Shown here: positions 1 to 64,000 of the stretch, piece by piece
Position numbering within the stretch: position 1 is the stretch's first letter
Layout of the letters: the number at the start of each line of letters is the position of its first letter
Source of the DNA: an uncultured Clostridia bacterium
GTDB lineage: Bacteria > Bacillota > Clostridia > Christensenellales > UBA1242
DNA: 64,000 nt
NCBI GenBank assembly: GCA_947382485.1
Contig: CANCYS010000003.1
Span: 62,001-126,000, forward strand
Reading direction: 5' to 3'
Notes under the pieces: generated by a model
The model's database searches: none
The model's input: the letters and a program-made list of their open reading frames with translations, nothing else
Told to the model about the DNA's origin: nothing
Made by a program: the position numbers and the translations under genes

Positions 1-773
1 ATGTTATTGTTTAAAAATATCGAAAATAAAAGCAAAACAATAGATAAAAATCCAGAAAGAACTAATGAAAAAATATTTATTGACTTCTTTGTAAATGTAA
101 CCTTATACTCTTTCAAGATTGGTTCAAGTTGTATTATGTTCATAAACACATAAAGTGATGCAAATATAATTGGGAAAATAAAACTACCCCATGAAACATC
201 ATCATTAATATATTTCTTATTTGTACTTGATTGTAAGTCAAAACTTATAAAATCACACAAATTAAGAATAAAAATAACACCAATAAAAATTATAAAAAGC
301 ATCAACACATAATCTACTTTTGAAAGACCATTTATACCTATACATAAAATAAAAAACACTATAATAATACATGCAATCATAATTATAAAATAGTTATTTT
401 TAAATAATTGTTTTGTCATGTTATTAAGTCCAGAAATCATTGCAGATGCAATCATCAATACATCAAAAAATATTAAAAAACTTTTTATGTTATTTTTAAC
501 TAAAAATGTATTTTTAACACAATTATTATTATTTTTTAACATTTTATATTTGTTTTTATTATAATAAAAATTTAATATAATTTTTCTAGTTAATAAAAAG
601 ACTAATATAAAAAATGCAAAAATTCCTATATAAAAATATTTGCCAAATCTTACATAAAATTGATAGATTTCTGCACCAGAAATAAACCCAACACCAACAA
701 TTGAGCAAATAATCAAAACAAATAAATTAAGCAATTTTATTGACTCAGATTTATCAATTTTATTTAATTTCAT
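1..773 (-). CDS. YkvI-like integral membrane transporter, 3' end beyond the window
   Basis: The frame runs from an ATG at 773 off the left edge with no stop, giving about 257 residues. It is very hydrophobic, with roughly seven membrane segments visible. The first helix carries VGVGFISGAEIYQF, which resembles the GAGFASGQE-type opening motif of YkvI-family proteins (APC-like permease fold, substrate unknown). An in-frame TAG lies two codons before the ATG, so no earlier start is possible. There is no clear Shine-Dalgarno site. A sigma-A-like promoter lies about 50 nt upstream, nested in the terminator of the preceding gene. The family assignment rests mainly on the N-terminal motif, and a more distant amino-acid permease is possible. 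Confidence 0.6.
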   Translation of the reverse strand, partial: MKLNKIDKSESIKLLNLFVLIICSIVGVGFISGAEIYQFYVRFGKYFYIGIFAFFILVFLLTRKIILNFYYNKNKYKMLKNNNNCVKNTFLVKNNIKSFLIFFDVLMIASAMISGLNNMTKQLFKNNYFIIMIACIIIVFFILCIGINGLSKVDYVLMLFIIFIGVIFILNLCDFISFDLQSSTNKKYINDDVSWGSFIFPIIFASLYVFMNIIQLEPILKEYKVTFTKKSINIFSLVLSGFLSIVLLLFSIFLNNN

Positions 774-819
774 ATACTAAAATTTATGCTTATAAGTTCA
801 TAAAAATCACTTATATTAT

Positions 820-848
820 ATAATATTTTAGTTTTAATTTTATAACAA
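820..848 (-). promoter_or_regulatory. Putative sigma-A promoter of the YkvI-like gene
   Basis: On the minus strand, TTGTTA (843-848) is followed after 17 nt by TATTAT (820-825). The -35 box overlaps the U-tract of the terminator of the large repeat protein. Predicted leader is about 40 nt. Confidence 0.5.
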
Positions 849-876
849 AAAGAGATATGTTTCAACATATCTCTTT
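844..876 (-). terminator. Rho-independent terminator of the InlB-repeat protein gene
   Basis: A perfect 12-bp stem (849-860 with 865-876) with a 4-nt loop is followed on the minus strand by TTTTTG. It lies 12 nt past the stop at 888. Confidence 0.85.
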
Positions 877-887
877 GTCTATAAATT

Positions 888-3800
888 TTAATTTTTATTA
901 TCAAAAATCATATTATTATTCAATTCATCAACATATTCAACTAAGTCTTCATCTAAACAAATCTCATCATAAAAAGCATTATTTTGATATGAATCTCCGC
1001 TAGAAACAAAGGTTGATGAATATGGTCTAGTATAATTATATACTGCATATAAATAATATGTTGGTTCATCTATATGTGCTGTACTAGAACTATTATATGC
1101 CCAAATAATAGTTGAATCCTTTGCAGTACTATAAACTATATCATTATAAGTAAATTGTGTAATTGATTCAGCAGTTAAATAACCATCTATATATTTGTTT
1201 GCTGATAACATCCAACCAATGAATTTATCAGAACTTTCTGCTGGGACATATGACAAAGTAAATTGAGCATAGTTCTGAGCCTTACCAGTATTAACCACTT
1301 CATAGGTAGAGATGTCATTCAAACCTGCACTGCTGCTTGGTGCTAAATATTTAATCGTTATTTCTGTAAATTTATAAACTGCATAAGCATGAACATCTGA
1401 ACCATAAAAATTAAATATCGCTTGACTACCCTGTGCAAAATAATAATCTGAATTTACACCACTTATTTCACCACTTGCATCTAAAATAGCAATTAAACTA
1501 TCTTGAACTGTATCATAAAATGCCCAATATACCAATTTTACATTAAGTGGAAGAATTATACTTGTTTCATCATCTGAATTTGCAGACTTAAAAGTTAAAA
1601 ACTCTTTATCATAAGTTACAGTTTGATTTTTTACAGCTGTCATATTTGTAGCCATATTAAGTGCACCCATACCAAGAATTGAAGTATCAAAATTACTTGG
1701 TAAATAATGATAAGAAACTGTATAGTTATTTGCTTTCCAAGTGGCTGTTAAAGTTACGGCATCTTCTGTTGTTTCAGAATTTGAACGTAAATTCATAAAT
1801 TGAGAGGCCTTAACTACAATATAATTATTTACATTTTCTGGATCTAAATATTTACCATTTGTAGTTGTAAACTTAATTTCATTAGAATCTTGATAATAAT
1901 AATGTTCACAATCATCTGTTAAATCTTTAAGTGTCCAACCCATAAATGTATAACCTTTTCTACTTGGGTCTGAAACAGTAAACTTATTATTGAACTTAGC
2001 CTCAGTTGGATTTAAAGCATCACTTTCAAAATAACCACTGCCTAAACTATCACTTAAATTATATTTTAAATAATATGTATTTGGATTCCAAATTGTAGTG
2101 ATTAATATTGTACCATTTGTATTTGAATATAAATTTTTAAAATATGTAACATCACTATCTGTTTCGTATCTAAAAATATTGCCAGTTTGAGTTGTTGTAA
2201 GCACAGTTGACTTTCCTGCAAAGTGAATTACAGTTTCCCCAGTTGTTTCATCTGTTTCATTCATTAAAGTAACTATCCAACCAGCAAAATAATATCCAAA
2301 TGGAATTGTTGTAGGTCTATTAATTGTAAACCATTGATCATAAATTGCAGATGTTGGATTTGACAAATCGGCTGTTCCTGCACCCACATCATAAGTAATA
2401 TTATAAACATTTGCCGACCAATTCGCAGTAAAAGTAACATAATTATTAACATTAGAGCATAAATTCATAAATTTTTCTACCCCAACTGGGAATATTATAT
2501 TTTGATTTGTGCTACTAAATGATTTAATCAAACCATCTTGAACAAAATAAATATTATATGATTCATTGCTGTTAAAATCTTTCGCATTATAACCTGAAAA
2601 TGACCAACCTGTAAAAGTATAACCCGTCTTTACTGGATTAACAATAGTAGTCCAATTTGAATCAGAAATTGAAGTTGGCATAGGATATTTATATGTTGCA
2701 GTTATATCCACATAAGAATTATATGATCCATTAGTTTCAAAATTAATATTATAAGTATTAGCTGACCAATTTGCAGTAAAAGTTATGGTTGCATCATGTA
2801 CAGCAGTTAAATTTTTATACCATGTTTCCTTTGTTGTTGGAGTAAATGTTATACTTGTGTCAGTTGTTGTTTGATATGTCATTATAGTTTCACCATAACT
2901 ATGAGCAGTATTATCCATACCAGAAATTGACCAACTTACAAATGTATACCCTGTTTTTATTGGATTTGAAATTTTTAAATCTGTATCAAAAATTCCAACT
3001 ATTGGAGATATTCCACCAGATTTTCCATCGTTATAATTATAATTGATATTAAAATTATTTGCATTCCAAATTGCAGTAAATGTTACTTTTGCACCTTTAT
3101 CGGAATTCAAATTTTTAAAATATGTATATATTGATGATGGCGAGAATGTAGCTCCATTAAATGATAATGTTGTTGAAGAATCTGTTCCATAATAGTGTGT
3201 TATTGGCTTATTAGTAACATTATCACTAATATTCATTCCTGTAATTTTCCAACCAGCAAATCTATAACCTGTTCTTGTTGGATTTGGAACATAAAATACA
3301 CTATCATAATATGCATAATTCACCATGCTACCACCAGTAGTGCCACCATTCAATATATATTCAATATTATATTGATTCGATGTCCAATTTGCAGTAAGTG
3401 TAACATTTCCAGAAGTAGAATTTAAATTCTTAAAATATGTTCCTGCACTATAATAAACCTTGTTTGTTCCATTCCATGAAGTGTTGCATAATCCTGATGA
3501 TGAACCATATTTTGCAGTTGAAGTATTGATATTTGAAGCTGTCCAACCAGCAAATGTATAACCTCTTCTAACAGGATTTTTAACTATAAATGTTGTATCG
3601 TATACTGCGGATGTTGGATTACTATAATCAGTTGGGTTATCCCCATTGTTGTTGTAAACATAATTTATATAATAAGTAGTTACCGACCAATTGGCTGTTA
3701 AATAAACATATCCATCTATTGAACGCATGTTTTTAAATGAAGTTCCTGTAATTCCACTTTTTGTTGTAGTTGAAGCAGGATATGTTGTTCCACCCAAAAC

Positions 3801-6779
3801 TTTCTCACAATCACTTGACATACCTGTAATTGACCAACCTGTAAATACATATCCTGTCCTAGACGGATTACTTATTGTATAAGTTGTATCATAATACATA
3901 TAACTTGGAGCAGATGTTCCAGAAATTCCATAATTAAAATCATATGAAACTGAATATGAATTTGGTGTCCAATAAGCATACAATGTAGTATCACGGGTAA
4001 AATATGTATTAGATTTTAAAATTGACCCACCTATGTTAATTACCTGTTCTCCATTACCATTGGTTGATGTATAATAACCAAGAAATCTATAACCAATTTT
4101 TGATGGGCATGTTATATTAGTTATAGTTCCATAATATGGATTTGATCTATAACACACATTATAAGTTTGATAAATAGCACTGGTTCCTTCGTCAGTTGCA
4201 TTTTGATTATCTAAATCTAATTTATATGAATATGGAGCAATATATCCATAAAAATAATAGTATCTTTGTTCCTTACTAAGTGTATATTGACTACCACTGC
4301 TTCCTGCATAACTTAATGATGAAATAGACGAAGCATTTCTTGACTGACTTGTGTCACTATAATACCAACTAGATACGTAACCACCAGTAACATCATATGA
4401 TGGCAACGTTATTGGAACTTCTTCTAATGTACTTTTATAATTAACTAATATTGCTGAATCTGTATTTACTAACGAAGTATTAGATATTTGATTAGATGAA
4501 CTACTATATGGAGACATATTATAGTAATAAAAAAGATATTGATATATTTCTGAATCTGAAACTGACCAACTATTAATTTTAACACCTGTCCATGTATAAC
4601 TAAATTGTCCTGAATAATAAACCTTATTATCTTTCCATGTGACATTAAAACTATTAATTCCTCCGCTATACGAATAAGTTGCAGATAAACCCATATAATC
4701 AGAAATTGAAGTACTTGTAATTTTAAAATCAAATGTATTTGCGAATGTTAAATTTGCAGTAGCACTATTAATATAATATACAGAAGGATAATCTCCTAAT
4801 GTAATTGAAAAATCATGATCACCCCAAGTATCGCTAGCCCAAAATGTCCAACCATTAGTAGTTGATGAAACATAATTATCAATTGCATAATTATTCATCT
4901 CTATTTGCTCAGCATCATCTTTATTTCCATATATAGTAGTAAGTTTCTCGGCATAAACTACGATATAATTATCATCTTTATCAATGAGTTCTAAACATTG
5001 ACCAACTTTCATTCCCTTTATTTCATATTTTTTAATTTCATATGTAAGATTTTTTTCATGACCAAAAATTTTAATTGTCTTCAGTCCTTCTTCTTCTCCA
5101 GTAACATAAACAATAAATCCAGCATTAATAACAGGAACTAAATAATCGTTCATTAAAAAACTATTTAATGGAGTAACATAATTATTATTTTTATTATTAG
5201 CATCAAATAAATAAACTTCTTTTACACCTTGCATATCAGTTTGTTTAGATATAATTGAAACACCATTAACAATTGGAGCAATCATACCATTATCTTTAAC
5301 ATAAATATGATCTTCAGGATTAATTAAAATTTCACCATCAATGTTCATTGCACCCCAAAAACCATCTTTTGTTATAGCAAAAACATCACTATCAACTCCA
5401 CTTGCACTTGCACCACTTGTAACTAAATTATATGTTTCATCTGAAAATTTTACTATTTCTTCAACTTTATCATTATGATAAATTCTAAGCAATCTTAAAT
5501 TTGTAAGTAATGTATTTGTTCCAGCACGAATAATCATTTCCCATTTTGCTGAATTATAACTTACAATCTTATCATTTTCCTTGTTATAATATGAACTTTC
5601 AAACTCATCAACCAATAAATTATTGTTAACTTTTTGCTGACAGATATAATAACTTTCTTCTAATGCATTATTATTACCGGTTGTAGCTGCTCCAAAACCT
5701 TCATTTAATTTATAATCAATTTGAATTGGTGTTTCAGGTAAAAAATCATAAATTAAATAAGTATTATTAATAAATATTTGATTACTTCCATCTGAAACTT
5801 TAATACTTGAATTTGTCAGTTCACTATTATTTAAAGTATATTTTGTTTTTTCAATAAAAAATTTATGATCTGACAAAATATACGCATTAAATTTAATTGA
5901 TATTTTCTCATCAACAAAAACATTTTCATAAACAATTTTTTCAAAACCATGCTTAGTTAAATAAACTAAATATACACATTCGCCATCAACAATGTAAAAA
6001 CAATTATCATTTCCATTAACTGTTATACCAATGTCATCATAATAAAATGTTGATATTTTATTTTGGTTGTTTGTATTAACCTTTATATTATTAAGTTCAT
6101 AATAATAAAAATCGGAAACAAAACCATTTGCACCTCTATCATTTTGATAGTTTATAATAAAATAATTTTCTTTCAATGTGATAGGTTCAATGAAACCTGC
6201 ACCATCAGTTGCATCAAAATTAAATACTTCTGCTTTTTCATTACCCAAAATTTCAAAATCGCCAAAATAAATCAAACTATAATATGCACAAGTATATTGC
6301 AATTCTCCATCAGCAAAACCTTCACTATCATAATCACTTATAATAAAGACATATTCATCATTATAAACAGGCATTAAATATTTAATAAGCAAAGAATCTT
6401 TTTTTCCATATAATTCAGTTAAATCTTTACTTACAAATTTACCTTCACTATTTTTATTAAATACATAAAAATGAAAGCCATCTAATTTTTCAGCTATAAA
6501 ATAATTTGCACCAAATACAACAATATCATCATAACTTATATCATTTGATAAATATGGTGCACCGTCTATTGGTTGAAGTTCATAAGAATTTAAAACTGAA
6601 TTTTTATTAATTTCATCTGCAAGCAATTTTTGTGAATCAGTGAAACCAACAGTTGGAATTGTTGAATGTGGATTTTTTTTCTTTATGCCCAAAACGCATC
6701 CCAAAATTATTGCTGCAACGCAAATTACTGAAATACATGAAATTAAAGCTATTTTCATTGACTTTTTCACTTGTTTCAC
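888..6779 (-). CDS. Giant membrane-anchored protein with InlB-type (Listeria-Bacteroides) beta repeats
   Basis: About 1,963 residues. The N-terminus has a short basic stretch and one hydrophobic segment (about residues 8-32) that ends before a KKK, so it is most likely a signal anchor. The ILGC in it is a poor lipobox. Residues about 40-620 are a region of unknown fold rich in Y, N and D. The C-terminal half carries about ten degenerate beta-grasp repeats of the Flg_new type, with the signature GYxFxGW...LTANW. No LPXTG sorting signal is seen. The frame is open to a TTG at 6797 without a ribosome site. I prefer the GTG at 6779, which has AAAAGG 6 nt upstream and lies about 29 nt from the predicted transcription start. 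A role in adhesion or envelope function is inferred from the repeats only. Confidence 0.75.
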   Translation of the reverse strand: MKQVKKSMKIALISCISVICVAAIILGCVLGIKKKNPHSTIPTVGFTDSQKLLADEINKNSVLNSYELQPIDGAPYLSNDISYDDIVVFGANYFIAEKLDGFHFYVFNKNSEGKFVSKDLTELYGKKDSLLIKYLMPVYNDEYVFIISDYDSEGFADGELQYTCAYYSLIYFGDFEILGNEKAEVFNFDATDGAGFIEPITLKENYFIINYQNDRGANGFVSDFYYYELNNIKVNTNNQNKISTFYYDDIGITVNGNDNCFYIVDGECVYLVYLTKHGFEKIVYENVFVDEKISIKFNAYILSDHKFFIEKTKYTLNNSELTNSSIKVSDGSNQIFINNTYLIYDFLPETPIQIDYKLNEGFGAATTGNNNALEESYYICQQKVNNNLLVDEFESSYYNKENDKIVSYNSAKWEMIIRAGTNTLLTNLRLLRIYHNDKVEEIVKFSDETYNLVTSGASASGVDSDVFAITKDGFWGAMNIDGEILINPEDHIYVKDNGMIAPIVNGVSIISKQTDMQGVKEVYLFDANNKNNNYVTPLNSFLMNDYLVPVINAGFIVYVTGEEEGLKTIKIFGHEKNLTYEIKKYEIKGMKVGQCLELIDKDDNYIVVYAEKLTTIYGNKDDAEQIEMNNYAIDNYVSSTTNGWTFWASDTWGDHDFSITLGDYPSVYYINSATANLTFANTFDFKITSTSISDYMGLSATYSYSGGINSFNVTWKDNKVYYSGQFSYTWTGVKINSWSVSDSEIYQYLFYYYNMSPYSSSSNQISNTSLVNTDSAILVNYKSTLEEVPITLPSYDVTGGYVSSWYYSDTSQSRNASSISSLSYAGSSGSQYTLSKEQRYYYFYGYIAPYSYKLDLDNQNATDEGTSAIYQTYNVCYRSNPYYGTITNITCPSKIGYRFLGYYTSTNGNGEQVINIGGSILKSNTYFTRDTTLYAYWTPNSYSVSYDFNYGISGTSAPSYMYYDTTYTISNPSRTGYVFTGWSITGMSSDCEKVLGGTTYPASTTTKSGITGTSFKNMRSIDGYVYLTANWSVTTYYINYVYNNNGDNPTDYSNPTSAVYDTTFIVKNPVRRGYTFAGWTASNINTSTAKYGSSSGLCNTSWNGTNKVYYSAGTYFKNLNSTSGNVTLTANWTSNQYNIEYILNGGTTGGSMVNYAYYDSVFYVPNPTRTGYRFAGWKITGMNISDNVTNKPITHYYGTDSSTTLSFNGATFSPSSIYTYFKNLNSDKGAKVTFTAIWNANNFNINYNYNDGKSGGISPIVGIFDTDLKISNPIKTGYTFVSWSISGMDNTAHSYGETIMTYQTTTDTSITFTPTTKETWYKNLTAVHDATITFTANWSANTYNINFETNGSYNSYVDITATYKYPMPTSISDSNWTTIVNPVKTGYTFTGWSFSGYNAKDFNSNESYNIYFVQDGLIKSFSSTNQNIIFPVGVEKFMNLCSNVNNYVTFTANWSANVYNITYDVGAGTADLSNPTSAIYDQWFTINRPTTIPFGYYFAGWIVTLMNETDETTGETVIHFAGKSTVLTTTQTGNIFRYETDSDVTYFKNLYSNTNGTILITTIWNPNTYYLKYNLSDSLGSGYFESDALNPTEAKFNNKFTVSDPSRKGYTFMGWTLKDLTDDCEHYYYQDSNEIKFTTTNGKYLDPENVNNYIVVKASQFMNLRSNSETTEDAVTLTATWKANNYTVSYHYLPSNFDTSILGMGALNMATNMTAVKNQTVTYDKEFLTFKSANSDDETSIILPLNVKLVYWAFYDTVQDSLIAILDASGEISGVNSDYYFAQGSQAIFNFYGSDVHAYAVYKFTEITIKYLAPSSSAGLNDISTYEVVNTGKAQNYAQFTLSYVPAESSDKFIGWMLSANKYIDGYLTAESITQFTYNDIVYSTAKDSTIIWAYNSSSTAHIDEPTYYLYAVYNYTRPYSSTFVSSGDSYQNNAFYDEICLDEDLVEYVDELNNNMIFDNKN
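1500..4240 (-). repeat. Array of about ten InlB-type beta repeats within the large surface protein
   Basis: Each unit of roughly 75-110 residues begins with an alternating Y-x-I-x-Y strand, passes through NP.R.GYTF.GW and closes with (L/F)TANW or YAYW. Units have diverged in sequence and in the length of the insert after GW, so this is a protein-level repeat and not a DNA tandem repeat. Confidence 0.8.
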
Positions 6780-6814
6780 TCTTAACCTTTTATCCAATAA
6801 TTATCTACAATATT

Positions 6815-6843
6815 AGTATACCAAATATTATATTTTTTTACAA
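6815..6843 (-). promoter_or_regulatory. Sigma-A promoter of the InlB-repeat protein gene
   Basis: TTGTAA (6838-6843), a 17-nt spacer, then TATACT (6815-6820), followed by AATATTG. The same boxes and spacing recur in front of the coiled-coil gene at 53 kb. Confidence 0.7.
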
Positions 6844-6854
6844 ATAAAATAAAT

Positions 6855-6877
6855 AAAAAAGGTAGATTACCTACCTA
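6855..6877 (-). terminator. Terminator of the dnaG-sigA-trmK operon
   Basis: A 6-bp stem AGGTAG/CTACCT is followed on the minus strand by six T. The stop codon of the zinc-ribbon gene lies inside the hairpin. Confidence 0.65.
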
Positions 6878-7573
6878 TTTTTTATAGATTAATCTACCAC
6901 AATTTTCACATTCAATTATACCATACTTATTTGTTTTCATTTGTCCAATCTTTGATGCAGAAACTTCCATTCTACAACCACTACATTTATTGCTTGCAAG
7001 TTCAACAAAAACTGGAAAAATACGGCTTTCTCTTTTATGTTTATAAATTTTAAATAATTCGCACTCAACCTCTTTTTCTTTTTTAGATAACTCTGTTTTA
7101 AGTTTTTCAATTTTAGGCTCAACTTCATTTTTTAATTTTGCATAAGAATCTTTATATTTATCAAAATTTGCTCTTTCTGTTTTTGACCTTTTTATAATAT
7201 CTTCATATTCTTTGCTGATTTGTAAAACATCAGCATAGATATTATTAATTTCTTTTTCAAGACCACTAGCAATCATTGCAAAATCTTTATAAGCATTTTC
7301 ATAAGTAGAAAGCTTCGATTCATCTGCATTAGACATTTGCTTTTCAAGTTCTTCTAATTTTGATAAATATTCTTGATATTTTACAGATGCCTTTCTATAT
7401 GATTCATTAACCTTATTTGCGTTATTTTCAAGCATAACAAGCATTGAATGTTGGTCTTTTAATCTTTTTTGAATTTCAGTTGCACGAATTCTATCAGTAG
7501 ACCTTGAAAGTGAATTTTCTAAATTCACAATTTCATTATCAATACTTTGATATTCTAAAATTTTATCTAACAT
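6875..7573 (-). CDS. Coiled-coil protein with C-terminal C4 zinc ribbon (CdsZ-like)
   Basis: 232 residues. The first 180 or so are a long charged coiled coil. The C-terminus has a zinc ribbon with CSGC and CENC pairs about 23 residues apart. This matches the C4-type zinc-ribbon family (PF02591 type), common beside trmK or nif3-like genes in Firmicutes. Its biochemical role is unclear; a nucleic-acid-binding or scaffold role is a guess. The start is the ATG at 7573, because a GGGGG ribosome site lies 5 nt upstream. The frame itself extends seven codons further. It is the last gene of the dnaG operon, 26 nt after trmK. Confidence 0.8.
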   Translation of the reverse strand: MLDKILEYQSIDNEIVNLENSLSRSTDRIRATEIQKRLKDQHSMLVMLENNANKVNESYRKASVKYQEYLSKLEELEKQMSNADESKLSTYENAYKDFAMIASGLEKEINNIYADVLQISKEYEDIIKRSKTERANFDKYKDSYAKLKNEVEPKIEKLKTELSKKEKEVECELFKIYKHKRESRIFPVFVELASNKCSGCRMEVSASKIGQMKTNKYGIIECENCGRLIYKK

Positions 7574-7599
7574 AATTCCCCCTAATTTAATCAATTATA

Positions 7600-8304
7600 C
7601 TACTTAATATTCATTTTATCAATCAATCTTTTAAGTTTATATTTTTCATAAGTAATTTTATCTCTTTTAATTCTATCAATAGGAATATCATTTAAAAAAT
7701 TTAAAAATTCACTTATATCATTTACATATTTTTGAAAACCAATATCATTTAAATTATTATCACGACCAAGATATAAATTATAAACATTGCAAATATTTTT
7801 TTGAACTTTTGTCACATCTATAACAATAATCGGATAATATCGCCCAGAATCAACAACTAGTTTATCACTTATAACATGAATATGATTTTTAAATAAAAAC
7901 CTTCTTAATTCAACAAAATTTTGAGTTGGCTGCAAAACAAAATATTTACATTTTTTTTCACCATTTATAGTTATATTTTCATATCTTAATATTTTTATAA
8001 TTTCATAACCACCAAGACCAGCTATAACAGCAATATCAGAAAAGTCAATAGGCTTTAATCCATCACCTACAATCGTCTCTATTTTGCTTAATTTTTCAGC
8101 TTTTATAAGATTTTGAAGTTTACTTAAACTCTTGCTACTAATGTCAGTTGCTATAACTTTTTTTGTTTTATTTAACAATGAAATTTCTTTTGCTAAATAG
8201 CCATGATCTGTTCCAATATCACAAACAATAACACTTCTATCAAAATTACTCATTAAAGACTGAACTGCCAATTTTAACTCTTCAATTCTCTTATAAGTTT
8301 TCAT
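7600..8304 (-). CDS. trmK: tRNA (adenine(22)-N1)-methyltransferase TrmK
   Basis: 234 residues. A Rossmann-fold SAM methyltransferase with motif [15 protein letters not shown] near residue 30, then ATDIS, and [10 protein letters not shown] near residue 90, as in TrmK (YqfN), which methylates A22 of tRNAs. It directly follows sigA, as in Bacillus and many Clostridia. Its ATG overlaps the sigA stop in an ATGA, which suggests translational coupling. Confidence 0.9.
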
Positions 8305-9365
8305 CGATTATCAATATCCACATAATCTTTAAGTTTCTTACTTCTTGAAGGCTGTCTCAATTTTTTAAGAGCTTTTGCTTCAATTTGTCTAATACGTTCT
8401 CTTGTAACACTAAACTCTTTACCAACATCTTCAAGTGTTCTAGTATGTCCATCTTCAATGCCATATCTAAGCATAATAACTTTTTGTTCTCTTGGTGTAA
8501 GTGTTGATAAAACTTCCATAAGTTGTTCTTTAAGCATAATTATAGATGCAGAATCTGCTGGCGAAACAGCATTTTCATCTTGAATAAATGTTCCAAGTGT
8601 TGAATCTTCTTCTTCACCAACAGGAGTATCGAGCGAAACTGTATCTTGTGAAATTTTCTGAATTTCAATAACTTTTTCAACTGTAATGTTCATCTGTTTT
8701 GCGATTTCTTCAACAGTTGGTTCTCTTCCAAGTTCTTGGAATAAGTCACGTGTAACTTTCTTTTGTTTATTAATTGTTTCAAACATATGAACAGGAATAC
8801 GAATTGTTCTTGCTTGGTCAGCAATAGCACGAGTTATACTTTGTCTAATCCACCATGTTGAATAGGTTGAAAATTTAAATCCTTTTGTATAATCAAATTT
8901 TTCAACCGCTTTCATCAAACCAAAGTTTCCTTCTTGAATAAGATCAAGAAACAACATTCCACGACCAACATATTTTTTTGCAATTGAAACTACAAGTCTA
9001 AGGTTTGATTCAGAAAGTTGTCTTTTTGCATCTTCATCACCTTCTGCCATACGTTTAGCAAGTTCAACCTCTTGTTCTTGTGACAACAACGGAACTTTTC
9101 CTATATCTTTTAAATACATTTTCACAGGGTCATCGACATAAACCTGTGACATCAATTTTTCCATTTCTTCATCATCATCAGGAACTTCTACATCTTCATT
9201 TATTTTTATACCAGAATCAGTAATTTTTTTAAGAACTTCATCAATTTCATCTGGATTTAAATTTGCAAACTTTTCAGTTACAATATCCATTGAAATTTCG
9301 CCTTTCTTCTTACCAATTTCAATTATCCTTTCAAGTTCTAATTCAATCTTCTCTTTTCTGTTCAT
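8301..9365 (-). CDS. rpoD: Primary sigma factor RpoD/SigA
   Basis: 354 residues. A short region 1.1-like N-terminus is followed by an acidic linker and [11 protein letters not shown] (region 1.2). Region 2 holds the -10 contacts ([13 protein letters not shown]), region 3 follows, and region 4 has the -35 helix-turn-helix ([23 protein letters not shown]). This is the housekeeping sigma factor; the TTGACA/TATAAT-type promoters in this window fit its specificity. The ribosome site AAGGTGG lies upstream, and the ATG overlaps the dnaG stop in an ATGA. Confidence 0.97.
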
Positions 9366-11203
9366 AAATCTTCCACCTTTTTATTTCTAAGTTTATTTGA
9401 AATTTCTTTCATTTTTTCACTAATCTCTGCTTTTTTAATATTATCAACTTCATCTTTGTATTCTATCATCAGTTCATTTAAAGTTATATCAAGATAATTT
9501 TTATAAACTTTTAAAACACAATCATCATAATATTTTTTTTCATATTGTTCATCTTCACCAGTTTGAGCCCCAAGATTAATAATCTCAACTATCATTGATT
9601 GATCTTCACTAGAATATTCTTCATACACCTTTTGAACCAAACTAGCACCATTTTCTTTCTCTTTTGCAGACATAATAATATTATAAATTTCTCTTCGCTT
9701 TCCAGAAAATAAATATGTTACATTAGTTTTAAAATGAGCATATGGTTTTTCATGTATCATAGCGTAAAGTATATATTTTTCTGCTTTTATAATAACATTA
9801 TTTGCATCTTCTTGTTCTTCTTGAACTTGTTTTGTTGTCACTTTTGAAATATTGAACATTCTATTTTTTATTTCATTTCCAATTTCATGACCAGCCAATT
9901 TTTTATCAAGTTCTCTTTTTATAAAATCCGTATTTGTTTTTGCAATTTCGCCAACCATAGGAATATATAATTCTCTTTCAACACTATTTGAAACAGAAGA
10001 CAAAATATTAATTGCCTCATTTAAATATTTAACTCTACCATCAACATTCGTCAAATCAAACTTAGATTTTGCATATTTTAGTTTAAACTCAACAAGTGGC
10101 AAAGCCTCATTTAATATTTTTTGATAACCCTCTTTACCATATGTTTTAATAACATCATCTGGATCAAATTTATCAGGAAGTTGCACAACCATAACATCAA
10201 GGCCATTATCTTTTAATATATCAAGTCCACGAAGTGTAGCGTTTTGACCTGCAGAATCACCATCATAACAAATATATACTTTATCTGCAAATCTCTTAAT
10301 AAGTTTTGCCTGAGCCTGAGTTAATGCCGTACCCATGCTTGCCACTGTCATAGTAAATCCAGCCTTATGGAGTGATATAGTATCCATATAGCCTTCAACA
10401 ACAATCACATATGGAATTGGCCCTAATTGTCTTTGTTTTTTCAAACAATTAATAGCATAAAGAGTATTTCTTTTATTAAATAATTCTGTTTCCGCAGTAT
10501 TTAAATATTTTGCAAATTCAGGATTTGGGTCTAATGTTCTACCCCCAAATGCAATTACTTGTCCATAGATATCAATTATTGGGAATATTAATCTTCCCCC
10601 AACAGGATCATAAACCTTATTATCTTTCTTTTTAATTACACCAACAGCAAGCATTTCTTCTTCTGTATAGTTTAACGATTTTAAATAATCAATTATTTCA
10701 TTAAATCCATCTGAATAGCCTATACCAAACCTTGTTGCAAGAGACTTGTCAATTTGACGCTTTTTCATATATTCAAGTGCAGGTAAAGCATTGCTTTTTG
10801 ACAAATTTTCATAATAATGTCTTGCCGCATCTTTCATAAGAGAAGTTAATCTATTTTTTCTTTTAGTTGCCAATGCTATTTCTGTTGCATTTGCACCTTC
10901 AAAAGTATTAGGAACTTCCATATTCGCCCAACCCGCAAGAGTTCTTATAGCTTCCATATATGATTGAGTTTCAATTTGCATCACAAAACTTATAACATCT
11001 CCTCCAACATGACAACCAAAACAATAAAAGAAATTATCAAATTCATTAATACATAAAGAAGGTGTTTTTTCTCCATGAAATGGACATCTACACCAAAAAT
11101 ATCTACCTTTTCTTTCCAAAGGAACATATTTTGAAACAACAGACACTAAATCATTTTTCTGGATAAGTTCTCTTTTAAAATCATCAAATATATTTTTGTC
11201 CAT
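9362..11203 (-). CDS. dnaG: DNA primase DnaG
   Basis: About 613 residues. The N-terminal zinc finger has the pattern CPFH...CFGC (CHC2). A TOPRIM domain follows with VVEGYMDT near residue 267 and the acidic YDGDSAG. The C-terminal third is the divergent helicase-interacting region. It synthesises RNA primers at the replication fork. The start is the ATG at 11203, preceded by AAGGAGG at good spacing; the frame extends 14 codons further without a better site. It is the first gene of the dnaG-sigA-trmK-zinc-ribbon operon. Confidence 0.96.
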
Positions 11204-11217
11204 TGTTTCCTCCTTGT

Positions 11218-11232
11218 GCATAATAATTATGC
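11218..11232. promoter_or_regulatory. Inverted repeat in the dnaG leader
   Basis: GCATAA-3 nt-TTATGC lies just upstream of the dnaG ribosome site. Another TGCAT half-site lies next to it. No clear sigma-A promoter could be assigned here. It could be an operator or an mRNA hairpin. Confidence 0.35.
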
Positions 11233-11278
11233 AAAATGCATACACTAATATAATTCGTTATAAATTATAAATTCCCTT

Positions 11279-11310
11279 TAAAAAAAGCAGAGTAATTAAA
11301 CTCTGCTTTT
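11279..11310 (-). terminator. Terminator of the LRR lipoprotein gene
   Basis: An 11-bp stem (11283-11293 with 11300-11310) with a 6-nt loop is followed on the minus strand by a run of T. Confidence 0.9.
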
Positions 11311-11325
11311 CATTATTAATTTTTA

Positions 11326-13590
11326 TCATAATTTTTTAACATTATAACCACTACCATCATAATTCAGTTCAATTAAAAAACAATAATTAGAGCTGTTATG
11401 TTCAACATTAACAAACCAATAATAAATTTCAGAATCTAAAAGTGTATTAACAAAATACTCACTCAATTCAATAGTCACACTTTCATAGCTATTGATAATG
11501 TTGAAATCTATATCTTTTTGTGCATCAAATTTAAAATATATACTAGTATAACAATTTGAATAAACTTCTATATTTGGAGAATCTGACAAAACTATAAAAT
11601 TGGTGTTATCAAATGAGCCTTTATTAATTATCACATTACTGTTTTCATTGTTTATATATAACACTTTTAAATTTTCAACTGAATTAAATGCATCATATTC
11701 AATTTTAGATATTGTGTTTACTGCATGATATTCTTCAATTTCACTTGCATATGGATATGAATATAAAGTATCAACAATTCCATTAGCAAAAAGATATAAA
11801 ACGCCATATGAATCAACATAAATATAATTGGAACCTTCCCCAATAATATCAAATTTCTTTATATTTGCATTCGAAAATACTGATTTCCCTAAATTTGTAA
11901 TAGTATTTGGCAAAGCAAAACTTTCAATTGTGTTTGAGTTTTTAGATAATCCAAAAAAAGCATATCTTCCAATTTCAGTCAAATGTGAACAATTTTCTAA
12001 ATTAATTACACTTAAATTTTCGCATCCATAAAAAGCATAATCCGAAATTTTATTTAATTTCGAATTAGATCCAAAATTTACTTCATTAATATTTTTATTA
12101 TTGTAAAATGCATATCTATCAATATTTTCCAAATTAGATGGCAAAGAAATCTTTTTTACTGATGTATTGTAAGTAAATGAATAAGATGAAATTTTAATAA
12201 CATTTTCAGGTACAATAACTTGCTCTCCCACACCACTTGGAACAACAAGTAGCACATTATTTCTAATAAGCATTTCATTATTTGTTTTCATCCAAGCAGT
12301 TTCCGCAAGAGCAGAACAATTAAAGTTTATGATGTTAGAGTTTTGAGAAATTTGAAAGTCATTCAAATTGGTACAGTTATAAAAACAATTACCTTCAATA
12401 GACTCAACCGAATCACTAATAACAACCTTATTCAGTCTAACAAAATTTTCAAAATAATTTGCTGGTATTTTAATTACACCATCAGCAAAAGTAATTTCTC
12501 TAAGCACATTTTCTAAATTTCCGAATCTATCAACAAACTTTTCTCCATCATTAACTTGATAGCAAAAATTATTATAAATTGTAATTTTTTGCAAATTTAA
12601 ACAATTATTAAACACTTTAAGACCCAAATTTAAAATATTATTAGGCAAGTCTAAATTTGTTAAAGTCATACATCCATCAAAAGCGAAATCATTAATTTGA
12701 TTCAAATTTTGTGAATTTAAAAATGATAAATCTGAAAGCCCTACACAATTTTTAAAAGCATATGAACCAATTGATGTTACAGAATTAGATAATTCAATCT
12801 TAGTTAAATTTTTGCAATCTGCAAACATATAATCACTTAATGTTGTAATATTATTACCTATCTTTACACTTTCTAATTTTGAATTTGCAAACGCATAATC
12901 AGATACACTAGTAACTCTTGACACATCAAAATTTTTCAATGATGAACCAGAAAAAGCATTACTACCCACTGAAAAATCTTCAATAGAAGGAGAAATTAAA
13001 ACATTCTTTAAATTGATATTATTTTCAAATGCCTTATCTTTTATACCAATAATTTTATAAACAATATCATTACTAGTATATATGCTCGGAATAATAATTG
13101 TTTCAGTTTGTCCATTACAACCAGAAATATAAGCAACATCATCTTTTACATCAAATTTTAAGCCATCTGTATAATATGATACTAACATATCATCGTCTTT
13201 CCACTTTGCATAAACTGAAACATTTTTATCATTAACACCATTTATAACACCATTTGGTATCTCTTTATTATTATTGGTATAAAACCACCCTTCAAAATAC
13301 TCATCAAGATTTGTATTTTTAAAACTAGGAAGAGCATACCCAGTCGTTTTTTCACCTGTATCAGTATAATTTTTAAACAAAGTAGAATATTGACTTGGCA
13401 AATTAAAATCCACATTTATTGTATATTTAGAAGATGTTTCATCTCCCCCAGGATTATCAGGTCCTGGAGCAGGGTCAACTGGATTACTAGGATTTTCCCC
13501 TTGTGGTTTTTTCTTTTTACATGCAGAAAAACTAAACATTAGAGGAATTATAAGTAAGCACATAAAAAAACTCTTTAAAAACTTTTTCAC
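11326..13590 (-). CDS. Lipoprotein with InlB-like module and BspA-type leucine-rich repeats
   Basis: 754 residues. The signal peptide ends in a lipobox FSAC (Cys about 23), followed by KKKK and a Pro/Gly/Asp-rich linker. Residues about 55-135 form one InlB-type beta module (YFEGWFY...VYAKW). Residues about 145-640 hold many LRR_5 (BspA/TpLRR) repeats with the core I...AF..C..L. Such proteins are surface-exposed and often bind host or matrix proteins. That function is a family inference. The start is GTG, with GGAGG 6 nt upstream. The gene is monocistronic, with a strong promoter and its own terminator. Confidence 0.85.
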   Translation of the reverse strand: MKKFLKSFFMCLLIIPLMFSFSACKKKKPQGENPSNPVDPAPGPDNPGGDETSSKYTINVDFNLPSQYSTLFKNYTDTGEKTTGYALPSFKNTNLDEYFEGWFYTNNNKEIPNGVINGVNDKNVSVYAKWKDDDMLVSYYTDGLKFDVKDDVAYISGCNGQTETIIIPSIYTSNDIVYKIIGIKDKAFENNINLKNVLISPSIEDFSVGSNAFSGSSLKNFDVSRVTSVSDYAFANSKLESVKIGNNITTLSDYMFADCKNLTKIELSNSVTSIGSYAFKNCVGLSDLSFLNSQNLNQINDFAFDGCMTLTNLDLPNNILNLGLKVFNNCLNLQKITIYNNFCYQVNDGEKFVDRFGNLENVLREITFADGVIKIPANYFENFVRLNKVVISDSVESIEGNCFYNCTNLNDFQISQNSNIINFNCSALAETAWMKTNNEMLIRNNVLLVVPSGVGEQVIVPENVIKISSYSFTYNTSVKKISLPSNLENIDRYAFYNNKNINEVNFGSNSKLNKISDYAFYGCENLSVINLENCSHLTEIGRYAFFGLSKNSNTIESFALPNTITNLGKSVFSNANIKKFDIIGEGSNYIYVDSYGVLYLFANGIVDTLYSYPYASEIEEYHAVNTISKIEYDAFNSVENLKVLYINNENSNVIINKGSFDNTNFIVLSDSPNIEVYSNCYTSIYFKFDAQKDIDFNIINSYESVTIELSEYFVNTLLDSEIYYWFVNVEHNSSNYCFLIELNYDGSGYNVKKL

Positions 13591-13622
13591 AATATCCCTC
13601 CAATATAATTTTATATATTATA

Positions 13623-13652
13623 ATTATAATTTTTTTTGTAAATTATTGTCAA
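13623..13652 (-). promoter_or_regulatory. Sigma-A promoter of the LRR lipoprotein gene
   Basis: A perfect TTGACA (13647-13652), an 18-nt spacer, and a perfect TATAAT (13623-13628). The start codon is about 30 nt downstream. Confidence 0.85.
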
Positions 13653-13707
13653 ACATTTACAGCATATATACAGTTGTTTTTAAAGCACTACAACATTTAT
13701 ATTTTTC

Positions 13708-13732
13708 GCAAAAAACACATCAAATATGTGTT
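13708..13732 (-). terminator. Second terminator downstream of ppdK
   Basis: A 7-bp stem AACACAT/ATGTGTT with a 5-nt loop is followed on the minus strand by TTTTTTGC. It backs up the stronger hairpin at 13781-13810. Confidence 0.5.
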
Positions 13733-13780
13733 AATATAATATTTAAAATTTAGAAAATTTCAAAACATCAATAAAAAATA

Positions 13781-13810
13781 AAAAAAATCTAGGCATGCCT
13801 AGATTTTTTT
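13781..13810. terminator. Palindromic terminator downstream of ppdK
   Basis: A near-perfect palindrome centred on GGCATGCC is flanked by A and T runs, so it can act in both directions. It lies 13 nt past the ppdK stop. Confidence 0.85.
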
Positions 13811-13822
13811 TATTAATAATAA

Positions 13823-16489
13823 TTAACTTCTTGGGTATTTAATATTTGCTTGTGCAGCAGCAAGTCTTGCAATAGGAACTCTAAATGGTGAGCAAGAAAC
13901 ATAAGTAAGACCAACTTTATGGCAGAACTCAATTGTTGAAGGATCACCACCATGTTCACCACAAATACCAAGTTTAATATTTGGACGAGTAGATTTACCA
14001 AGATCAACTGCCATCTTAACAAGTTTGCCTACACCAACTTGGTCAAGTTTAGCAAATGGATCAAATTCATAAATCTTTGTTTCATAATATGAATGTAAGA
14101 ACTTACCAGCATCATCTCTTGAAAAACCAAATGTCATTTGAGTAAGGTCATTTGTTCCAAATGAGAAGAATTCAGCTTCTTTTGCAATTTCATCAGCAGT
14201 AAGAGCTGCTCTTGGAATTTCAATCATTGTACCAACCATGTATGGGAATTGTTCTTTTGTTAATTTATTTTCAGCAAGAACTGCTTCGGCTGTATTAACT
14301 ACAACATCTTTAACATATTTAAGTTCTTTAATTTCACCAACAAGTGGAATCATAATTTCTGGAACAATCTTCCAATCTTTATGATTTTTAGAAACATTGA
14401 TTGCAGCTTGCATAACTGCTCTTGTTTGCATTTCAGCAATTTCAGGATATGTAACTGCTAAACGGCATCCTCTATGACCCATCATTGGGTTAAATTCTTT
14501 AAGAGATTCAATTAAACTCTTAATTTGTTCAACTGACTTACCTTGTGTTTTTGCTAAAAGTTCAATATCTTTTTCATCTGTTGGAACAAATTCATGAAGT
14601 GGCGGATCAAGGAATCTGATAGTAACATCTTTTCCTTCCATTGCTTCATATAATCCTTCAAAGTCAGATTGTTGCATTGGAAGAAGTTTAGAAAGTGCAG
14701 CTTTTCTTTGTTCAACTGTATCTGAACAAATCATTTCACGGAATGCTGGAATTCTATCTTCTTTAAAGAACATATGTTCTGTTCTACAAAGACCAATACC
14801 TTCTGCACCAAATGATGAAGCTTGTTTAGCATCTTTTGGAGAATCTGCATTAGTTCTAACTTTAAGTGCTTTATATTTATCTGTCCAAGCCATAATTCTG
14901 CCAAAATAGCCAGAGTTAACATCAGCTGGAACTGTTTTGATTTCTTCTGCATAAATCTTTCCAGTTGAACCGTCAAGACTCATCCAATCACCTTCATGGA
15001 ATGTTACACCATTAATTGTAATAACTTTCTTATCTTCATCAATAGTAACATCATTACCATTTCCGCAACCAGATACACAGCATGTTCCCATACCACGAGC
15101 AACAACGGCAGCGTGAGATGTCATACCACCACGAACAGTCAAAATACCTTGTGAATATTGCATACCAACGATATCTTCTGGTGATGTTTCAAGACGAACG
15201 AGAACAACTCTCTTTTCACCTTTTTCTTTAACCCATTCAACAACATCTTCTGCTGTGAAAACAACCTTACCAGCAGCAGCACCAGGAGATGCATTAAGAC
15301 CAGTTGCAATTTCTTTTGCTTGTTTCAATGCAGCACCATCAAATTGTGGGTGTAATAATTGATCAAGTGATTTTGGATCAATCATAAGAACTGCTTGTTT
15401 TTCATCAATCATACCTTCATCAACAAGATCACATGCAATTCTGAGTGCAGCAGCTGCTGTTCTCTTACCATTTCTTGTTTGAAGCATATAAAGTTTACCT
15501 TCTTGAACAGTAAATTCCATATCTTGCATATCATGGAAATGATTTTCAAGATCTGTTGCAGTTTTAAGTAATTGTTCGTATACAGCTGGATTATGTTCTT
15601 TAAGTGAAGTTTCAACTTTTTCAGGAGTTCTAACACCTGCAACAACGTCTTCACCTTGTGCATTCATTAAATATTCACCCATAAGTCCTGGTTCACCAGT
15701 TGCTGGGTTTCTAGAAAAGGCAACACCTGTTCCTGATGTTTCACCCATGTTACCAAACACCATTGTTTGAACGTTAACAGCAGTTCCCCATGAATAAGGA
15801 ATATCATTCATTTGTCTGTAAACATTAGCTCTTGGGTTATCCCATGATCTAAATACTGCTTTTATAGCACCCATAAGTTGTTCTTTTGCATCTTGTGGGA
15901 AATCACTTCCAATAGCTGCTTTATATGTAGCTTTAAAGTCTGCTACTAATTCTTTCAAATCATCAACAGTGAGTTCAACATCAAGTTTAACTCCTCTTTT
16001 CTTTTTAAGAGCGTCAATCTTAGCTTCAAATTCTTTTTTTGAAACTTCCATAACAACGTCTGAATACATTTGAATGAATCTTCTATATGAATCATAAGCA
16101 AATCTTGGATTATTTGTTTTCTTAGCAAAACCTTCAACAGAAATGTCATTTAAACCAAGGTTCAAAATTGTATCCATCATACCAGGCATTGATGCTCTTG
16201 CACCAGATCTAACAGAAACAAGAAGTGGTTCAACTGGATCACCGAATTTCTTTCCATTGTCTTTTTCAAGCCAAACTATGTGCTCCTCAATTTGTTTTTG
16301 AATTTCATCATTAATTTCTCTACCATCTTCATAATACTTTGTACAAGCTTCGGTAGAAACTGTGAAACCATTAGGAACTGGAAAACCAAGTCTTGCCATT
16401 TCAGCAAGGTTAGCACCCTTACCACCTAAAATTTCACGCATGTCTTTGTTGCCTTCTGCAAACTTATAAACATATTTTTTTGTAGGCAT
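13823..16489 (-). CDS. ppdK: Pyruvate, phosphate dikinase
   Basis: 888 residues, the usual length. The N-terminal ATP-binding domain begins with GGKGANLAEMARLGFPVP. The swivelling phosphohistidine domain has GGMTSHAAVVARGMG with the catalytic His near 459. The C-terminal PEP/pyruvate barrel has GLCRTEHMFF and GICGEHGGDP. It interconverts pyruvate, ATP and Pi with PEP, AMP and PPi in the cytoplasm and is typical of anaerobes using PPi-linked glycolysis. The start is the ATG at 16489, preceded by AGGAG. Upstream codons in the same frame run into the leader hairpin and are not likely coding. Confidence 0.97.
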   Translation of the reverse strand: MPTKKYVYKFAEGNKDMREILGGKGANLAEMARLGFPVPNGFTVSTEACTKYYEDGREINDEIQKQIEEHIVWLEKDNGKKFGDPVEPLLVSVRSGARASMPGMMDTILNLGLNDISVEGFAKKTNNPRFAYDSYRRFIQMYSDVVMEVSKKEFEAKIDALKKKRGVKLDVELTVDDLKELVADFKATYKAAIGSDFPQDAKEQLMGAIKAVFRSWDNPRANVYRQMNDIPYSWGTAVNVQTMVFGNMGETSGTGVAFSRNPATGEPGLMGEYLMNAQGEDVVAGVRTPEKVETSLKEHNPAVYEQLLKTATDLENHFHDMQDMEFTVQEGKLYMLQTRNGKRTAAAALRIACDLVDEGMIDEKQAVLMIDPKSLDQLLHPQFDGAALKQAKEIATGLNASPGAAAGKVVFTAEDVVEWVKEKGEKRVVLVRLETSPEDIVGMQYSQGILTVRGGMTSHAAVVARGMGTCCVSGCGNGNDVTIDEDKKVITINGVTFHEGDWMSLDGSTGKIYAEEIKTVPADVNSGYFGRIMAWTDKYKALKVRTNADSPKDAKQASSFGAEGIGLCRTEHMFFKEDRIPAFREMICSDTVEQRKAALSKLLPMQQSDFEGLYEAMEGKDVTIRFLDPPLHEFVPTDEKDIELLAKTQGKSVEQIKSLIESLKEFNPMMGHRGCRLAVTYPEIAEMQTRAVMQAAINVSKNHKDWKIVPEIMIPLVGEIKELKYVKDVVVNTAEAVLAENKLTKEQFPYMVGTMIEIPRAALTADEIAKEAEFFSFGTNDLTQMTFGFSRDDAGKFLHSYYETKIYEFDPFAKLDQVGVGKLVKMAVDLGKSTRPNIKLGICGEHGGDPSTIEFCHKVGLTYVSCSPFRVPIARLAAAQANIKYPRS

Positions 16490-16521
16490 ATAAAAATATC
16501 TCCTTGTGTAAAATATTGCTC

Positions 16522-16539
16522 GGTGCAACTTTTTGCACC
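16522..16539 (-). promoter_or_regulatory. Stem-loop in the ppdK 5' leader
   Basis: A perfect 7-bp inverted repeat GGTGCAA/TTGCACC with a 4-nt loop begins about 5 nt after the predicted transcription start. No U-run follows, so it is not a terminator. It may stabilise the mRNA or be an operator. Confidence 0.5.
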
Positions 16540-16550
16540 TGCCAATTAAG

Positions 16551-16579
16551 ATTATAACAAAGCAAAAAAAAATAGGCAA
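16551..16579 (-). promoter_or_regulatory. Sigma-A promoter of ppdK, nested in the recO terminator
   Basis: TTGCCT (16574-16579), a 17-nt spacer and a perfect TATAAT (16551-16556). The -35 box is the descending arm of the recO terminator, and its U-tract forms the spacer. Confidence 0.65.
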
Positions 16580-16594
16580 CACTTTTAATTGCCT
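16565..16594 (-). terminator. Terminator of the ybeY-era-yqzL-recO operon
   Basis: Stem AGGCAA/TTGCCT (16589-16594 with 16574-16579), a 9-nt loop, then a run of nine T on the minus strand. Confidence 0.75.
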
Positions 16595-16627
16595 TTTTTA
16601 TTTAAATTCTAATATGAACAATTAAAA

Positions 16628-17365
16628 TTAAATAAATTGTTTTATTGTTTCAATATCTTCATCGGTTAAAAGTTTAAAATCCTTACATAAAAGACTTATT
16701 ATTGAAATCATATCATTTCTAGACAAAAATTTTAAATTATTTAAATCTTCCAAATTTGTCATATCAATATTTTTGAGAATTGCCTGTTCATTAATTGAAA
16801 GTTCCAAATAAGGATTTTTATTTAAACATTTCCCACATAACAAACCATTAAAATCATATGAAAATGCAAAACTATTTTTATTTAATAATTCTCCACAACA
16901 AGCACAATTTTTAAGTTCCAATTTAAAGCCTAAAAATTTCAACGATTCCAACATAAATTTTATAAACACATACATTGAAGACACTTGATTATAGCAAACA
17001 TTTTTGAGTGAATTTACTAAAAGTATAAATAAATTATTTTGTGGATCATTTTCCTTAACTGTCTTTTCACAAACTTCTAAACAACCAAGCATAAAAATAT
17101 AATTATCAAAATCAATAGTAATATTAAAAAATTGATCTATGCTTGTTGCATTAATAACTGTATAAAAATCATTTTTCTTAATAAGCAAAAATTCAATAAA
17201 AGCAAAAGGTTGAACAGCAAAAGCAAGTTTTGCTTTGTCTTTTTTCACACCACGAACTCTTGCTTTAATAAGACCAAAATCACTAGAAAAGATAGTAACT
17301 ATTTTGTCACTATCTTTATAATCTGTCGCTTTAATAACAATACCCTTAGTTTTAATTTCTTCCAT
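16628..17365 (-). CDS. recO: DNA repair protein RecO
   Basis: 245 residues. The N-terminal OB fold begins with the family opening KTKGIVIKATDYKDSDKIVTIFS. A helical C-terminal domain has a C4 zinc site, CACCGELL...CGKCL. RecO loads RecA on gaps with RecF and RecR and anneals ssDNA. It lies after era and yqzL, as in Bacillus and Clostridium. The ribosome site is weak, and the gene may rely on coupling to yqzL 14 nt upstream. Confidence 0.92.
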   Translation of the reverse strand: MEEIKTKGIVIKATDYKDSDKIVTIFSSDFGLIKARVRGVKKDKAKLAFAVQPFAFIEFLLIKKNDFYTVINATSIDQFFNITIDFDNYIFMLGCLEVCEKTVKENDPQNNLFILLVNSLKNVCYNQVSSMYVFIKFMLESLKFLGFKLELKNCACCGELLNKNSFAFSYDFNGLLCGKCLNKNPYLELSINEQAILKNIDMTNLEDLNNLKFLSRNDMISIISLLCKDFKLLTDEDIETIKQFI

Positions 17366-17379
17366 AGTAAACTTTATTT

Positions 17380-17535
17380 TTACATACCCATTTGATTATT
17401 TTCATTCTGCATATTATTTTCTTTTTCAAGATTTTTAAAACCTGTCATCATATTATGGTATTTAATTTCTCCTGTTTTGCGAAATAAATCCTCACAAATC
17501 TTTGCACCTTTTTGGTATTTATTATTTTCACTCAT
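17380..17535 (-). CDS. yqzL: YqzL-family small protein
   Basis: 51 residues. The start ATG has a strong AAGGAG 7 nt upstream, and the stop lies 14 nt before recO. The segment LFRKTGEIKYHNMM resembles the FxxTGxIxxY core of YqzL, a small protein of unknown function always found between era and recO in Firmicutes. The C-terminus is Asn- and Met-rich and not conserved. The identification rests on position plus the short core motif. Confidence 0.65.
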   Translation of the reverse strand: MSENNKYQKGAKICEDLFRKTGEIKYHNMMTGFKNLEKENNMQNENNQMGM

Positions 17536-17600
17536 AAAGTTATCTCCTTCGTAAATTAATAATTAACAAAAAACGCAAAAGTATTCACATTTTATTAAAA

Positions 17601-18491
17601 TTATATATCTTTTTTTGAAAAACCAAGTTCATTTAATATGGAAACATCATCTTTCCAATCTTTTCTAACCTTAACAAAAAGTTCAAGCATAACTTTTCTA
17701 TCAAAAAATTTTTCTATTTCTTCCCTTGCACTAGTACCAATTTTTTTGAGCATTGAACCATTTGTCCCAATAATAATTTGCTTATGTCTTTGACTTTCTG
17801 TAATCATATTTGCATCAATCTTTATTGTCTTACCCGATTCATCAAATTTTGTAATATCAATTGCAAGTCCATGAGGAATTTCTTCTTGTAAAAATAATAA
17901 TGCTTTTTGTCTGATAATTTCTGAACAAATAAACCTAGTTGACTTGTCTGTATATTCATCAATAGGATAATAAGGATCACCCTCTGGTAAACATTCAATA
18001 AGTTCACTTTCCAACTCATCAATATTTTGATTTTTTAATGCAGATGTTGTAATGAATTTTTTTACAAAACTATACTCATTCAATTTAGATAATTTTGGAT
18101 ATAATTTTTCAAAATTAGTAAGTTCAATTTTATTAACAACAACAAATACAGGACAGTTAACATTTTTATATCTCTCAATAATTTTATAATCTTCTGTATT
18201 AATTTTTGTTGCATCTAAAACAACTAAGATAGCATCAACATCAACTGTTGCTTTATCTGTAACCGCTGACATATATTCACCTAATTTTGTTTTTGTATGT
18301 TGAACACCAGGAGTATCAACAAAAATCATTTGATAATCCTTCTCATTTTTTATTCCAAAAATTTTATTTCTTGTCGTTTGTGCCTTTGGACTAGTTATAG
18401 AAACCAATTCACCAACCAACCTATTTACCAAACTGCTTTTACCAACATTAGGTTTACCAATAACAGCAACAAATCCAGATTTAAATTTCAT
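17601..18491 (-). CDS. era: GTPase Era
   Basis: 296 residues. The N-terminal GTPase domain has G1 GKPNVGKS (about 12-19), G3 DTPG and G4 NKIE. The C-terminal KH domain has GTNGSMLKKIG. Era binds the 3' end of 16S rRNA and helps 30S assembly. AGGTG precedes the ATG. The upstream ybeY stop is 8 nt away, so the two genes are probably cotranscribed and work in the same pathway. Confidence 0.97.
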   Translation of the reverse strand: MKFKSGFVAVIGKPNVGKSSLVNRLVGELVSITSPKAQTTRNKIFGIKNEKDYQMIFVDTPGVQHTKTKLGEYMSAVTDKATVDVDAILVVLDATKINTEDYKIIERYKNVNCPVFVVVNKIELTNFEKLYPKLSKLNEYSFVKKFITTSALKNQNIDELESELIECLPEGDPYYPIDEYTDKSTRFICSEIIRQKALLFLQEEIPHGLAIDITKFDESGKTIKIDANMITESQRHKQIIIGTNGSMLKKIGTSAREEIEKFFDRKVMLELFVKVRKDWKDDVSILNELGFSKKDI

Positions 18492-18499
18492 AATTACAC

Positions 18500-18982
18500 C
18501 TACACTTTTATTATTCTACTCAATTCACATTCCTCAACATTCATTATGCTATAATCTTCATCACTAATATGATCATATCCCATCAAATGTAACATACTAT
18601 GAATTACAAGTTTTTTTATTTCACTTTCAATTGTCACACCAAACTCTTTTGCTTGTTCACGTGCTCTTTTAATGCAAATCGCCATATCACCAAAATGAAT
18701 ATTTCCATTTTCAACTAAAAGCATATTTGCCTCATTAGAATCAATATCAAAAACATCACCTGCTTTTAGTGTTGTTGATGGAAAAGATAAAACATCTGTA
18801 ATTTTATCAATCCCTCTATAATCTTTGTTCAATCTTTGAATCTTATTTTCAGAAACAAAAAAAATTACAACTTCAAGAATATCTGGTTGTTTCATATATT
18901 TAATAGTTTGCATGGCAACTTCTTTTGCTAACGTTTTTATTTTAACAGAAGTATGTCCAAAAACTTCAATTACACTTTTCAT
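18500..18982 (-). CDS. ybeY: Endoribonuclease YbeY
   Basis: 160 residues. The metal site HSMLHLMGYDH near residues 127-137 and the preceding GDMAICIKRA define the UPF0054/YbeY family, a zinc RNase for 16S rRNA maturation and ribosome quality control. There is no Shine-Dalgarno site before the ATG. A perfect TATAAT ends 6 nt upstream, so the mRNA may start at the initiation codon. It is the first gene of the ybeY-era-yqzL-recO operon. Confidence 0.93.
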   Translation of the reverse strand: MKSVIEVFGHTSVKIKTLAKEVAMQTIKYMKQPDILEVVIFFVSENKIQRLNKDYRGIDKITDVLSFPSTTLKAGDVFDIDSNEANMLLVENGNIHFGDMAICIKRAREQAKEFGVTIESEIKKLVIHSMLHLMGYDHISDEDYSIMNVEECELSRIIKV

Positions 18983-18988
18983 ACTTAA

Positions 18989-19017
18989 ATTATATTTTAA
19001 ATCTTAAAAAAAGTAAA
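18989..19017 (-). promoter_or_regulatory. Putative sigma-A promoter giving a leaderless ybeY mRNA
   Basis: TTTACT (19012-19017), a 17-nt spacer and TATAAT (18989-18994). Only 6 nt separate the -10 box from the ATG, so transcription should begin at or next to the A of the ATG. Confidence 0.55.
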
Positions 19018-19043
19018 TGAAAAACACACATTACTGTGTGTTT
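19018..19043 (-). terminator. Terminator of yqfC-yqfD
   Basis: A 9-bp stem AAACACACA/TGTGTGTTT with a 4-nt loop, then TTTTTC on the minus strand. It overlaps the yqfD stop. Confidence 0.8.
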
Positions 19044-20130
19044 AAAATAAATTAATTATTGTTTCAATAAAACAATCTACTCTTGTATAATTTTCTTCTG
19101 TAACAATTGAATATGTGACATTGCTAATTTTTGTAATATCTTCAACTTTTCTCAATGCATCATTATAGGCATCATTTAATATTTTATCTTCAACATCTTT
19201 AAAAGGAACTATTCTTTCTTTTACTGACATTTCATAATAAGTAATTTCTTGAATTTTTATTGGAACTAAATATTGGTCATATAAATAAAAATCGCAAATT
19301 TCTGTTTCAAAATTATTAAAAATTGGCTTTTTACCATGATTTAACTTTAATTTATTAAATAATACAATATTTCTAACTACATATTTATTGCCTGTTCTTT
19401 CTAAATATTGTTGATTCTCGTTGTAAATTATACTAGCATTATAATACACTTTTCCTTCAATTTCCCCACTTGCTCCATTAGTATTTTTAATCAACAAATC
19501 TCCTGCTTTTACTATGTCACCAACTTTAAATTCAGACTCACCAGCAAAAACATTTATTTTTGTTATTACAGCATCATGCTTTGAAATTATATCAGAAACA
19601 ACAACTTCCTGTTTTGTTGCTGGATAAACAACAATATTTAATTTTCCACCAACAATTTTAACTGAGCAACCAGATACATCATCAAAATTTACTAAAATCA
19701 TCTGTTGTATTTCTCGTGTTGAATATTTATTTCTTTTCATTCCTGTAACTATACCTTTGTCAAACAAAAACTTGTTTACATTATTAATATCATAATTTAG
19801 ATTTGAACTATAAGTAACATTAACATCAAATACATAACTGTTTATAGATATAAAATAAGATAAGATAATTACAATTGATAAAAATACACCCAAAAGATAT
19901 GGTACCTTGGATAACACTTGACGAAATCCATTTTTATATATAATCTCATAATACTTATGTTCTATTTTACAAATTTTATTTAATTCTGTTAAATCACTTG
20001 ATGATATAACAAATTTAATATATTTAGAATTAGATTTTAAATCTTTAATTAAAATATTTTTTGCAATAAGTTTATCAATGATTCTAGTCAAATTCATTCC
20101 TGAAATTTTAACACAAACTTCTTCCTTCAT
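19042..20130 (-). CDS. yqfD: Sporulation protein YqfD
   Basis: 362 residues. A soluble N-terminal part is followed by one membrane segment (about residues 76-98) and a large extracytoplasmic domain with GDIVKAGDLLI and a long C-terminal beta-rich part, as in YqfD, a mother-cell sporulation protein of Bacillus needed for efficient sporulation. It overlaps the upstream yqfC by 4 nt (ATGA), so the pair is translationally coupled. It should be expressed only in the mother cell, as the promoter upstream of yqfC looks like a sigma-E site. Confidence 0.85.
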   Translation of the reverse strand: MKEEVCVKISGMNLTRIIDKLIAKNILIKDLKSNSKYIKFVISSSDLTELNKICKIEHKYYEIIYKNGFRQVLSKVPYLLGVFLSIVIILSYFISINSYVFDVNVTYSSNLNYDINNVNKFLFDKGIVTGMKRNKYSTREIQQMILVNFDDVSGCSVKIVGGKLNIVVYPATKQEVVVSDIISKHDAVITKINVFAGESEFKVGDIVKAGDLLIKNTNGASGEIEGKVYYNASIIYNENQQYLERTGNKYVVRNIVLFNKLKLNHGKKPIFNNFETEICDFYLYDQYLVPIKIQEITYYEMSVKERIVPFKDVEDKILNDAYNDALRKVEDITKISNVTYSIVTEENYTRVDCFIETIINLF

Positions 20131-20390
20131 AAATCTTCACCTGAACCAACATTTTTCACATTTCCAGAAACTATAAGTTCACCTTTTGAAACAGACTTAA
20201 TTTTTAAATCTATACCATCAATTACAATCTTATCTTTTCCAGAAAATAATTCTATTCTTGCTCCACTTAGATTTTCAATCTTAATTTTACCAACAATGAC
20301 AACACCTACACCAAGTATTGTAGTTATACAAATTTTGTTCGTCATATCATCAATACTAAAATAATCCAAAAAATCATTAAAAAAACTCAT
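20127..20390 (-). CDS. yqfC: Sporulation protein YqfC (YabP/YqfC family)
   Basis: 87 residues, the family's usual size. The body shows the YabP/YqfC pattern: ITTILGVGVVIVGKIKIEN, then a short loop, IELFSGKDKIVIDG and a closing strand. Function is unknown beyond sporulation. No Shine-Dalgarno site precedes the ATG. The ATG lies inside the descending arm of the terminator of the upstream PLP-enzyme gene, and codons 2-3 use its T-tract. A sigma-E-like promoter ends 5 nt before the ATG, so the natural mRNA would be leaderless and would lack the hairpin. Confidence 0.85.
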   Translation of the reverse strand: MSFFNDFLDYFSIDDMTNKICITTILGVGVVIVGKIKIENLSGARIELFSGKDKIVIDGIDLKIKSVSKGELIVSGNVKNVGSGEDL

Positions 20391-20406
20391 ATTAAATAAT
20401 ATGAGT
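20378..20406 (-). terminator. Terminator of the Met-gamma-lyase-family gene, overlapping the yqfC start
   Basis: A 9-bp stem ACTCATATT/AATATGAGT (20385-20393 with 20398-20406) followed by seven T on the minus strand. The yqfC start codon is at 20388-20390, inside the stem. Confidence 0.8.
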
Positions 20407-20424
20407 CATAACTAATCAATATTC
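20396..20424 (-). promoter_or_regulatory. Sigma-E-like promoter of yqfC-yqfD
   Basis: GAATATT (20418-20424) matches the Bacillus sigma-E -35 consensus KMATATT at all seven positions. After 14 nt comes CATATTAT (20396-20403), which matches CATACAHT at six of eight. It lies within the upstream terminator. Confidence 0.6.
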
Positions 20425-20433
20425 TAATATTTA

Positions 20434-21669
20434 TTAATACAAATTTTCCATCATTTTAATATATTCTATCGCAACAACTTTTACATGCTCATATGTAAGC
20501 CCGCCTTGCATATAACACATATAAGGTTCTCTTATAGGACCATCAGCAGAAAGTTCTATTGATGAACCTTGAATAAATGAGCCTGCCGCCATAACAACTT
20601 TATCTTGATAACCAGGCATATCCCAAGGCATAGGAACAGCCATACTATCAACTGGACTAAATTTTTGAACAATCTCACAAAATTTTACCAAATTATCTTC
20701 TGTACCAAATTCAATAGAACGAACAATATCATAAGGCATCTCATCAATTTTAGGAAATGATTTAATTCCATATCTTTCTAAAACTTTTCCAAATAGATAA
20801 TTCCCTTTAAGTGCATTCAACACAGTATGAGGAGCAAGAAAAGATCCTTGGAAAAATGGAACATAACTTCCAGCATAAGAACCCACTTCAAAAGCAATTG
20901 ATGGTGCAATAAATCTTGATGAAATTTGTTCTATAACTTTTTCCTTACCAACAATATAAGCCCCTGTTGGAGCAATTCCACCACCAGCATTTTTTATTAA
21001 TGAACCAATCATAACATCTGCACCAACATCACATGGTTCTCTTTTTTCAACAAATTCACCATAACAGTTGTCAACCATAATAATTACATCTTTATCAACT
21101 TTTCTAATCTCATTAATGACTTTTTCAATTTTCTCTATTGAAAGTGAATTTCTTGTAGTGTACCCTCTTGACCTTTGAATGTACACAATTTTAGGTTTTA
21201 TTTTTATAACTTTATTTATTACAGTTTCAGAATCAAAATCATTATCAACAAGTTCACAATCTTCATAATTAATTTTAAAATCTTTAAGCGAACCAATCCC
21301 TTCACCAAAAATTACATTAATCAAAGTGTCATATGGTTTCCCTGTAATAGATAACATTGTATCATCAGGTCGCAAAACACCAAATAATGCAATTGTAAGA
21401 GCATGAGTTCCACTTGAAATTAAAGGACTAACAATACCTGTTTCTGCACCAAAAGCACTTGCATAAATTTTTGCAAGTTTACCTTTTGCAACATCTTCAT
21501 TTCCATAACCAGTTGATGATGCCATATCAGTTAATTGAAGTTCTGCATCTCTAAATGCCTTCAAAATTTTAGCCTGATTATATAAACAAATCTCTTCAAA
21601 TTTAGAAAATATACTTTCACATTCATTTTCTATTTCATTAATAATTTCTAATGATTTTTCATTAAACAT
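20434..21669 (-). CDS. PLP-dependent aluminium-resistance/methionine gamma-lyase family protein (YnbB)
   Basis: 411 residues. A fold-type I PLP enzyme of the Met_gamma_lyase (PF06838) family. It begins with a helix containing SIFSKFEEICLYNQAKIL, contains YGNEDVAKGKL, and has the PLP lysine in MIGSLIKNAGGG near residue 230. Bacillus YnbB is of this family. It is often annotated as an aluminium-resistance protein, and its true substrate is not settled. It lies 61 nt downstream of mutL and has its own terminator. A TTGACA at about 21722-21727 could be a -35 box but lacks a good -10. Confidence 0.85.
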   Translation of the reverse strand: MFNEKSLEIINEIENECESIFSKFEEICLYNQAKILKAFRDAELQLTDMASSTGYGNEDVAKGKLAKIYASAFGAETGIVSPLISSGTHALTIALFGVLRPDDTMLSITGKPYDTLINVIFGEGIGSLKDFKINYEDCELVDNDFDSETVINKVIKIKPKIVYIQRSRGYTTRNSLSIEKIEKVINEIRKVDKDVIIMVDNCYGEFVEKREPCDVGADVMIGSLIKNAGGGIAPTGAYIVGKEKVIEQISSRFIAPSIAFEVGSYAGSYVPFFQGSFLAPHTVLNALKGNYLFGKVLERYGIKSFPKIDEMPYDIVRSIEFGTEDNLVKFCEIVQKFSPVDSMAVPMPWDMPGYQDKVVMAAGSFIQGSSIELSADGPIREPYMCYMQGGLTYEHVKVVAIEYIKMMENLY

Positions 21670-21730
21670 AATAATTTCCTTTATAAAAAACGCATTTTAT
21701 ATTTATTTAACCCAAAAAATACTGTCAATT

Positions 21731-23665
21731 TTAAACAATTCTCTTAAACCACTTCTCAATTTCAGATTTTGTAATTCTTACAACAACAGGTCTACCATGT
21801 GGACAAAACAACACAATACCATTATTTCCAATATCACCAAGAAGTTTCTTTATTTCAGATTTTGTTAAATCGTCGCCACCTTTAATAGCACTCTTACATG
21901 CCATTTGCATTAAGTTATCTTTTATTAAATCAACTTCTGTGATTTTAGATTTATTAAGTCTCTCAGCCAAAAACATTCCAAAAAATTTATTAAAATCAAT
22001 ATCAGAAACAGTTGCTGGCACTGATGAAATTTTATAAGTTCTATCACCAAATTCATCAATCTCAAAACCAACTGAACGAATAGCATCTAAATTATCATTT
22101 ATTATTTGATCATCTTCTGGATTTAATGTTAAAACAAATGGAACTAACATTGGTTGAATAACGATATTCTTTTTTTCATATTCTTCTTTCAATTTATCAT
22201 ATCTTAATCTTTCATGTGCCGCATGTTGATCAATTAGATAAATATTATTACCCCATTCAATTGCTAAATATGTATTAAAAAACTTTCCAACAATTTCCAA
22301 TTCGTCTTCTGCAAAATCATTTTGTTTTGTATCTGATTTTACAAAACTAGTCTGGCTTTCATTAAGGGCATAATTTTCAGACTCAAAAGCACCTTTACCT
22401 ATATCATTAATTTTCTCATTAATTCGTTCTAAAAGTTTTGAACCCAAACCAAAGTTATCTCTTGCCCCACCATTAATAGCTTGTGATGAATTAGTTATCA
22501 TTGAGTCTATAACTATTTCACTCATCTGTTCCTTTTTATCTTCACTAAGTTTGCTAAAATCAGATGAAAATGGATTAAGATTTACACCTGCTTTATCAAC
22601 CACATTTGAACTAGATTTTTTTATATCATTTGAAAACGCTAAGTTTGCATTAGTTTCTATATCAATATTTTTAACATAATCCATCTCATTTAATGCACGA
22701 GAAACAGCTTCAAATACAACAGAATAAACAAGTTGAGATTTTAAAAACTTAACATCTAATTTATTTGGATGAACATTAACATCAATCTCATTTGTTGGAA
22801 CATTTAAATACAACACAAAGAAAGGATATTGCCTTTTCATCAAAAAATCACCATATGCATTTGCTACGGCAGTCTGAATAGTTAAATTAATTACATATCT
22901 TCCATTAATAATCAAGGTTTGATAAGTCCTATTAGATTTTGAATAAGTTGGTTTCCCAACAAATCCTGACACTTTAACATTTTCTCTTTCTGCAAAAACA
23001 TCTAATGTTTCATTAACTGATTCTTTTCCATATATAGAAAACATAGCTTCTTTCTCAGAACTACCAACAGATGAAATAATTTTTTTACCATCAACAATAT
23101 AAGTTATATTAATTTTTGGATTTGCTAAAACTATACGACTAACAATATTAGTTATTTCTTGTTCTTCACTTTTAGGCTTTTTTAAAAACTTCGCCCTTGC
23201 AGGAACACAGAAAAATAAATCTGAAATTGTAATTGTTGTACCAGTATTACAAGAAACTTTCTTTACTTGACCAAACTTACCTCCTTCAACTGTAATGCTA
23301 CAACCCACTTCCTGATTTTCTGTCTTAGAAATAAGTTTAACTTTTGCAACAGAAGCAATTGAAGCCAGTGCTTCTCCTCTAAATCCAAGTGTAAAGATTG
23401 AATCCAAATCACTTGAATTTTTAATTTTACTTGTAGCATGCGGCAAAAATGCTGATTTTAAATCATCTTCCTCAATTCCACATCCGTCATCAGAAACTTG
23501 CATAAAACTAATACCACCATTCTTAATTTCTATGGTGATATTTCTTGAACCTGCATCGATAGAATTTTCCACAACCTCTTTTATAACAGAAGCTGGTCTT
23601 TCCACAACTTCACCAGCAGATATCAAATTATAAACTGATGAATCAAGAATATTAATTTTTGCCAT
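21731..23665 (-). CDS. mutL: DNA mismatch repair protein MutL
   Basis: 644 residues. The N-terminal GHKL ATPase shows ENSIDAGSRN, DDGCGI and GFRGEALASI. A variable linker follows (about 330-450). The C-terminal endonuclease domain has DQHAAHERLRYD near 479-491 and CPHGRPVV near the end. In the endonuclease motif DQHA-x2-E-x4-E, the last residue is Asp instead of Glu, a conservative change. It is expected to nick the new strand during mismatch repair. AAGGAG precedes the ATG, and mutS ends 14 nt upstream. Confidence 0.96.
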   Translation of the reverse strand: MAKINILDSSVYNLISAGEVVERPASVIKEVVENSIDAGSRNITIEIKNGGISFMQVSDDGCGIEEDDLKSAFLPHATSKIKNSSDLDSIFTLGFRGEALASIASVAKVKLISKTENQEVGCSITVEGGKFGQVKKVSCNTGTTITISDLFFCVPARAKFLKKPKSEEQEITNIVSRIVLANPKINITYIVDGKKIISSVGSSEKEAMFSIYGKESVNETLDVFAERENVKVSGFVGKPTYSKSNRTYQTLIINGRYVINLTIQTAVANAYGDFLMKRQYPFFVLYLNVPTNEIDVNVHPNKLDVKFLKSQLVYSVVFEAVSRALNEMDYVKNIDIETNANLAFSNDIKKSSSNVVDKAGVNLNPFSSDFSKLSEDKKEQMSEIVIDSMITNSSQAINGGARDNFGLGSKLLERINEKINDIGKGAFESENYALNESQTSFVKSDTKQNDFAEDELEIVGKFFNTYLAIEWGNNIYLIDQHAAHERLRYDKLKEEYEKKNIVIQPMLVPFVLTLNPEDDQIINDNLDAIRSVGFEIDEFGDRTYKISSVPATVSDIDFNKFFGMFLAERLNKSKITEVDLIKDNLMQMACKSAIKGGDDLTKSEIKKLLGDIGNNGIVLFCPHGRPVVVRITKSEIEKWFKRIV

Positions 23666-23679
23666 AATTTTCTCCTTAT

Positions 23680-26256
23680 TTACTTTTTAACTTTATCAAC
23701 AAGATTTTGTAATGTTCCAAACGCCATAAGTGGCGAAATTGTATCCATATCCATTTCTTTTAAAACATTAATAACTTCTGCAACATTCGCATTTGTTTGA
23801 ACACCATTTGATTGACTTTGAATAACAACACCAGAACTACCATTTTCTTTCTCACTCAGAATCTCTTTTGCACGAGAAATAAGTTCATTTGGAAGTCCCG
23901 CCAGTTTTGCAACTTCTATACCAAAACTTCTATTAGCTGATCCCCTTGCAATCTTATGTAAAAATACGATGCTATTCTCCCATTCCTTAACCATAACTCT
24001 ATAATTTTTAACACCTACCATTTTACCCTCTAAATCAGTAAGTTCATGATAATGTGTAGAAAACAAAGTTTTTGCATGAAGATGATTAGAAAGATATTCA
24101 ATTATGGCAGATGCTATACTCATTCCGTCATATGTTGAAGTTCCACGTCCCACTTCATCAAGAATAATTAAACTCTTATCTGTTGCATTATTGATAATAT
24201 TAGCAATCTCACTCATTTCAACCATAAAAGTACTTTGACCAAATGCCAAATCATCTGATGCACCAACTCTTGTAAATACTCTATCAATAATTGCAATTTC
24301 AGCAGATTTTGCAGGAACGAAACTTCCCATATGAGCCATAAGTGTAATAATTGCAACTTGTCTCATATAAGTACTCTTACCACCCATGTTAGGGCCTGTT
24401 ATAAGCATTGTTCTATTTTCATTATCATCTATAAATGTATCATTTGGTGAAAATTCGCCACCATCAATCATTGCTTCAACAACTGGATGTCTGCCAGATT
24501 CAATTTTAATATGATTAATATTGTTTGAAATTTGCGGTCTAACATAGTTATTATTAACAGCAATTTCAGCAAAGGAAATCAAGCAATCTGATATAGCAAT
24601 TGCAGATGCAATATTTGAAAGTTCAGGAATATACGAAGCCAAATATCTTTTAAGTTCTAAATATAGTTTTGTTTCAAGCTCAATTGACTGTTCTTTACTA
24701 TTCAAAATTTTATACTCCATTTCTTTTAAGTCAGGAGTTATATATCTTTCACTATTTGTTGTTGTTTGTTTTCGAATATAATTGTCTGGCACAAGAGATA
24801 AACCAGAATTTGTTACTTCAATATAATAACCAAATATCCTGTTGTATCCAGTTTTTAAATTTTTGATACCTGTCTTCTCTTTTTGATCTTTTTCATACTC
24901 AGCAAGCCACTGTTTTCCATATTCACCTGCGTTTCTAAGTTTCCCAAGTTCTTCATTATAACTTGAAAGAATATATCCACCATCTTTCAAATTTGCAGGA
25001 GCATTTGGATCAATCGCATCATTAATAACTCTTCTCAAATCTTGCAATAACTCAATATTTTCACCTGCTTCTTTTAACAACTTAGATTTACAAGACAAAA
25101 GTATTGTTTTAATTTCAGGCAATTTACCTAATGCATCTGCCAAACTTAAACATTCCTTAGGCGTAATTGTCCCAGCAGAAATTTTACTACACTTTCTTTC
25201 AATGTCCAAAAATCCACCAAGTTCATCGGCTAAGTTATTTCTTAAAATTAAATCATTTGCAAGTTCTTCAACACCATCTAATCTCTCATTAATCAATATC
25301 TCATCTCTAAGTGGTTGGTCTATAAAAGATTTTAAAAGCCTTGCACCCATTGGAGTTTTTGTCTTATCCATTAGCCATAACAAAGAACCTTTCTTATGAT
25401 TAAGAGAAGTGCTTTGTGTAAGTTCCAAATTTTTTCTTGCTAAAATATCAAGATGTACAAATCTTGAATCTTGAACAATAGATAATTTTTTTATATTTGA
25501 AATTTGTCTCTTTTGTGTATCGATAAAATAATTAATAACACCACCAACAGCAAGCGTTAATTCTTTCTTATCTTGAAGTCCAAGAGCAGATAAATTGTTT
25601 ATAGAAAATTGTTCTAAAATCGCATTTTTACACTTATTCAACTCAAAAACACTATCTTTTGGATAAAAATCTGGAACATAATTAAATTTTACAGCAGATA
25701 AACTATATGATTCTTTAATAAAATTTGAATTACATAAAATTTCAGATGGCTTAACTCTTGCAAGCACATCATCTAAAAGTTTTATCCTTTCTTCTCCAAC
25801 GAGTTCAATAGCTTCAATATATCCTGTTGATATATCACTATAACAAACTCCAATAATATTTTTATTATTATAAACAGTCATCAAAAAATTATTTCTGTTT
25901 GCTTCAAGAACATCATTTTCAATTACAGTTCCAGGAGTAACAATTTGAATAACATCTCTTTCCACTAAACCTTTTGATGCCTTTGGGTCTGACAACTGTT
26001 CACAAATTGCAACCCTATGACCATTTGCAATAAGCTTTGAAAGATATGTGTTGGCTGCATGATAAGGAATACCACACATTGGTGCTCTTTTTTCAAGTCC
26101 ACAATCTTTACCTGTTAAAGTAAGTTCAAGTTCTCTTGAAACAAGTTCCGCATCTTCAAAAAACATTTCATAAAAATCACCCAGTCTATAAAAAAGAATA
26201 GTATCTGGATATTTTTCTTTCATCTCTAAATAATGCTTCATCATTGGTGATAACAT
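23680..26256 (-). CDS. mutS: DNA mismatch repair protein MutS
   Basis: 858 residues. The mismatch-binding motif GDFYEMF places Phe28 and Glu30. Connector, lever and clamp domains follow. The ATPase has Walker A TGPNMGGKST (about 614-624) and LIILDEVGRGTSTYDG. The C-terminal tail is short. It recognises mispairs and recruits MutL. It follows miaB by 10 nt and has GGAG upstream of its ATG. The order miaB-mutS-mutL is common in Clostridia. Confidence 0.97.
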   Translation of the reverse strand: MLSPMMKHYLEMKEKYPDTILFYRLGDFYEMFFEDAELVSRELELTLTGKDCGLEKRAPMCGIPYHAANTYLSKLIANGHRVAICEQLSDPKASKGLVERDVIQIVTPGTVIENDVLEANRNNFLMTVYNNKNIIGVCYSDISTGYIEAIELVGEERIKLLDDVLARVKPSEILCNSNFIKESYSLSAVKFNYVPDFYPKDSVFELNKCKNAILEQFSINNLSALGLQDKKELTLAVGGVINYFIDTQKRQISNIKKLSIVQDSRFVHLDILARKNLELTQSTSLNHKKGSLLWLMDKTKTPMGARLLKSFIDQPLRDEILINERLDGVEELANDLILRNNLADELGGFLDIERKCSKISAGTITPKECLSLADALGKLPEIKTILLSCKSKLLKEAGENIELLQDLRRVINDAIDPNAPANLKDGGYILSSYNEELGKLRNAGEYGKQWLAEYEKDQKEKTGIKNLKTGYNRIFGYYIEVTNSGLSLVPDNYIRKQTTTNSERYITPDLKEMEYKILNSKEQSIELETKLYLELKRYLASYIPELSNIASAIAISDCLISFAEIAVNNNYVRPQISNNINHIKIESGRHPVVEAMIDGGEFSPNDTFIDDNENRTMLITGPNMGGKSTYMRQVAIITLMAHMGSFVPAKSAEIAIIDRVFTRVGASDDLAFGQSTFMVEMSEIANIINNATDKSLIILDEVGRGTSTYDGMSIASAIIEYLSNHLHAKTLFSTHYHELTDLEGKMVGVKNYRVMVKEWENSIVFLHKIARGSANRSFGIEVAKLAGLPNELISRAKEILSEKENGSSGVVIQSQSNGVQTNANVAEVINVLKEMDMDTISPLMAFGTLQNLVDKVKK

Positions 26257-26266
26257 ATCTTATCTC

Positions 26267-27745
26267 CTACTTTTTAGAATTTTTGTCATCTGCTTGCTTT
26301 TTATTAGATTTATTTTCCCTTAAAATCTTCATTGTCTTCTGGTCTTTTGGTAAAATCGAACATTCAATAGGAAGTTTAAAATTCTTTTCTTTAAAAAGTC
26401 TTGTTTCTTCCTCATTCACAATTTCACCATATATAACAGATTTTCTTGCCATAGTAACTTTAACATCAACAAACTCGCCAACACAATTTTTATTACCATT
26501 AAAAGAAATCGTTTTACCTGAATCAAGAGAACCATAAAGTGTATCATCTTTACTAGCACTTTCAACAAGCACTCTATATGTTTTTCCTACAAGTTCAGCA
26601 CTTTTCTTATTAACAATTTCATTTTTAATAGCTAAAAGTTTTGATAATCTTTCTTTCTTAATTTTTAAGTCAACTTGCTTATCCATTTTTTCAGCAACTG
26701 TACCTTTCCTTTTTGAATATAAAAATCCAAAAATTTGTAAGTACTCAGTTTTTCTGACAACATCTAATGTTTCTTCAAAATCCTCATCTGTTTCGTCAGG
26801 AAATCCAACAATAATATCAGTTGTTAGTTCTGCATCTGGAATTTTTTTCTTAATTTCATTAACAAGTTTTAAATATTTTTCTTTTGTATATTTCCTATTC
26901 ATAGATGCCAAAATCTTATCACTTCCTGATTGTACTGGTAAATGAATTCCATGGCATATATGTTTTGAATTTGCAATAACATCAATCACATCACTTGATA
27001 AATCCTTAGGATGTGATGTCATAAACCTTAATCTGTATTCATAATTCAATTCATCTAAATCTGACAAGAGTTTAGCAAAACTAACTTCCTTTCCATTTCT
27101 TGCAACACCTTTATATGAATTAACATTTTGACCAAGAAGCGTAATTTGTTTATAACCCTGTTTTAAAAGATTTTCAACTTCAAAAATTATTGAATCTTCT
27201 GGTCTAGAAATTTCTCTGCCACGAACATATGGAACAATACAATATGTACAAAAATTATTACAACCATACATAATGTTAACCCAAGCATTAACTCCACTTG
27301 TTCTTGAAATTTTCATTTCATCTCTAAGTTCAATATTTTCATCTTCTACAATACTAGAAACCTTTTTTCCTGTTGAAATTCTTGATTTGAGCATTTCATC
27401 AAACTTAGACAAATTATGTGTACCAAAAATAATATCCACATAAGGATATTTTCTGAGTATTTCCTCAGCATAATTTTTTTGCTGACTCATACATCCACAA
27501 ATTGCAATAATCATATTAGGCTTTGCAACTTTTATATTTTTAAGTTCTCCAATATTTCCAAAAATTTTCTGTTCAGCACTTTCACGAATAGCACATGTGT
27601 TAAAAACCACAATATCAGCATCAACTGCATTATCACATGAAACATATCCATTATTTTCCAAAATACCAGCAAGTTTTTCAGATTCATGAACATTCATTTG
27701 ACAACCATAGGTCAAGATTAAATATTTTTTGTCCAAATTATCCAT
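26267..27745 (-). CDS. miaB: tRNA-2-methylthio-N6-dimethylallyladenosine synthase MiaB
   Basis: 492 residues. The N-terminal MTTase domain has TYGCQMN, NTCAIRE and CGCMSQ, giving three Cys for the second FeS cluster. The radical SAM motif is CNNFCTYCIVP. A TRAM domain follows, then a charged C-terminal tail (about 450-492). It thiomethylates i6A37 of tRNAs. AGGAG precedes the ATG and a good promoter lies upstream. It heads miaB-mutS-mutL. Confidence 0.96.
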   Translation of the reverse strand: MDNLDKKYLILTYGCQMNVHESEKLAGILENNGYVSCDNAVDADIVVFNTCAIRESAEQKIFGNIGELKNIKVAKPNMIIAICGCMSQQKNYAEEILRKYPYVDIIFGTHNLSKFDEMLKSRISTGKKVSSIVEDENIELRDEMKISRTSGVNAWVNIMYGCNNFCTYCIVPYVRGREISRPEDSIIFEVENLLKQGYKQITLLGQNVNSYKGVARNGKEVSFAKLLSDLDELNYEYRLRFMTSHPKDLSSDVIDVIANSKHICHGIHLPVQSGSDKILASMNRKYTKEKYLKLVNEIKKKIPDAELTTDIIVGFPDETDEDFEETLDVVRKTEYLQIFGFLYSKRKGTVAEKMDKQVDLKIKKERLSKLLAIKNEIVNKKSAELVGKTYRVLVESASKDDTLYGSLDSGKTISFNGNKNCVGEFVDVKVTMARKSVIYGEIVNEEETRLFKEKNFKLPIECSILPKDQKTMKILRENKSNKKQADDKNSKK

Positions 27746-27771
27746 AATATCTCCTAATTATACATAATCAA

Positions 27772-27800
27772 TTATACATTAAATAAATAAGAAATTCAAC
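27772..27800 (-). promoter_or_regulatory. Sigma-A promoter of miaB-mutS-mutL
   Basis: TTGAAT (27795-27800), a 17-nt spacer and TATAAT (27772-27777). The start codon is about 27 nt downstream with AGGAG between. Confidence 0.75.
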
Positions 27801-27879
27801 AAATTAAAAAACTAATTTTAATAAAGCAAATGTATAAATTTAATATTTGTCGAAAATAATAACTTTGAAGGTAATTTTG

Positions 27880-30075
27880 ATGAAAAAGATAAAAAAGTTC
27901 ATTAAAATTTTAACATTATCATTCGCCGTAATTGCTGTTGTTGGCATAGTATCAGGCGTAGGTTTTTACTTTGCAGTTACACATTCAGTCAAACTTGATA
28001 AAGAAAAACTTGAAGCAACTAAAAATGTCACTTCATTACAAATTTATGATTCAAATGGTATATTACTAAACCCTGCAAAAGACACTTACCTTCCAATCAA
28101 TAAAATTTCAAATACAACAAAAAATGCATTCATATGTGCAGAAGATAAAAGATTTTATAACCACAGTGGTATAGATTACATTAGAGTTTGTGGTGCAATG
28201 GTATCAAATTTAAAATCTCGCTCTTTTTCACAAGGTGCATCAACAATATCTCAACAATTAATAAAAAACACACAACTTTCAAGTGAAAAAACTATTAATC
28301 GTAAATTAAAAGAATTTAAACTTACAAAACAACTAGAAAAACAATTTTCAAAAGATGAAATTCTTGAAATGTATCTAAATAATATATATTTTGGAAATGG
28401 TTGCTATGGAATAGAAACTGCCTCTATGCACTATTTTGGAAAATCAGCTGAAAATCTAACACTTCCAGAAAGTGCACTTCTTGCGGGAACAATAAACGCA
28501 CCAAGTTTTTACGATATACAAAATAAACAAGATAAAGCACTATCCAGACGAAACTTAATTTTGGACTTAATGAAAGAGTATGGAAAAATCTCAGAACAAG
28601 ACTGTGAAAAAGCGAAAGCAGAACCAATAATGCTAAACATAACCAACCTATCTAACAACTATTATATCTTTGATGAAATTATTGAAGAAGCCTGTGATAT
28701 ATTAAATGTTTCTGAAACCCAACTTAAAAATAGCAATTTAACAATCCAAACTTATTATGATTTAGAATTGCAAAGTAAAATTAATTCTGTAATAAAAAAT
28801 AATTATAACAACATTGAATCATCACCAAAAATTGCCTCAATAGTTATTGACAATGAAACAAATGGCATTTTATCCATAATCGGAAATAAAAGCGTACTTG
28901 AAACAAAAAAACAACCCGGTTCCGTAATAAAACCAATACTTGTTTATGCACCTGCAATTGAAAACAAAGTTATTTCCCCTGCAACAAAAATATTAGACGA
29001 AAAAATTAATTTTTCTGGGTATAGTCCAGAAAATGCAGATAAAAAATTTCACGGTTTTGTATCTGCTCGTGATGCTCTTAAAAATTCATTAAATATTCCT
29101 GCCGTAAAACTATTAAACGAAGTTGGAATAAACAACGCTCAAAATTTTGCTAATAAAATTGGAATAGAATTTACAAAACAAGACAACAACCTTGCGATTG
29201 CACTTGGAGGCTTCACCGAAGGTGTTAATTTAAAATCATTGGCAGATTCATATTGTACTTTTGCAAATGAAGGAAACTATTCTAAAAGCAAGTTTATAAA
29301 TAAAATAAGTAAAAATAATCGATTAATATATAAAGATTCTATTACCAGAAAACCTGCCATGTCAGATAGCACAGCTTACTTAATAACAAACATGCTACAA
29401 AGCACAGCTAAATCAGGAACTGCAAAAAGATTAAAAAATATAGAATATGACTTAGCATCAAAAACAGGAACTGTCGGTTTATCTAGTTCAAGCAAAAATT
29501 CAGATTCATATAATATTTCGTATACCTCTAATCATACCATACTATCCTATGTTGGTGGCACAATAATGCCTGAAAGTGTAAATGGTGCAACATATCCAAC
29601 AATGATAACAAAGGACACACTATCAATTCTTTATGAGAATGAAAAACCATCAAAATTTATTATGCCTAGTTCAGTTGAAATAAAACAAATCAGCAAAGAT
29701 GAATATGATAAAAATATAATTAAAATTACACTTGATGAAAGTGATAGTTTAAGCGAATATTTTGCAAAAAATAATATTCCAAAAGAATACACTCAACAAC
29801 AAGAAACCAACACAATTCAAGTATTCAATTTTGAAAATAAAAAACCGATTATAAGTTTTTTCACTAAAACCGGTTATAGTTATAATATAATGCGTGTACA
29901 AGAAAATGAATATAAAAAACTATCTTCAATTGATAATATATCAAACAATGAAATAATCAAATTTGAAGATAAAACTGCAAAAACAAACAATATTTATACA
30001 TATTATATTGAAATTTGCGAAAAATCCTCTGGAAAAATTGTAAAAAGTAATCAAATCAAACTCAGAGTATTTTAA
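27880..30075 (+). CDS. Class A penicillin-binding protein (PBP1A-like)
   Basis: 731 residues. A single membrane anchor spans about residues 8-30. The glycosyltransferase domain (GT51) has EDKRFYNHSGID with the catalytic Glu near 87, and GASTISQQL. The transpeptidase domain has the catalytic Ser in SVIK (348), SLN near 403 and KTGT (528). A C-terminal beta-sandwich-like tail of about 150 residues follows. It polymerises and cross-links peptidoglycan outside the membrane. The start is the ATG at 27880 with GAAGGT upstream; the frame extends 11 codons earlier without support. The stop abuts the convergent thiI stop with no base between. Confidence 0.93.
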   Translation: MKKIKKFIKILTLSFAVIAVVGIVSGVGFYFAVTHSVKLDKEKLEATKNVTSLQIYDSNGILLNPAKDTYLPINKISNTTKNAFICAEDKRFYNHSGIDYIRVCGAMVSNLKSRSFSQGASTISQQLIKNTQLSSEKTINRKLKEFKLTKQLEKQFSKDEILEMYLNNIYFGNGCYGIETASMHYFGKSAENLTLPESALLAGTINAPSFYDIQNKQDKALSRRNLILDLMKEYGKISEQDCEKAKAEPIMLNITNLSNNYYIFDEIIEEACDILNVSETQLKNSNLTIQTYYDLELQSKINSVIKNNYNNIESSPKIASIVIDNETNGILSIIGNKSVLETKKQPGSVIKPILVYAPAIENKVISPATKILDEKINFSGYSPENADKKFHGFVSARDALKNSLNIPAVKLLNEVGINNAQNFANKIGIEFTKQDNNLAIALGGFTEGVNLKSLADSYCTFANEGNYSKSKFINKISKNNRLIYKDSITRKPAMSDSTAYLITNMLQSTAKSGTAKRLKNIEYDLASKTGTVGLSSSSKNSDSYNISYTSNHTILSYVGGTIMPESVNGATYPTMITKDTLSILYENEKPSKFIMPSSVEIKQISKDEYDKNIIKITLDESDSLSEYFAKNNIPKEYTQQQETNTIQVFNFENKKPIISFFTKTGYSYNIMRVQENEYKKLSSIDNISNNEIIKFEDKTAKTNNIYTYYIEICEKSSGKIVKSNQIKLRVF

Positions 30076-31245
30076 CTATTTAGATTTAATTTCCACTACT
30101 TCAATGTTACTCATTGAACGAGCAATAATTTCATCAAAATCAATTTTTTTCTGTTCTTTTAAAACATCTTCAAGTTTAGGTCTAACAACTGGACTATCAG
30201 GTAAAAACACTGTACAACAATCTTCAAAAGGTTTAATAGATGTTTCAAATGTATTAATCTTTTTTGCTATCTCAATAGTTTCACACTTATCAAATGCGAC
30301 AAGAGGTCTAATTATTGGAGTAGATTTAACAACTTCTGAAACTACTGTCATACTTTCAATGGTTTGACTAGCTACTTGTCCTAAACTTTCACCAGTTATA
30401 ATCATTCTTCTTTTAAATTTTTTACACAACTTTTCAGCAACAGTAAACATTCCTCTTCTAAGCAAAGTAATCATATATGAATCATCACAGTTCTCATGAA
30501 TTTGCTCTTGCAATTCTGTCATTGACACCATATAAATTATTAAATCACCTGTATACTCACTTAAAATTTTTGCAAGTTCTTCAACCTTTTCTCTTGCAGA
30601 AATTGAAGTATATGGATAACTATGAAAGTGAACTGCACAAACTTTAACTCCACGTTTCGCCATCATATATCCTGCAACAGGACTATCAATACCACCAGAA
30701 AGAAGTAAAAGACCTGTGCTAGATGTACCAACAGGCATACCACCCATACCACGAATAGAATTTAAGTAGATAAAAGTTTCACAATTTTCACGAATATCAA
30801 TATTTAATATCAACTCTGGATTTTTAACATCAACTTTTAAGTTAGAATTTTTTTCTAAAATTTTACCACCAATATCAGCAGAAATTTGCATAGAATTTAA
30901 TGAGATAGTTTTTTTATCTGCCCTATTAGTTTCAACTTTAAAAGTTCCTTTTTTATCAAGCATAAATTCAACTGATTGACTTACTATTTCTTCATAATTA
31001 GTCTTCATAAAAATTGCAGGAGAAAAAGAAAATATGCCTGCAATTTTTTTAAGCCTTTCAATAATTTCTTCTTCAAATTCTCTTTCGTAATCACAAATTA
31101 AGTATCTACCAGGAATTTTTTTTACACTCAAATCAAATCGTTTAAGAGCTTCTTTAATGTTTATATAAAGCACTTTTTCAAAAAATCCACGATTCTTACC
31201 TTTTAAAAATATTTCTCCAAATCTAATTAAAATAACATTTTTCAT
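30076..31245 (-). CDS. thiI: tRNA 4-thiouridine synthase ThiI
   Basis: 389 residues. An N-terminal ferredoxin-like and THUMP part is followed by the PP-loop SGGIDSP near 181. The family's TGESLGQVASQT stretch and the DCCTVF cysteines are present. There is no C-terminal rhodanese domain, as usual in Firmicutes. It makes s4U8 in tRNA, taking sulfur from a dedicated cysteine desulfurase. AAAGGA precedes the ATG, and it starts 2 nt after the NifS-like gene, its probable sulfur donor. Confidence 0.95.
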   Translation of the reverse strand: MKNVILIRFGEIFLKGKNRGFFEKVLYINIKEALKRFDLSVKKIPGRYLICDYEREFEEEIIERLKKIAGIFSFSPAIFMKTNYEEIVSQSVEFMLDKKGTFKVETNRADKKTISLNSMQISADIGGKILEKNSNLKVDVKNPELILNIDIRENCETFIYLNSIRGMGGMPVGTSSTGLLLLSGGIDSPVAGYMMAKRGVKVCAVHFHSYPYTSISAREKVEELAKILSEYTGDLIIYMVSMTELQEQIHENCDDSYMITLLRRGMFTVAEKLCKKFKRRMIITGESLGQVASQTIESMTVVSEVVKSTPIIRPLVAFDKCETIEIAKKINTFETSIKPFEDCCTVFLPDSPVVRPKLEDVLKEQKKIDFDEIIARSMSNIEVVEIKSK

Positions 31246-31247
31246 AT

Positions 31248-32402
31248 CTAATCCTTTAACTTTTGCATTTTTTTAAATCGTAATATATTTTTAATTATAA
31301 CTGAAACTATGTAATCTAATTCATAATTAATATAAGGGGAAAAACTAATTCTAATGCTCCCTATTGTTTCATCTAATGTTTTACCCATTGCTTCTAAAAC
31401 TCTATTGCCCGCCTTTTTTGAAGAACATGCTGAACCCGTTGAAACAACAACTCCATCATCTTCCATAGCATTTACAAGAACTTGTCCTTTAATCTTTGGT
31501 ATTGATAAAGAAACAATATAAGGTAAACATTCTTCATCTGAATTAAATTCAATATAATCAGATATTTCACTTTCATTAATCTTTTTTATTAATTCTTTTT
31601 TTAAATTAGTAATCTTTTTATAATTACTATCCAATTCATCATTCAATTTTTTTGCTGCATATGCAAAGGCCAAACTTCCTGCCACATTTTCTGTTGAAGA
31701 CCTTAACCCATTTTCCTGACCACCACCATATAGCATGGGATCTAAAACCAAACCATTCTTAATCCACAATCCAGCGATTCCTCTTGGTGCATAAATTTTA
31801 TGAGCAGATATAGTGTATAAATCTACACCAAGATCTCGAAGATTAATTTTAATTCTACCAAGTGCCTGAACACCATCGCTATGAAAAATTATATCTTTAT
31901 TTTTCTGTTTAACAATTTTACATATTTCTTTAATATCATTTATTGCACCTGTCTCATTAGAAATATGAATAACAGAAACTAAGGCAACCTCATCAGTAAG
32001 CATATCTTTTAATTTTTCTATATCAATTTTACCATTTTTAAGTAAAGGTATATCTTTTACAATTATACCTCTTTTTGCCAATTCATGTGCACTATTATAT
32101 ACTGCTGGATGTTCACCTGCTGAAATCAATACAACTTGTCCCGCACGAAGATGTACTCCTCTAAACACAGCATTATTAGACTCTGTTGCACTAGAAGTGA
32201 ATATCAATTTTCCACAATCTCCATGCAAAACTTGATTTATATTATCTCTTGCTTCATCAAGTATTTTCTTTGACTTATTTCCAAGTTTATAAGAAGCACT
32301 AGGATTATAAAATGAATCAATATTATTGTTTCGCATCAAATCATACACTTCATCAAAAACTTGCGTCGTAGCAGCATTATCTAAATAATAAAATTTATCC
32401 AT
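31248..32402 (-). CDS. Cysteine desulfurase (NifS/IscS family), partner of ThiI
   Basis: About 384 residues. It opens with FYYLDNAATT. The PLP lysine is in SAHKIYAPRG (about 199), and the catalytic Cys is in STGSACSSKK (about 326), followed by a short class I-type loop. It releases sulfur from cysteine as persulfide. The adjacent thiI suggests it is the NifZ-like donor for tRNA s4U. The frame is open to an ATG at 32420, but neither start has a Shine-Dalgarno site. I prefer 32402, because a TTGACA-17-CATAAT promoter ends 6 nt before it and the homologous part starts there. Confidence 0.88.
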   Translation of the reverse strand: MDKFYYLDNAATTQVFDEVYDLMRNNNIDSFYNPSASYKLGNKSKKILDEARDNINQVLHGDCGKLIFTSSATESNNAVFRGVHLRAGQVVLISAGEHPAVYNSAHELAKRGIIVKDIPLLKNGKIDIEKLKDMLTDEVALVSVIHISNETGAINDIKEICKIVKQKNKDIIFHSDGVQALGRIKINLRDLGVDLYTISAHKIYAPRGIAGLWIKNGLVLDPMLYGGGQENGLRSSTENVAGSLAFAYAAKKLNDELDSNYKKITNLKKELIKKINESEISDYIEFNSDEECLPYIVSLSIPKIKGQVLVNAMEDDGVVVSTGSACSSKKAGNRVLEAMGKTLDETIGSIRISFSPYINYELDYIVSVIIKNILRFKKMQKLKD

Positions 32403-32408
32403 AAAATA

Positions 32409-32437
32409 ATTATGAAACATGTCATGTATTTTGTCAA
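32409..32437 (-). promoter_or_regulatory. Putative sigma-A promoter giving a leaderless nifS-thiI mRNA
   Basis: A perfect TTGACA (32432-32437), a 17-nt spacer and CATAAT (32409-32414). The predicted start of transcription falls on the ATG at 32402. It would let nifS-thiI be expressed in growth, apart from the sporulation genes upstream. Confidence 0.6.
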
Positions 32438-32440
32438 GAA

Positions 32441-33136
32441 TTAAAAAGTTGATGGAATTAAATTTAACATCTCATTTAATTGATTAGAGTTTAAATATAC
32501 TTCTGGAATTTTTCCAACAATCAAACTCTCACACAAAAGAACATCAGAAGAACTATTCAATACCAATTTTCTAAATGGCAAAACAACATTCACTCTAATT
32601 GAAATTTCCAAATAAATTTTGTGAGTTGTTTGGTTAATACCAGCAGACTCAAAATTTGAAGTAAAATAGCAATAAACTTCTCCAAAAGGATTAACATTAA
32701 AAGCAACCTTAGGGCCATAACCTGCAAGTATAGAAATACCTGTAAATGCTCCAATAGATATCTTTATAGGTTTCTTTGCAAACTCTAAAAAATTTGACAT
32801 AACAACCCTACTCATTGCTTTTGATAAAATATTGATTCTAACTGAATTAGCTTCAATATAAGCAACATTATCATTTGTATCTTTTACAACAGTAACTAAA
32901 TCACCATAACTAACATTCTGATTCATCGTATCTGCAATTGCATAATTTATGGATCTTGTTGCGTATGCACTTAATTGAGTTTCTGTACTAGCAACAACAA
33001 TAGGCGTTGCTAAATATTTCGCATACATAAATATTAAAAGTATAAAAATTAAAAAAAACGCAAAAATCTTATTTTTTAATCGAAATTTGCGTATATTAAT
33101 TGATTTAACCCTAAATTTCTTGCGTTTATTTTTCAT
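32441..33136 (-). CDS. yunB: Sporulation protein YunB
   Basis: 231 residues. A basic N-terminus and one membrane helix (about 26-46) are followed by an extracytoplasmic domain with ATRSINYAIADTM, then GAFTGISILAGYGPKV and a final conserved strand region, as in YunB, a mother-cell (sigma-E) protein of unknown role needed for proper spore formation in Bacillus. There is no Shine-Dalgarno site; a sigma-E-like promoter ends 5 nt before the ATG. It lies 50 nt downstream of spoVAE. Confidence 0.85.
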   Translation of the reverse strand: MKNKRKKFRVKSINIRKFRLKNKIFAFFLIFILLIFMYAKYLATPIVVASTETQLSAYATRSINYAIADTMNQNVSYGDLVTVVKDTNDNVAYIEANSVRINILSKAMSRVVMSNFLEFAKKPIKISIGAFTGISILAGYGPKVAFNVNPFGEVYCYFTSNFESAGINQTTHKIYLEISIRVNVVLPFRKLVLNSSSDVLLCESLIVGKIPEVYLNSNQLNEMLNLIPSTF

Positions 33137-33141
33137 ATTAA

Positions 33142-33170
33142 ATTATATTAATAAATAATATAATTTATGA
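33142..33170 (-). promoter_or_regulatory. Sigma-E-like promoter of yunB
   Basis: TCATAAA (33164-33170, five of seven to KMATATT), a 14-nt spacer and AATATAAT (33142-33149, six of eight to CATACAHT). The 5 nt TTAAT before the ATG are identical to those before yqfC. Confidence 0.45.
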
Positions 33171-33186
33171 TAAACATATCACAAAA

Positions 33187-33561
33187 TCAACTTTTTTTAG
33201 TTTTTGATTTTACGAAAAATGACACAATATATGACAATCCAATTGACACAGCTACACCTGCTGATGTAGCCATTAATCCTCCTCCAATAGCACCAAATAA
33301 ACCATTAGAAGTAGCACCTTCAATTGCACCACGTGCAAGAGCATTTCCAAAACCAGTAATTGGCAATGTCGCACCAGCTCCTGCCCATTCAACTAAATAA
33401 TTATATATTCCAAATCCACCAAGAATAGCCCCCACCATTAAGAATATAACAAGTATTCTTGCTGGTGTAATTTTTGTTTTTATTTCAATAAGTTCTCCTA
33501 TTAAACAAATCAAACCACCAACACAAAAAACTTTTACATACATAAAAATTGCTGCTAACAT
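33187..33561 (-). CDS. spoVAE: Stage V sporulation protein AE (SpoVAE)
   Basis: 124 residues, about four membrane helices with several short GxGG-type turns, as in SpoVAEb. Together with SpoVAC it forms part of the inner spore membrane channel for dipicolinic acid. A strong GGAGGAG precedes the ATG. It directly follows spoVAD, and its ribosome site lies in the 10-nt gap. The trio spoVAC-spoVAD-spoVAE is the minimal set found in Clostridia. Confidence 0.93.
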   Translation of the reverse strand: MLAAIFMYVKVFCVGGLICLIGELIEIKTKITPARILVIFLMVGAILGGFGIYNYLVEWAGAGATLPITGFGNALARGAIEGATSNGLFGAIGGGLMATSAGVAVSIGLSYIVSFFVKSKTKKS

Positions 33562-33571
33562 AAACTCCTCC

Positions 33572-34576
33572 TCACTCTAAAACCAATTCAATTAAATGCG
33601 AAACACATGGTATTGAATCACCTTGCTGATTTGATGTTGTACTCATTAATGCACCTGTCGCTGCCACTAAAACTTTTTTGAAAACACCTGATTTCATTTT
33701 CTCAATTATATATGACGCAAGCACCGATGCAGAACATCCAGCACCACTGCCACCTTGATAAGACTCTTCTTCAAAAGAATATATTGAATGACCCAAATCA
33801 ATATAATTTTGTTCTAAAACATATCCTCTTTTACTTATCAAATCTCTAAGTATATCCGATCCCAATTTTCCTAAATCCCCTGTGGCAATAAAATCATAAT
33901 CATTAGGTTTTGTTTTTGTATCAGCAAAAAAGTTACATAAAGTATCACATGCCGCTGGTGCCATTGCAGCTCCCATATTTGCAATATCAATAACACCAAA
34001 ATCTTGCACTCTACCAAAGCATACTTTTTTAATTTTTATATTAGACTTTTTATTTGAAACAACAAAACCACCACCAGCAGTAACAGTCCATTGAGAATAA
34101 CTCTGTCTTTGATTACCAAATTCAAGTGGATATCTATATTGTCTTTCTGCTGCACTAAAATGACTTATAGTAGAACATAAAATATTATCAAATCCTCCAC
34201 CATCAATAAGACAAGCCGCCAATCCTAAACTAGCAGTTATCGTTGAACATGCAGAATACACTCCAACAAAAGGAACTTGTAAAACTTCTGCGGAATAATT
34301 ACTACTAACAATTTGATTCATCAAGTCTCCGCCAAGATACAAATCTATATCCGAATTTTTTAATTTTGAATTTTTTACTGCATCTTTATTAATCAAAGAT
34401 AACATTTTTCGTTCTGCTTTCTCAAATGTCTTTTCACCCATTCTGTCATCTTCAACTGAATTCTTAAAGTAATTTTTGTAAGTACCATTTTTCTCTTTTT
34501 CACCTACCAATGAAGATGCCCCCACTATGTAGCAATCACTTAAAATTTCAAGTGTTTGATTTCCAATTCTTTTCAT
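33572..34576 (-). CDS. spoVAD: Stage V sporulation protein AD (SpoVAD)
   Basis: 334 residues. A thiolase/ketosynthase-like fold without membrane helices. It shows GVYSACSTITASLGLA, the segment aligned with the thiolase nucleophile region, and a C-terminal GGSGAGCSASVLASY. SpoVAD binds dipicolinic acid at the spore inner membrane. GGAG precedes the ATG. It sits between spoVAC and spoVAE in the usual order. Confidence 0.95.
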   Translation of the reverse strand: MKRIGNQTLEILSDCYIVGASSLVGEKEKNGTYKNYFKNSVEDDRMGEKTFEKAERKMLSLINKDAVKNSKLKNSDIDLYLGGDLMNQIVSSNYSAEVLQVPFVGVYSACSTITASLGLAACLIDGGGFDNILCSTISHFSAAERQYRYPLEFGNQRQSYSQWTVTAGGGFVVSNKKSNIKIKKVCFGRVQDFGVIDIANMGAAMAPAACDTLCNFFADTKTKPNDYDFIATGDLGKLGSDILRDLISKRGYVLEQNYIDLGHSIYSFEEESYQGGSGAGCSASVLASYIIEKMKSGVFKKVLVAATGALMSTTSNQQGDSIPCVSHLIELVLE

Positions 34577-34588
34577 ATAATCTCCAAA

Positions 34589-35047
34589 TTAAAATAATTG
34601 TATAAGAGTATAAACAAGTCCAACAATAATAGAATAAGCAACACCATTAACAAGTACTGGTCCTGCAACATAAAACATTTTTGCTCCAATACCAAAAACC
34701 AATCCTTCATTTTTAAATTCAATGGCACATGATGCAATACTATTTGCAAACCCAGAAATAGGAATAAATGTTCCAGCGCCACCAAATTTTGCAATTCTAT
34801 CAAACACACCAAAACCTGTAAGTAAAATTGTAATTGTAATAATGATAATACTACTCCAACTACCCACTCTCAAAATATCCATTGTTGGATTATATGCCTT
34901 AATTATGTCACCAAACATTTGTGCCATGCAGCATATCATACCTCCAACCAAAAATGCATGAAAAAGAGAATTAAACCATCCCGTTTTTGGCGTTTGTTTT
35001 TCAACATACATTAAATACTCTTCATTTCTTTCGATATTATCACTCAT
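34589..35047 (-). CDS. spoVAC: Stage V sporulation protein AC (SpoVAC)
   Basis: About 152 residues with four to five membrane helices. It contains FLVGGMICCMAQMFGD and ISGFANSIASCAIEFKNEG, as expected for SpoVAC, the mechanosensitive-type channel component for dipicolinic acid movement in spores. The start is the ATG at 35047, with GGGAG upstream; the four codons before it begin with an unsupported TTG. It is the first gene of spoVACDE. No convincing forespore (sigma-G) promoter was found in the 123-nt intergenic stretch. Confidence 0.94.
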   Translation of the reverse strand: MSDNIERNEEYLMYVEKQTPKTGWFNSLFHAFLVGGMICCMAQMFGDIIKAYNPTMDILRVGSWSSIIIITITILLTGFGVFDRIAKFGGAGTFIPISGFANSIASCAIEFKNEGLVFGIGAKMFYVAGPVLVNGVAYSIIVGLVYTLIQLF

Positions 35048-35170
35048 ATCATCTCCCAACTTTTTTTTTGCAAATTTACTTAAATTTATTTACAAAAAGT
35101 AATATATTTATTCAATTTATAAATATTTTTTATTTTTTGATAAAAACTAAGATTAACAATCGGAGGTCTT

Positions 35171-36877
35171 ATGAAAAATAAAATCAAAAAAATTTTAACA
35201 GCAACAATCGTATCTGCTGTATCATTCACAGCAATTGGCTGCGGAACAAACAACACAAAACTTGCAAAAAATATTGACAATAGTATGGCTGAATTCATTT
35301 CAAGCATAAACAATCTTGACTATGTTGAAACAGGAGCAAAATCAAGTTCAACGAACGACAAGGTTGGAAAAATCGTTGAAACGTCCGCTCCAATGTTTGA
35401 ATCAAACAAAACTAATACATCACAAAAACTCTTAGCCAATAGCAATGAAAAATTTTTAAATGAATCTGCAACAAATTCATATCTTGAAAACACAATCACA
35501 AAGCCACAAGAAAGATCTGATAATTTTAAATTATTTGTTTTATCAGAATCTCCATTTATCACATTAACAAGTAATGATAATGATGCAAACTTAAATCTTA
35601 ATGTTAAATTTTCAACCAACAAAATTGAAACTACATCAACAGAAATTGAATCAAAAATTAATACTCTAATTTTGAAACGTTCTATCTTAATGATTTATGT
35701 AAATGAAATTTATAACAACAATGTAAATCTAACAGAAGAAAATAAAATTGCAATCAACGCATATGTTAACGTTATTAAAGAAAATACTTCTTATCTTAAA
35801 GGAAACAGAGGTATGGTTAAAAATCAATTAAAACTAGCAAGCAATTTAGTTTCATCTGAACAAAATGAAAATCTTGTCAACTATTATATTATTAAATCAG
35901 GTGAAGCTCTTGAAACCAGAGTAAACAAACTAAATTCGACAATAGAAGCAATTGATTCAATTATCAACATTATTGAAAATAACTTAACAAACAACTCTTC
36001 ATACTATAAAACTAATTTAAGCAACACCTATAATAATATTCTTTCAAATTTATCAACAAACAAATCTAACCCATCAGAGTTAACAAAAGATTCAAGCAAT
36101 GTAGATGTAGCAAAATCAATAGCCGATTCACTTAATTTCACTAATCTCAATAACACATCAATAAACACGCAAACAAACCTCAATAATATAAATCAACCTA
36201 ATAAACTTCCATCAACAAATAATAATACAATAAATGAAATTGTACCTCATCAAACAACTAATTCTACAAACCAATCACAAAATATAACATCACAAAATAC
36301 AAATAATTCACTTAATAATACTGTTAATCAACAAAATGAATTAAATGAAAACAGAAATAATAAGAATATTCAAAACAATTTAAACAACAAAACAATCAAA
36401 AGAAGACATAATAGAAGATCTAGAAATATGTCTAATTTAAATAACACTAATCAAAACACTAATAATAATGACGCAACAAACACAAATTTGCTTGGCAACA
36501 ATAACATTCAAAGCAATATGCCAAATAAAGATTTAAATTATAGAAATAATAGGATTAGAATTAATAATTTTCCAACATCAAACTCAAACAACTCACAAAA
36601 CAATTTAAGACCTTCTCAAAATAATAATGACATGTTTAAAGAAAACACTATCAATCAAACAAACACAAACAATATTGAAATCAAGGAAGAACACGATAAT
36701 AAAAATAACACAGGAGAAAACAAACTAATGACTGATAACGAACAAAAAATTATGAGAGCAAAAAGAACTCCTGAACAAACAAAAACAGAAGAATACACTT
36801 CTGCAAAAGTAAGTAATTTAGATATGGAAACAAATCGTGCAACTCATGTTCCTTATAGAACACAAAATAAATTTTAA
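35171..36877 (+). CDS. Asparagine-rich predicted lipoprotein, function unknown
   Basis: 568 residues. The signal peptide ends in TAIGC (Cys24), a weak lipobox. Residues about 25-320 are charged and mostly helical, with two coiled stretches. Residues about 330-490 are low complexity, dominated by Asn, Thr and Gln, with one basic cluster (KRRHNRRSR). The last 80 residues are charged. I recognise no family. A strong GGAGG lies 4 nt before the ATG. It is divergent from spoVAC, sharing a 123-nt intergenic region, which hints at a spore or envelope role, but this is only positional. The codon usage resembles its neighbours. Confidence 0.75.
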   Translation: MKNKIKKILTATIVSAVSFTAIGCGTNNTKLAKNIDNSMAEFISSINNLDYVETGAKSSSTNDKVGKIVETSAPMFESNKTNTSQKLLANSNEKFLNESATNSYLENTITKPQERSDNFKLFVLSESPFITLTSNDNDANLNLNVKFSTNKIETTSTEIESKINTLILKRSILMIYVNEIYNNNVNLTEENKIAINAYVNVIKENTSYLKGNRGMVKNQLKLASNLVSSEQNENLVNYYIIKSGEALETRVNKLNSTIEAIDSIINIIENNLTNNSSYYKTNLSNTYNNILSNLSTNKSNPSELTKDSSNVDVAKSIADSLNFTNLNNTSINTQTNLNNINQPNKLPSTNNNTINEIVPHQTTNSTNQSQNITSQNTNNSLNNTVNQQNELNENRNNKNIQNNLNNKTIKRRHNRRSRNMSNLNNTNQNTNNNDATNTNLLGNNNIQSNMPNKDLNYRNNRIRINNFPTSNSNNSQNNLRPSQNNNDMFKENTINQTNTNNIEIKEEHDNKNNTGENKLMTDNEQKIMRAKRTPEQTKTEEYTSAKVSNLDMETNRATHVPYRTQNKF

Positions 36878-36904
36878 AAAAATAGGGTTAATACCCTATT
36901 TTTT
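36877..36904. terminator. Bidirectional terminator between the Asn-rich lipoprotein and the Ig-like protein
   Basis: Stem AATAGGGT/ACCCTATT (36881-36888 with 36893-36900) with A and T runs on both sides, between converging genes. Confidence 0.85.
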
Positions 36905-36905
36905 A

Positions 36906-38081
36906 TTAACTTCTTGCAGTATGTTGTCCTTCAACATAAGAAATAATTAATTCAAAAGTTTTATAAGTAATTTTAAATTTTGTATTTGAAGATAATGTCA
37001 TCAATTCTGGAACTTCAAATCCACCTTGATTATATTTATATTCACATTCTTCATAAGAACCATAGCCATTTTCATTTATATAAATCTTAAAGTTTGAAAT
37101 ATCTAAAAATTCATCTCCAAAATCAGCATAAGTAATAGCCAAACGAATATAATCTTTTGAAATAATGTCACCAGCTTTTAAATTAAAAAGTCCAGATGTA
37201 TACTCTGCATAAATTCCACTTTCTGTTTTTTCTTTTATATTAACTGTATAATCTATACTAAAACCCTGATATGCAAAAGTTAAAACAGCTTTATTTCCAC
37301 CTGCTCTAAACTGAACATTATTTTGACTATCCAAATCATAAAGACCAACAATATTAGTTAAATGCGATTTATCAAGTTTAATTCTCTGTGTAGTTCCGTC
37401 TGAATATTCAGCCAAGAAATATAAACCAGTATAATTAAAATGGTCATAAACATAATATTCACTTTCTGTTTGATTTAATTTAACAGATTTTAAATATATA
37501 GGTGTTTCCCTTGTAAGCACTATTGAAACAATAATTCCAACTGCAACCACAACAAGCACGCTCGCAGCAATAAGCAATCTTTTCATTAACTTTGAATGCT
37601 TTCGGTGCATTTTAAGTTTCTTTATTGATTTAGCATGCAAAAGGTCAAATTCATCTACATATTGACCAACATAAGTATAATCAAAATCATCAATTGTTAG
37701 TGTAAGTTCTTTTTTCTTATTTTTATCACCTTCACCAAACAATGCTTTTAATTCATCATAATCTTGCTGTTTCTTCTTGTCAGAGTCAGAGCCATCACCT
37801 GTTTCATATTCATCACCAAAGTTCTCATCAACAATTTCAACATCAGCAGATTGAAGAATCTTTGAAATTTTACTTTTAACTTCATCTAATTTTTCAAGTT
37901 TATCAATTTGAAATTTAGATAAATCTTCACTATCAGAACCATTATCATTTTCATCTATTGCATTTTTATTTAAATTCAATTTTTCTAAATCTTCATTATT
38001 CTGATCTTGATTATTTTTCTCATCAGAAGAATTGAACACTTGTTCAACTTTTGGTTCTTTTTTCTTTTTCCCAAACACCAA
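36906..38081 (-). CDS. Membrane protein with acidic cytoplasmic region and Ig-like extracytoplasmic part
   Basis: 391 residues. It starts with FGKKKKEP, then an acidic, Asp/Glu/Asn-rich region to about residue 150. One membrane helix spans about 168-190 and is preceded by basic residues, so the N-terminus is probably inside. The outer part (about 193-391) looks like two bacterial Ig-like (Big) beta domains, with KLNQTESEYYVYDHF and YSDGTTQRI. Function is unknown. The start is TTG, with AGGAGG 8 nt upstream. The gene has its own promoter. Confidence 0.75.
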   Translation of the reverse strand: MVFGKKKKEPKVEQVFNSSDEKNNQDQNNEDLEKLNLNKNAIDENDNGSDSEDLSKFQIDKLEKLDEVKSKISKILQSADVEIVDENFGDEYETGDGSDSDKKKQQDYDELKALFGEGDKNKKKELTLTIDDFDYTYVGQYVDEFDLLHAKSIKKLKMHRKHSKLMKRLLIAASVLVVVAVGIIVSIVLTRETPIYLKSVKLNQTESEYYVYDHFNYTGLYFLAEYSDGTTQRIKLDKSHLTNIVGLYDLDSQNNVQFRAGGNKAVLTFAYQGFSIDYTVNIKEKTESGIYAEYTSGLFNLKAGDIISKDYIRLAITYADFGDEFLDISNFKIYINENGYGSYEECEYKYNQGGFEVPELMTLSSNTKFKITYKTFELIISYVEGQHTARS

Positions 38082-38119
38082 TGCCCAATCCTCCTTATAA
38101 TATTATTATTTACATCAAC

Positions 38120-38148
38120 ATTATATCAAACCCCAAATTTAAGGTCAA
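38120..38148 (-). promoter_or_regulatory. Sigma-A promoter of the Ig-like membrane protein
   Basis: TTGACC (38143-38148), a 17-nt spacer ending in TTTGA, and TATAAT (38120-38125). Confidence 0.8.
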
Positions 38149-38172
38149 ATAATTTAATATCAAAATAGATTA

Positions 38173-38202
38173 TTAAAATCCTAGACTACATAGTCTAGGA
38201 TT
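38173..38202 (-). terminator. Terminator of the topoisomerase operon
   Basis: An 11-bp stem (38177-38187 with 38192-38202) with a 4-nt loop, followed on the minus strand by TTTTAAT; the U-tract is short. Confidence 0.65.
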
Positions 38203-38205
38203 ATT

Positions 38206-40764
38206 TTAATTATTACATCTAATAACTGCATATTTTATAATTTTATTATCTTCGATTGACAATGGTTTACCCTTACCAAGTCTTGTATCTTCTGAAATAG
38301 AAGAAACTGAAATAGCTGAATATTCATCATCTTCTGTTTGAATAACAATATCATCTTCATCTCCAAACACACCAGAACAAATTATTTTTGATCCACTAGA
38401 AGATGCACCAAGATTATAAATTTTAACACCCTTTCTATACCTAGCAAGCACATCAATTTCAGATGAATTAATTTGTTTAGCATATGCAGCATCAGTAAGA
38501 ATTACAATGTTTTGACCAGAAACAACTTGATTAACCGAAACAACCTCATCTCCATCAGCAAGATTTATACCTTTTACACCACTAGAAATTCTTCCTTGTT
38601 CTGGAATATCAGATTTTTCTGCATTAAGACCCATACCATCTTTTGTAATAAACAAAATAGTTGTGTCAGGCTTATCAAACTCAACATTAATAAGTTCATC
38701 ACCTTCTTTAATCTTAACTGCTTGATAACTTGGTTTAGATACCATATACTCATTTATTGATGTCTTTTTAATCAAACCTTGTTTAGTAAAGAATAATAAA
38801 TGATTCTCACTTTCTTTGGTTGGACAAACTATCATTGAAACTGGAATTTCATCATATCCAAGTCCTTTAACGAGTTTTGAAAATTCAACACCCTTTTCTT
38901 TCCATTTTGCAACAGGAAGTCCAGCAATATCAACTTTAAATGCATTACCTTTATTTGTAAACACCAACATTACTTGATTATTAGTTGTCTTAACGAATGC
39001 TGTATGGGCTTCCGTTAATCTAGATTTTTCAGTCCATAATTTACTTGAACCAGAAACAGTTGCCAAAAGCATACTCTTCATATAACCATTTGCAGACAAT
39101 GAAACAACTACATTTTGAAGTGCTTTTGCTGCAAGAGATTTTTCATCTTCAACCTTAAATTTTTCAATAGAAGAAACAACCTGTGTTCTTCTTGGATCTT
39201 TAAATTTCTTTTTAATTTCAAGCATCTCATTCTTAACAATTTCAAATTGCAATCTCTTAGAATTTAAAATCTCAGTGAGTTTTGCAATCAGTTCTTGAAT
39301 TTGTTTAAGTTCTTGTTCAAGTTTATAAATTTCGAGTGAAGTAAGCCTTGCAAGACGCATATCAAGAATTGCCTGAGCCTGTCTATCAGAAAGATTAAAT
39401 CTTTCCATCAATCTACGTTTTGCCTCAGATGTATCTTGTGATGACTTTATAATTTTAACAACTTCATCAATATTTTTAACTGCAACAATAAGTCCAAGCA
39501 ATATATGTTCCCTATCTTTTGCTGCATCAAGGTCAAACTTTGTCCTTCTATAAATAACATCTCTTTGATAATTAATATAGTATGCCAAAATATCCATAAG
39601 ACCCATAAGTTGAGGTCTTCCATCAGCGATAGCAACCATATTAATACCAAATGAAATTTGCAAATCAGTTTCTTTAAAAAGGATATCTATAACCTTTTTA
39701 ACATTAGTATCTTTTTTAACTCTAACAACCGCTCTAATTCCAGTTCTGTCAGATTCATCTAATATTTCAGTTATACAAGAAAGATCATACTTTTTACTAT
39801 CTCTAACTTCCAAAATTCTTTGCAAAAGTCTAGATTTATTAACTTGATAAGGAAGTTCAGTTATAACAATATTCTGTTTTTCACCAGGCTTACCTTCAAC
39901 ATGAACCTTAGCTCTAATGTAAATTTTACCTTTTCCTGTCTCATAAGCCTGTCTCATTTCATCACCAGTAATAATATATCCACCTGTTGGAAAATCTGGT
40001 GCTGGAATGATTTTCATTAATTCATCAAGAGTAATATCTCTGTTATCAATCATCGCAATTGCACCACTGATAACTTCACCTAAGTTATGAGTTGGAATAT
40101 TAGTTGCGAGACCAATAGCAATACCATTAGCACCATTAACTAAAATATTAGGAAAACGGCAAGGCAAAGTAACAGGTTCTTGAAGAGAATCATCAAAGTT
40201 TAATGTCCAATCCACAGTATTTTTGTCCAAATCTTTCAAAACTTCTAGTGCTAATGGAGCCATTCTTGCTTCTGTATAACGCATTGCAGCAGCACCATCA
40301 CCATCAACAGAACCGTAGTTACCATGACCATCAACTAAAACTTCTCTCATATTAAAGTCTTGTGCCATACGAACCATAGCATCATAAACTGATGTATCAC
40401 CATGTGGATGAAATTTACCAAGACATTCACCAACAATTCTCGCACTTTTCTTATATTCTTTTTCAGGTGTAATATCAAGTTCATGTAAAGTATATAAAAT
40501 TCTTCTTTGAACAGGCTTCAAACCATCTTCAACTCTTGGAAGTGCTCTTTCCAAAATAACATGCTCAGAATAAGGAATCATAGATTCACTTAAAACTGCA
40601 TCAATGTCTTTTTGAATAACACTCTTACCAAAACCCGAGCCATCAATTATATTTGATTCTTCTTTTTCTTCTTCAATTTCTTCAATGGTTTCAACATCGC
40701 CAACTTCTATTTCTTCATCATTACCATTAGATTCAAATTCTTCGTCTTTGAATTCTTCACTCAT
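38206..40764 (-). CDS. Type IIA DNA topoisomerase subunit A (GyrA/ParC family)
   Basis: 852 residues. An unusual acidic extension (1-45) precedes the winged-helix and tower domains. The catalytic Tyr is about 163 in AMRYTEARM. The quinolone-region motif is HPHGDTSVYD, with Thr at the site of the usual Ser83. The C-terminal beta-pinwheel (about 540-850) is present. The QRRGGKG-type GyrA box that lets gyrase wrap DNA is not visible where expected after NGYMK. It therefore may be a topoisomerase IV-like enzyme, although HGNYGSVDGDGAAAMRY reads as GyrA. Its partner subunit lies 31 nt upstream. Confidence 0.85.
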   Translation of the reverse strand: MSEEFKDEEFESNGNDEEIEVGDVETIEEIEEEKEESNIIDGSGFGKSVIQKDIDAVLSESMIPYSEHVILERALPRVEDGLKPVQRRILYTLHELDITPEKEYKKSARIVGECLGKFHPHGDTSVYDAMVRMAQDFNMREVLVDGHGNYGSVDGDGAAAMRYTEARMAPLALEVLKDLDKNTVDWTLNFDDSLQEPVTLPCRFPNILVNGANGIAIGLATNIPTHNLGEVISGAIAMIDNRDITLDELMKIIPAPDFPTGGYIITGDEMRQAYETGKGKIYIRAKVHVEGKPGEKQNIVITELPYQVNKSRLLQRILEVRDSKKYDLSCITEILDESDRTGIRAVVRVKKDTNVKKVIDILFKETDLQISFGINMVAIADGRPQLMGLMDILAYYINYQRDVIYRRTKFDLDAAKDREHILLGLIVAVKNIDEVVKIIKSSQDTSEAKRRLMERFNLSDRQAQAILDMRLARLTSLEIYKLEQELKQIQELIAKLTEILNSKRLQFEIVKNEMLEIKKKFKDPRRTQVVSSIEKFKVEDEKSLAAKALQNVVVSLSANGYMKSMLLATVSGSSKLWTEKSRLTEAHTAFVKTTNNQVMLVFTNKGNAFKVDIAGLPVAKWKEKGVEFSKLVKGLGYDEIPVSMIVCPTKESENHLLFFTKQGLIKKTSINEYMVSKPSYQAVKIKEGDELINVEFDKPDTTILFITKDGMGLNAEKSDIPEQGRISSGVKGINLADGDEVVSVNQVVSGQNIVILTDAAYAKQINSSEIDVLARYRKGVKIYNLGASSSGSKIICSGVFGDEDDIVIQTEDDEYSAISVSSISEDTRLGKGKPLSIEDNKIIKYAVIRCNN

Positions 40765-40795
40765 AAAATTGCCTCTCTATAATTTCTATTCTAAT

Positions 40796-42802
40796 TTATT
40801 TTTTCTTACTCATAAACTCAGACAATGCATCAATTCTTGAAAAGTTAGAATGTTCTGCAATGTAATCTTTTCTAATCTCAACATTATCACCCATCCAAGT
40901 GAAAATCATTTTTTCCGCTTCCGCAGCATCATCAATAGTAACTTGAATAAGTGTTCTTTGTGCAGGGTCCATAGTTGTTTCCCAAAGTTGGTCTTTGTCC
41001 ATTTCTCCTAAACCTTTATATCTTTGAAGTTTATATCCCTTACCAACTCTTTTTGTTGCTTCTGGAAGTTCAGCATCAGAATAAACATATTCAACTTTAT
41101 CTCTTTTTGAAATACGATAAAGAGGTGGAAGTCCAATAAACACATGTCCATTTGTAATAAGAGATTTCATATATCTGAAAAAGAATGTTAAAAGTATACT
41201 TCTAATATGAAAACCATCTTGGTCAGCATCTGCAAGAATAATAATTTTATTATATTTAATAGAATTTACATCAAAATCATCACCAATACCTGCTCCAATT
41301 GCAGAAATTAAAGTTCTAAACTCCTCATTTTGCAACACTTGGTCAAGCCTTTTCTTTTCAACATTGAGTGGTTTTCCTCTGAGAGGCAAAATAGCTTGGA
41401 AATGTCTATCCCTTGCTTGTTTACAACTACCACCTGCTGAATCTCCTTCAACAATAAAAATTTCATTATTGGCATAATTCTTACCTGTACATGAAGCAAG
41501 TTTTCCAATAAGAGTTGAATTTTCAATAGAGTTCTTTTGTCTAGCAATTTCCTTTGCTTTTCTTGAAGCCTCACGAGCTTTTGCTGCTCCAAGAGCTTTA
41601 TCAAGCATTGTAGATAAAATTTTGCTTGTTTTTTTATTTGCAAAAAATTCATTTAAGCCATTATAAACAATACTTTCCACAGCAGGTTTTGCTTGTGGAT
41701 TACCAAGTTTTGCTTTTGTTTGTCCTTCAAATTCAACTGTTTTCATCTTAACTAAAATTACAGTTGTTAAACCCTCTCTAAAATCATCACCAACAAGCAT
41801 ATTGGATTCTTTACCTTTAAGAGAACTATTTTTAGTGGCAAGGTCAGACAACGCTCTTGTAAGACCACTCTTAAAACCAACTTCATGAGTTCCACCATCA
41901 GGTGTTTGAATATTATTTACATATGAAAATATGCTATCAGTATAGCCATCAGTATGTTGCATTGAAACTTCAACTTTTATATCATCGCTTTCACCAGAAA
42001 TATATATTGGTTCAGCATATAGCACATTTTTTGATTCATTAATATATTTAACGAAATCAACAACGCCACCATCATATTTAAAAGTATAAGTCTTAGATTC
42101 TTCTTCACTGTCTGCTTCAATCACAAAATTAATCTCAATTCCACGATTTAAAAAAGCAACTTCTTCCAAGTGTTCTTTAATCATTGATGAATTAAATTCA
42201 ATAGTTTCAAAAATTCTATCATCTGGCATAAATGTAACAGATGTTCCTGTTGTAACACTAACACCTTCTTCTTTTAAAGGATATTTAGGGACACCACCTC
42301 TAATTTTGCCATTCTTATCCTCTTTGCTCTCATATTCTTGAACATATTTTTTGCCATCTCTACAAATCTCAAGTTTGAGCCATCTTGAAAGTGCATTAAC
42401 AACCGATGCACCAACACCATGCAAACCACCAGAATAAGCATAATTTTCATTGTTAAATTTTCCACCAGCATGAAGTTCAGTAAAAACAACTTCTGCTGCT
42501 GAAACCTTTTTTACTGGGTGTTCAGCAACTGGAATTCCCCTACCATTATCTTCAACTGTAACAGATCCATCTTTATGAAGTGTAACAATAATTCTGGTAC
42601 AAAATCCATTTGCTGCTTCATCAATTGAGTTATCAACAATTTCCCAAACAAGATGATGAAGTCCTTTTGGACCAGTAGTTCCAATATACATACCAGGTCT
42701 TAAACGTACAGCATCAAGACCTTCCAAAATTTGAATATCTTTTGCGTCATAAGATTTTGAAGATTTAGAATTTGCTTTTTTTTCAATACTTGTTTCAGCC
42801 AT
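40796..42802 (-). CDS. Type IIA DNA topoisomerase subunit B (GyrB/ParE family)
   Basis: About 668 residues. The GHKL ATPase has EIVDNSIDEA, DNGRGIPV and GGLHGVGASVVNALS. A transducer domain follows. The TOPRIM domain has EGDSAGGS and DADQDG. The C-terminus has QRYKGLGEM and DPAQRTL. Some stretches read closer to ParE (HVFIGLPPLYRISK) and others to GyrB, so the type is unclear. The start is the ATG at 42802, preceded by AGGAGG; ten upstream codons are open but unsupported. It heads an operon with subunit A. Confidence 0.88.
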   Translation of the reverse strand: MAETSIEKKANSKSSKSYDAKDIQILEGLDAVRLRPGMYIGTTGPKGLHHLVWEIVDNSIDEAANGFCTRIIVTLHKDGSVTVEDNGRGIPVAEHPVKKVSAAEVVFTELHAGGKFNNENYAYSGGLHGVGASVVNALSRWLKLEICRDGKKYVQEYESKEDKNGKIRGGVPKYPLKEEGVSVTTGTSVTFMPDDRIFETIEFNSSMIKEHLEEVAFLNRGIEINFVIEADSEEESKTYTFKYDGGVVDFVKYINESKNVLYAEPIYISGESDDIKVEVSMQHTDGYTDSIFSYVNNIQTPDGGTHEVGFKSGLTRALSDLATKNSSLKGKESNMLVGDDFREGLTTVILVKMKTVEFEGQTKAKLGNPQAKPAVESIVYNGLNEFFANKKTSKILSTMLDKALGAAKAREASRKAKEIARQKNSIENSTLIGKLASCTGKNYANNEIFIVEGDSAGGSCKQARDRHFQAILPLRGKPLNVEKKRLDQVLQNEEFRTLISAIGAGIGDDFDVNSIKYNKIIILADADQDGFHIRSILLTFFFRYMKSLITNGHVFIGLPPLYRISKRDKVEYVYSDAELPEATKRVGKGYKLQRYKGLGEMDKDQLWETTMDPAQRTLIQVTIDDAAEAEKMIFTWMGDNVEIRKDYIAEHSNFSRIDALSEFMSKKK

Positions 42803-42831
42803 CAACAAGCCTCCTAGCCTAATATACATCA

Positions 42832-42861
42832 ATTATATCAAAACTACTAAATTTATTGCAA
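42832..42861 (-). promoter_or_regulatory. Sigma-A promoter of the topoisomerase operon
   Basis: TTGCAA (42856-42861), an 18-nt spacer ending in TTTTGA, and TATAAT (42832-42837). Confidence 0.7.
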
Positions 42862-42894
42862 ACAAAAAACATTGAATATCAATTAATGAAATAT

Positions 42895-42929
42895 AAAAAT
42901 AAAAGATAGATACTTTTCATCTATCTTTT
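42895..42929 (-). terminator. Terminator of the unknown gene at 42928-44190
   Basis: An 11-bp stem AAAAGATAGAT/ATCTATCTTTT (42901-42911 with 42919-42929) followed by ATTTTTAT on the minus strand. Confidence 0.8.
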
Positions 42930-44190
42930 ACAACATACTAATTTTTTTACTTTCATTATTTAGTGGTGTTCCACCAAATTCTTCATAAGAAATTTGATCA
43001 ACATTTAAAATAAAATTATTATTTTCATTAAATTTAATTCCAAGGTCAACAGGATTTCTTAATTTACCTATCCTTCCACTATTTCCAATAATTGTAAACT
43101 TAATTTCATTTTCACTCAAATTAATAGTAAAGGCACTGTTTTTTTCATTTTCTTTCAAAAATTTAGGATCCTTAACATTTCTAAACAAGAAAAATCCTTC
43201 ATTAGTTTTACAAGCAATATAATTGCAAACATTTTCCATATTGACATCATCAGTAATATCAATAGAAATATATTCAGAAACCATTGAAACTTTTATAGTA
43301 AGTGGACAACCTGTCTTTCCATAAGTTTTTATTTCAAATTTATCATCAATAAACTTATTTTTCAATATCTCATTGTTTATATATTTTGCTGCAACTGAAA
43401 GTCCATTATTCTCATTAAAATTTAAAACTTGTGAAGAATCCCTAATTATAAAACTATTCATAATATAGATTAAATCTTTAATATCAAACTCATTATCATA
43501 ACTAACAACACTATTAAGTGTATTATAAAAATATCCAATCAAAACTTCTGATTCATATTGTGTTAAATCATTTGGTAAAAATACACCATTTTTTATAAAA
43601 TTATTTCTTATAAAGTTATAAAAATTCTTCTCTTCATCATTCAGCATTGCCAATTCTTTGTTTTCCAAGCCATCGCTTCTACCAGTTTTTGTAAGAACGG
43701 TTGAATGAGTAAATACATCAGTATTCTCACAAACATAATCATCTCGAATGACAAAACTATTATCACATAAAAATTCAGGATTCATAATTGTTTTACTTTT
43801 AAAAACACTCGAATCATTAGTTGCTTCAACAACAATCCTTTTCTTACCTAAATTATCATAACTTTTAATTTTAAAAAATGGTAAGTGTTCATTGTTTTTA
43901 TAAAAATATAATAAAGGTTTATCATTAGATAAAAATCCTTTTACATAAACATTTGAATTTAAAGACACATCAAACTCATTTTCAGTTTGCTGAAAATTCA
44001 TCGCCATATTATTCTGTTTTAAATTACAAAGTTGTTCAAGTGAATAAATCAATTTTTCCAAGTCACAATCAATAGTCTGAAAAATTGTATTAACAATTTT
44101 TTGAATGATGTCAGTTCCATTGATAGTTTTATCTGAAAAGTATCTCTCAAACATCTTTTGTAAAATTTCAGCATAACCAAAATCAGTCAC
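42928..44190 (-). CDS. Unrecognised protein of 420 residues
   Basis: No signal peptide or membrane helix is evident, so it is probably cytoplasmic. The N-terminal 65 residues look helical. The rest alternates strand-like stretches with polar loops and has few charged clusters. I recognise no family motif. The start is GTG, with AGGAGG 4 nt upstream. It follows the HExxH protein gene in the same direction by 191 nt, but a hairpin terminator lies between, so they may not be cotranscribed. Confidence 0.7.
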   Translation of the reverse strand: MTDFGYAEILQKMFERYFSDKTINGTDIIQKIVNTIFQTIDCDLEKLIYSLEQLCNLKQNNMAMNFQQTENEFDVSLNSNVYVKGFLSNDKPLLYFYKNNEHLPFFKIKSYDNLGKKRIVVEATNDSSVFKSKTIMNPEFLCDNSFVIRDDYVCENTDVFTHSTVLTKTGRSDGLENKELAMLNDEEKNFYNFIRNNFIKNGVFLPNDLTQYESEVLIGYFYNTLNSVVSYDNEFDIKDLIYIMNSFIIRDSSQVLNFNENNGLSVAAKYINNEILKNKFIDDKFEIKTYGKTGCPLTIKVSMVSEYISIDITDDVNMENVCNYIACKTNEGFFLFRNVKDPKFLKENEKNSAFTINLSENEIKFTIIGNSGRIGKLRNPVDLGIKFNENNNFILNVDQISYEEFGGTPLNNESKKISML

Positions 44191-44216
44191 TTTTGCCTCC
44201 TTATAAATTGACCCCT

Positions 44217-44252
44217 AAAAAAGCCACCAAATTATTTTATACTAATTTGGTG
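44217..44252 (-). terminator. Terminator between the HExxH protein gene and the unknown gene
   Basis: A 10-bp stem CACCAAATTA/TAATTTGGTG (44225-44234 with 44243-44252) with an 8-nt loop, then GGCTTTTTT on the minus strand. It lies about 130 nt after the stop at 44382. The rest of this 191-nt gap shows nothing I can assign. Confidence 0.75.
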
Positions 44253-44381
44253 ATACTTTCAAGTATTTTTTTATAAAAATTAAACTTATTTTAAAATTTT
44301 TTAAATTGAAAAATAAAAGTTATTGTATACAACCTATATACTTTATTCATATTTGAGAAATAAAATTACAAATCAGTAAAA

Positions 44382-46526
44382 TTAACCATTAGATTTTTGG
44401 TTATTCTGCGAAGCAAGTTTCTCAATTTCTTCTCTTGCTATACGTTCTTCTCTAATTCTTAACTGTTGTTCATCAATTTGACTTTGAGTCTTATTTGAAG
44501 AGTTTTCCGATTTCCCATTTAATTTATCCAAATAAGATTTAGCATCTTCAATAGATTGCAATTCATCTGAAAAGTCATTATCATTTTGTATTTTTTTCAA
44601 ATAATTTAACCTTTCCCTAATCATCTCACTTGCTCTTCCATTAAGTTGTCCCAAATTTTGAGCTTCTATTTCCAAGTCAGCCAAAGCCAAATCATTATAT
44701 TGTTTAATAGTATTCTCTTGATACCTAATAAACTTAGCAATACTTTTCTTTAATTCTTCTTTTGTATCATCATTATTACATGTTTCAACCATAAATTGAA
44801 GAGCAGAAAGTTCACCGATTCTACCTCTTCTTTCATTAGGATTTAATTTATAACAAATTTTCTTCAATTTCAAAAGATAACCATAAACATCACTACCCGA
44901 CTTATAACCAGAACCTGTAATACTTTCTTCAATATTATTTTGAAGTCCATCATTAATAATAGAGTCTGTTGCATGTGTAAGTTCGTGCGAAAGTGTCATA
45001 ACAAGTTCTGAAACACTTTTAATTTTGCTAAGGTTAATATTTATAGATTTTTCACCATTTCTATCCCTAAAAGTACCAAGTGCTCCTTTATTTTCAAAAG
45101 TTACAGGTATACTTTTTAATTTTCTAGACTGCATAAAATATGAAACATATTTAATACAAAAGTTCTCTTTTTCTTCCCTAGAACTTCCAAAGCCAAGATT
45201 ATTAAAATCTTCTTTGATATTAGAATTATTAGAGTTAATAACGTCCATTAAAGCAACTTTTTGTTGTTCATAATTCAAAGATTGAACATCGTCACCTTTT
45301 CTGAGTGCATAATCAGATTTTTGAGAAAGAAATGTAATACGTGATGTTTTAGTAACACCAATAAATTCATCAATTTTATTAAATGCAAGTTTATCAACTT
45401 CTTTTAAAACAGAAGAATCAAAGAAAACACCAAGAAGTTTTCTCATATCCCTTTCAGTCATTGATTCAACTATTCTTTTTGCAATTAAATCAGCAACTGG
45501 GCCAAACTTTTTGAAATTTTCTGCATAGTTATCTGCTAAAAAACCTTTTAAATAAGATGATAAAATGAGTGTTGCCTTATTTTTAGTAATCTCTTCTTTA
45601 CCTGGTTTTTCAAGTTTAATATCTTTATCTTTTTCTTGCTGAACCTGTTCAGGTGTTTTATTTTTATTTTCAGTCTCTTCCTTTTCTGACACAACAGCCA
45701 AGTTAATCTGCCTAAGCAAATACTTACGAATTTCTAATGCTGATTTATTAATAAGCATTTTTGTAGGCAAATTCAAATAAAAACCTTTTCCACCTTTTTC
45801 AGCAGAAACACTAATAATTCCTTCATTAGAATTTTTACCAGCAGAAAAAGTTAAATTTTTAGATATTCTTATCTTATTTTCTTCTGAGTAATTTTCTAAA
45901 CTATTATTAAATTGATTTTCAACTTTAACTACAATTTGTCCAAGTAATTCAATCTTCTTTTTTATAGGAGTAATTTTAGGATTAACATTTTCAATTTGTT
46001 CGTTATCTTTTGATTTAGGTTTTGCAATTTCTTTCAGCAACTTATCATCAATAAGTTCTAAATCAACATCACCAACACTATCAAACTCATTGTAAAGTTT
46101 TCTACTTTCTTCATCAACTTTAAGTGAAAGATTAGGTTTTTCAGCCATTATAGTTGAAAAAGTTTCAAGTCCACTTAAATTCAAAATTTTATGAATAGTA
46201 CCAATATTAAATTCATGAATATGCAAATTCCCTTCTTTTTCATTTGCATCATTATTAGGAATAATTTCAGTTAAGAAATTTTCTATATCAACTTTAAGTT
46301 CACTTTTAAAATTAACATTATCATTAACACTATTCGCAAATTCACACATCTCAGATAATGCAAATAGTTTTTCTGGTACGTTTGTAACATTTTCAGGATT
46401 AGAATCAATGTTCTTAATAATCATAATCCAACGTTTCAAATCCACATCAGAAAAGTTGGCTGGCATTGGCATAGAATTATCATATTTTTCAAAAATTGAA
46501 TTTAAATCTAAATTGGTATTTTCCAT
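44382..46526 (-). CDS. Large predicted cytoplasmic zinc metallopeptidase-like protein, function unknown
   Basis: 714 residues without signal peptide or membrane helix. The sequence has an acidic N-terminal half, a Lys/Glu-rich linker (about 285-325), and near residue 514 the zincin motif HELTHATD (His514, Glu515, His518). About 54 residues later comes RRGRIGELSAL, whose Glu572 is a candidate third ligand. The last 80 residues are a charged coil. This fits a gluzincin-like metallopeptidase, but I cannot assign a family. It has its own strong promoter and GAGGG before the ATG. Confidence 0.75.
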   Translation of the reverse strand: MENTNLDLNSIFEKYDNSMPMPANFSDVDLKRWIMIIKNIDSNPENVTNVPEKLFALSEMCEFANSVNDNVNFKSELKVDIENFLTEIIPNNDANEKEGNLHIHEFNIGTIHKILNLSGLETFSTIMAEKPNLSLKVDEESRKLYNEFDSVGDVDLELIDDKLLKEIAKPKSKDNEQIENVNPKITPIKKKIELLGQIVVKVENQFNNSLENYSEENKIRISKNLTFSAGKNSNEGIISVSAEKGGKGFYLNLPTKMLINKSALEIRKYLLRQINLAVVSEKEETENKNKTPEQVQQEKDKDIKLEKPGKEEITKNKATLILSSYLKGFLADNYAENFKKFGPVADLIAKRIVESMTERDMRKLLGVFFDSSVLKEVDKLAFNKIDEFIGVTKTSRITFLSQKSDYALRKGDDVQSLNYEQQKVALMDVINSNNSNIKEDFNNLGFGSSREEKENFCIKYVSYFMQSRKLKSIPVTFENKGALGTFRDRNGEKSININLSKIKSVSELVMTLSHELTHATDSIINDGLQNNIEESITGSGYKSGSDVYGYLLKLKKICYKLNPNERRGRIGELSALQFMVETCNNDDTKEELKKSIAKFIRYQENTIKQYNDLALADLEIEAQNLGQLNGRASEMIRERLNYLKKIQNDNDFSDELQSIEDAKSYLDKLNGKSENSSNKTQSQIDEQQLRIREERIAREEIEKLASQNNQKSNG

Positions 46527-46546
46527 AAAATTCCCTCACTAAGTAA

Positions 46547-46576
46547 ATTATAACATTTATAGTTATAAATTGTCAA
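46547..46576 (-). promoter_or_regulatory. Sigma-A promoter of the HExxH protein gene
   Basis: A perfect TTGACA (46571-46576), an 18-nt spacer and a perfect TATAAT (46547-46552). Confidence 0.85.
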
Positions 46577-46599
46577 TTTTTCATATATAAAATAACACT

Positions 46600-46608
46600 T
46601 GCTATAAT
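46600..46608 (+). promoter_or_regulatory. Possible extended -10 promoter of the glycosyltransferase gene
   Basis: TGC precedes TATAAT (46603-46608), an extended -10 element. No good -35 is present. It is divergent from the promoter at 46547-46576. Confidence 0.4.
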
Positions 46609-46655
46609 CATATAAATTAAATTATAATAAACTTATAAATAAGTGAGGTTATGAT

Positions 46656-47606
46656 ATGAAAAAAGAAGAAAGAATTGATATTTTAGTACCAGTTTATAAT
46701 GCTGAAATATTTATAGAAAGATGTTTAAATTGTCTTATTAATCAAACATATAAAAATACTAGAATAGTAATTGTAGATGATGGTTCAACTGATAATTCTG
46801 CAAATATTATTAAAAATTATGCAAATTTACATACAAATATAGAGTTTTTTGCAAAAAATAATGAAAAAAGCATTTCTAAAACCAGAAACTTTCTTCTTAC
46901 TAAAATAGAATCAAAATACTTCACTTTTTTTGACATTGATGACTATGCTGAACCAACATATATTGAAGAACTTTATTATGCAATAAAATATAATAATGCA
47001 GATATGTCATTGTGTGACAAGTTTTGGCATAAAGAAAACAAAAAGTTGAATATCAAAAAAATTAATGAAGATAGAAATTCCATCAACTTTTTAAACAAAC
47101 AAGAAGCCATTGCTGAAATGTTATCATCAAATATGTATAATGGAACTGTCTATGCAAAACTTATGAAATCAAGTTTACTAAAAAATGCAAACTTTGACCC
47201 AGAAATACATTATGGCGAAGACCTAGATTTCTGTTTCAAGATAATGCAAAATTGTAACAAATTTGTTTACTTAAATAAAAAGTTGTATCACTATATTATA
47301 AGAAAAAATAGTATCGTAAACAGCAAATTTAAAATTCAAAAAGTTACGTGCGTTGATTGTTATCAAAATATCATAAACAAAGTTACTGATAATGAAGAAC
47401 TTTCAATTTGTGCAAAATCAATGCAAGGATTGATTGCAATTGAAATTTTATATTACACATGGAGAGATAAATATAAAGATAAAAATCTCAAAAGAAGATT
47501 AAAATCAATTATAAAAAATAGCATTCCATATATAAGAAAAAATAAAAGACTTTCAAAACTTTTAAGATGCACTCCTCTGGTTTGGCGACTCACAAAAATT
47601 ATGTAA
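46656..47606 (+). CDS. Family 2 glycosyltransferase
   Basis: 316 residues. A GT-A fold with LVPVYNAEIFIERCLNCL at the N-terminus, VDDGSTDNS near 40 and the metal-binding FDIDDYAEP near 90. The acceptor-side motif HYGEDLDF lies near 190. The C-terminal part is basic and has no clear membrane helix. It transfers a sugar from a nucleotide sugar, with unknown acceptor. GTGAGG lies upstream of the ATG. It is followed by murG in the same direction after 44 nt, so it may act on an envelope polymer. Confidence 0.9.
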   Translation: MKKEERIDILVPVYNAEIFIERCLNCLINQTYKNTRIVIVDDGSTDNSANIIKNYANLHTNIEFFAKNNEKSISKTRNFLLTKIESKYFTFFDIDDYAEPTYIEELYYAIKYNNADMSLCDKFWHKENKKLNIKKINEDRNSINFLNKQEAIAEMLSSNMYNGTVYAKLMKSSLLKNANFDPEIHYGEDLDFCFKIMQNCNKFVYLNKKLYHYIIRKNSIVNSKFKIQKVTCVDCYQNIINKVTDNEELSICAKSMQGLIAIEILYYTWRDKYKDKNLKRRLKSIIKNSIPYIRKNKRLSKLLRCTPLVWRLTKIM

Positions 47607-47650
47607 AAAATGCACGAATTTTTATTCACTAAATAACATAAACTATTATT

Positions 47651-48715
47651 ATGAAAAAAGGAACAATAGTTTTAACTGGTGGCGGAACGGCTGGCCATGT
47701 AACGGTAAACATAAATCTTCAAAATGAATTAAAAAAACATTTTAACAAAATCATTTATATTGGTTCAAAAAATGGTATTGAAAAAGAGTTAATTAAAAAA
47801 AATACCAATTATGAATACTATGAAATAACAACTGTTAAATTCGAAAGAAAAAAGTTATTTAAAAATTTATTAATACCTTGTAAACTTTCAAAAGGAATTA
47901 AAGAAGCAAAAGAGTTAATCAAAAAATTTAACCCTGAAATAATTTTTTCAAAAGGTGGCTATGTTGGACTCCCTGTTGTTATTGCTGGAAAAAAATTAAA
48001 TATCCCTGTAATATGTCATGAAAGTGATATAACAATGGGACTCGCTAATAAATTAGCAAAAAAATATGCCACAAAAATTTGTACAAATTTCGAAATTACA
48101 GCAAAACAAAATGGAAATAAATGCACATACACTGGCATGCCAATAAATATTAGCCCACTATCAAAACAAGAAGCAAAAACAAAACTTCAAATAAAAACAT
48201 CAAAACCTATCCTACTTGTTACTGGTGGAAGTTTGGGTGCAAGAGCAATTAACAATTTTATTTTTGAAAACATAGACGAATTAACAAAGTTATATTATGT
48301 TATACATATAGTAGGAAAACATAATTTAAACAAAAACATAACTAATATTAATTATAAACAAATTGAGTTTAGCAATGACATGTGGACAATTTTTAAAGCC
48401 ACAGACTATGCAATTTCAAGAGCTGGTGCAAATACAATTATTGAACTTTTGGCAAATAAAATACTAACCATTTTTATTCCATTACCAAAAAATGCATCTC
48501 GTGGCGACCAAATTGATAATGCTAAATATCTAGAATCAAAAAACCTATCAACAACAATTCTTCAAGAAGATTTAAACCTAGAAAAACTGCAAAACTCATT
48601 AGAATATCTTAAAAATAATGCAATTTCAATTAAAAATTCAATTAAAGATGCAAAATTTGAAGATGGAACTTCAAAATTAATTAATATAATTTTAGACACA
48701 AAAAAACACATGTAA
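47651..48715 (+). CDS. murG: UDP-N-acetylglucosamine transferase MurG
   Basis: 354 residues. A GT-B glycosyltransferase with GGGTAGHVTVNINL at the N-terminus, SKGGYVGLPVVIA, the linker VTGGSLGARAINNF and the UDP-GlcNAc site SRAGANTIIELLA, closing with GDQIDNAKYL. The GTAGHV opening, not GTGGH, is typical of a clostridial MurG subtype. It converts lipid I to lipid II on the inner face of the membrane. No strong ribosome site precedes the ATG. It is probably transcribed with the glycosyltransferase upstream. Confidence 0.88.
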   Translation: MKKGTIVLTGGGTAGHVTVNINLQNELKKHFNKIIYIGSKNGIEKELIKKNTNYEYYEITTVKFERKKLFKNLLIPCKLSKGIKEAKELIKKFNPEIIFSKGGYVGLPVVIAGKKLNIPVICHESDITMGLANKLAKKYATKICTNFEITAKQNGNKCTYTGMPINISPLSKQEAKTKLQIKTSKPILLVTGGSLGARAINNFIFENIDELTKLYYVIHIVGKHNLNKNITNINYKQIEFSNDMWTIFKATDYAISRAGANTIIELLANKILTIFIPLPKNASRGDQIDNAKYLESKNLSTTILQEDLNLEKLQNSLEYLKNNAISIKNSIKDAKFEDGTSKLINIILDTKKHM

Positions 48716-48730
48716 TATACATGTGTTTTT
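48700..48730. terminator. Bidirectional terminator after murG and after the PII-like gene
   Basis: Stem AAAAACACATGTA/TACATGTGTTTTT with a 3-nt loop and A and T runs on both sides, between converging genes. The murG stop codon is inside. Confidence 0.85.
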
Positions 48731-48739
48731 TATTAAAAA

Positions 48740-49114
48740 TTATTCAACATTAATTTTTTCATATTCACAATCCATTCCTGCAACCAAAGAAACAGGCAAC
48801 GCAAACACCATTCCATGTGCCTCAGACTTATAATCCACAACTGAATAAATTGCCTTTATCGTAGGCACTGTGAGTTCATTTTTAGCAAGTATCAAAACCA
48901 ATGTATTTTCTGGATCAACACTAAAACCTAAAAACTTTTTTTGTATCTTCGAAATACCCTTTGCTTGCAAAAGAATTGCACCATTAGAACCGACTGATTT
49001 TGCTGCCTCAATAACATCAGATTCAAATCCCCTTTTAACAACTGTTAAAACAAGTTTATATTCTTCATCTGTAAAAATCTCATCTTCTTCAAAAGTAACT
49101 TTAACTTTTTCCAT
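48740..49114 (-). CDS. PII-like protein (second copy) associated with DUF1538
   Basis: 124 residues. The pattern YKLVLTVVKRG...VIEAAKSVGSNGAILLQAKGI, a short loop, then VLILAKNELTVPTIKAIYSVV follows the PII beta-alpha-beta topology, ending with GMVFALPVSLVAGM. The long T-loop of classic GlnB is missing. Genes like this are known beside DUF1538 membrane proteins, where they probably sense a ligand and control transport; this is inference. GGAGGGG precedes the ATG. It lies 9 nt after the first PII-like gene and ends the operon. Confidence 0.7.
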   Translation of the reverse strand: MEKVKVTFEEDEIFTDEEYKLVLTVVKRGFESDVIEAAKSVGSNGAILLQAKGISKIQKKFLGFSVDPENTLVLILAKNELTVPTIKAIYSVVDYKSEAHGMVFALPVSLVAGMDCEYEKINVE

Positions 49115-49123
49115 AAACCCCTC

Positions 49124-49504
49124 CTATTCAACAAATGGACCTTTCGCACCCATATATCCTAAAATATCAATAACAAATCCCTTACCATGACCTGTTTTGT
49201 TAAAATCAAATTCTTTGCAAATGTTAAGCATAAATATGTCTGTAATTTCTTTTTGACAAGTTGCCATAATAAAGCATTCATCAATTAAATATCCGTTAAT
49301 ACTTTTTTCAATAGAATTCCTTGGAATACCACAACACTGAACAGCGGCAACAACCCTTCCACCGTTATTCACAATAAATGATAACAATTTGTCCATATAT
49401 TTTATATTAACAATAAAACAACACATAGACAATTCATTAATTTGTGAAGGATGAAGTTGTTGTGAAACAATGACAAACTTTTTTTTATTCTTTTTATCTT
49501 TCAT
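49124..49504 (-). CDS. PII-like protein (first copy) associated with DUF1538
   Basis: 126 residues. A polar Lys-rich start leads to LSMCCFIVNIKYMDKLLSFIVNNGGRVVAAVQCCG, then a short loop and IFMLNICKEFDFNKTGHGKGFVIDILGYMG, again a PII-like fold with a GHGKGF glycine turn near the end. It is clearly diverged from the neighbouring copy. It overlaps the DUF1538 stop by 11 nt, and its GAGGAG site lies in that gene, so it is translationally coupled. Confidence 0.65.
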   Translation of the reverse strand: MKDKKNKKKFVIVSQQLHPSQINELSMCCFIVNIKYMDKLLSFIVNNGGRVVAAVQCCGIPRNSIEKSINGYLIDECFIMATCQKEITDIFMLNICKEFDFNKTGHGKGFVIDILGYMGAKGPFVE

Positions 49505-51035
49505 GTTGTTTCTCCTCTTTCTGTTTTAAAAGTTCATATTCTTCTTCAAGTGCTTCCATATTAGAATACATTTCAGTGCTATAAGAAATTCGTAATGCCT
49601 TCTTTTTCTCATTTCTCTCTTTAACAGCATTCTCAATTCGATATACAACTCCAAGCAACTGTAAAACAACAATTGGTGACATTGCAACGATACCAATAAG
49701 TCCAAAACCATCAACCGCACTTGTTGTTTGTGAAGCCAATGCAATCATAATTGGAAGTATAAAAGCAGAAGTCATAGGTCCAGATGCAACTCCACCAGAA
49801 TCAAACGCTAAACTAGTAAATATACTTGGAACAATATACATCAAAACCAATGCTATCAAATATCCTATCAAAATAATATAGAAAAAGTTAATATTAAAAA
49901 TAATTTTTAATGCTGAAAGCAAAATCGCAATAGCCATTGAAAAAGCAATAGCCAACATAACTACATAATATGGTATACTTCCCTTTGTTGCACTCTGAAC
50001 TTGTTTTGACAATACTATAACAGAAGGTTCAGAAAACGTAATAATAAAGCCCAATACCAAACATAAAACAATAATAACTGGCACACTTAATGTTGAAATA
50101 AAGTTGCCAATCATAGTACCCATTTCAGATATACCAAAATCAATACCAAACAAGAACATAAACAAACCAACAAATGTAAGTCCTAAACCAAATAAAAATT
50201 CAAGTTTCCTTTTCATAGGAAGTTTTATAAATATTAAATCATAAATATAAAAAACTATTGTAAGCGGTATAATTGCAAGTGAAGCACTTTTTAATACATT
50301 TAAAAATATATTTATTTGAGCAGAACTTTCAATTAAAGTTTCTGCCTTATCTCCAAAACAAACAAAAAACAACAAAACAGCAACAACAGGTCCAAGTGAG
50401 GCTAAACCAAGCATACCAAACACTTCTCTATTTGTGTTCTTTTTATTAAATTTTCTAGAAACACCTGCCGAAATTGCAAGCAAGAATGGTGCTGTTATAA
50501 TTCCTGTTGTCGCACCACCAGCGTCAAAAGCAATTGCTATATGTTCTGGTTTAACTTGTGTGCAAAGTAGAAAAATTACTGCAAATAGCACTGTATAAAC
50601 ATATTTAACTTCAATATTTTTAATTATTCTAAAAATTCCAAGTGCAATAAAAATTCCTACACCTGAGCCAATAAAAAATATAAGTAATGTTCTAGAAATC
50701 CCTATTCCAGAACTCATAATTTGATTAGAAAAAACTGTAACATCTGGTTCTGCAACTGTTGCACAAAAACCAAATACCATTGCGAATAAAATAAATATAA
50801 TAAACTTTGAAGCCTTGTTAACTGAGTTAACCATCAAATCACCCATTGGCATAATGGTTGAATCAATACCAGTTAAAAGTAAAACTTCACCAAAACAAAT
50901 CAAAACAACAGAAACAAAAAATTTAATAAGAATAGAACTGTCCATTGGATAAAAAAACAAATGGACAGTCAAAACTATTACCATTATTGGTAATAACGCT
51001 AAAAAAACATTAAGAAATTTTTTGAAAAACTGCAT
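49494..51035 (-). CDS. DUF1538 integral membrane protein with internal duplication
   Basis: 513 residues, about 12 membrane helices in two homologous halves. Each half has a GID-type helix (LLTGIDSTIMPMGDLM and FLFGIDFGISEMGTMIG), then an AEP/SEP turn (ATVAEPDVTVFSNQI and ITFSEPSVIVLSKQV), then a FD(A/S)GG segment (AFDAGGATTGIIT and AFDSGGVASGPMT). This inverted or parallel duplication looks like a transporter. Known members occur with PII-like genes, and the substrate is unknown. The C-terminal 40 residues are a charged coil. ACGAGGG precedes the ATG, and the coiled-coil gene ends 14 nt upstream. Confidence 0.88.
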   Translation of the reverse strand: MQFFKKFLNVFLALLPIMVIVLTVHLFFYPMDSSILIKFFVSVVLICFGEVLLLTGIDSTIMPMGDLMVNSVNKASKFIIFILFAMVFGFCATVAEPDVTVFSNQIMSSGIGISRTLLIFFIGSGVGIFIALGIFRIIKNIEVKYVYTVLFAVIFLLCTQVKPEHIAIAFDAGGATTGIITAPFLLAISAGVSRKFNKKNTNREVFGMLGLASLGPVVAVLLFFVCFGDKAETLIESSAQINIFLNVLKSASLAIIPLTIVFYIYDLIFIKLPMKRKLEFLFGLGLTFVGLFMFLFGIDFGISEMGTMIGNFISTLSVPVIIVLCLVLGFIITFSEPSVIVLSKQVQSATKGSIPYYVVMLAIAFSMAIAILLSALKIIFNINFFYIILIGYLIALVLMYIVPSIFTSLAFDSGGVASGPMTSAFILPIMIALASQTTSAVDGFGLIGIVAMSPIVVLQLLGVVYRIENAVKERNEKKKALRISYSTEMYSNMEALEEEYELLKQKEEKQHER

Positions 51036-51049
51036 TTATCCCTCGTAAC

Positions 51050-53023
51050 TTATTCAAAATCAATACTACCAATAATATCACTATCAATTCTTCGTCTATT
51101 AGACTTCTTTCTTCTTCTCTTTGCTGGGGTCTTTTGAACATCTACATTCTTAGCACTCTTTGAACTCTTTTTAGATGATCCTGTTTCATTAACAGCATTT
51201 TTAATTGCATCTTCATCAATTTCAGTCAATTGACTGTTGCTTAAATAAGCATTCTTATTTTGTGAAGATAGTTCAAGAAGTTTTTTATCCATTTCAAGAT
51301 TTGAAATATTAAGATTAGATTTAAGTTCTCGTCTAAGCATAGCACCAGCATTCTGTTTGTCAGAACTTGCCTTTTGTAAATCTTTAATTTCTTTTTCTCT
51401 ACGTTTAAAATTACTTTGAACTTCTTGAAGTTTAGCGTCCCTATCAATTTTTTCAAGATATGATTGTTTCTTCATATCTTCAACATGTTGCTTATAAGAT
51501 TCTTCTAATTCTTTAATCTTAGATTCATATTCTTCTGCAACTTTTTGTTTTTCAAGTTCAGCTTGTCTCAAACTTTCTTCAATTCTTTCATCTGCTTTCT
51601 TATTCTTTTCAATCAATTCATCTAGTTTTGCTTGCATTTCAGCCTGACGTTTTTCGTTTTCTTCATTAACAAATTGATTTAGTTCATCATTATGATTAAT
51701 TACACCAACTTGATCATACGCCATTTGATTATAACCGTCTACATAAACATCATTAGGATTATAATACATATCTGTCATATAACCAGTTTCATTTAGATTG
51801 TTTGGCATATCAGAACTTTCTTCTTTTTTATACATTTCTGTAAATTTATTAATTAACTCATCAGACATAGCCTTAAAGTCTTCTTTCGTCAAAATATCTT
51901 CACGATTAATTTTTTCATTTTGACTATTAAGATAACTTTCATCTTCTGACGCTTTTTCATCATCAGTTTTTTCTATATCTACATTTTCACTTTCATTAAA
52001 TTCAAGTCCATTATCATCATTGCTTGCAGATTCTTCATCAACTCCGTCATCATAAGTCTCTGTATTATCATCAACATTTTCATCTTCATTAATTTCAGCA
52101 GTCTTATCCTCAACTTTTGATGTAGATTCTTTTTCAACATCTTCTTCAAATTTTTCAGATTGCATTGATTCAACTTTCTTCAATCTTTCATTTAATTTTT
52201 CAATGTCATCAACAAGTTTGTCTTCATCTCTCCTTTCATTACCTTCTGCAATACTTGAAAGTTCATTTCCAGAAATAATTTTTTCATTAGACTTATCTCT
52301 AATTCGTTCTTCTTGTTCAAGTTTTTCAAGTCTACTTTTTACTCTTTCAAGTTCAGATTGTTCAATTTTATATTTTTCACCATAAAGGTCATCTTCAAGA
52401 GCAAAATCTTCAACATCAACTTTTGAAGAATATAAAAAGTTTTCATCTTGTGAAGAATCAGGAACAACATTTTGTGTTCTATCACCAAGAGGTTCAAGTA
52501 AGTCATCATTTTCTTCAAACTTATTCTTAGTTTTAGACTGTTGCTCCAATTTGTTTAAATAACTATCAAGATAGAATTTTTTATATGTAGGATCACTGCT
52601 TGCAAGTTGAGTGATTGGTTTTTGTGTTTCAGATTTAATCTGATCAATTCCATGATATTTTTCTTTACCAGATTTCTCTTTCATAAAATCAGCAATACTA
52701 AACTTAACAGCACTATCTGGCCTATCATTCAAAGATTCTTCAACCTTACGATAGTTTTTATTTTTCCATGAAGAAAAATCTTTCATATCAACAGGAGCAG
52801 TTCTAGGTTTTCTTGGACCAAAAAACTTACCAAAAGGTGTAGTTGGTTCAAATTTATTACTCATATTCTTACGAGCCATTGATTTATTTTCATCAGTTTG
52901 CTCGTTTCCTTTCAAACTACTATCAGAAGAAAGAATATTAATTACAACTGGTTCATTACGTGTTGACCTTAACGCTTTCTTGAATAAAGAAAACTCAGAG
53001 TCATCATAGAAAAAATTATTCAT
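51050..53023 (-). CDS. Large acidic coiled-coil protein of unknown function
   Basis: 657 residues without membrane helix or signal peptide. The N-terminal 120 residues contain GKFFGPRKPRTAP and several F-rich motifs. A first coil lies at about 210-290, a very acidic stretch at about 295-400, a Tyr/Asn-rich segment at about 425-455, and a long coiled coil at about 460-580. The C-terminus is basic (AKRRRKKSNRRR). I recognise no family. It might be a scaffold or cytoskeletal protein. It is the first gene of an operon with DUF1538 and PII-like genes, and its promoter carries a palindrome. Confidence 0.7.
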   Translation of the reverse strand: MNNFFYDDSEFSLFKKALRSTRNEPVVINILSSDSSLKGNEQTDENKSMARKNMSNKFEPTTPFGKFFGPRKPRTAPVDMKDFSSWKNKNYRKVEESLNDRPDSAVKFSIADFMKEKSGKEKYHGIDQIKSETQKPITQLASSDPTYKKFYLDSYLNKLEQQSKTKNKFEENDDLLEPLGDRTQNVVPDSSQDENFLYSSKVDVEDFALEDDLYGEKYKIEQSELERVKSRLEKLEQEERIRDKSNEKIISGNELSSIAEGNERRDEDKLVDDIEKLNERLKKVESMQSEKFEEDVEKESTSKVEDKTAEINEDENVDDNTETYDDGVDEESASNDDNGLEFNESENVDIEKTDDEKASEDESYLNSQNEKINREDILTKEDFKAMSDELINKFTEMYKKEESSDMPNNLNETGYMTDMYYNPNDVYVDGYNQMAYDQVGVINHNDELNQFVNEENEKRQAEMQAKLDELIEKNKKADERIEESLRQAELEKQKVAEEYESKIKELEESYKQHVEDMKKQSYLEKIDRDAKLQEVQSNFKRREKEIKDLQKASSDKQNAGAMLRRELKSNLNISNLEMDKKLLELSSQNKNAYLSNSQLTEIDEDAIKNAVNETGSSKKSSKSAKNVDVQKTPAKRRRKKSNRRRIDSDIIGSIDFE

Positions 53024-53042
53024 AAAATACCTTTATATATAA

Positions 53043-53081
53043 TACTAACATTAGTATACAATAATAAACTTAGATTTACAA
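53043..53081 (-). promoter_or_regulatory. Promoter with overlapping palindrome, upstream of the coiled-coil/DUF1538 operon
   Basis: TTGTAA (53076-53081), a 17-nt spacer and TATACT (53053-53058). A perfect inverted repeat ATACTAA-2 nt-TTAGTAT (53043-53058) covers the -10 box and the start region, where a repressor would block transcription. Confidence 0.6.
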
Positions 53082-53110
53082 ATTAAAATTAGGTTATAAA
53101 TATAAAATAA

Positions 53111-53140
53111 TAAAAAAATCGTTATATAAAATATAACGAT
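53111..53140 (-). terminator. Terminator of ddl
   Basis: A 10-bp stem ATCGTTATAT/ATATAACGAT (53118-53127 with 53131-53140) followed by seven T on the minus strand. Confidence 0.85.
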
Positions 53141-53147
53141 ATTGTAA

Positions 53148-54311
53148 TTAATCTAAAATATTAGTTGAAAAATCACTATTAAAGAAATTATTCTTAGTTT
53201 TATTTTCCTCTGCAATTTCAATAAGTCTTTGCGTTAGTGAGTTAACAAGTATCTTATTTTCTTTAAAGAAATAATACGAAAGTGAACCAGGAACAGCGTT
53301 AACTTCACAAACATAAATCTTTGAATTTTTCTCATCATACAAAAAATCAATACGAACAATTCCATGTAAGTTTAAAGACTTAAAAATCTTAGATGCTAAA
53401 AATTTAATTCTATCTCTTAGTTCATCTGGTATATCTGCTGGCAATTTTCTTGATTGACTTGCCATAGAATTTTTTAATGAATTATCAATCTTAGACGTCT
53501 TTCCTGTTCCATCAGATAGATATTTATCAGAAAAAGATAAAATTTCATGTTGCTTTAATGGCTCATCAATTTCAGAAACTTCAAATTTTTCTGTATCACC
53601 TATTACAGCAACATTGAATTCTCTTGCCCCAGCAATATATCTTTCAACAATAACTTCATTGTCAAATTCAAATGCATCAACAATCATATTTTCAAATTCA
53701 GATAAATCTTTTGCAACAAAAAGACCAATTGAACTTCCTCCATTATTCTGTTTAATAACAACAGGAAATTTTAAAAATCTAAGTTTAAAGTAAACATCTT
53801 TTTTAAAATTTTCAAAATCAAATTTTGAAATTCTAATGCCCCTAACAGTCGGAATATCTAATCCCTTCATAACTTGCTTAAAAAGATACTTATTCATACA
53901 AATTGAAAGTGCCATACTTCCACCTGCGGAACAAGATATACCAAAACATTCAAAAAATGATTCCAATCTTCCGTCTTCACCAATTCCACCATGACAACAA
54001 ATAATTGCTTCACTAACAGTTAAATATTCTTTAATACCAAACAATGTCTTTACGAACAATCTATTATTTTCACCACTAACAAAAGAAACTTCTAAAAATT
54101 TTTTACTTTTAGAATCAAATGAACTTAATGCAAAATCTTTCAAATTGAACTTGTTATTTTTATATATATAAAACTTGTTATCTCTTGAAATATAAAGTAA
54201 AACCAAATTTAAATCTTTTATTTTAGTTTTGTTATAAATTTGAGATGCAGTCACCACTGAAATATCATGTTCATAAGATTTCCCACCAAACACAAGTAAA
54301 ACATTTTTCAT
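53148..54311 (-). CDS. ddl: D-alanine--D-alanine ligase
   Basis: 387 residues. The N-terminal domain has FGGKSYEHDISVVTA and CCHGGIGEDGRLE. The ATP-grasp part has KQNNGGSSIGLFVAKD, and the C-terminal metal site CEVNAVPGS. It makes D-Ala-D-Ala for peptidoglycan. GGGGG precedes the ATG, and a terminator follows. The upstream murF uses its product, but murF has its own terminator, so the two are separate units. Confidence 0.95.
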   Translation of the reverse strand: MKNVLLVFGGKSYEHDISVVTASQIYNKTKIKDLNLVLLYISRDNKFYIYKNNKFNLKDFALSSFDSKSKKFLEVSFVSGENNRLFVKTLFGIKEYLTVSEAIICCHGGIGEDGRLESFFECFGISCSAGGSMALSICMNKYLFKQVMKGLDIPTVRGIRISKFDFENFKKDVYFKLRFLKFPVVIKQNNGGSSIGLFVAKDLSEFENMIVDAFEFDNEVIVERYIAGAREFNVAVIGDTEKFEVSEIDEPLKQHEILSFSDKYLSDGTGKTSKIDNSLKNSMASQSRKLPADIPDELRDRIKFLASKIFKSLNLHGIVRIDFLYDEKNSKIYVCEVNAVPGSLSYYFFKENKILVNSLTQRLIEIAEENKTKNNFFNSDFSTNILD

Positions 54312-54363
54312 AATATACCCCCAAATTATATTATGAAAAATTTCTATTAATTGTTAATTTTGC

Positions 54364-54393
54364 ATAAGAAAAACGAAGAACATTCTTCGTTTT
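54364..54393 (-). terminator. Terminator of the murF operon
   Basis: A 10-bp stem AAAACGAAGA/TCTTCGTTTT (54370-54379 with 54384-54393) with a 4-nt loop, then TTTTCTT on the minus strand. Confidence 0.8.
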
Positions 54394-54401
54394 TAATATT
54401 T

Positions 54402-56054
54402 TTATGAATAATTATCAGGCAAATCATTTTCAAATAAAACAACATCATTTGATTCAGCCAAAGTATTAACAATCTGAACAGCCTGAGTTAAATTTCCTGC
54501 TTGATAAATATTATTTTCATCAAAACCAGCAAATGATAAACCAGCAGATATTGCATCATAATTTATAGAACTATCAATTATAACATATGAACAAACCGCA
54601 GCCATGTCAATGCCAAATTGAAAGTTTGCATTAAATTGTTCAGTTCCAAGTTCAACAAGTCCAGGAGTAATAACAATTTTCTTTCCAGTAAATTTTGATA
54701 ACACATCTAAACTTGCCTTACTTCCCTCAACAGAACTATTATACGCATCATCAATAATAGTATATTGACTTGTTGATTTAATAATTTCAAGTCTGTGTGG
54801 AACTGTTACAAGTTTAGAAATTCCAGCAGAAATTTCTTTTAATGTAAGCCCCAAATCCACCGCAACACGACTAGCAAGTAATATGTTTGAAATATTATGA
54901 TTTCCAAGTAAAATTGTTTTACAATTAACTCTCTCGCCATTGTAACAAAGTTCAAATGAAGAACCTGTCTTAGTTGTTTTAACATTTTCAACAAAAATCT
55001 CATTTTTATTAGAATTTAATGAAATTTGTTTAGAATTATTGAATTTTTCTGCGATTTTTTGTGCTTTTTCAGAATCTGTATTTATATACAATTTACCATT
55101 ATTATCTGTAACATATTCGGCAAGTTCAGCCTTTGTTTGAGCAATTGCTTCAAGTGAACCAAAAGTAAGTAAATGTTGATTTCCAATTCCAGTTATAACA
55201 CCCACAGAAGGCTTAACCATGAAACATAATTCTTTAATATCGTTTCTCTGTTTTGCACCCATTTCAGCAATAAAAATTTCATCTGTTTTTTCTAATTTTG
55301 AAAGTATAGTTTTTGCAAGACCAAGTGGCGTATTATAACTTGAAGGTGTTATACAAACTTTATATTTCTCTGACAAAATTGTACCAAGAATTCTCTTAAC
55401 TGTCGTCTTTCCATATGAACCAGTAATACCAATAACTTTCAAATCATTCATAGAATAAAGTTTCTTTTTAGACTTTTTAATATATGAATTTGAAATCAAC
55501 TTCTCTATTGGATAAGTTATATAATAAGAAATAAATACAATAAGCGGAAGTATGATTGGTACAATTCCAACAAGTGTATATGACAAATATGGAATAAATC
55601 TTAAACCAACATATTCAATTGCCCAAGAAGTAATGAATACTATAACTGAATAAACACAAACAAGTCTAGTCATTCGCTTTGTGTATTTAAGTGGTGTTTT
55701 TTGCTTTGCTGTAAAAAGATTTGTAATGAATAGTGAGCAAAACAAAATGAAAAACAAAATCGCAACATAATAAAACACTCTAACTGTAAAAAATTCACTA
55801 AGCAAAACATTTGTTATAAGCATTGAAGATAGCGACAAAAATGAAAGCATAAACAATCTTGAAATATAAGAATATTTTGTCTCTTTAAACCAACTCACAT
55901 ATCCACTAACCTTATAACCAGTAAGTTGAAGCATCTGTAATAATTTATATCCGACAAAAACCATTAAAACAGTCGTAAGAACCGCAATAGTCGTTATCAT
56001 CACAAAGTCAACTCCACTTTCCAGTTTCAAAGCTGAAACTAATTTTTCAAACAT
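54402..56054 (-). CDS. murF: MurF-type Mur ligase with N-terminal membrane domain
   Basis: 550 residues. The N-terminal 185 residues contain about five membrane helices (16-40, 66-86, 92-113, 131-148, 157-180) where ordinary MurF has its UDP-MurNAc-tripeptide binding domain. The Mur ligase core follows, with ATP loop GITGSYGKTT (about 208-217), AEMGAKQRNDI and GNQHLLTFGS, and the C-terminal domain ends in FENDLPDNY. It adds D-Ala-D-Ala to UDP-MurNAc-tripeptide or acts on a lipid-linked precursor. GAGG precedes the ATG. It is followed by ddl. Confidence 0.8.
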   Translation of the reverse strand: MFEKLVSALKLESGVDFVMITTIAVLTTVLMVFVGYKLLQMLQLTGYKVSGYVSWFKETKYSYISRLFMLSFLSLSSMLITNVLLSEFFTVRVFYYVAILFFILFCSLFITNLFTAKQKTPLKYTKRMTRLVCVYSVIVFITSWAIEYVGLRFIPYLSYTLVGIVPIILPLIVFISYYITYPIEKLISNSYIKKSKKKLYSMNDLKVIGITGSYGKTTVKRILGTILSEKYKVCITPSSYNTPLGLAKTILSKLEKTDEIFIAEMGAKQRNDIKELCFMVKPSVGVITGIGNQHLLTFGSLEAIAQTKAELAEYVTDNNGKLYINTDSEKAQKIAEKFNNSKQISLNSNKNEIFVENVKTTKTGSSFELCYNGERVNCKTILLGNHNISNILLASRVAVDLGLTLKEISAGISKLVTVPHRLEIIKSTSQYTIIDDAYNSSVEGSKASLDVLSKFTGKKIVITPGLVELGTEQFNANFQFGIDMAAVCSYVIIDSSINYDAISAGLSFAGFDENNIYQAGNLTQAVQIVNTLAESNDVVLFENDLPDNYS

Positions 56055-56077
56055 ATAATAACCTCAAATTTATTTTA

Positions 56078-56797
56078 TTAATTTTTGACAAAAGTGTCAA
56101 GAAGAATAAGAAACTCACTAGGATTATCCAAAAATGAATAATGCCCTGCACCTTTAATAATATGCAAATAAGAATTTTTGATTAACTTATTTAACTTTTT
56201 AGCCATATATAATTTTGTATCTAAATCATTATCTCCCCAAACAATGAGAGTTTTACATTTAATATATTTAGCGTTACAAGATAAATCCTCATTTACAACA
56301 TTCACAAAAGTTCTTTTCATAACATTACACAAAACTTTATAATCTGATGAACCACATTCTTTTAACTTTGCTTTAAACTTGTCATTTTTTTCTGCCAACT
56401 TTTTTAATCGTTTATATCTATGAATTTTAAAATAATAGCTAAGTCCTCTCCTAGGTTTAATACCAGCAGCATCAACTAAACAAATTTTAAAACCTTCAAA
56501 CTCCATTTGATGTAAAAAAGCAAACTTAATAGCAACTCGACCACCAAAAGAATGCCCCACTAAAACAATATCTTTTGCATTTAACATTTTAATAAGTTCA
56601 TATAATTCTTCAACATAATCTTTTACAAAAAAAGGGGTTTCAGGTTTTTCAGATTCTCCAAATCCTGAAAAGTCAACAAATACTAAACTAAAATTTTCTA
56701 AGTAATTTTTAACCCATAAAAATGAACTTTTGTCAGCACCCCAACCATGAAGAAAAAAGATAAATTTATCAGAATTTCCAACTCTAATATATTTCAT
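56078..56797 (-). CDS. Alpha/beta hydrolase
   Basis: 239 residues. An alpha/beta-hydrolase fold with HGWGADKSSF near the N-terminus (oxyanion loop), the nucleophile elbow GHSFGG (Ser near 82), DNDLD as acid loop and GAGHYSFLDNP carrying the catalytic His. Cytoplasmic; the substrate is unknown. No clear ribosome site precedes the ATG. It lies between rimI and murF in the same direction. Confidence 0.85.
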   Translation of the reverse strand: MKYIRVGNSDKFIFFLHGWGADKSSFLWVKNYLENFSLVFVDFSGFGESEKPETPFFVKDYVEELYELIKMLNAKDIVLVGHSFGGRVAIKFAFLHQMEFEGFKICLVDAAGIKPRRGLSYYFKIHRYKRLKKLAEKNDKFKAKLKECGSSDYKVLCNVMKRTFVNVVNEDLSCNAKYIKCKTLIVWGDNDLDTKLYMAKKLNKLIKNSYLHIIKGAGHYSFLDNPSEFLILLDTFVKN

Positions 56798-56809
56798 ATC
56801 AACATTAAA

Positions 56810-57247
56810 TCAAATTAGTTCTTTCTTCATTAAAATAGCATCATTATCGCCATAATAATTTTTTCTTTTTCCATATTCGGAAAAGCCGTATTTCTTATAC
56901 AAATTTATCGCTTTGTTATTTATTCTATTCACTTCAAGTAGTATTGTGTCACAACCATAATCAATCGCAATTTTAATAAACTCATTCATTAAAATATTAG
57001 ACAAGCCTTTTCCTTGAAAATTTTTATCAATTGCTATTGAATATAACTCTGCCTCAGGAGATAAAATTTTACATTCAAAAAAACCAATAACTTTGTCACT
57101 TTCAATTAATATATAATAATTTAAACATTCACTTTCAATAGTTTTTAAAATCGTTTGTTCATTAGCATTTCCCATTAAATCATTTTCAATTTCATAAACT
57201 TGATGAACAAAACACTCACTCATTTTCTCAACAGAATAATCACTCAT
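56810..57247 (-). CDS. rimI: Ribosomal protein S18-alanine N-acetyltransferase RimI
   Basis: About 145 residues. A GNAT acetyltransferase with the CoA loop KNFQGKGLSNILM and the C-terminal INLYKKYGF. In the usual tsaE-tsaB-rimI context it is most likely RimI, which acetylates the N-terminus of S18. Other GNAT roles cannot be excluded. The start is the ATG at 57247, one nt after the tsaB stop (TGATATG), with GGAAAG upstream; a GTG four codons earlier is less likely. Confidence 0.85.
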   Translation of the reverse strand: MSDYSVEKMSECFVHQVYEIENDLMGNANEQTILKTIESECLNYYILIESDKVIGFFECKILSPEAELYSIAIDKNFQGKGLSNILMNEFIKIAIDYGCDTILLEVNRINNKAINLYKKYGFSEYGKRKNYYGDNDAILMKKELI

Positions 57248-57248
57248 A

Positions 57249-57893
57249 TCACTTTCCACTTAATCTTTTTGTTCTTTCAATCTCTGCTTGCGATGCTCTT
57301 AAATATATAGGATTAATTTCATTCAAATTAACAAATTGACTATTTTTAAATTTATCTATAAAACACAAAATTGTATTATTTTTAGCAAAATCCGATTGAA
57401 TTTGATTGATTTTTAATAAATTTTGCATTTTTTCACTCTGAATATAAACTTTAAAACTTTCAGATTTAGATTTGTATTTTTCTATAAATTCATCAATTTT
57501 AATACAATCATCAAAATAGTTATCTCCATCAATTTCTCTAACATAAATATTATCTGAAAATCCATCTAAAATATAAAATGCTTTTTCAATATTGCCAAAT
57601 GAATAAATTTCAAAATTTGAAGCAGTGCAAATTTTTATATTGTTTGTAATAGAAAGTCCTTTACAAATTGAAACAGCAACTCTAATTCCCGTAAAACTTC
57701 CTGGCCCAACACAAACACCAATAAAGTCTAAATCATTAACTTTCAAATCCAATTTGCTTAATAAATTATCAACGCAGACCAAAAGTTCATCTGTATGTTT
57801 TTTTTGATTTTCATCAATAAAACTTTCAACTTCATCACCCTTTAAAACATAAACTGACATTCCTTTTGAACAATCTAAAATCAAACTTCTCAT
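57249..57893 (-). CDS. tsaB: tRNA threonylcarbamoyladenosine biosynthesis protein TsaB
   Basis: 214 residues. The ASKHA-type N-terminal half has ILDCSKGMSVYVL and the signature VCVGPGSFTGIRVAVS (about 60-75). The C-terminal half is diverged, as usual. TsaB is the scaffold with TsaD and TsaE in making t6A37. It overlaps the tsaE stop by one nt (TAATG). Confidence 0.92.
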   Translation of the reverse strand: MRSLILDCSKGMSVYVLKGDEVESFIDENQKKHTDELLVCVDNLLSKLDLKVNDLDFIGVCVGPGSFTGIRVAVSICKGLSITNNIKICTASNFEIYSFGNIEKAFYILDGFSDNIYVREIDGDNYFDDCIKIDEFIEKYKSKSESFKVYIQSEKMQNLLKINQIQSDFAKNNTILCFIDKFKNSQFVNLNEINPIYLRASQAEIERTKRLSGK

Positions 57894-58315
57894 TATCTTT
57901 CAATCCTTATAAGTCTTTCTTCATCACTCACTTTTTTTATATAAACTTTAATTGTTTTTTTATCAAAATATCCTTCAATTCTACTCGGCCATTCAACCAA
58001 AGAAATACCATCAGAATAAAAATATTCTTCTGCCCCAATAGCATCTAATTCCGACACATCCGTAATTCGGTATAAATCAAAATGATATACTACTGGATTT
58101 GATTGATAAACATTAACAATAACAAATGTTGGTGAAATTGCTGTTAATTTACCATCTGAAAGTTTTGAAACTACACCCTTAGAAAAAACTGTTTTACCCG
58201 CACCCAAATCACCATCTAGTAAAACAATATCCCCAACAAAAAGACTGTCAGCAAATTTTTCTGCAACAGCAAAAGTTTCCTTTTCCGATTTTGTAATATA
58301 TTCCTCAACCATCAT
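57893..58315 (-). CDS. tsaE: tRNA threonylcarbamoyladenosine biosynthesis protein TsaE
   Basis: 140 residues. A P-loop ATPase with Walker A GDLGAGKTVFSKG near residue 36 and SPTFVIVNVY, HFDLYRI and EWPSRI, as in TsaE (YjeE). It supports the TsaBDE complex in t6A synthesis. It is followed by tsaB and rimI. The tsaD gene is not in this window. Confidence 0.94.
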   Translation of the reverse strand: MMVEEYITKSEKETFAVAEKFADSLFVGDIVLLDGDLGAGKTVFSKGVVSKLSDGKLTAISPTFVIVNVYQSNPVVYHFDLYRITDVSELDAIGAEEYFYSDGISLVEWPSRIEGYFDKKTIKVYIKKVSDEERLIRIER

Positions 58316-58323
58316 TCACCACT

Positions 58324-58998
58324 TTAAATAACATGACTTGTACCAATTCGATTGGCTCCAAGATTAATTAAATTAACTGCCTGTTCCCTTGTTCTGATTC
58401 CACCAGAGGCTTTTATCTTACACTTTCCTGCAACTTCTCTATGAATCAATGAAATAATATGTTCAGTTGCTCCACCAGTACCAAAACCAGTTGATGTCTT
58501 AATATAGTCAATTTTAGATTTCACACATGCACTGCATATACTTAATAACTCATTTTCATCAAAATAACATGTTTCAATAATCGCTTTTACTATACGTTTT
58601 TTTGCTAGCTTTTTAATACTAGCAAGTTCCTCTTGAATGAAACGATAATTTCCACTTTTTGCCTTACCAATATTAATAACAACATCAACCTCATCTGCAC
58701 CATCTTTAATTGCAAGCACAGCTTCATCAACCTTAATTTGAGTTAAATTTGCTCCAAGAGGAAAACCAATAACAGTCACCACTTTCAATTCACCACCCAA
58801 ATTCTGTAAGATATATCCTTTTGCGTAGGACACATTAATAGGATTGACACAAACACTATAATATTGATTTTTATATGCAATATCGCACAATTTTTCAATA
58901 TCTGCATTAGTTGCCCTTGCATCAAGTAATGTAAAATCAACCATAGAATTTACATTAATAGCATTTGAGTTATTTTTTGACTGTACATTATCAAACAT
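58324..58998 (-). CDS. deoC: Deoxyribose-phosphate aldolase
   Basis: 224 residues. A class I aldolase barrel with VTVIGFPLGA, GADEVDVVINIG, the Schiff-base lysine in DYIKTSTGFGTGGAT and KIKASGGIRT. It splits deoxyribose 5-phosphate to glyceraldehyde 3-phosphate and acetaldehyde. The usual DHTLL near the N-terminus reads DFTLLDARAT. The C-terminus ends right after GANRIGTSHVI. AGGAG precedes the ATG, and the promoter is good. Confidence 0.92.
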   Translation of the reverse strand: MFDNVQSKNNSNAINVNSMVDFTLLDARATNADIEKLCDIAYKNQYYSVCVNPINVSYAKGYILQNLGGELKVVTVIGFPLGANLTQIKVDEAVLAIKDGADEVDVVINIGKAKSGNYRFIQEELASIKKLAKKRIVKAIIETCYFDENELLSICSACVKSKIDYIKTSTGFGTGGATEHIISLIHREVAGKCKIKASGGIRTREQAVNLINLGANRIGTSHVI

Positions 58999-59019
58999 TT
59001 GTCACTCCTACATGCTTAT

Positions 59020-59047
59020 ATAATATCACAACAAAACTATTTTTCAA
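59020..59047 (-). promoter_or_regulatory. Sigma-A promoter of deoC-tsaE
   Basis: TTGAAA (59042-59047), a 16-nt spacer and TATTAT (59020-59025), with AGGAG between it and the ATG. Confidence 0.6.
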
Positions 59048-59083
59048 ACTTATATTTTATATTGATTTGTAAATAATTGTATT

Positions 59084-59941
59084 ATGACGAAAACAAAATT
59101 AGCAATTATTCTTGATAATATTTTTATTTCTATAATCAGTTTTATAGTATTATCATTATGGCTAAATAAATATATAAAAAATGCAATTTACTCACTAATT
59201 ATATCAATAATCCTTTCAATTTTACTTTTTATAATACTTCTCAAACATTCTTTAAAAAAACATAACATTCTTACACTAAAAAATAAGGATTTAAAATTTG
59301 CCGAAAAATGTTTTGAAGAATTATTATTTACCAACCAAAAATCCACAATATCTTATTTTGAAAAACTATTAAACGCTTCACACATAAAAAACAATATTTT
59401 CTCAAATGAAAAATCATATTTTTATGTAAATGTAAAACTTCCACTAACAAATATTGACTTTGTTATTGCTAACGAGTTTTATTTAGAAAATGACAAAGGT
59501 AAACCTTTAATTTTCATTTGTAAAAATACAGATAAATCATTTGACGATCTTAACAACTCTTCTCCTATTTCTTTTAACACATATACATCAATTGAATTAT
59601 TTTCACTTATGAAAGAAACTAATATTTTTCCAATAGACATTAATACTAATAAAAAATCAACTTTAAATATTAAAAAACTTAGAAACAAATTTTCAACATC
59701 ATTAAACAGAAAACAATTTAAAAATTTCTTAATCTCTGGACTTTCACTTATTATTTTATCCATCTTCATACCCTATTCATATTATTATTTGTTCTTTGGA
59801 AGTTTGCTTTTAATTTTCTCAATAATATGCCTATTTAATAAAAATAATAAAATTGAGCCAATTAAGGAAGAGTTAAAGAATCATGTATTGTTAGAAAATT
59901 CATTAGAAACAAAAATTGACAAAAATGATGAAATTAAATGA
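59084..59941 (+). CDS. Four-helix membrane protein of unknown function
   Basis: 285 residues. Two membrane helices near the N-terminus (about 6-27 and 32-56) and two near the C-terminus (about 213-250), with a soluble middle part of about 150 residues and a charged tail. The middle begins LKNKDLKFAEKCFEELL and has alternating strands. I recognise no family. No Shine-Dalgarno site is seen. An AATAAT lies 6 nt before the ATG, so a leaderless mRNA is possible. It is divergent from deoC. Confidence 0.65.
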   Translation: MTKTKLAIILDNIFISIISFIVLSLWLNKYIKNAIYSLIISIILSILLFIILLKHSLKKHNILTLKNKDLKFAEKCFEELLFTNQKSTISYFEKLLNASHIKNNIFSNEKSYFYVNVKLPLTNIDFVIANEFYLENDKGKPLIFICKNTDKSFDDLNNSSPISFNTYTSIELFSLMKETNIFPIDINTNKKSTLNIKKLRNKFSTSLNRKQFKNFLISGLSLIILSIFIPYSYYYLFFGSLLLIFSIICLFNKNNKIEPIKEELKNHVLLENSLETKIDKNDEIK

Positions 59942-59970
59942 TTTATGATATATTTTTACATATTAAATAA

Positions 59971-59996
59971 AAAATGATGCAAATGCATCATTTTTT
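59971..59996. terminator. Bidirectional terminator between the four-helix protein and pheT
   Basis: Stem AAAATGATGC/GCATCATTTT with a 4-nt loop and A/T runs on both sides, between converging genes. Confidence 0.85.
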
Positions 59997-59997
59997 A

Positions 59998-62373
59998 TTA
60001 TAAACGAATTTCAAGTTGATTTTTTGTTAAAAACTCAACAAAATCATTTCTAAATTTTTCAATTTCCTCACCACTAAGTGTATGATCAAAACTAGAAAGA
60101 TTAAATCTAAGAGTAACTGATTTTTTATTGCCTAATGTTTCCTTGTTTTGATAAATATCAACCAAACTATAACCAGATAAAATCTTTGATTTGAATTTAC
60201 TTAATATATTAGTAAGTTCAATATATTTCATATCTTCATTGCAAAGAATATTAAAATCAACATCAACTGCTTGATATTTAGAAACATTTTTAATTTTCTT
60301 TGTTTGCTTTACAGAATTTGCAAGTTTCTCAAAATCAATTTCAAGAGCAACCACATTAAATCTCTTATCAATAGACTTTTTAACTTCTGGATGAATTACA
60401 CCAAGATATCCATAGTCAGCAGTGTGAGATTTAATCCTAAATGAATTCACTGGATGTAAATAGCCAACAGTATCACCTTCTTCAAGCATAAGTTGAACAC
60501 CCATAACATTGCTTGCAATATCAAATATTGCAGTTTTCATTTCTGTAAAAAGTTCCAACTCAGACTTATTTTGACTTGCAAATAAAATAGAAAGTTTCTT
60601 ATTTTCAATACAATTATTTTCATCGTCAAGTCCCGAAACAACTCTTCCAATTTCAAAAACTCTAACATCTTCATAATAGTTTTTATTTTCATCTAAACAT
60701 CTAAGCATAGTTGGAATAAGTTCACTGCGAATTCCACTTTGACCAGCATTAGAAGAATCTAACAATGAAACATAAGATTTGCTTTCAATCTTATTTATCT
60801 TATTAAAATCTTCATAATTCCATAAATAAGAATGAATTTCATTTGCATTATATTTTTCTGCAAGTAAAAGTTTTGTATCATATTCATATTCAATAGATTT
60901 AATAAGTTTTTGTGGTTCACAATCAAAAGCAAGTGGAAGTGGCTGAATATTATCATAACCATAAAGTCTCGCAACTTCTTCAACTAAGTCTTCTTTAATA
61001 GAAACATCTTTTGTTGCCCTAAAACTTGGAACATCAACAACTAAAATGCCATTTTGTTCTTTAACACCAAATTCAAGAGCAGTCAAAGTCTTTATAATAA
61101 ATTCCTTTGAAATATCAGTTCCAACTATTTTTGAAATAAATTTTGGGTCAAGTTCAATTTGAACTTTATCATAATGTTTCTTATAACAATCACTAAGACA
61201 TGCCGTAACTTTAACATTTTCATCAATTTTCATAAGTAAATATAAAATTCTAGCAAGTGCCACAGGTGTAAGTTCTGGATCTAATGATTTTTCATATCTT
61301 TGAGAGGCATCAGTTAAAAGACCAATGCTCCTTGATGTTTTTCTAACATTTTCACAATCAAACACAGCAGCCTCAAATAAAACAGAGTTTGTTTCATCAG
61401 TAATACCAGATTTAAGTCCACCCTTAATTCCCGCAATAGCAACTGGTGTTTTATCTTTGTCAGCAATAATCATTGCATTTTTAGGAAGTTTGTGTTCTTC
61501 CCCTTCAAGCGTAAGCATTGTCATATTACCATCAGATTCAATAACATTAATTCCAGTAACTAGTTTATTATCAAAAGCGTGCATTGGAAGTCCCAAATCC
61601 AACATAACATAATTAGTTAAATCTGCAAGAAGATTAATATCTCTCATTCCAGCATAGTTTAACCTAATTGCCATTTCTCTTGTAGACTTCTTTTCATTAA
61701 TATTTTCAACTGAAATTGAAGAATATCTAAAACAATTATCAGTTAAAATATTAACACTTATTGGTTTTAATGAAGAATATTCATTCAAATCAACAACTGG
61801 CATTTTTCTAAGTTCTCTACCAAAAATTGCTGCAAATTCCCTAGCAATTCCATAATGTCCCCAAAGGTCAGGTCTGTTAGTAAGAGATTTATTATCAATT
61901 TCAAGAACCACATCATCAATTGGCCAAACATTTTTTATATCTTCACCAATCTTAACAGGTTCTTTAATATCCATAATTCCATCATCATCGCTACCAATAC
62001 CAAGTTCTGCTTCTGCACAACACATACCAAAAGACTCAACACCTGCAAGTTTTGTTGCTTTAATTTTTCCAGCACAAACACTACCACCAACCTTACAAAC
62101 TGCTGTCACCATACCTTCATAAACATTTGGTGCTCCACAAACAATTTGTAAAACTTCGTCACCCACATCAACTTTAAGAAGATGCAAATGATCAGATTGT
62201 GGCATATTATCAACACTCAAAATTTTACCAAAAACAACATTATTAATATTTTTACCTTTAAACTCAACTCCCTCAATTTCTGCTGTTGAAAGATTAAATC
62301 TTTTCACAAGTTCATCAACTTCAATACCCGATAAATCTACGTAGTCATTAATCCAATTAATTGAAATATTCAT
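59998..62373 (-). CDS. pheT: Phenylalanine--tRNA ligase beta subunit
   Basis: 791 residues. The N-terminal tRNA-binding (EMAP) domain has DHLHLLKVDVG and IVCGAPNV. B3/4 (editing), B5 and the catalytic-like core follow. The C-terminal anticodon-binding domain has VDFNILCNEDMKY. It pairs with PheS as an alpha2beta2 enzyme charging tRNA-Phe, and its B3/4 region should clear mischarged Tyr. AAGGAG precedes the ATG. It lies 11 nt after pheS. Confidence 0.96.
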   Translation of the reverse strand: MNISINWINDYVDLSGIEVDELVKRFNLSTAEIEGVEFKGKNINNVVFGKILSVDNMPQSDHLHLLKVDVGDEVLQIVCGAPNVYEGMVTAVCKVGGSVCAGKIKATKLAGVESFGMCCAEAELGIGSDDDGIMDIKEPVKIGEDIKNVWPIDDVVLEIDNKSLTNRPDLWGHYGIAREFAAIFGRELRKMPVVDLNEYSSLKPISVNILTDNCFRYSSISVENINEKKSTREMAIRLNYAGMRDINLLADLTNYVMLDLGLPMHAFDNKLVTGINVIESDGNMTMLTLEGEEHKLPKNAMIIADKDKTPVAIAGIKGGLKSGITDETNSVLFEAAVFDCENVRKTSRSIGLLTDASQRYEKSLDPELTPVALARILYLLMKIDENVKVTACLSDCYKKHYDKVQIELDPKFISKIVGTDISKEFIIKTLTALEFGVKEQNGILVVDVPSFRATKDVSIKEDLVEEVARLYGYDNIQPLPLAFDCEPQKLIKSIEYEYDTKLLLAEKYNANEIHSYLWNYEDFNKINKIESKSYVSLLDSSNAGQSGIRSELIPTMLRCLDENKNYYEDVRVFEIGRVVSGLDDENNCIENKKLSILFASQNKSELELFTEMKTAIFDIASNVMGVQLMLEEGDTVGYLHPVNSFRIKSHTADYGYLGVIHPEVKKSIDKRFNVVALEIDFEKLANSVKQTKKIKNVSKYQAVDVDFNILCNEDMKYIELTNILSKFKSKILSGYSLVDIYQNKETLGNKKSVTLRFNLSSFDHTLSGEEIEKFRNDFVEFLTKNQLEIRL

Positions 62374-62384
62374 TTTATCTCTCC

Positions 62385-63419
62385 TTACATATTAGTCTTA
62401 AATTGACTCATAATTTTTAAATTGTTGCTATTTAAATAACGAATATCATCAAGTTTAGTCCTAATCATAACAAGTCTGTCAAAACCAAGACCAAATGCAA
62501 ATCCATTATATTCATCAGGATCAATCCCAGCCATTCTTAAAACATTAGGATGAATCATTCCGCATGGACAAAGTTCAAGCCAACCAGAATTTCCACAAGT
62601 ATGGCAACCTGTTCCACCACAAAATGGACACTTAGCATCAAGTTCATAACTTGGTTCAGTAAATGGGAAAAATCCTGGACGAAGTCTAACTTCAATATCT
62701 TTTTTAAATAAAGATTTAAGCATTGCCTTTTCAAAATAAATCAAGTTAGCAACCGTAACATTTTTTCCAACAACAACACCTTCTAATTGGAAGAAAGTAT
62801 TTTCATGTCTAGCATCTAATTCTTCATTTCTAAAAACCCTTCCAGGAAAAATTACTTTACAAACTGGACCATAAGTTCTAAGAATTCTATTTTGAGCAGC
62901 AGATGTTTGAGTTTTTAAAAGTTCCCCATTGTTAAGCCAAAAAGTATCTTGCATATCTCTTGCAGGGTGATTTTTTGGAACATTAACAGATTCAAAGTTA
63001 TTATATTCAGTTTCAACTTCATTTCCATCTTCAACAACAAAACCCATATTTTTAAATATATCACAAACTTGTTTTTGAATAATTGTCCTTGGGTGAAGTG
63101 AACCAGTTTTAGTATCAACAGGAAGCGAATAGTCAAACATCTTAGTATTTTTAATTTCAGCATCAATAGCCTTTTGTGCTAATGAAGTTTTTATTTCTTC
63201 AATTTTTGTTTCAATCTTATTTTTAAGTGCATTAACTTTTTGACCAAACTCTTTTTTTAGTTCAACTGGAACTTCCCTAAACTTAGCCATAATGTCAGTA
63301 ATAAAGCCTTTCTTACCTAAAAATTTAACTCTCAAACTTTCAAGAGTTTCAAGAGAATCAACACTGCTAGATTCTTCATCAAATTGTTTTTCGGTTTGAT
63401 TAATATTTTCTAATTCCAT
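62385..63419 (-). CDS. pheS: Phenylalanine--tRNA ligase alpha subunit
   Basis: 344 residues. An N-terminal coiled coil (1-90) is followed by class II motifs: LHPRTIIQ, QTSAAQNR, FRNEELDARHE (motif 2) and GFAFGLGFDRL (motif 3). Between the motifs an extra Cys-rich stretch, CPFCGGTGCHTC, precedes SGWLELCPCGMIHP, and looks like a zinc knuckle. AGGAG precedes the ATG. Expression is controlled by the T-box upstream. Confidence 0.96.
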   Translation of the reverse strand: MELENINQTEKQFDEESSSVDSLETLESLRVKFLGKKGFITDIMAKFREVPVELKKEFGQKVNALKNKIETKIEEIKTSLAQKAIDAEIKNTKMFDYSLPVDTKTGSLHPRTIIQKQVCDIFKNMGFVVEDGNEVETEYNNFESVNVPKNHPARDMQDTFWLNNGELLKTQTSAAQNRILRTYGPVCKVIFPGRVFRNEELDARHENTFFQLEGVVVGKNVTVANLIYFEKAMLKSLFKKDIEVRLRPGFFPFTEPSYELDAKCPFCGGTGCHTCGNSGWLELCPCGMIHPNVLRMAGIDPDEYNGFAFGLGFDRLVMIRTKLDDIRYLNSNNLKIMSQFKTNM

Positions 63420-63484
63420 AAATTTCTCCTAAATTTATTAATTTTCAGATGATTTTGAATATGTTTTTGCAAATATTTGCACTT

Positions 63485-63735
63485 TTTTGCAAAAAACAAA
63501 GTCTCACATCCTTATTTTTAAGGACGCAAGACTTTTGCGTGGTACCACCTTAATTCGTGAAAAACTTTCACCTCATTAACTTTAACGATAGCATAATCGA
63601 GATATATTTCTATATCCATCTCTGGTGCCGAAATTCATTTATAAACTTTGTATTTGCTCCCAGCCAAAGGCAAACTCTCTAAACCAAAAATTTTATAAAC
63701 TACTAAATCACCTTCACAGATTTTAAAAAACTAGT
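63485..63735 (-). ncRNA. T-box leader (tRNA-Phe sensing) of pheST
   Basis: On the minus strand, the T-box AAGGTGGTACCACG is at 63538-63551. The specifier TTC (Phe) is at 63630-63632 in GAATTTCGGCACC. A terminator stem of 16 pairs including G-U (63519-63534 with 63499-63514) is followed by a T-run. TGGT in the T-box can pair with the ACCA end of uncharged tRNA-Phe. When tRNA-Phe is uncharged, the antiterminator should form and pheST is transcribed. The region 63420-63795 holds this element and the promoter, with no gene. Confidence 0.93.
63491..63534 (-). terminator. Regulated terminator of the pheST T-box
   Basis: A 16-bp stem, including three G-U pairs, with a 4-nt loop, then GTTTTTT on the minus strand. 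It competes with the antiterminator that contains the T-box. Confidence 0.88.
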
Positions 63736-63738
63736 TGT

Positions 63739-63767
63739 AGTCTAACATAATAAATTTTCTTTGTCAA
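63739..63767 (-). promoter_or_regulatory. Sigma-A promoter of pheST
   Basis: A perfect TTGACA (63762-63767), a 17-nt spacer and TAGACT (63739-63744). Confidence 0.8.
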
Positions 63768-63795
63768 GGTTTTAAATATGCTTAAACACCAACAA

Positions 63796-64000
63796 TTAAA
63801 ACTCAATATGTTTAACTCCTTTTTTAGTAGAATACTTATATAAACAAAATTTTCTACCAATAGAGCAAACTTGTTCTGCTCCGAGTTTTTCAGATGATTC
63901 AATTAAATAATCTTTTGCAGACAATTCCGCAGAATCAAGCACACTAACTTTAACCAACTCTTTTGATTCTAAACCCTTTTTAATCAATGTTAACACATTA
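63796..64000 (-). CDS. YhbY-like RNA-binding protein, 5' end beyond the window
   Basis: About 68 C-terminal residues are visible, and the frame continues past the right edge without a start. LIKKGLESKELVKVSVL, EKLGAEQVCSIGRKFCLYKYS matches the C-terminal half of the CRS1/YhbY domain, a small 50S-precursor-binding protein. The GTG at 63996 is internal to the gene, as residues before it fit the family. A gene of this size (about 95-100 residues) would start just outside. Confidence 0.8.
   Translation of the reverse strand, partial: NVLTLIKKGLESKELVKVSVLDSAELSAKDYLIESSEKLGAEQVCSIGRKFCLYKYSTKKGVKHIEF

Follow-up and report, generated by a model that had tools for sequence, protein, structure and literature searches.

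The locus described here raises the question of why a membrane protein built of two homologous halves should be followed, within one operon, by two different PII-like proteins, and what such an assembly would transport and sense. It lies in the window, by which we mean the whole stretch of 64,000 nucleotides from an uncultured Clostridia bacterium that was analysed. The initial annotation had viewed the membrane protein as a transporter made by duplication, its substrate unknown, and had suggested that the two PII-like proteins form a heteromeric regulator in which each matches one half.

Organisation of the operon

The three open reading frames of the operon, all on the minus strand, occupy exactly the interval 48740-51035 first assigned to them; the gene of the membrane protein (D-D) overlaps that of the first PII-like protein (P1) by 11 nt, and 9 nt separate the latter from the gene of the second (P2). 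Since the order of D-D and PII genes is repeated in more than 150 loci, it is not a product of chance. The features to which the text refers are the following.

49494..51035, minus strand: D-D, fused DUF1538 (UmpA-UmpB-like) membrane protein, 513 aa, two 7-TM halves (PF07556 twice)
50316..51035, minus strand: N half of D-D, residues 1-240, predicted N-terminus inside; N-terminus and loops 2, 4 and 6 positive
49494..50315, minus strand: C half of D-D, residues 241-513, predicted to be inverted with the C-terminus inside; loops 1 and 3 and the C-terminus positive
50748..50750, minus strand: codon of Glu96, AEP motif, helix break of the N half, candidate cation/proton site; acidic in 99-100% of DUF1538 halves
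50523..50525, minus strand: codon of Asp171, FDAGG motif, helix break of the N half; acidic in 97-100% of DUF1538 halves
50028..50030, minus strand: codon of Glu336, SEP motif, C half; acidic in 99-100% of DUF1538 halves
49800..49802, minus strand: codon of Asp412, FDSGG motif, C half; acidic in 97-100% of DUF1538 halves
49124..49504, minus strand: P1, first PII-like protein, 126 aa, short T-loop, faster-evolving paralogue (hhalign, P tree)
48740..49114, minus strand: P2, second PII-like protein, 124 aa (PF00543 at 19.7 bits, P tree, PDB profile search)
48700-48735: candidate two-way terminator between convergent genes, palindrome ACACATGTAATATACATGTGT with A and T runs on its flanks

Directly upstream of D-D, the window encodes an acidic, probably disordered protein of 657 aa (51050-53023, minus strand), which has no Pfam match above the cut-off and homologues of which stand at the equivalent place in all five congeneric loci checked. 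Elsewhere in the window there are a T-box leader (63517-63726, minus strand) and a 714-aa protein (44382-46526, minus strand) that has an HELTH motif like that of zinc proteases and matches SprT below threshold. A promoter scan gave 28 candidates against 26.8 expected, and so no informative excess.

The DUF1538 membrane protein

D-D matches PF07556 (DUF1538) twice in one chain (E=4.7e-102, 340 bits against a gathering score of 22.6), and its membership of this family is secure; the proposed origin by duplication and fusion is supported. The NCBIfam model of UmpA fits best on residues 6-224 (4e-36) and that of UmpB on residues 244-458 (1.4e-32), at scores of 124.5 and 113.1 bits that are far below the equivalog cut-offs of 490 and 500, so that we describe D-D as a family member and not as a UmpAB equivalog, and its substrate may differ. 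UmpA and UmpB of Halomonas zhaodongensis are two 7-TM DUF1538 proteins which co-precipitate and, as a heterodimeric pair, jointly act as a Na+(Li+,K+)/H+ antiporter (PMC5484666); as this activity was obtained in E. coli from a clone lacking a PII gene (PMC5484666), PII is not required for transport. Calling the substrate unknown was therefore too strong for the family, and D-D may by homology share the function of UmpAB. DUF1538 is carried by 101 of the 299 genomes sampled from the phylum; in one genome of the same order as that of the window (G076), the protein is 88% identical to its counterpart in Christensenella intestinihominis (loci L070 and L164, respectively), which points to Christensenellales as the probable order.

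An AlphaFold2 model of D-D (m54a7d1b663ea; pLDDT 93, pTM 0.90) places corresponding helices in the two halves, with two helix breaks per half that coincide with the (A/S)EP and FDxGG motifs. A Foldseek search of the PDB with this model gave no match at E<=0.001, the TM-scores being at most about 0.2, and the model possibly represents a transporter fold that is yet to be solved. Of the three motifs noted at the outset, two contain a residue that hardly varies in either half anywhere in the family, namely Glu in (A/S)EP and Asp in FD(A/S)GG. The GID Asp is general in fused N halves (99%) and rare elsewhere (8% of fused C halves, 0-11% of split proteins), and its occurrence in the C half of the window protein is accordingly not a family feature.

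Orientation of the two halves

Topological bias was measured over aligned halves as Lys plus Arg in even loops minus those in odd loops. For the window protein this bias is +7 in the N half and -10 in the C half, and this placement of Lys and Arg indicates that the halves of D-D are ANTIPARALLEL. The same holds throughout the fused class, where the N halves average +8.5 (positive in 163/163) and the C halves -7.1 (negative in 162/163), the two halves thus being of opposite bias in 162 of 163 proteins. Where the halves are encoded by separate genes, the first (A) has a bias of +4.9 (positive in 35/35) and the second (B) of -4.5 (negative in 34/35), while DUF1538 proteins encoded as a single gene (single D) average +0.4 (sd 1.7, range -2 to +3) in a small sample of nine. 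The pattern was weaker on the two Pseudomonadota plasmids checked (Methylocystis A +3 and B 0; Chelativorans B -4).

The DUF1538 family consequently holds all stages, namely the unbiased single D, the oppositely biased split pair and the fused D-D, and its bias values follow the textbook pattern of dual-topology evolution, in which, as described for DUF606 and related small transporters, an unbiased gene gives rise to a pair of opposite bias and this pair to a fusion (PMC3962082). The tree of D sequences fits this scheme, as the fused N halves are nested in split A, the fused C halves lie beside split B and the single D sequences fall between them. Seven genomes with a single D (G176, G218, G244, G262, G270, G290 and G301) possess no other DUF1538, so that the protein must work alone there, presumably as a homo-oligomer. 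Taken as sequence evidence, these data argue strongly for an inverted-repeat architecture of DUF1538, and this evidence is new.

The PII-like proteins P1 and P2

P2 matches PF00543 at 19.7 bits, below the gathering score of 25, and P1 matches no Pfam family. Profile comparison places both in the PII-like superfamily: the P1 profile aligns with the first of the two domains in tandem PII proteins (98% by hhalign, E=2.6e-13), 52 of 53 such tandem relatives match PF00543 at E<=0.01, and a PDB search with the P2 profile gives PII chains at E=0.001. For a tandem relative (L149) the predicted structure (pLDDT 82, pTM 0.76) itself has the ferredoxin-like fold of PII, with GlnK/PII (GlnK1) as best PDB matches (E=3e-6).

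In alignments inspected by eye, the T-loop of P1 and P2 is shorter than that of canonical PII, which is long and bears the uridylylated Tyr, and no counterpart of Gln39 or Tyr51 was seen in either protein; a Lys near the position of Lys90 is present in the P1 of the window and absent from P2 (canonical PII residue numbers). The description of the pair as two diverged PII-like proteins with a short T-loop is thereby upheld, and the canonical residues for 2-oxoglutarate and ATP appear to be largely missing. PII genes beside DUF1538 are annotated as 'P-II family nitrogen regulator', a label that is probably misleading because the residues seen do not support a link to nitrogen. No canonical PII was found in the window genome (85% complete, 0.94 Mb).

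Association of PII-like genes with DUF1538

Genome-wide, a PII-family protein is present in 40 of the 41 DUF1538 genomes among 79 relatives, and the 38 genomes lacking DUF1538 gave no strong PII-family match and two weak ones (E about 1e-4), a difference (40/41 vs 0/38) with a Fisher p of 8e-22. The PII-like genes lie beside the transporter and are restricted to the genomes that carry it, as is to be expected of a PII protein that regulates a transporter. Linkage of genes does not by itself prove that the proteins bind. No paper describing the pairing was found in the open literature searched, and we conclude that the DUF1538-PII system is real, widespread and apparently undescribed.

Profiles of the DUF1538 half and of the PII family were used to analyse the gene neighbourhoods of 131 loci from relatives and the phylum and of 80 named loci. 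A few of the named loci come from genomes already represented among the 131 (for example L175/L088 and L168/L156), and all fused systems belong to one clade, so that the counts given here are of systems and not of independent events. Fused D-D is accompanied by two or more PII domains in about 158 systems, of which 119 have one tandem PII-PII gene and 37, the window included, two PII genes; none has exactly one PII on an uncut contig. The co-occurrence of both PII copies with a two-half DUF1538 is thereby confirmed for fused proteins. Variants of this arrangement include a D-D whose reading frame continues into a PII-like domain (L040, 464-2269; 601 aa in all), with a further P gene, a fusion which comes from one draft genome and may reflect a frameshift; three PII domains after a fused D-D, as a tandem gene and a third gene (L160, 5517-6511); and two D-D genes in tandem that have two PII in common (L062). 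Two fused D-D lack PII, one with no PII match in its whole genome (L069, 879-2570) and one with none within about 4 kb (L133, 3837-5336); the remaining fused D-D loci are cut by contig ends. L069 also carries a low-complexity insertion between its DUF1538 halves.

The 35 split systems comprise 15 with one PII, 13 with a tandem PII and seven with two PII genes, and single D is accompanied by one PII in 9/9 cases. On two alphaproteobacterial plasmids, one gene with the annotation P-II family nitrogen regulator comes after the split DUF1538 genes. The operon of one genome (G038; L072, 4418-5645) has decayed, with a break that affects D and P jointly: the second DUF1538 half runs into the end of a PII gene in the manner of a deletion. 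At another locus (L078, 842-4013) a transposase-type gene pair (1160-3534) disrupts the first DUF1538 gene.

History and selection

In the tree of PII-like domains, all first domains of fused systems group together (support 93). Separate from them, a clade with support 95 unites the second domains of both fused and split systems with the PII of single-D systems; of the 15 split systems that have one PII, three place it in this clade, and the remaining twelve make up a neighbouring group. Inner forks are uncertain in this short alignment of 100 columns. This topology indicates that P1 and P2 are old paralogues and that P2 shares a lineage with the lone PII of single-D systems. The position of three split-system PII inside the P2 clade further implies that P1 was lost in at least a few split lineages while the partner remained unchanged.

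Across the family P1 evolves faster, its mean p-distance being 0.76 against 0.64 for P2. Comparisons inside the genus show a similar level of constraint on P1, P2 and D (dN mostly 0.2-0.35, dS about 1), and P1 and P2 are under equal purifying selection. As dN of P1 is well below dS in all congeneric pairs, its interpretation as a decaying pseudogene was ruled out.

Candidate ligands and c-di-AMP

The diadenylate cyclase domain (PF02457) is present in most genomes of the order; it was not found in 46 of the 47 small genomes of the window's family, including every one that bears DUF1538, nor in the window genome itself. The absence of this enzyme makes c-di-AMP an unlikely PII ligand in the window lineage. 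A riboswitch search upstream of the window operon returned none. Among the 80 loci and the window, a c-di-AMP riboswitch directly precedes the operon at one, L123 in G246 (5571-5698, minus strand), where 19 nt separate it from a DUF1538-PII operon of the split type. This class of riboswitch is known for K+ and osmolyte genes, and its placement here fits a role in K+/Na+ homeostasis.

Discussion

Employing these combined analyses, we favour with moderate confidence the interpretation that the operon encodes an UmpAB-type antiporter capped by a heteromeric PII-like regulator. By this account the operon would yield a cation/proton antiporter of the DUF1538 kind together with its PII-type regulator; the Glu of the EP motif and the Asp of the FDxGG motif, which stand at the helix breaks of each half of D-D, would bind Na+/K+ and H+; P1 and P2 would associate into one hetero-oligomeric cap that docks on the cytoplasmic face of the antiporter; and this cap would open or block it according to a sensed small ligand or ion, which in the window lineage would be other than c-di-AMP. 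The gating step would be analogous to the action of GlnK on AmtB and SbtB on SbtA, the precedents for PII gating of transporters (PMC8352866). The transport by D-D, the P1-P2 association, its docking, gating and ligand are steps that we infer. Antiparallel halves would expose two different, though homologous, surfaces on the cytoplasmic side of D-D, and a two-faced regulator would suit such an asymmetric target better than a plain homotrimer. The fusion of P1 and P2 in tandem in 119 fused and 13 split loci favours a joint heteromeric regulator, as the initial annotation had proposed.

Two other explanations are each unlikely, though they deserve more weight than those that follow. In the first, ligand sensing and regulation would fall to P2, and P1, as a degenerate paralogue, would do no more than complete or bias the assembly; this agrees with the inclusion in the P2 lineage of the one PII present in single-D systems and in some split ones, with the faster evolution of P1 and with the want of a Pfam match for P1 of the window; against it, purifying selection on P1 within the genus equals that on P2 and D, and P1 is never missing from PII-bearing fused systems on uncut contigs. 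The second, which we hold to be about equally improbable, is that DUF1538 has another substrate, that the PII pair reports a related metabolic state and that antiport by UmpAB is either a side activity or confined to its subfamily. In the papers found, assays cover a single DUF1538 pair (PMC5484666), the UmpA/UmpB equivalog models are not reached, and the high-confidence model of D-D brought no PDB match that suggests a substrate; the acidic residues kept family-wide at both helix breaks nevertheless fit cation/proton binding, and one operon (L123) is under a c-di-AMP riboswitch.

The suggestion that P1 and P2 work as independent sensors, one for each half of the transporter, has become improbable. 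It would account for the two PII domains with fused D-D against one with single D, and for the equal constraint on P1 and P2. However, 15 of the 35 split systems share one PII between two differing halves, at least three split systems retain a P2-type PII after the loss of P1, which is the kind of event named in the initial annotation as counting against it, and antiparallel halves would present different faces to the cytoplasm; mirror-tree distance correlations gave no signal for a pairing of P1 with the N half and P2 with the C half (interaction -0.16 [-0.39, 0.09]), and tandem fusion argues that P1 and P2 act as one unit. That the PII-like proteins are merely co-transcribed and act on another target without touching the transporter is the least credible proposal, as PII proteins often do target enzymes but the exclusive co-occurrence over a patchy distribution, the tight gene overlap and one D-D-P fusion (L040, a single draft genome) all oppose it.

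Compared with known systems, the favoured antiporter with its heteromeric cap resembles UmpAB in belonging to PF07556, in its two homologous 7-TM units and in the match of its halves to the UmpA and UmpB models; it differs in that the window D-D is fused in one chain, lies below the equivalog cut-offs and is followed by two PII genes, none being mentioned in the UmpAB paper (PMC5484666). With SbtA-SbtB and AmtB-GlnK it has in common a PII-fold gene adjoining a membrane transporter, and the cytoplasmic cap proposed here, although DUF1538 is without detectable similarity to their transporters and its partners, unlike SbtB and GlnK, are two diverged or tandem PII domains with a short T-loop. DUF606 (PMC3962082) and SMR-type dual-topology families likewise combine unbiased single, oppositely biased paired and fused members in one family, but the DUF1538 unit has 7 TM segments against about 4 and is coupled to PII. 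PstA, which binds c-di-AMP, is also a PII-like protein of Gram-positive bacteria; the system differs from it in that no diadenylate cyclase occurs in the window genome or the DUF1538-bearing members of its family. DUF1538-PII would be a hitherto undescribed form of PII-regulated transport, set upon an experimentally known antiporter family. A more far-reaching claim, which is tentative and on balance doubtful, would be that DUF1538 is a fold new to the PDB, with a unit of 7 TM that is uncommonly large among dual-topology families, whose antiparallel asymmetry is read by a new kind of heteromeric or tandem PII cap with two non-equivalent faces, sensing neither 2-oxoglutarate nor c-di-AMP.

In DUF1538, all stages of inverted-repeat evolution coexist alongside a co-evolving regulator. 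If the favoured interpretation is true, the homeostasis of monovalent cations would join the processes run by PII proteins, and would do so in very many Clostridia.
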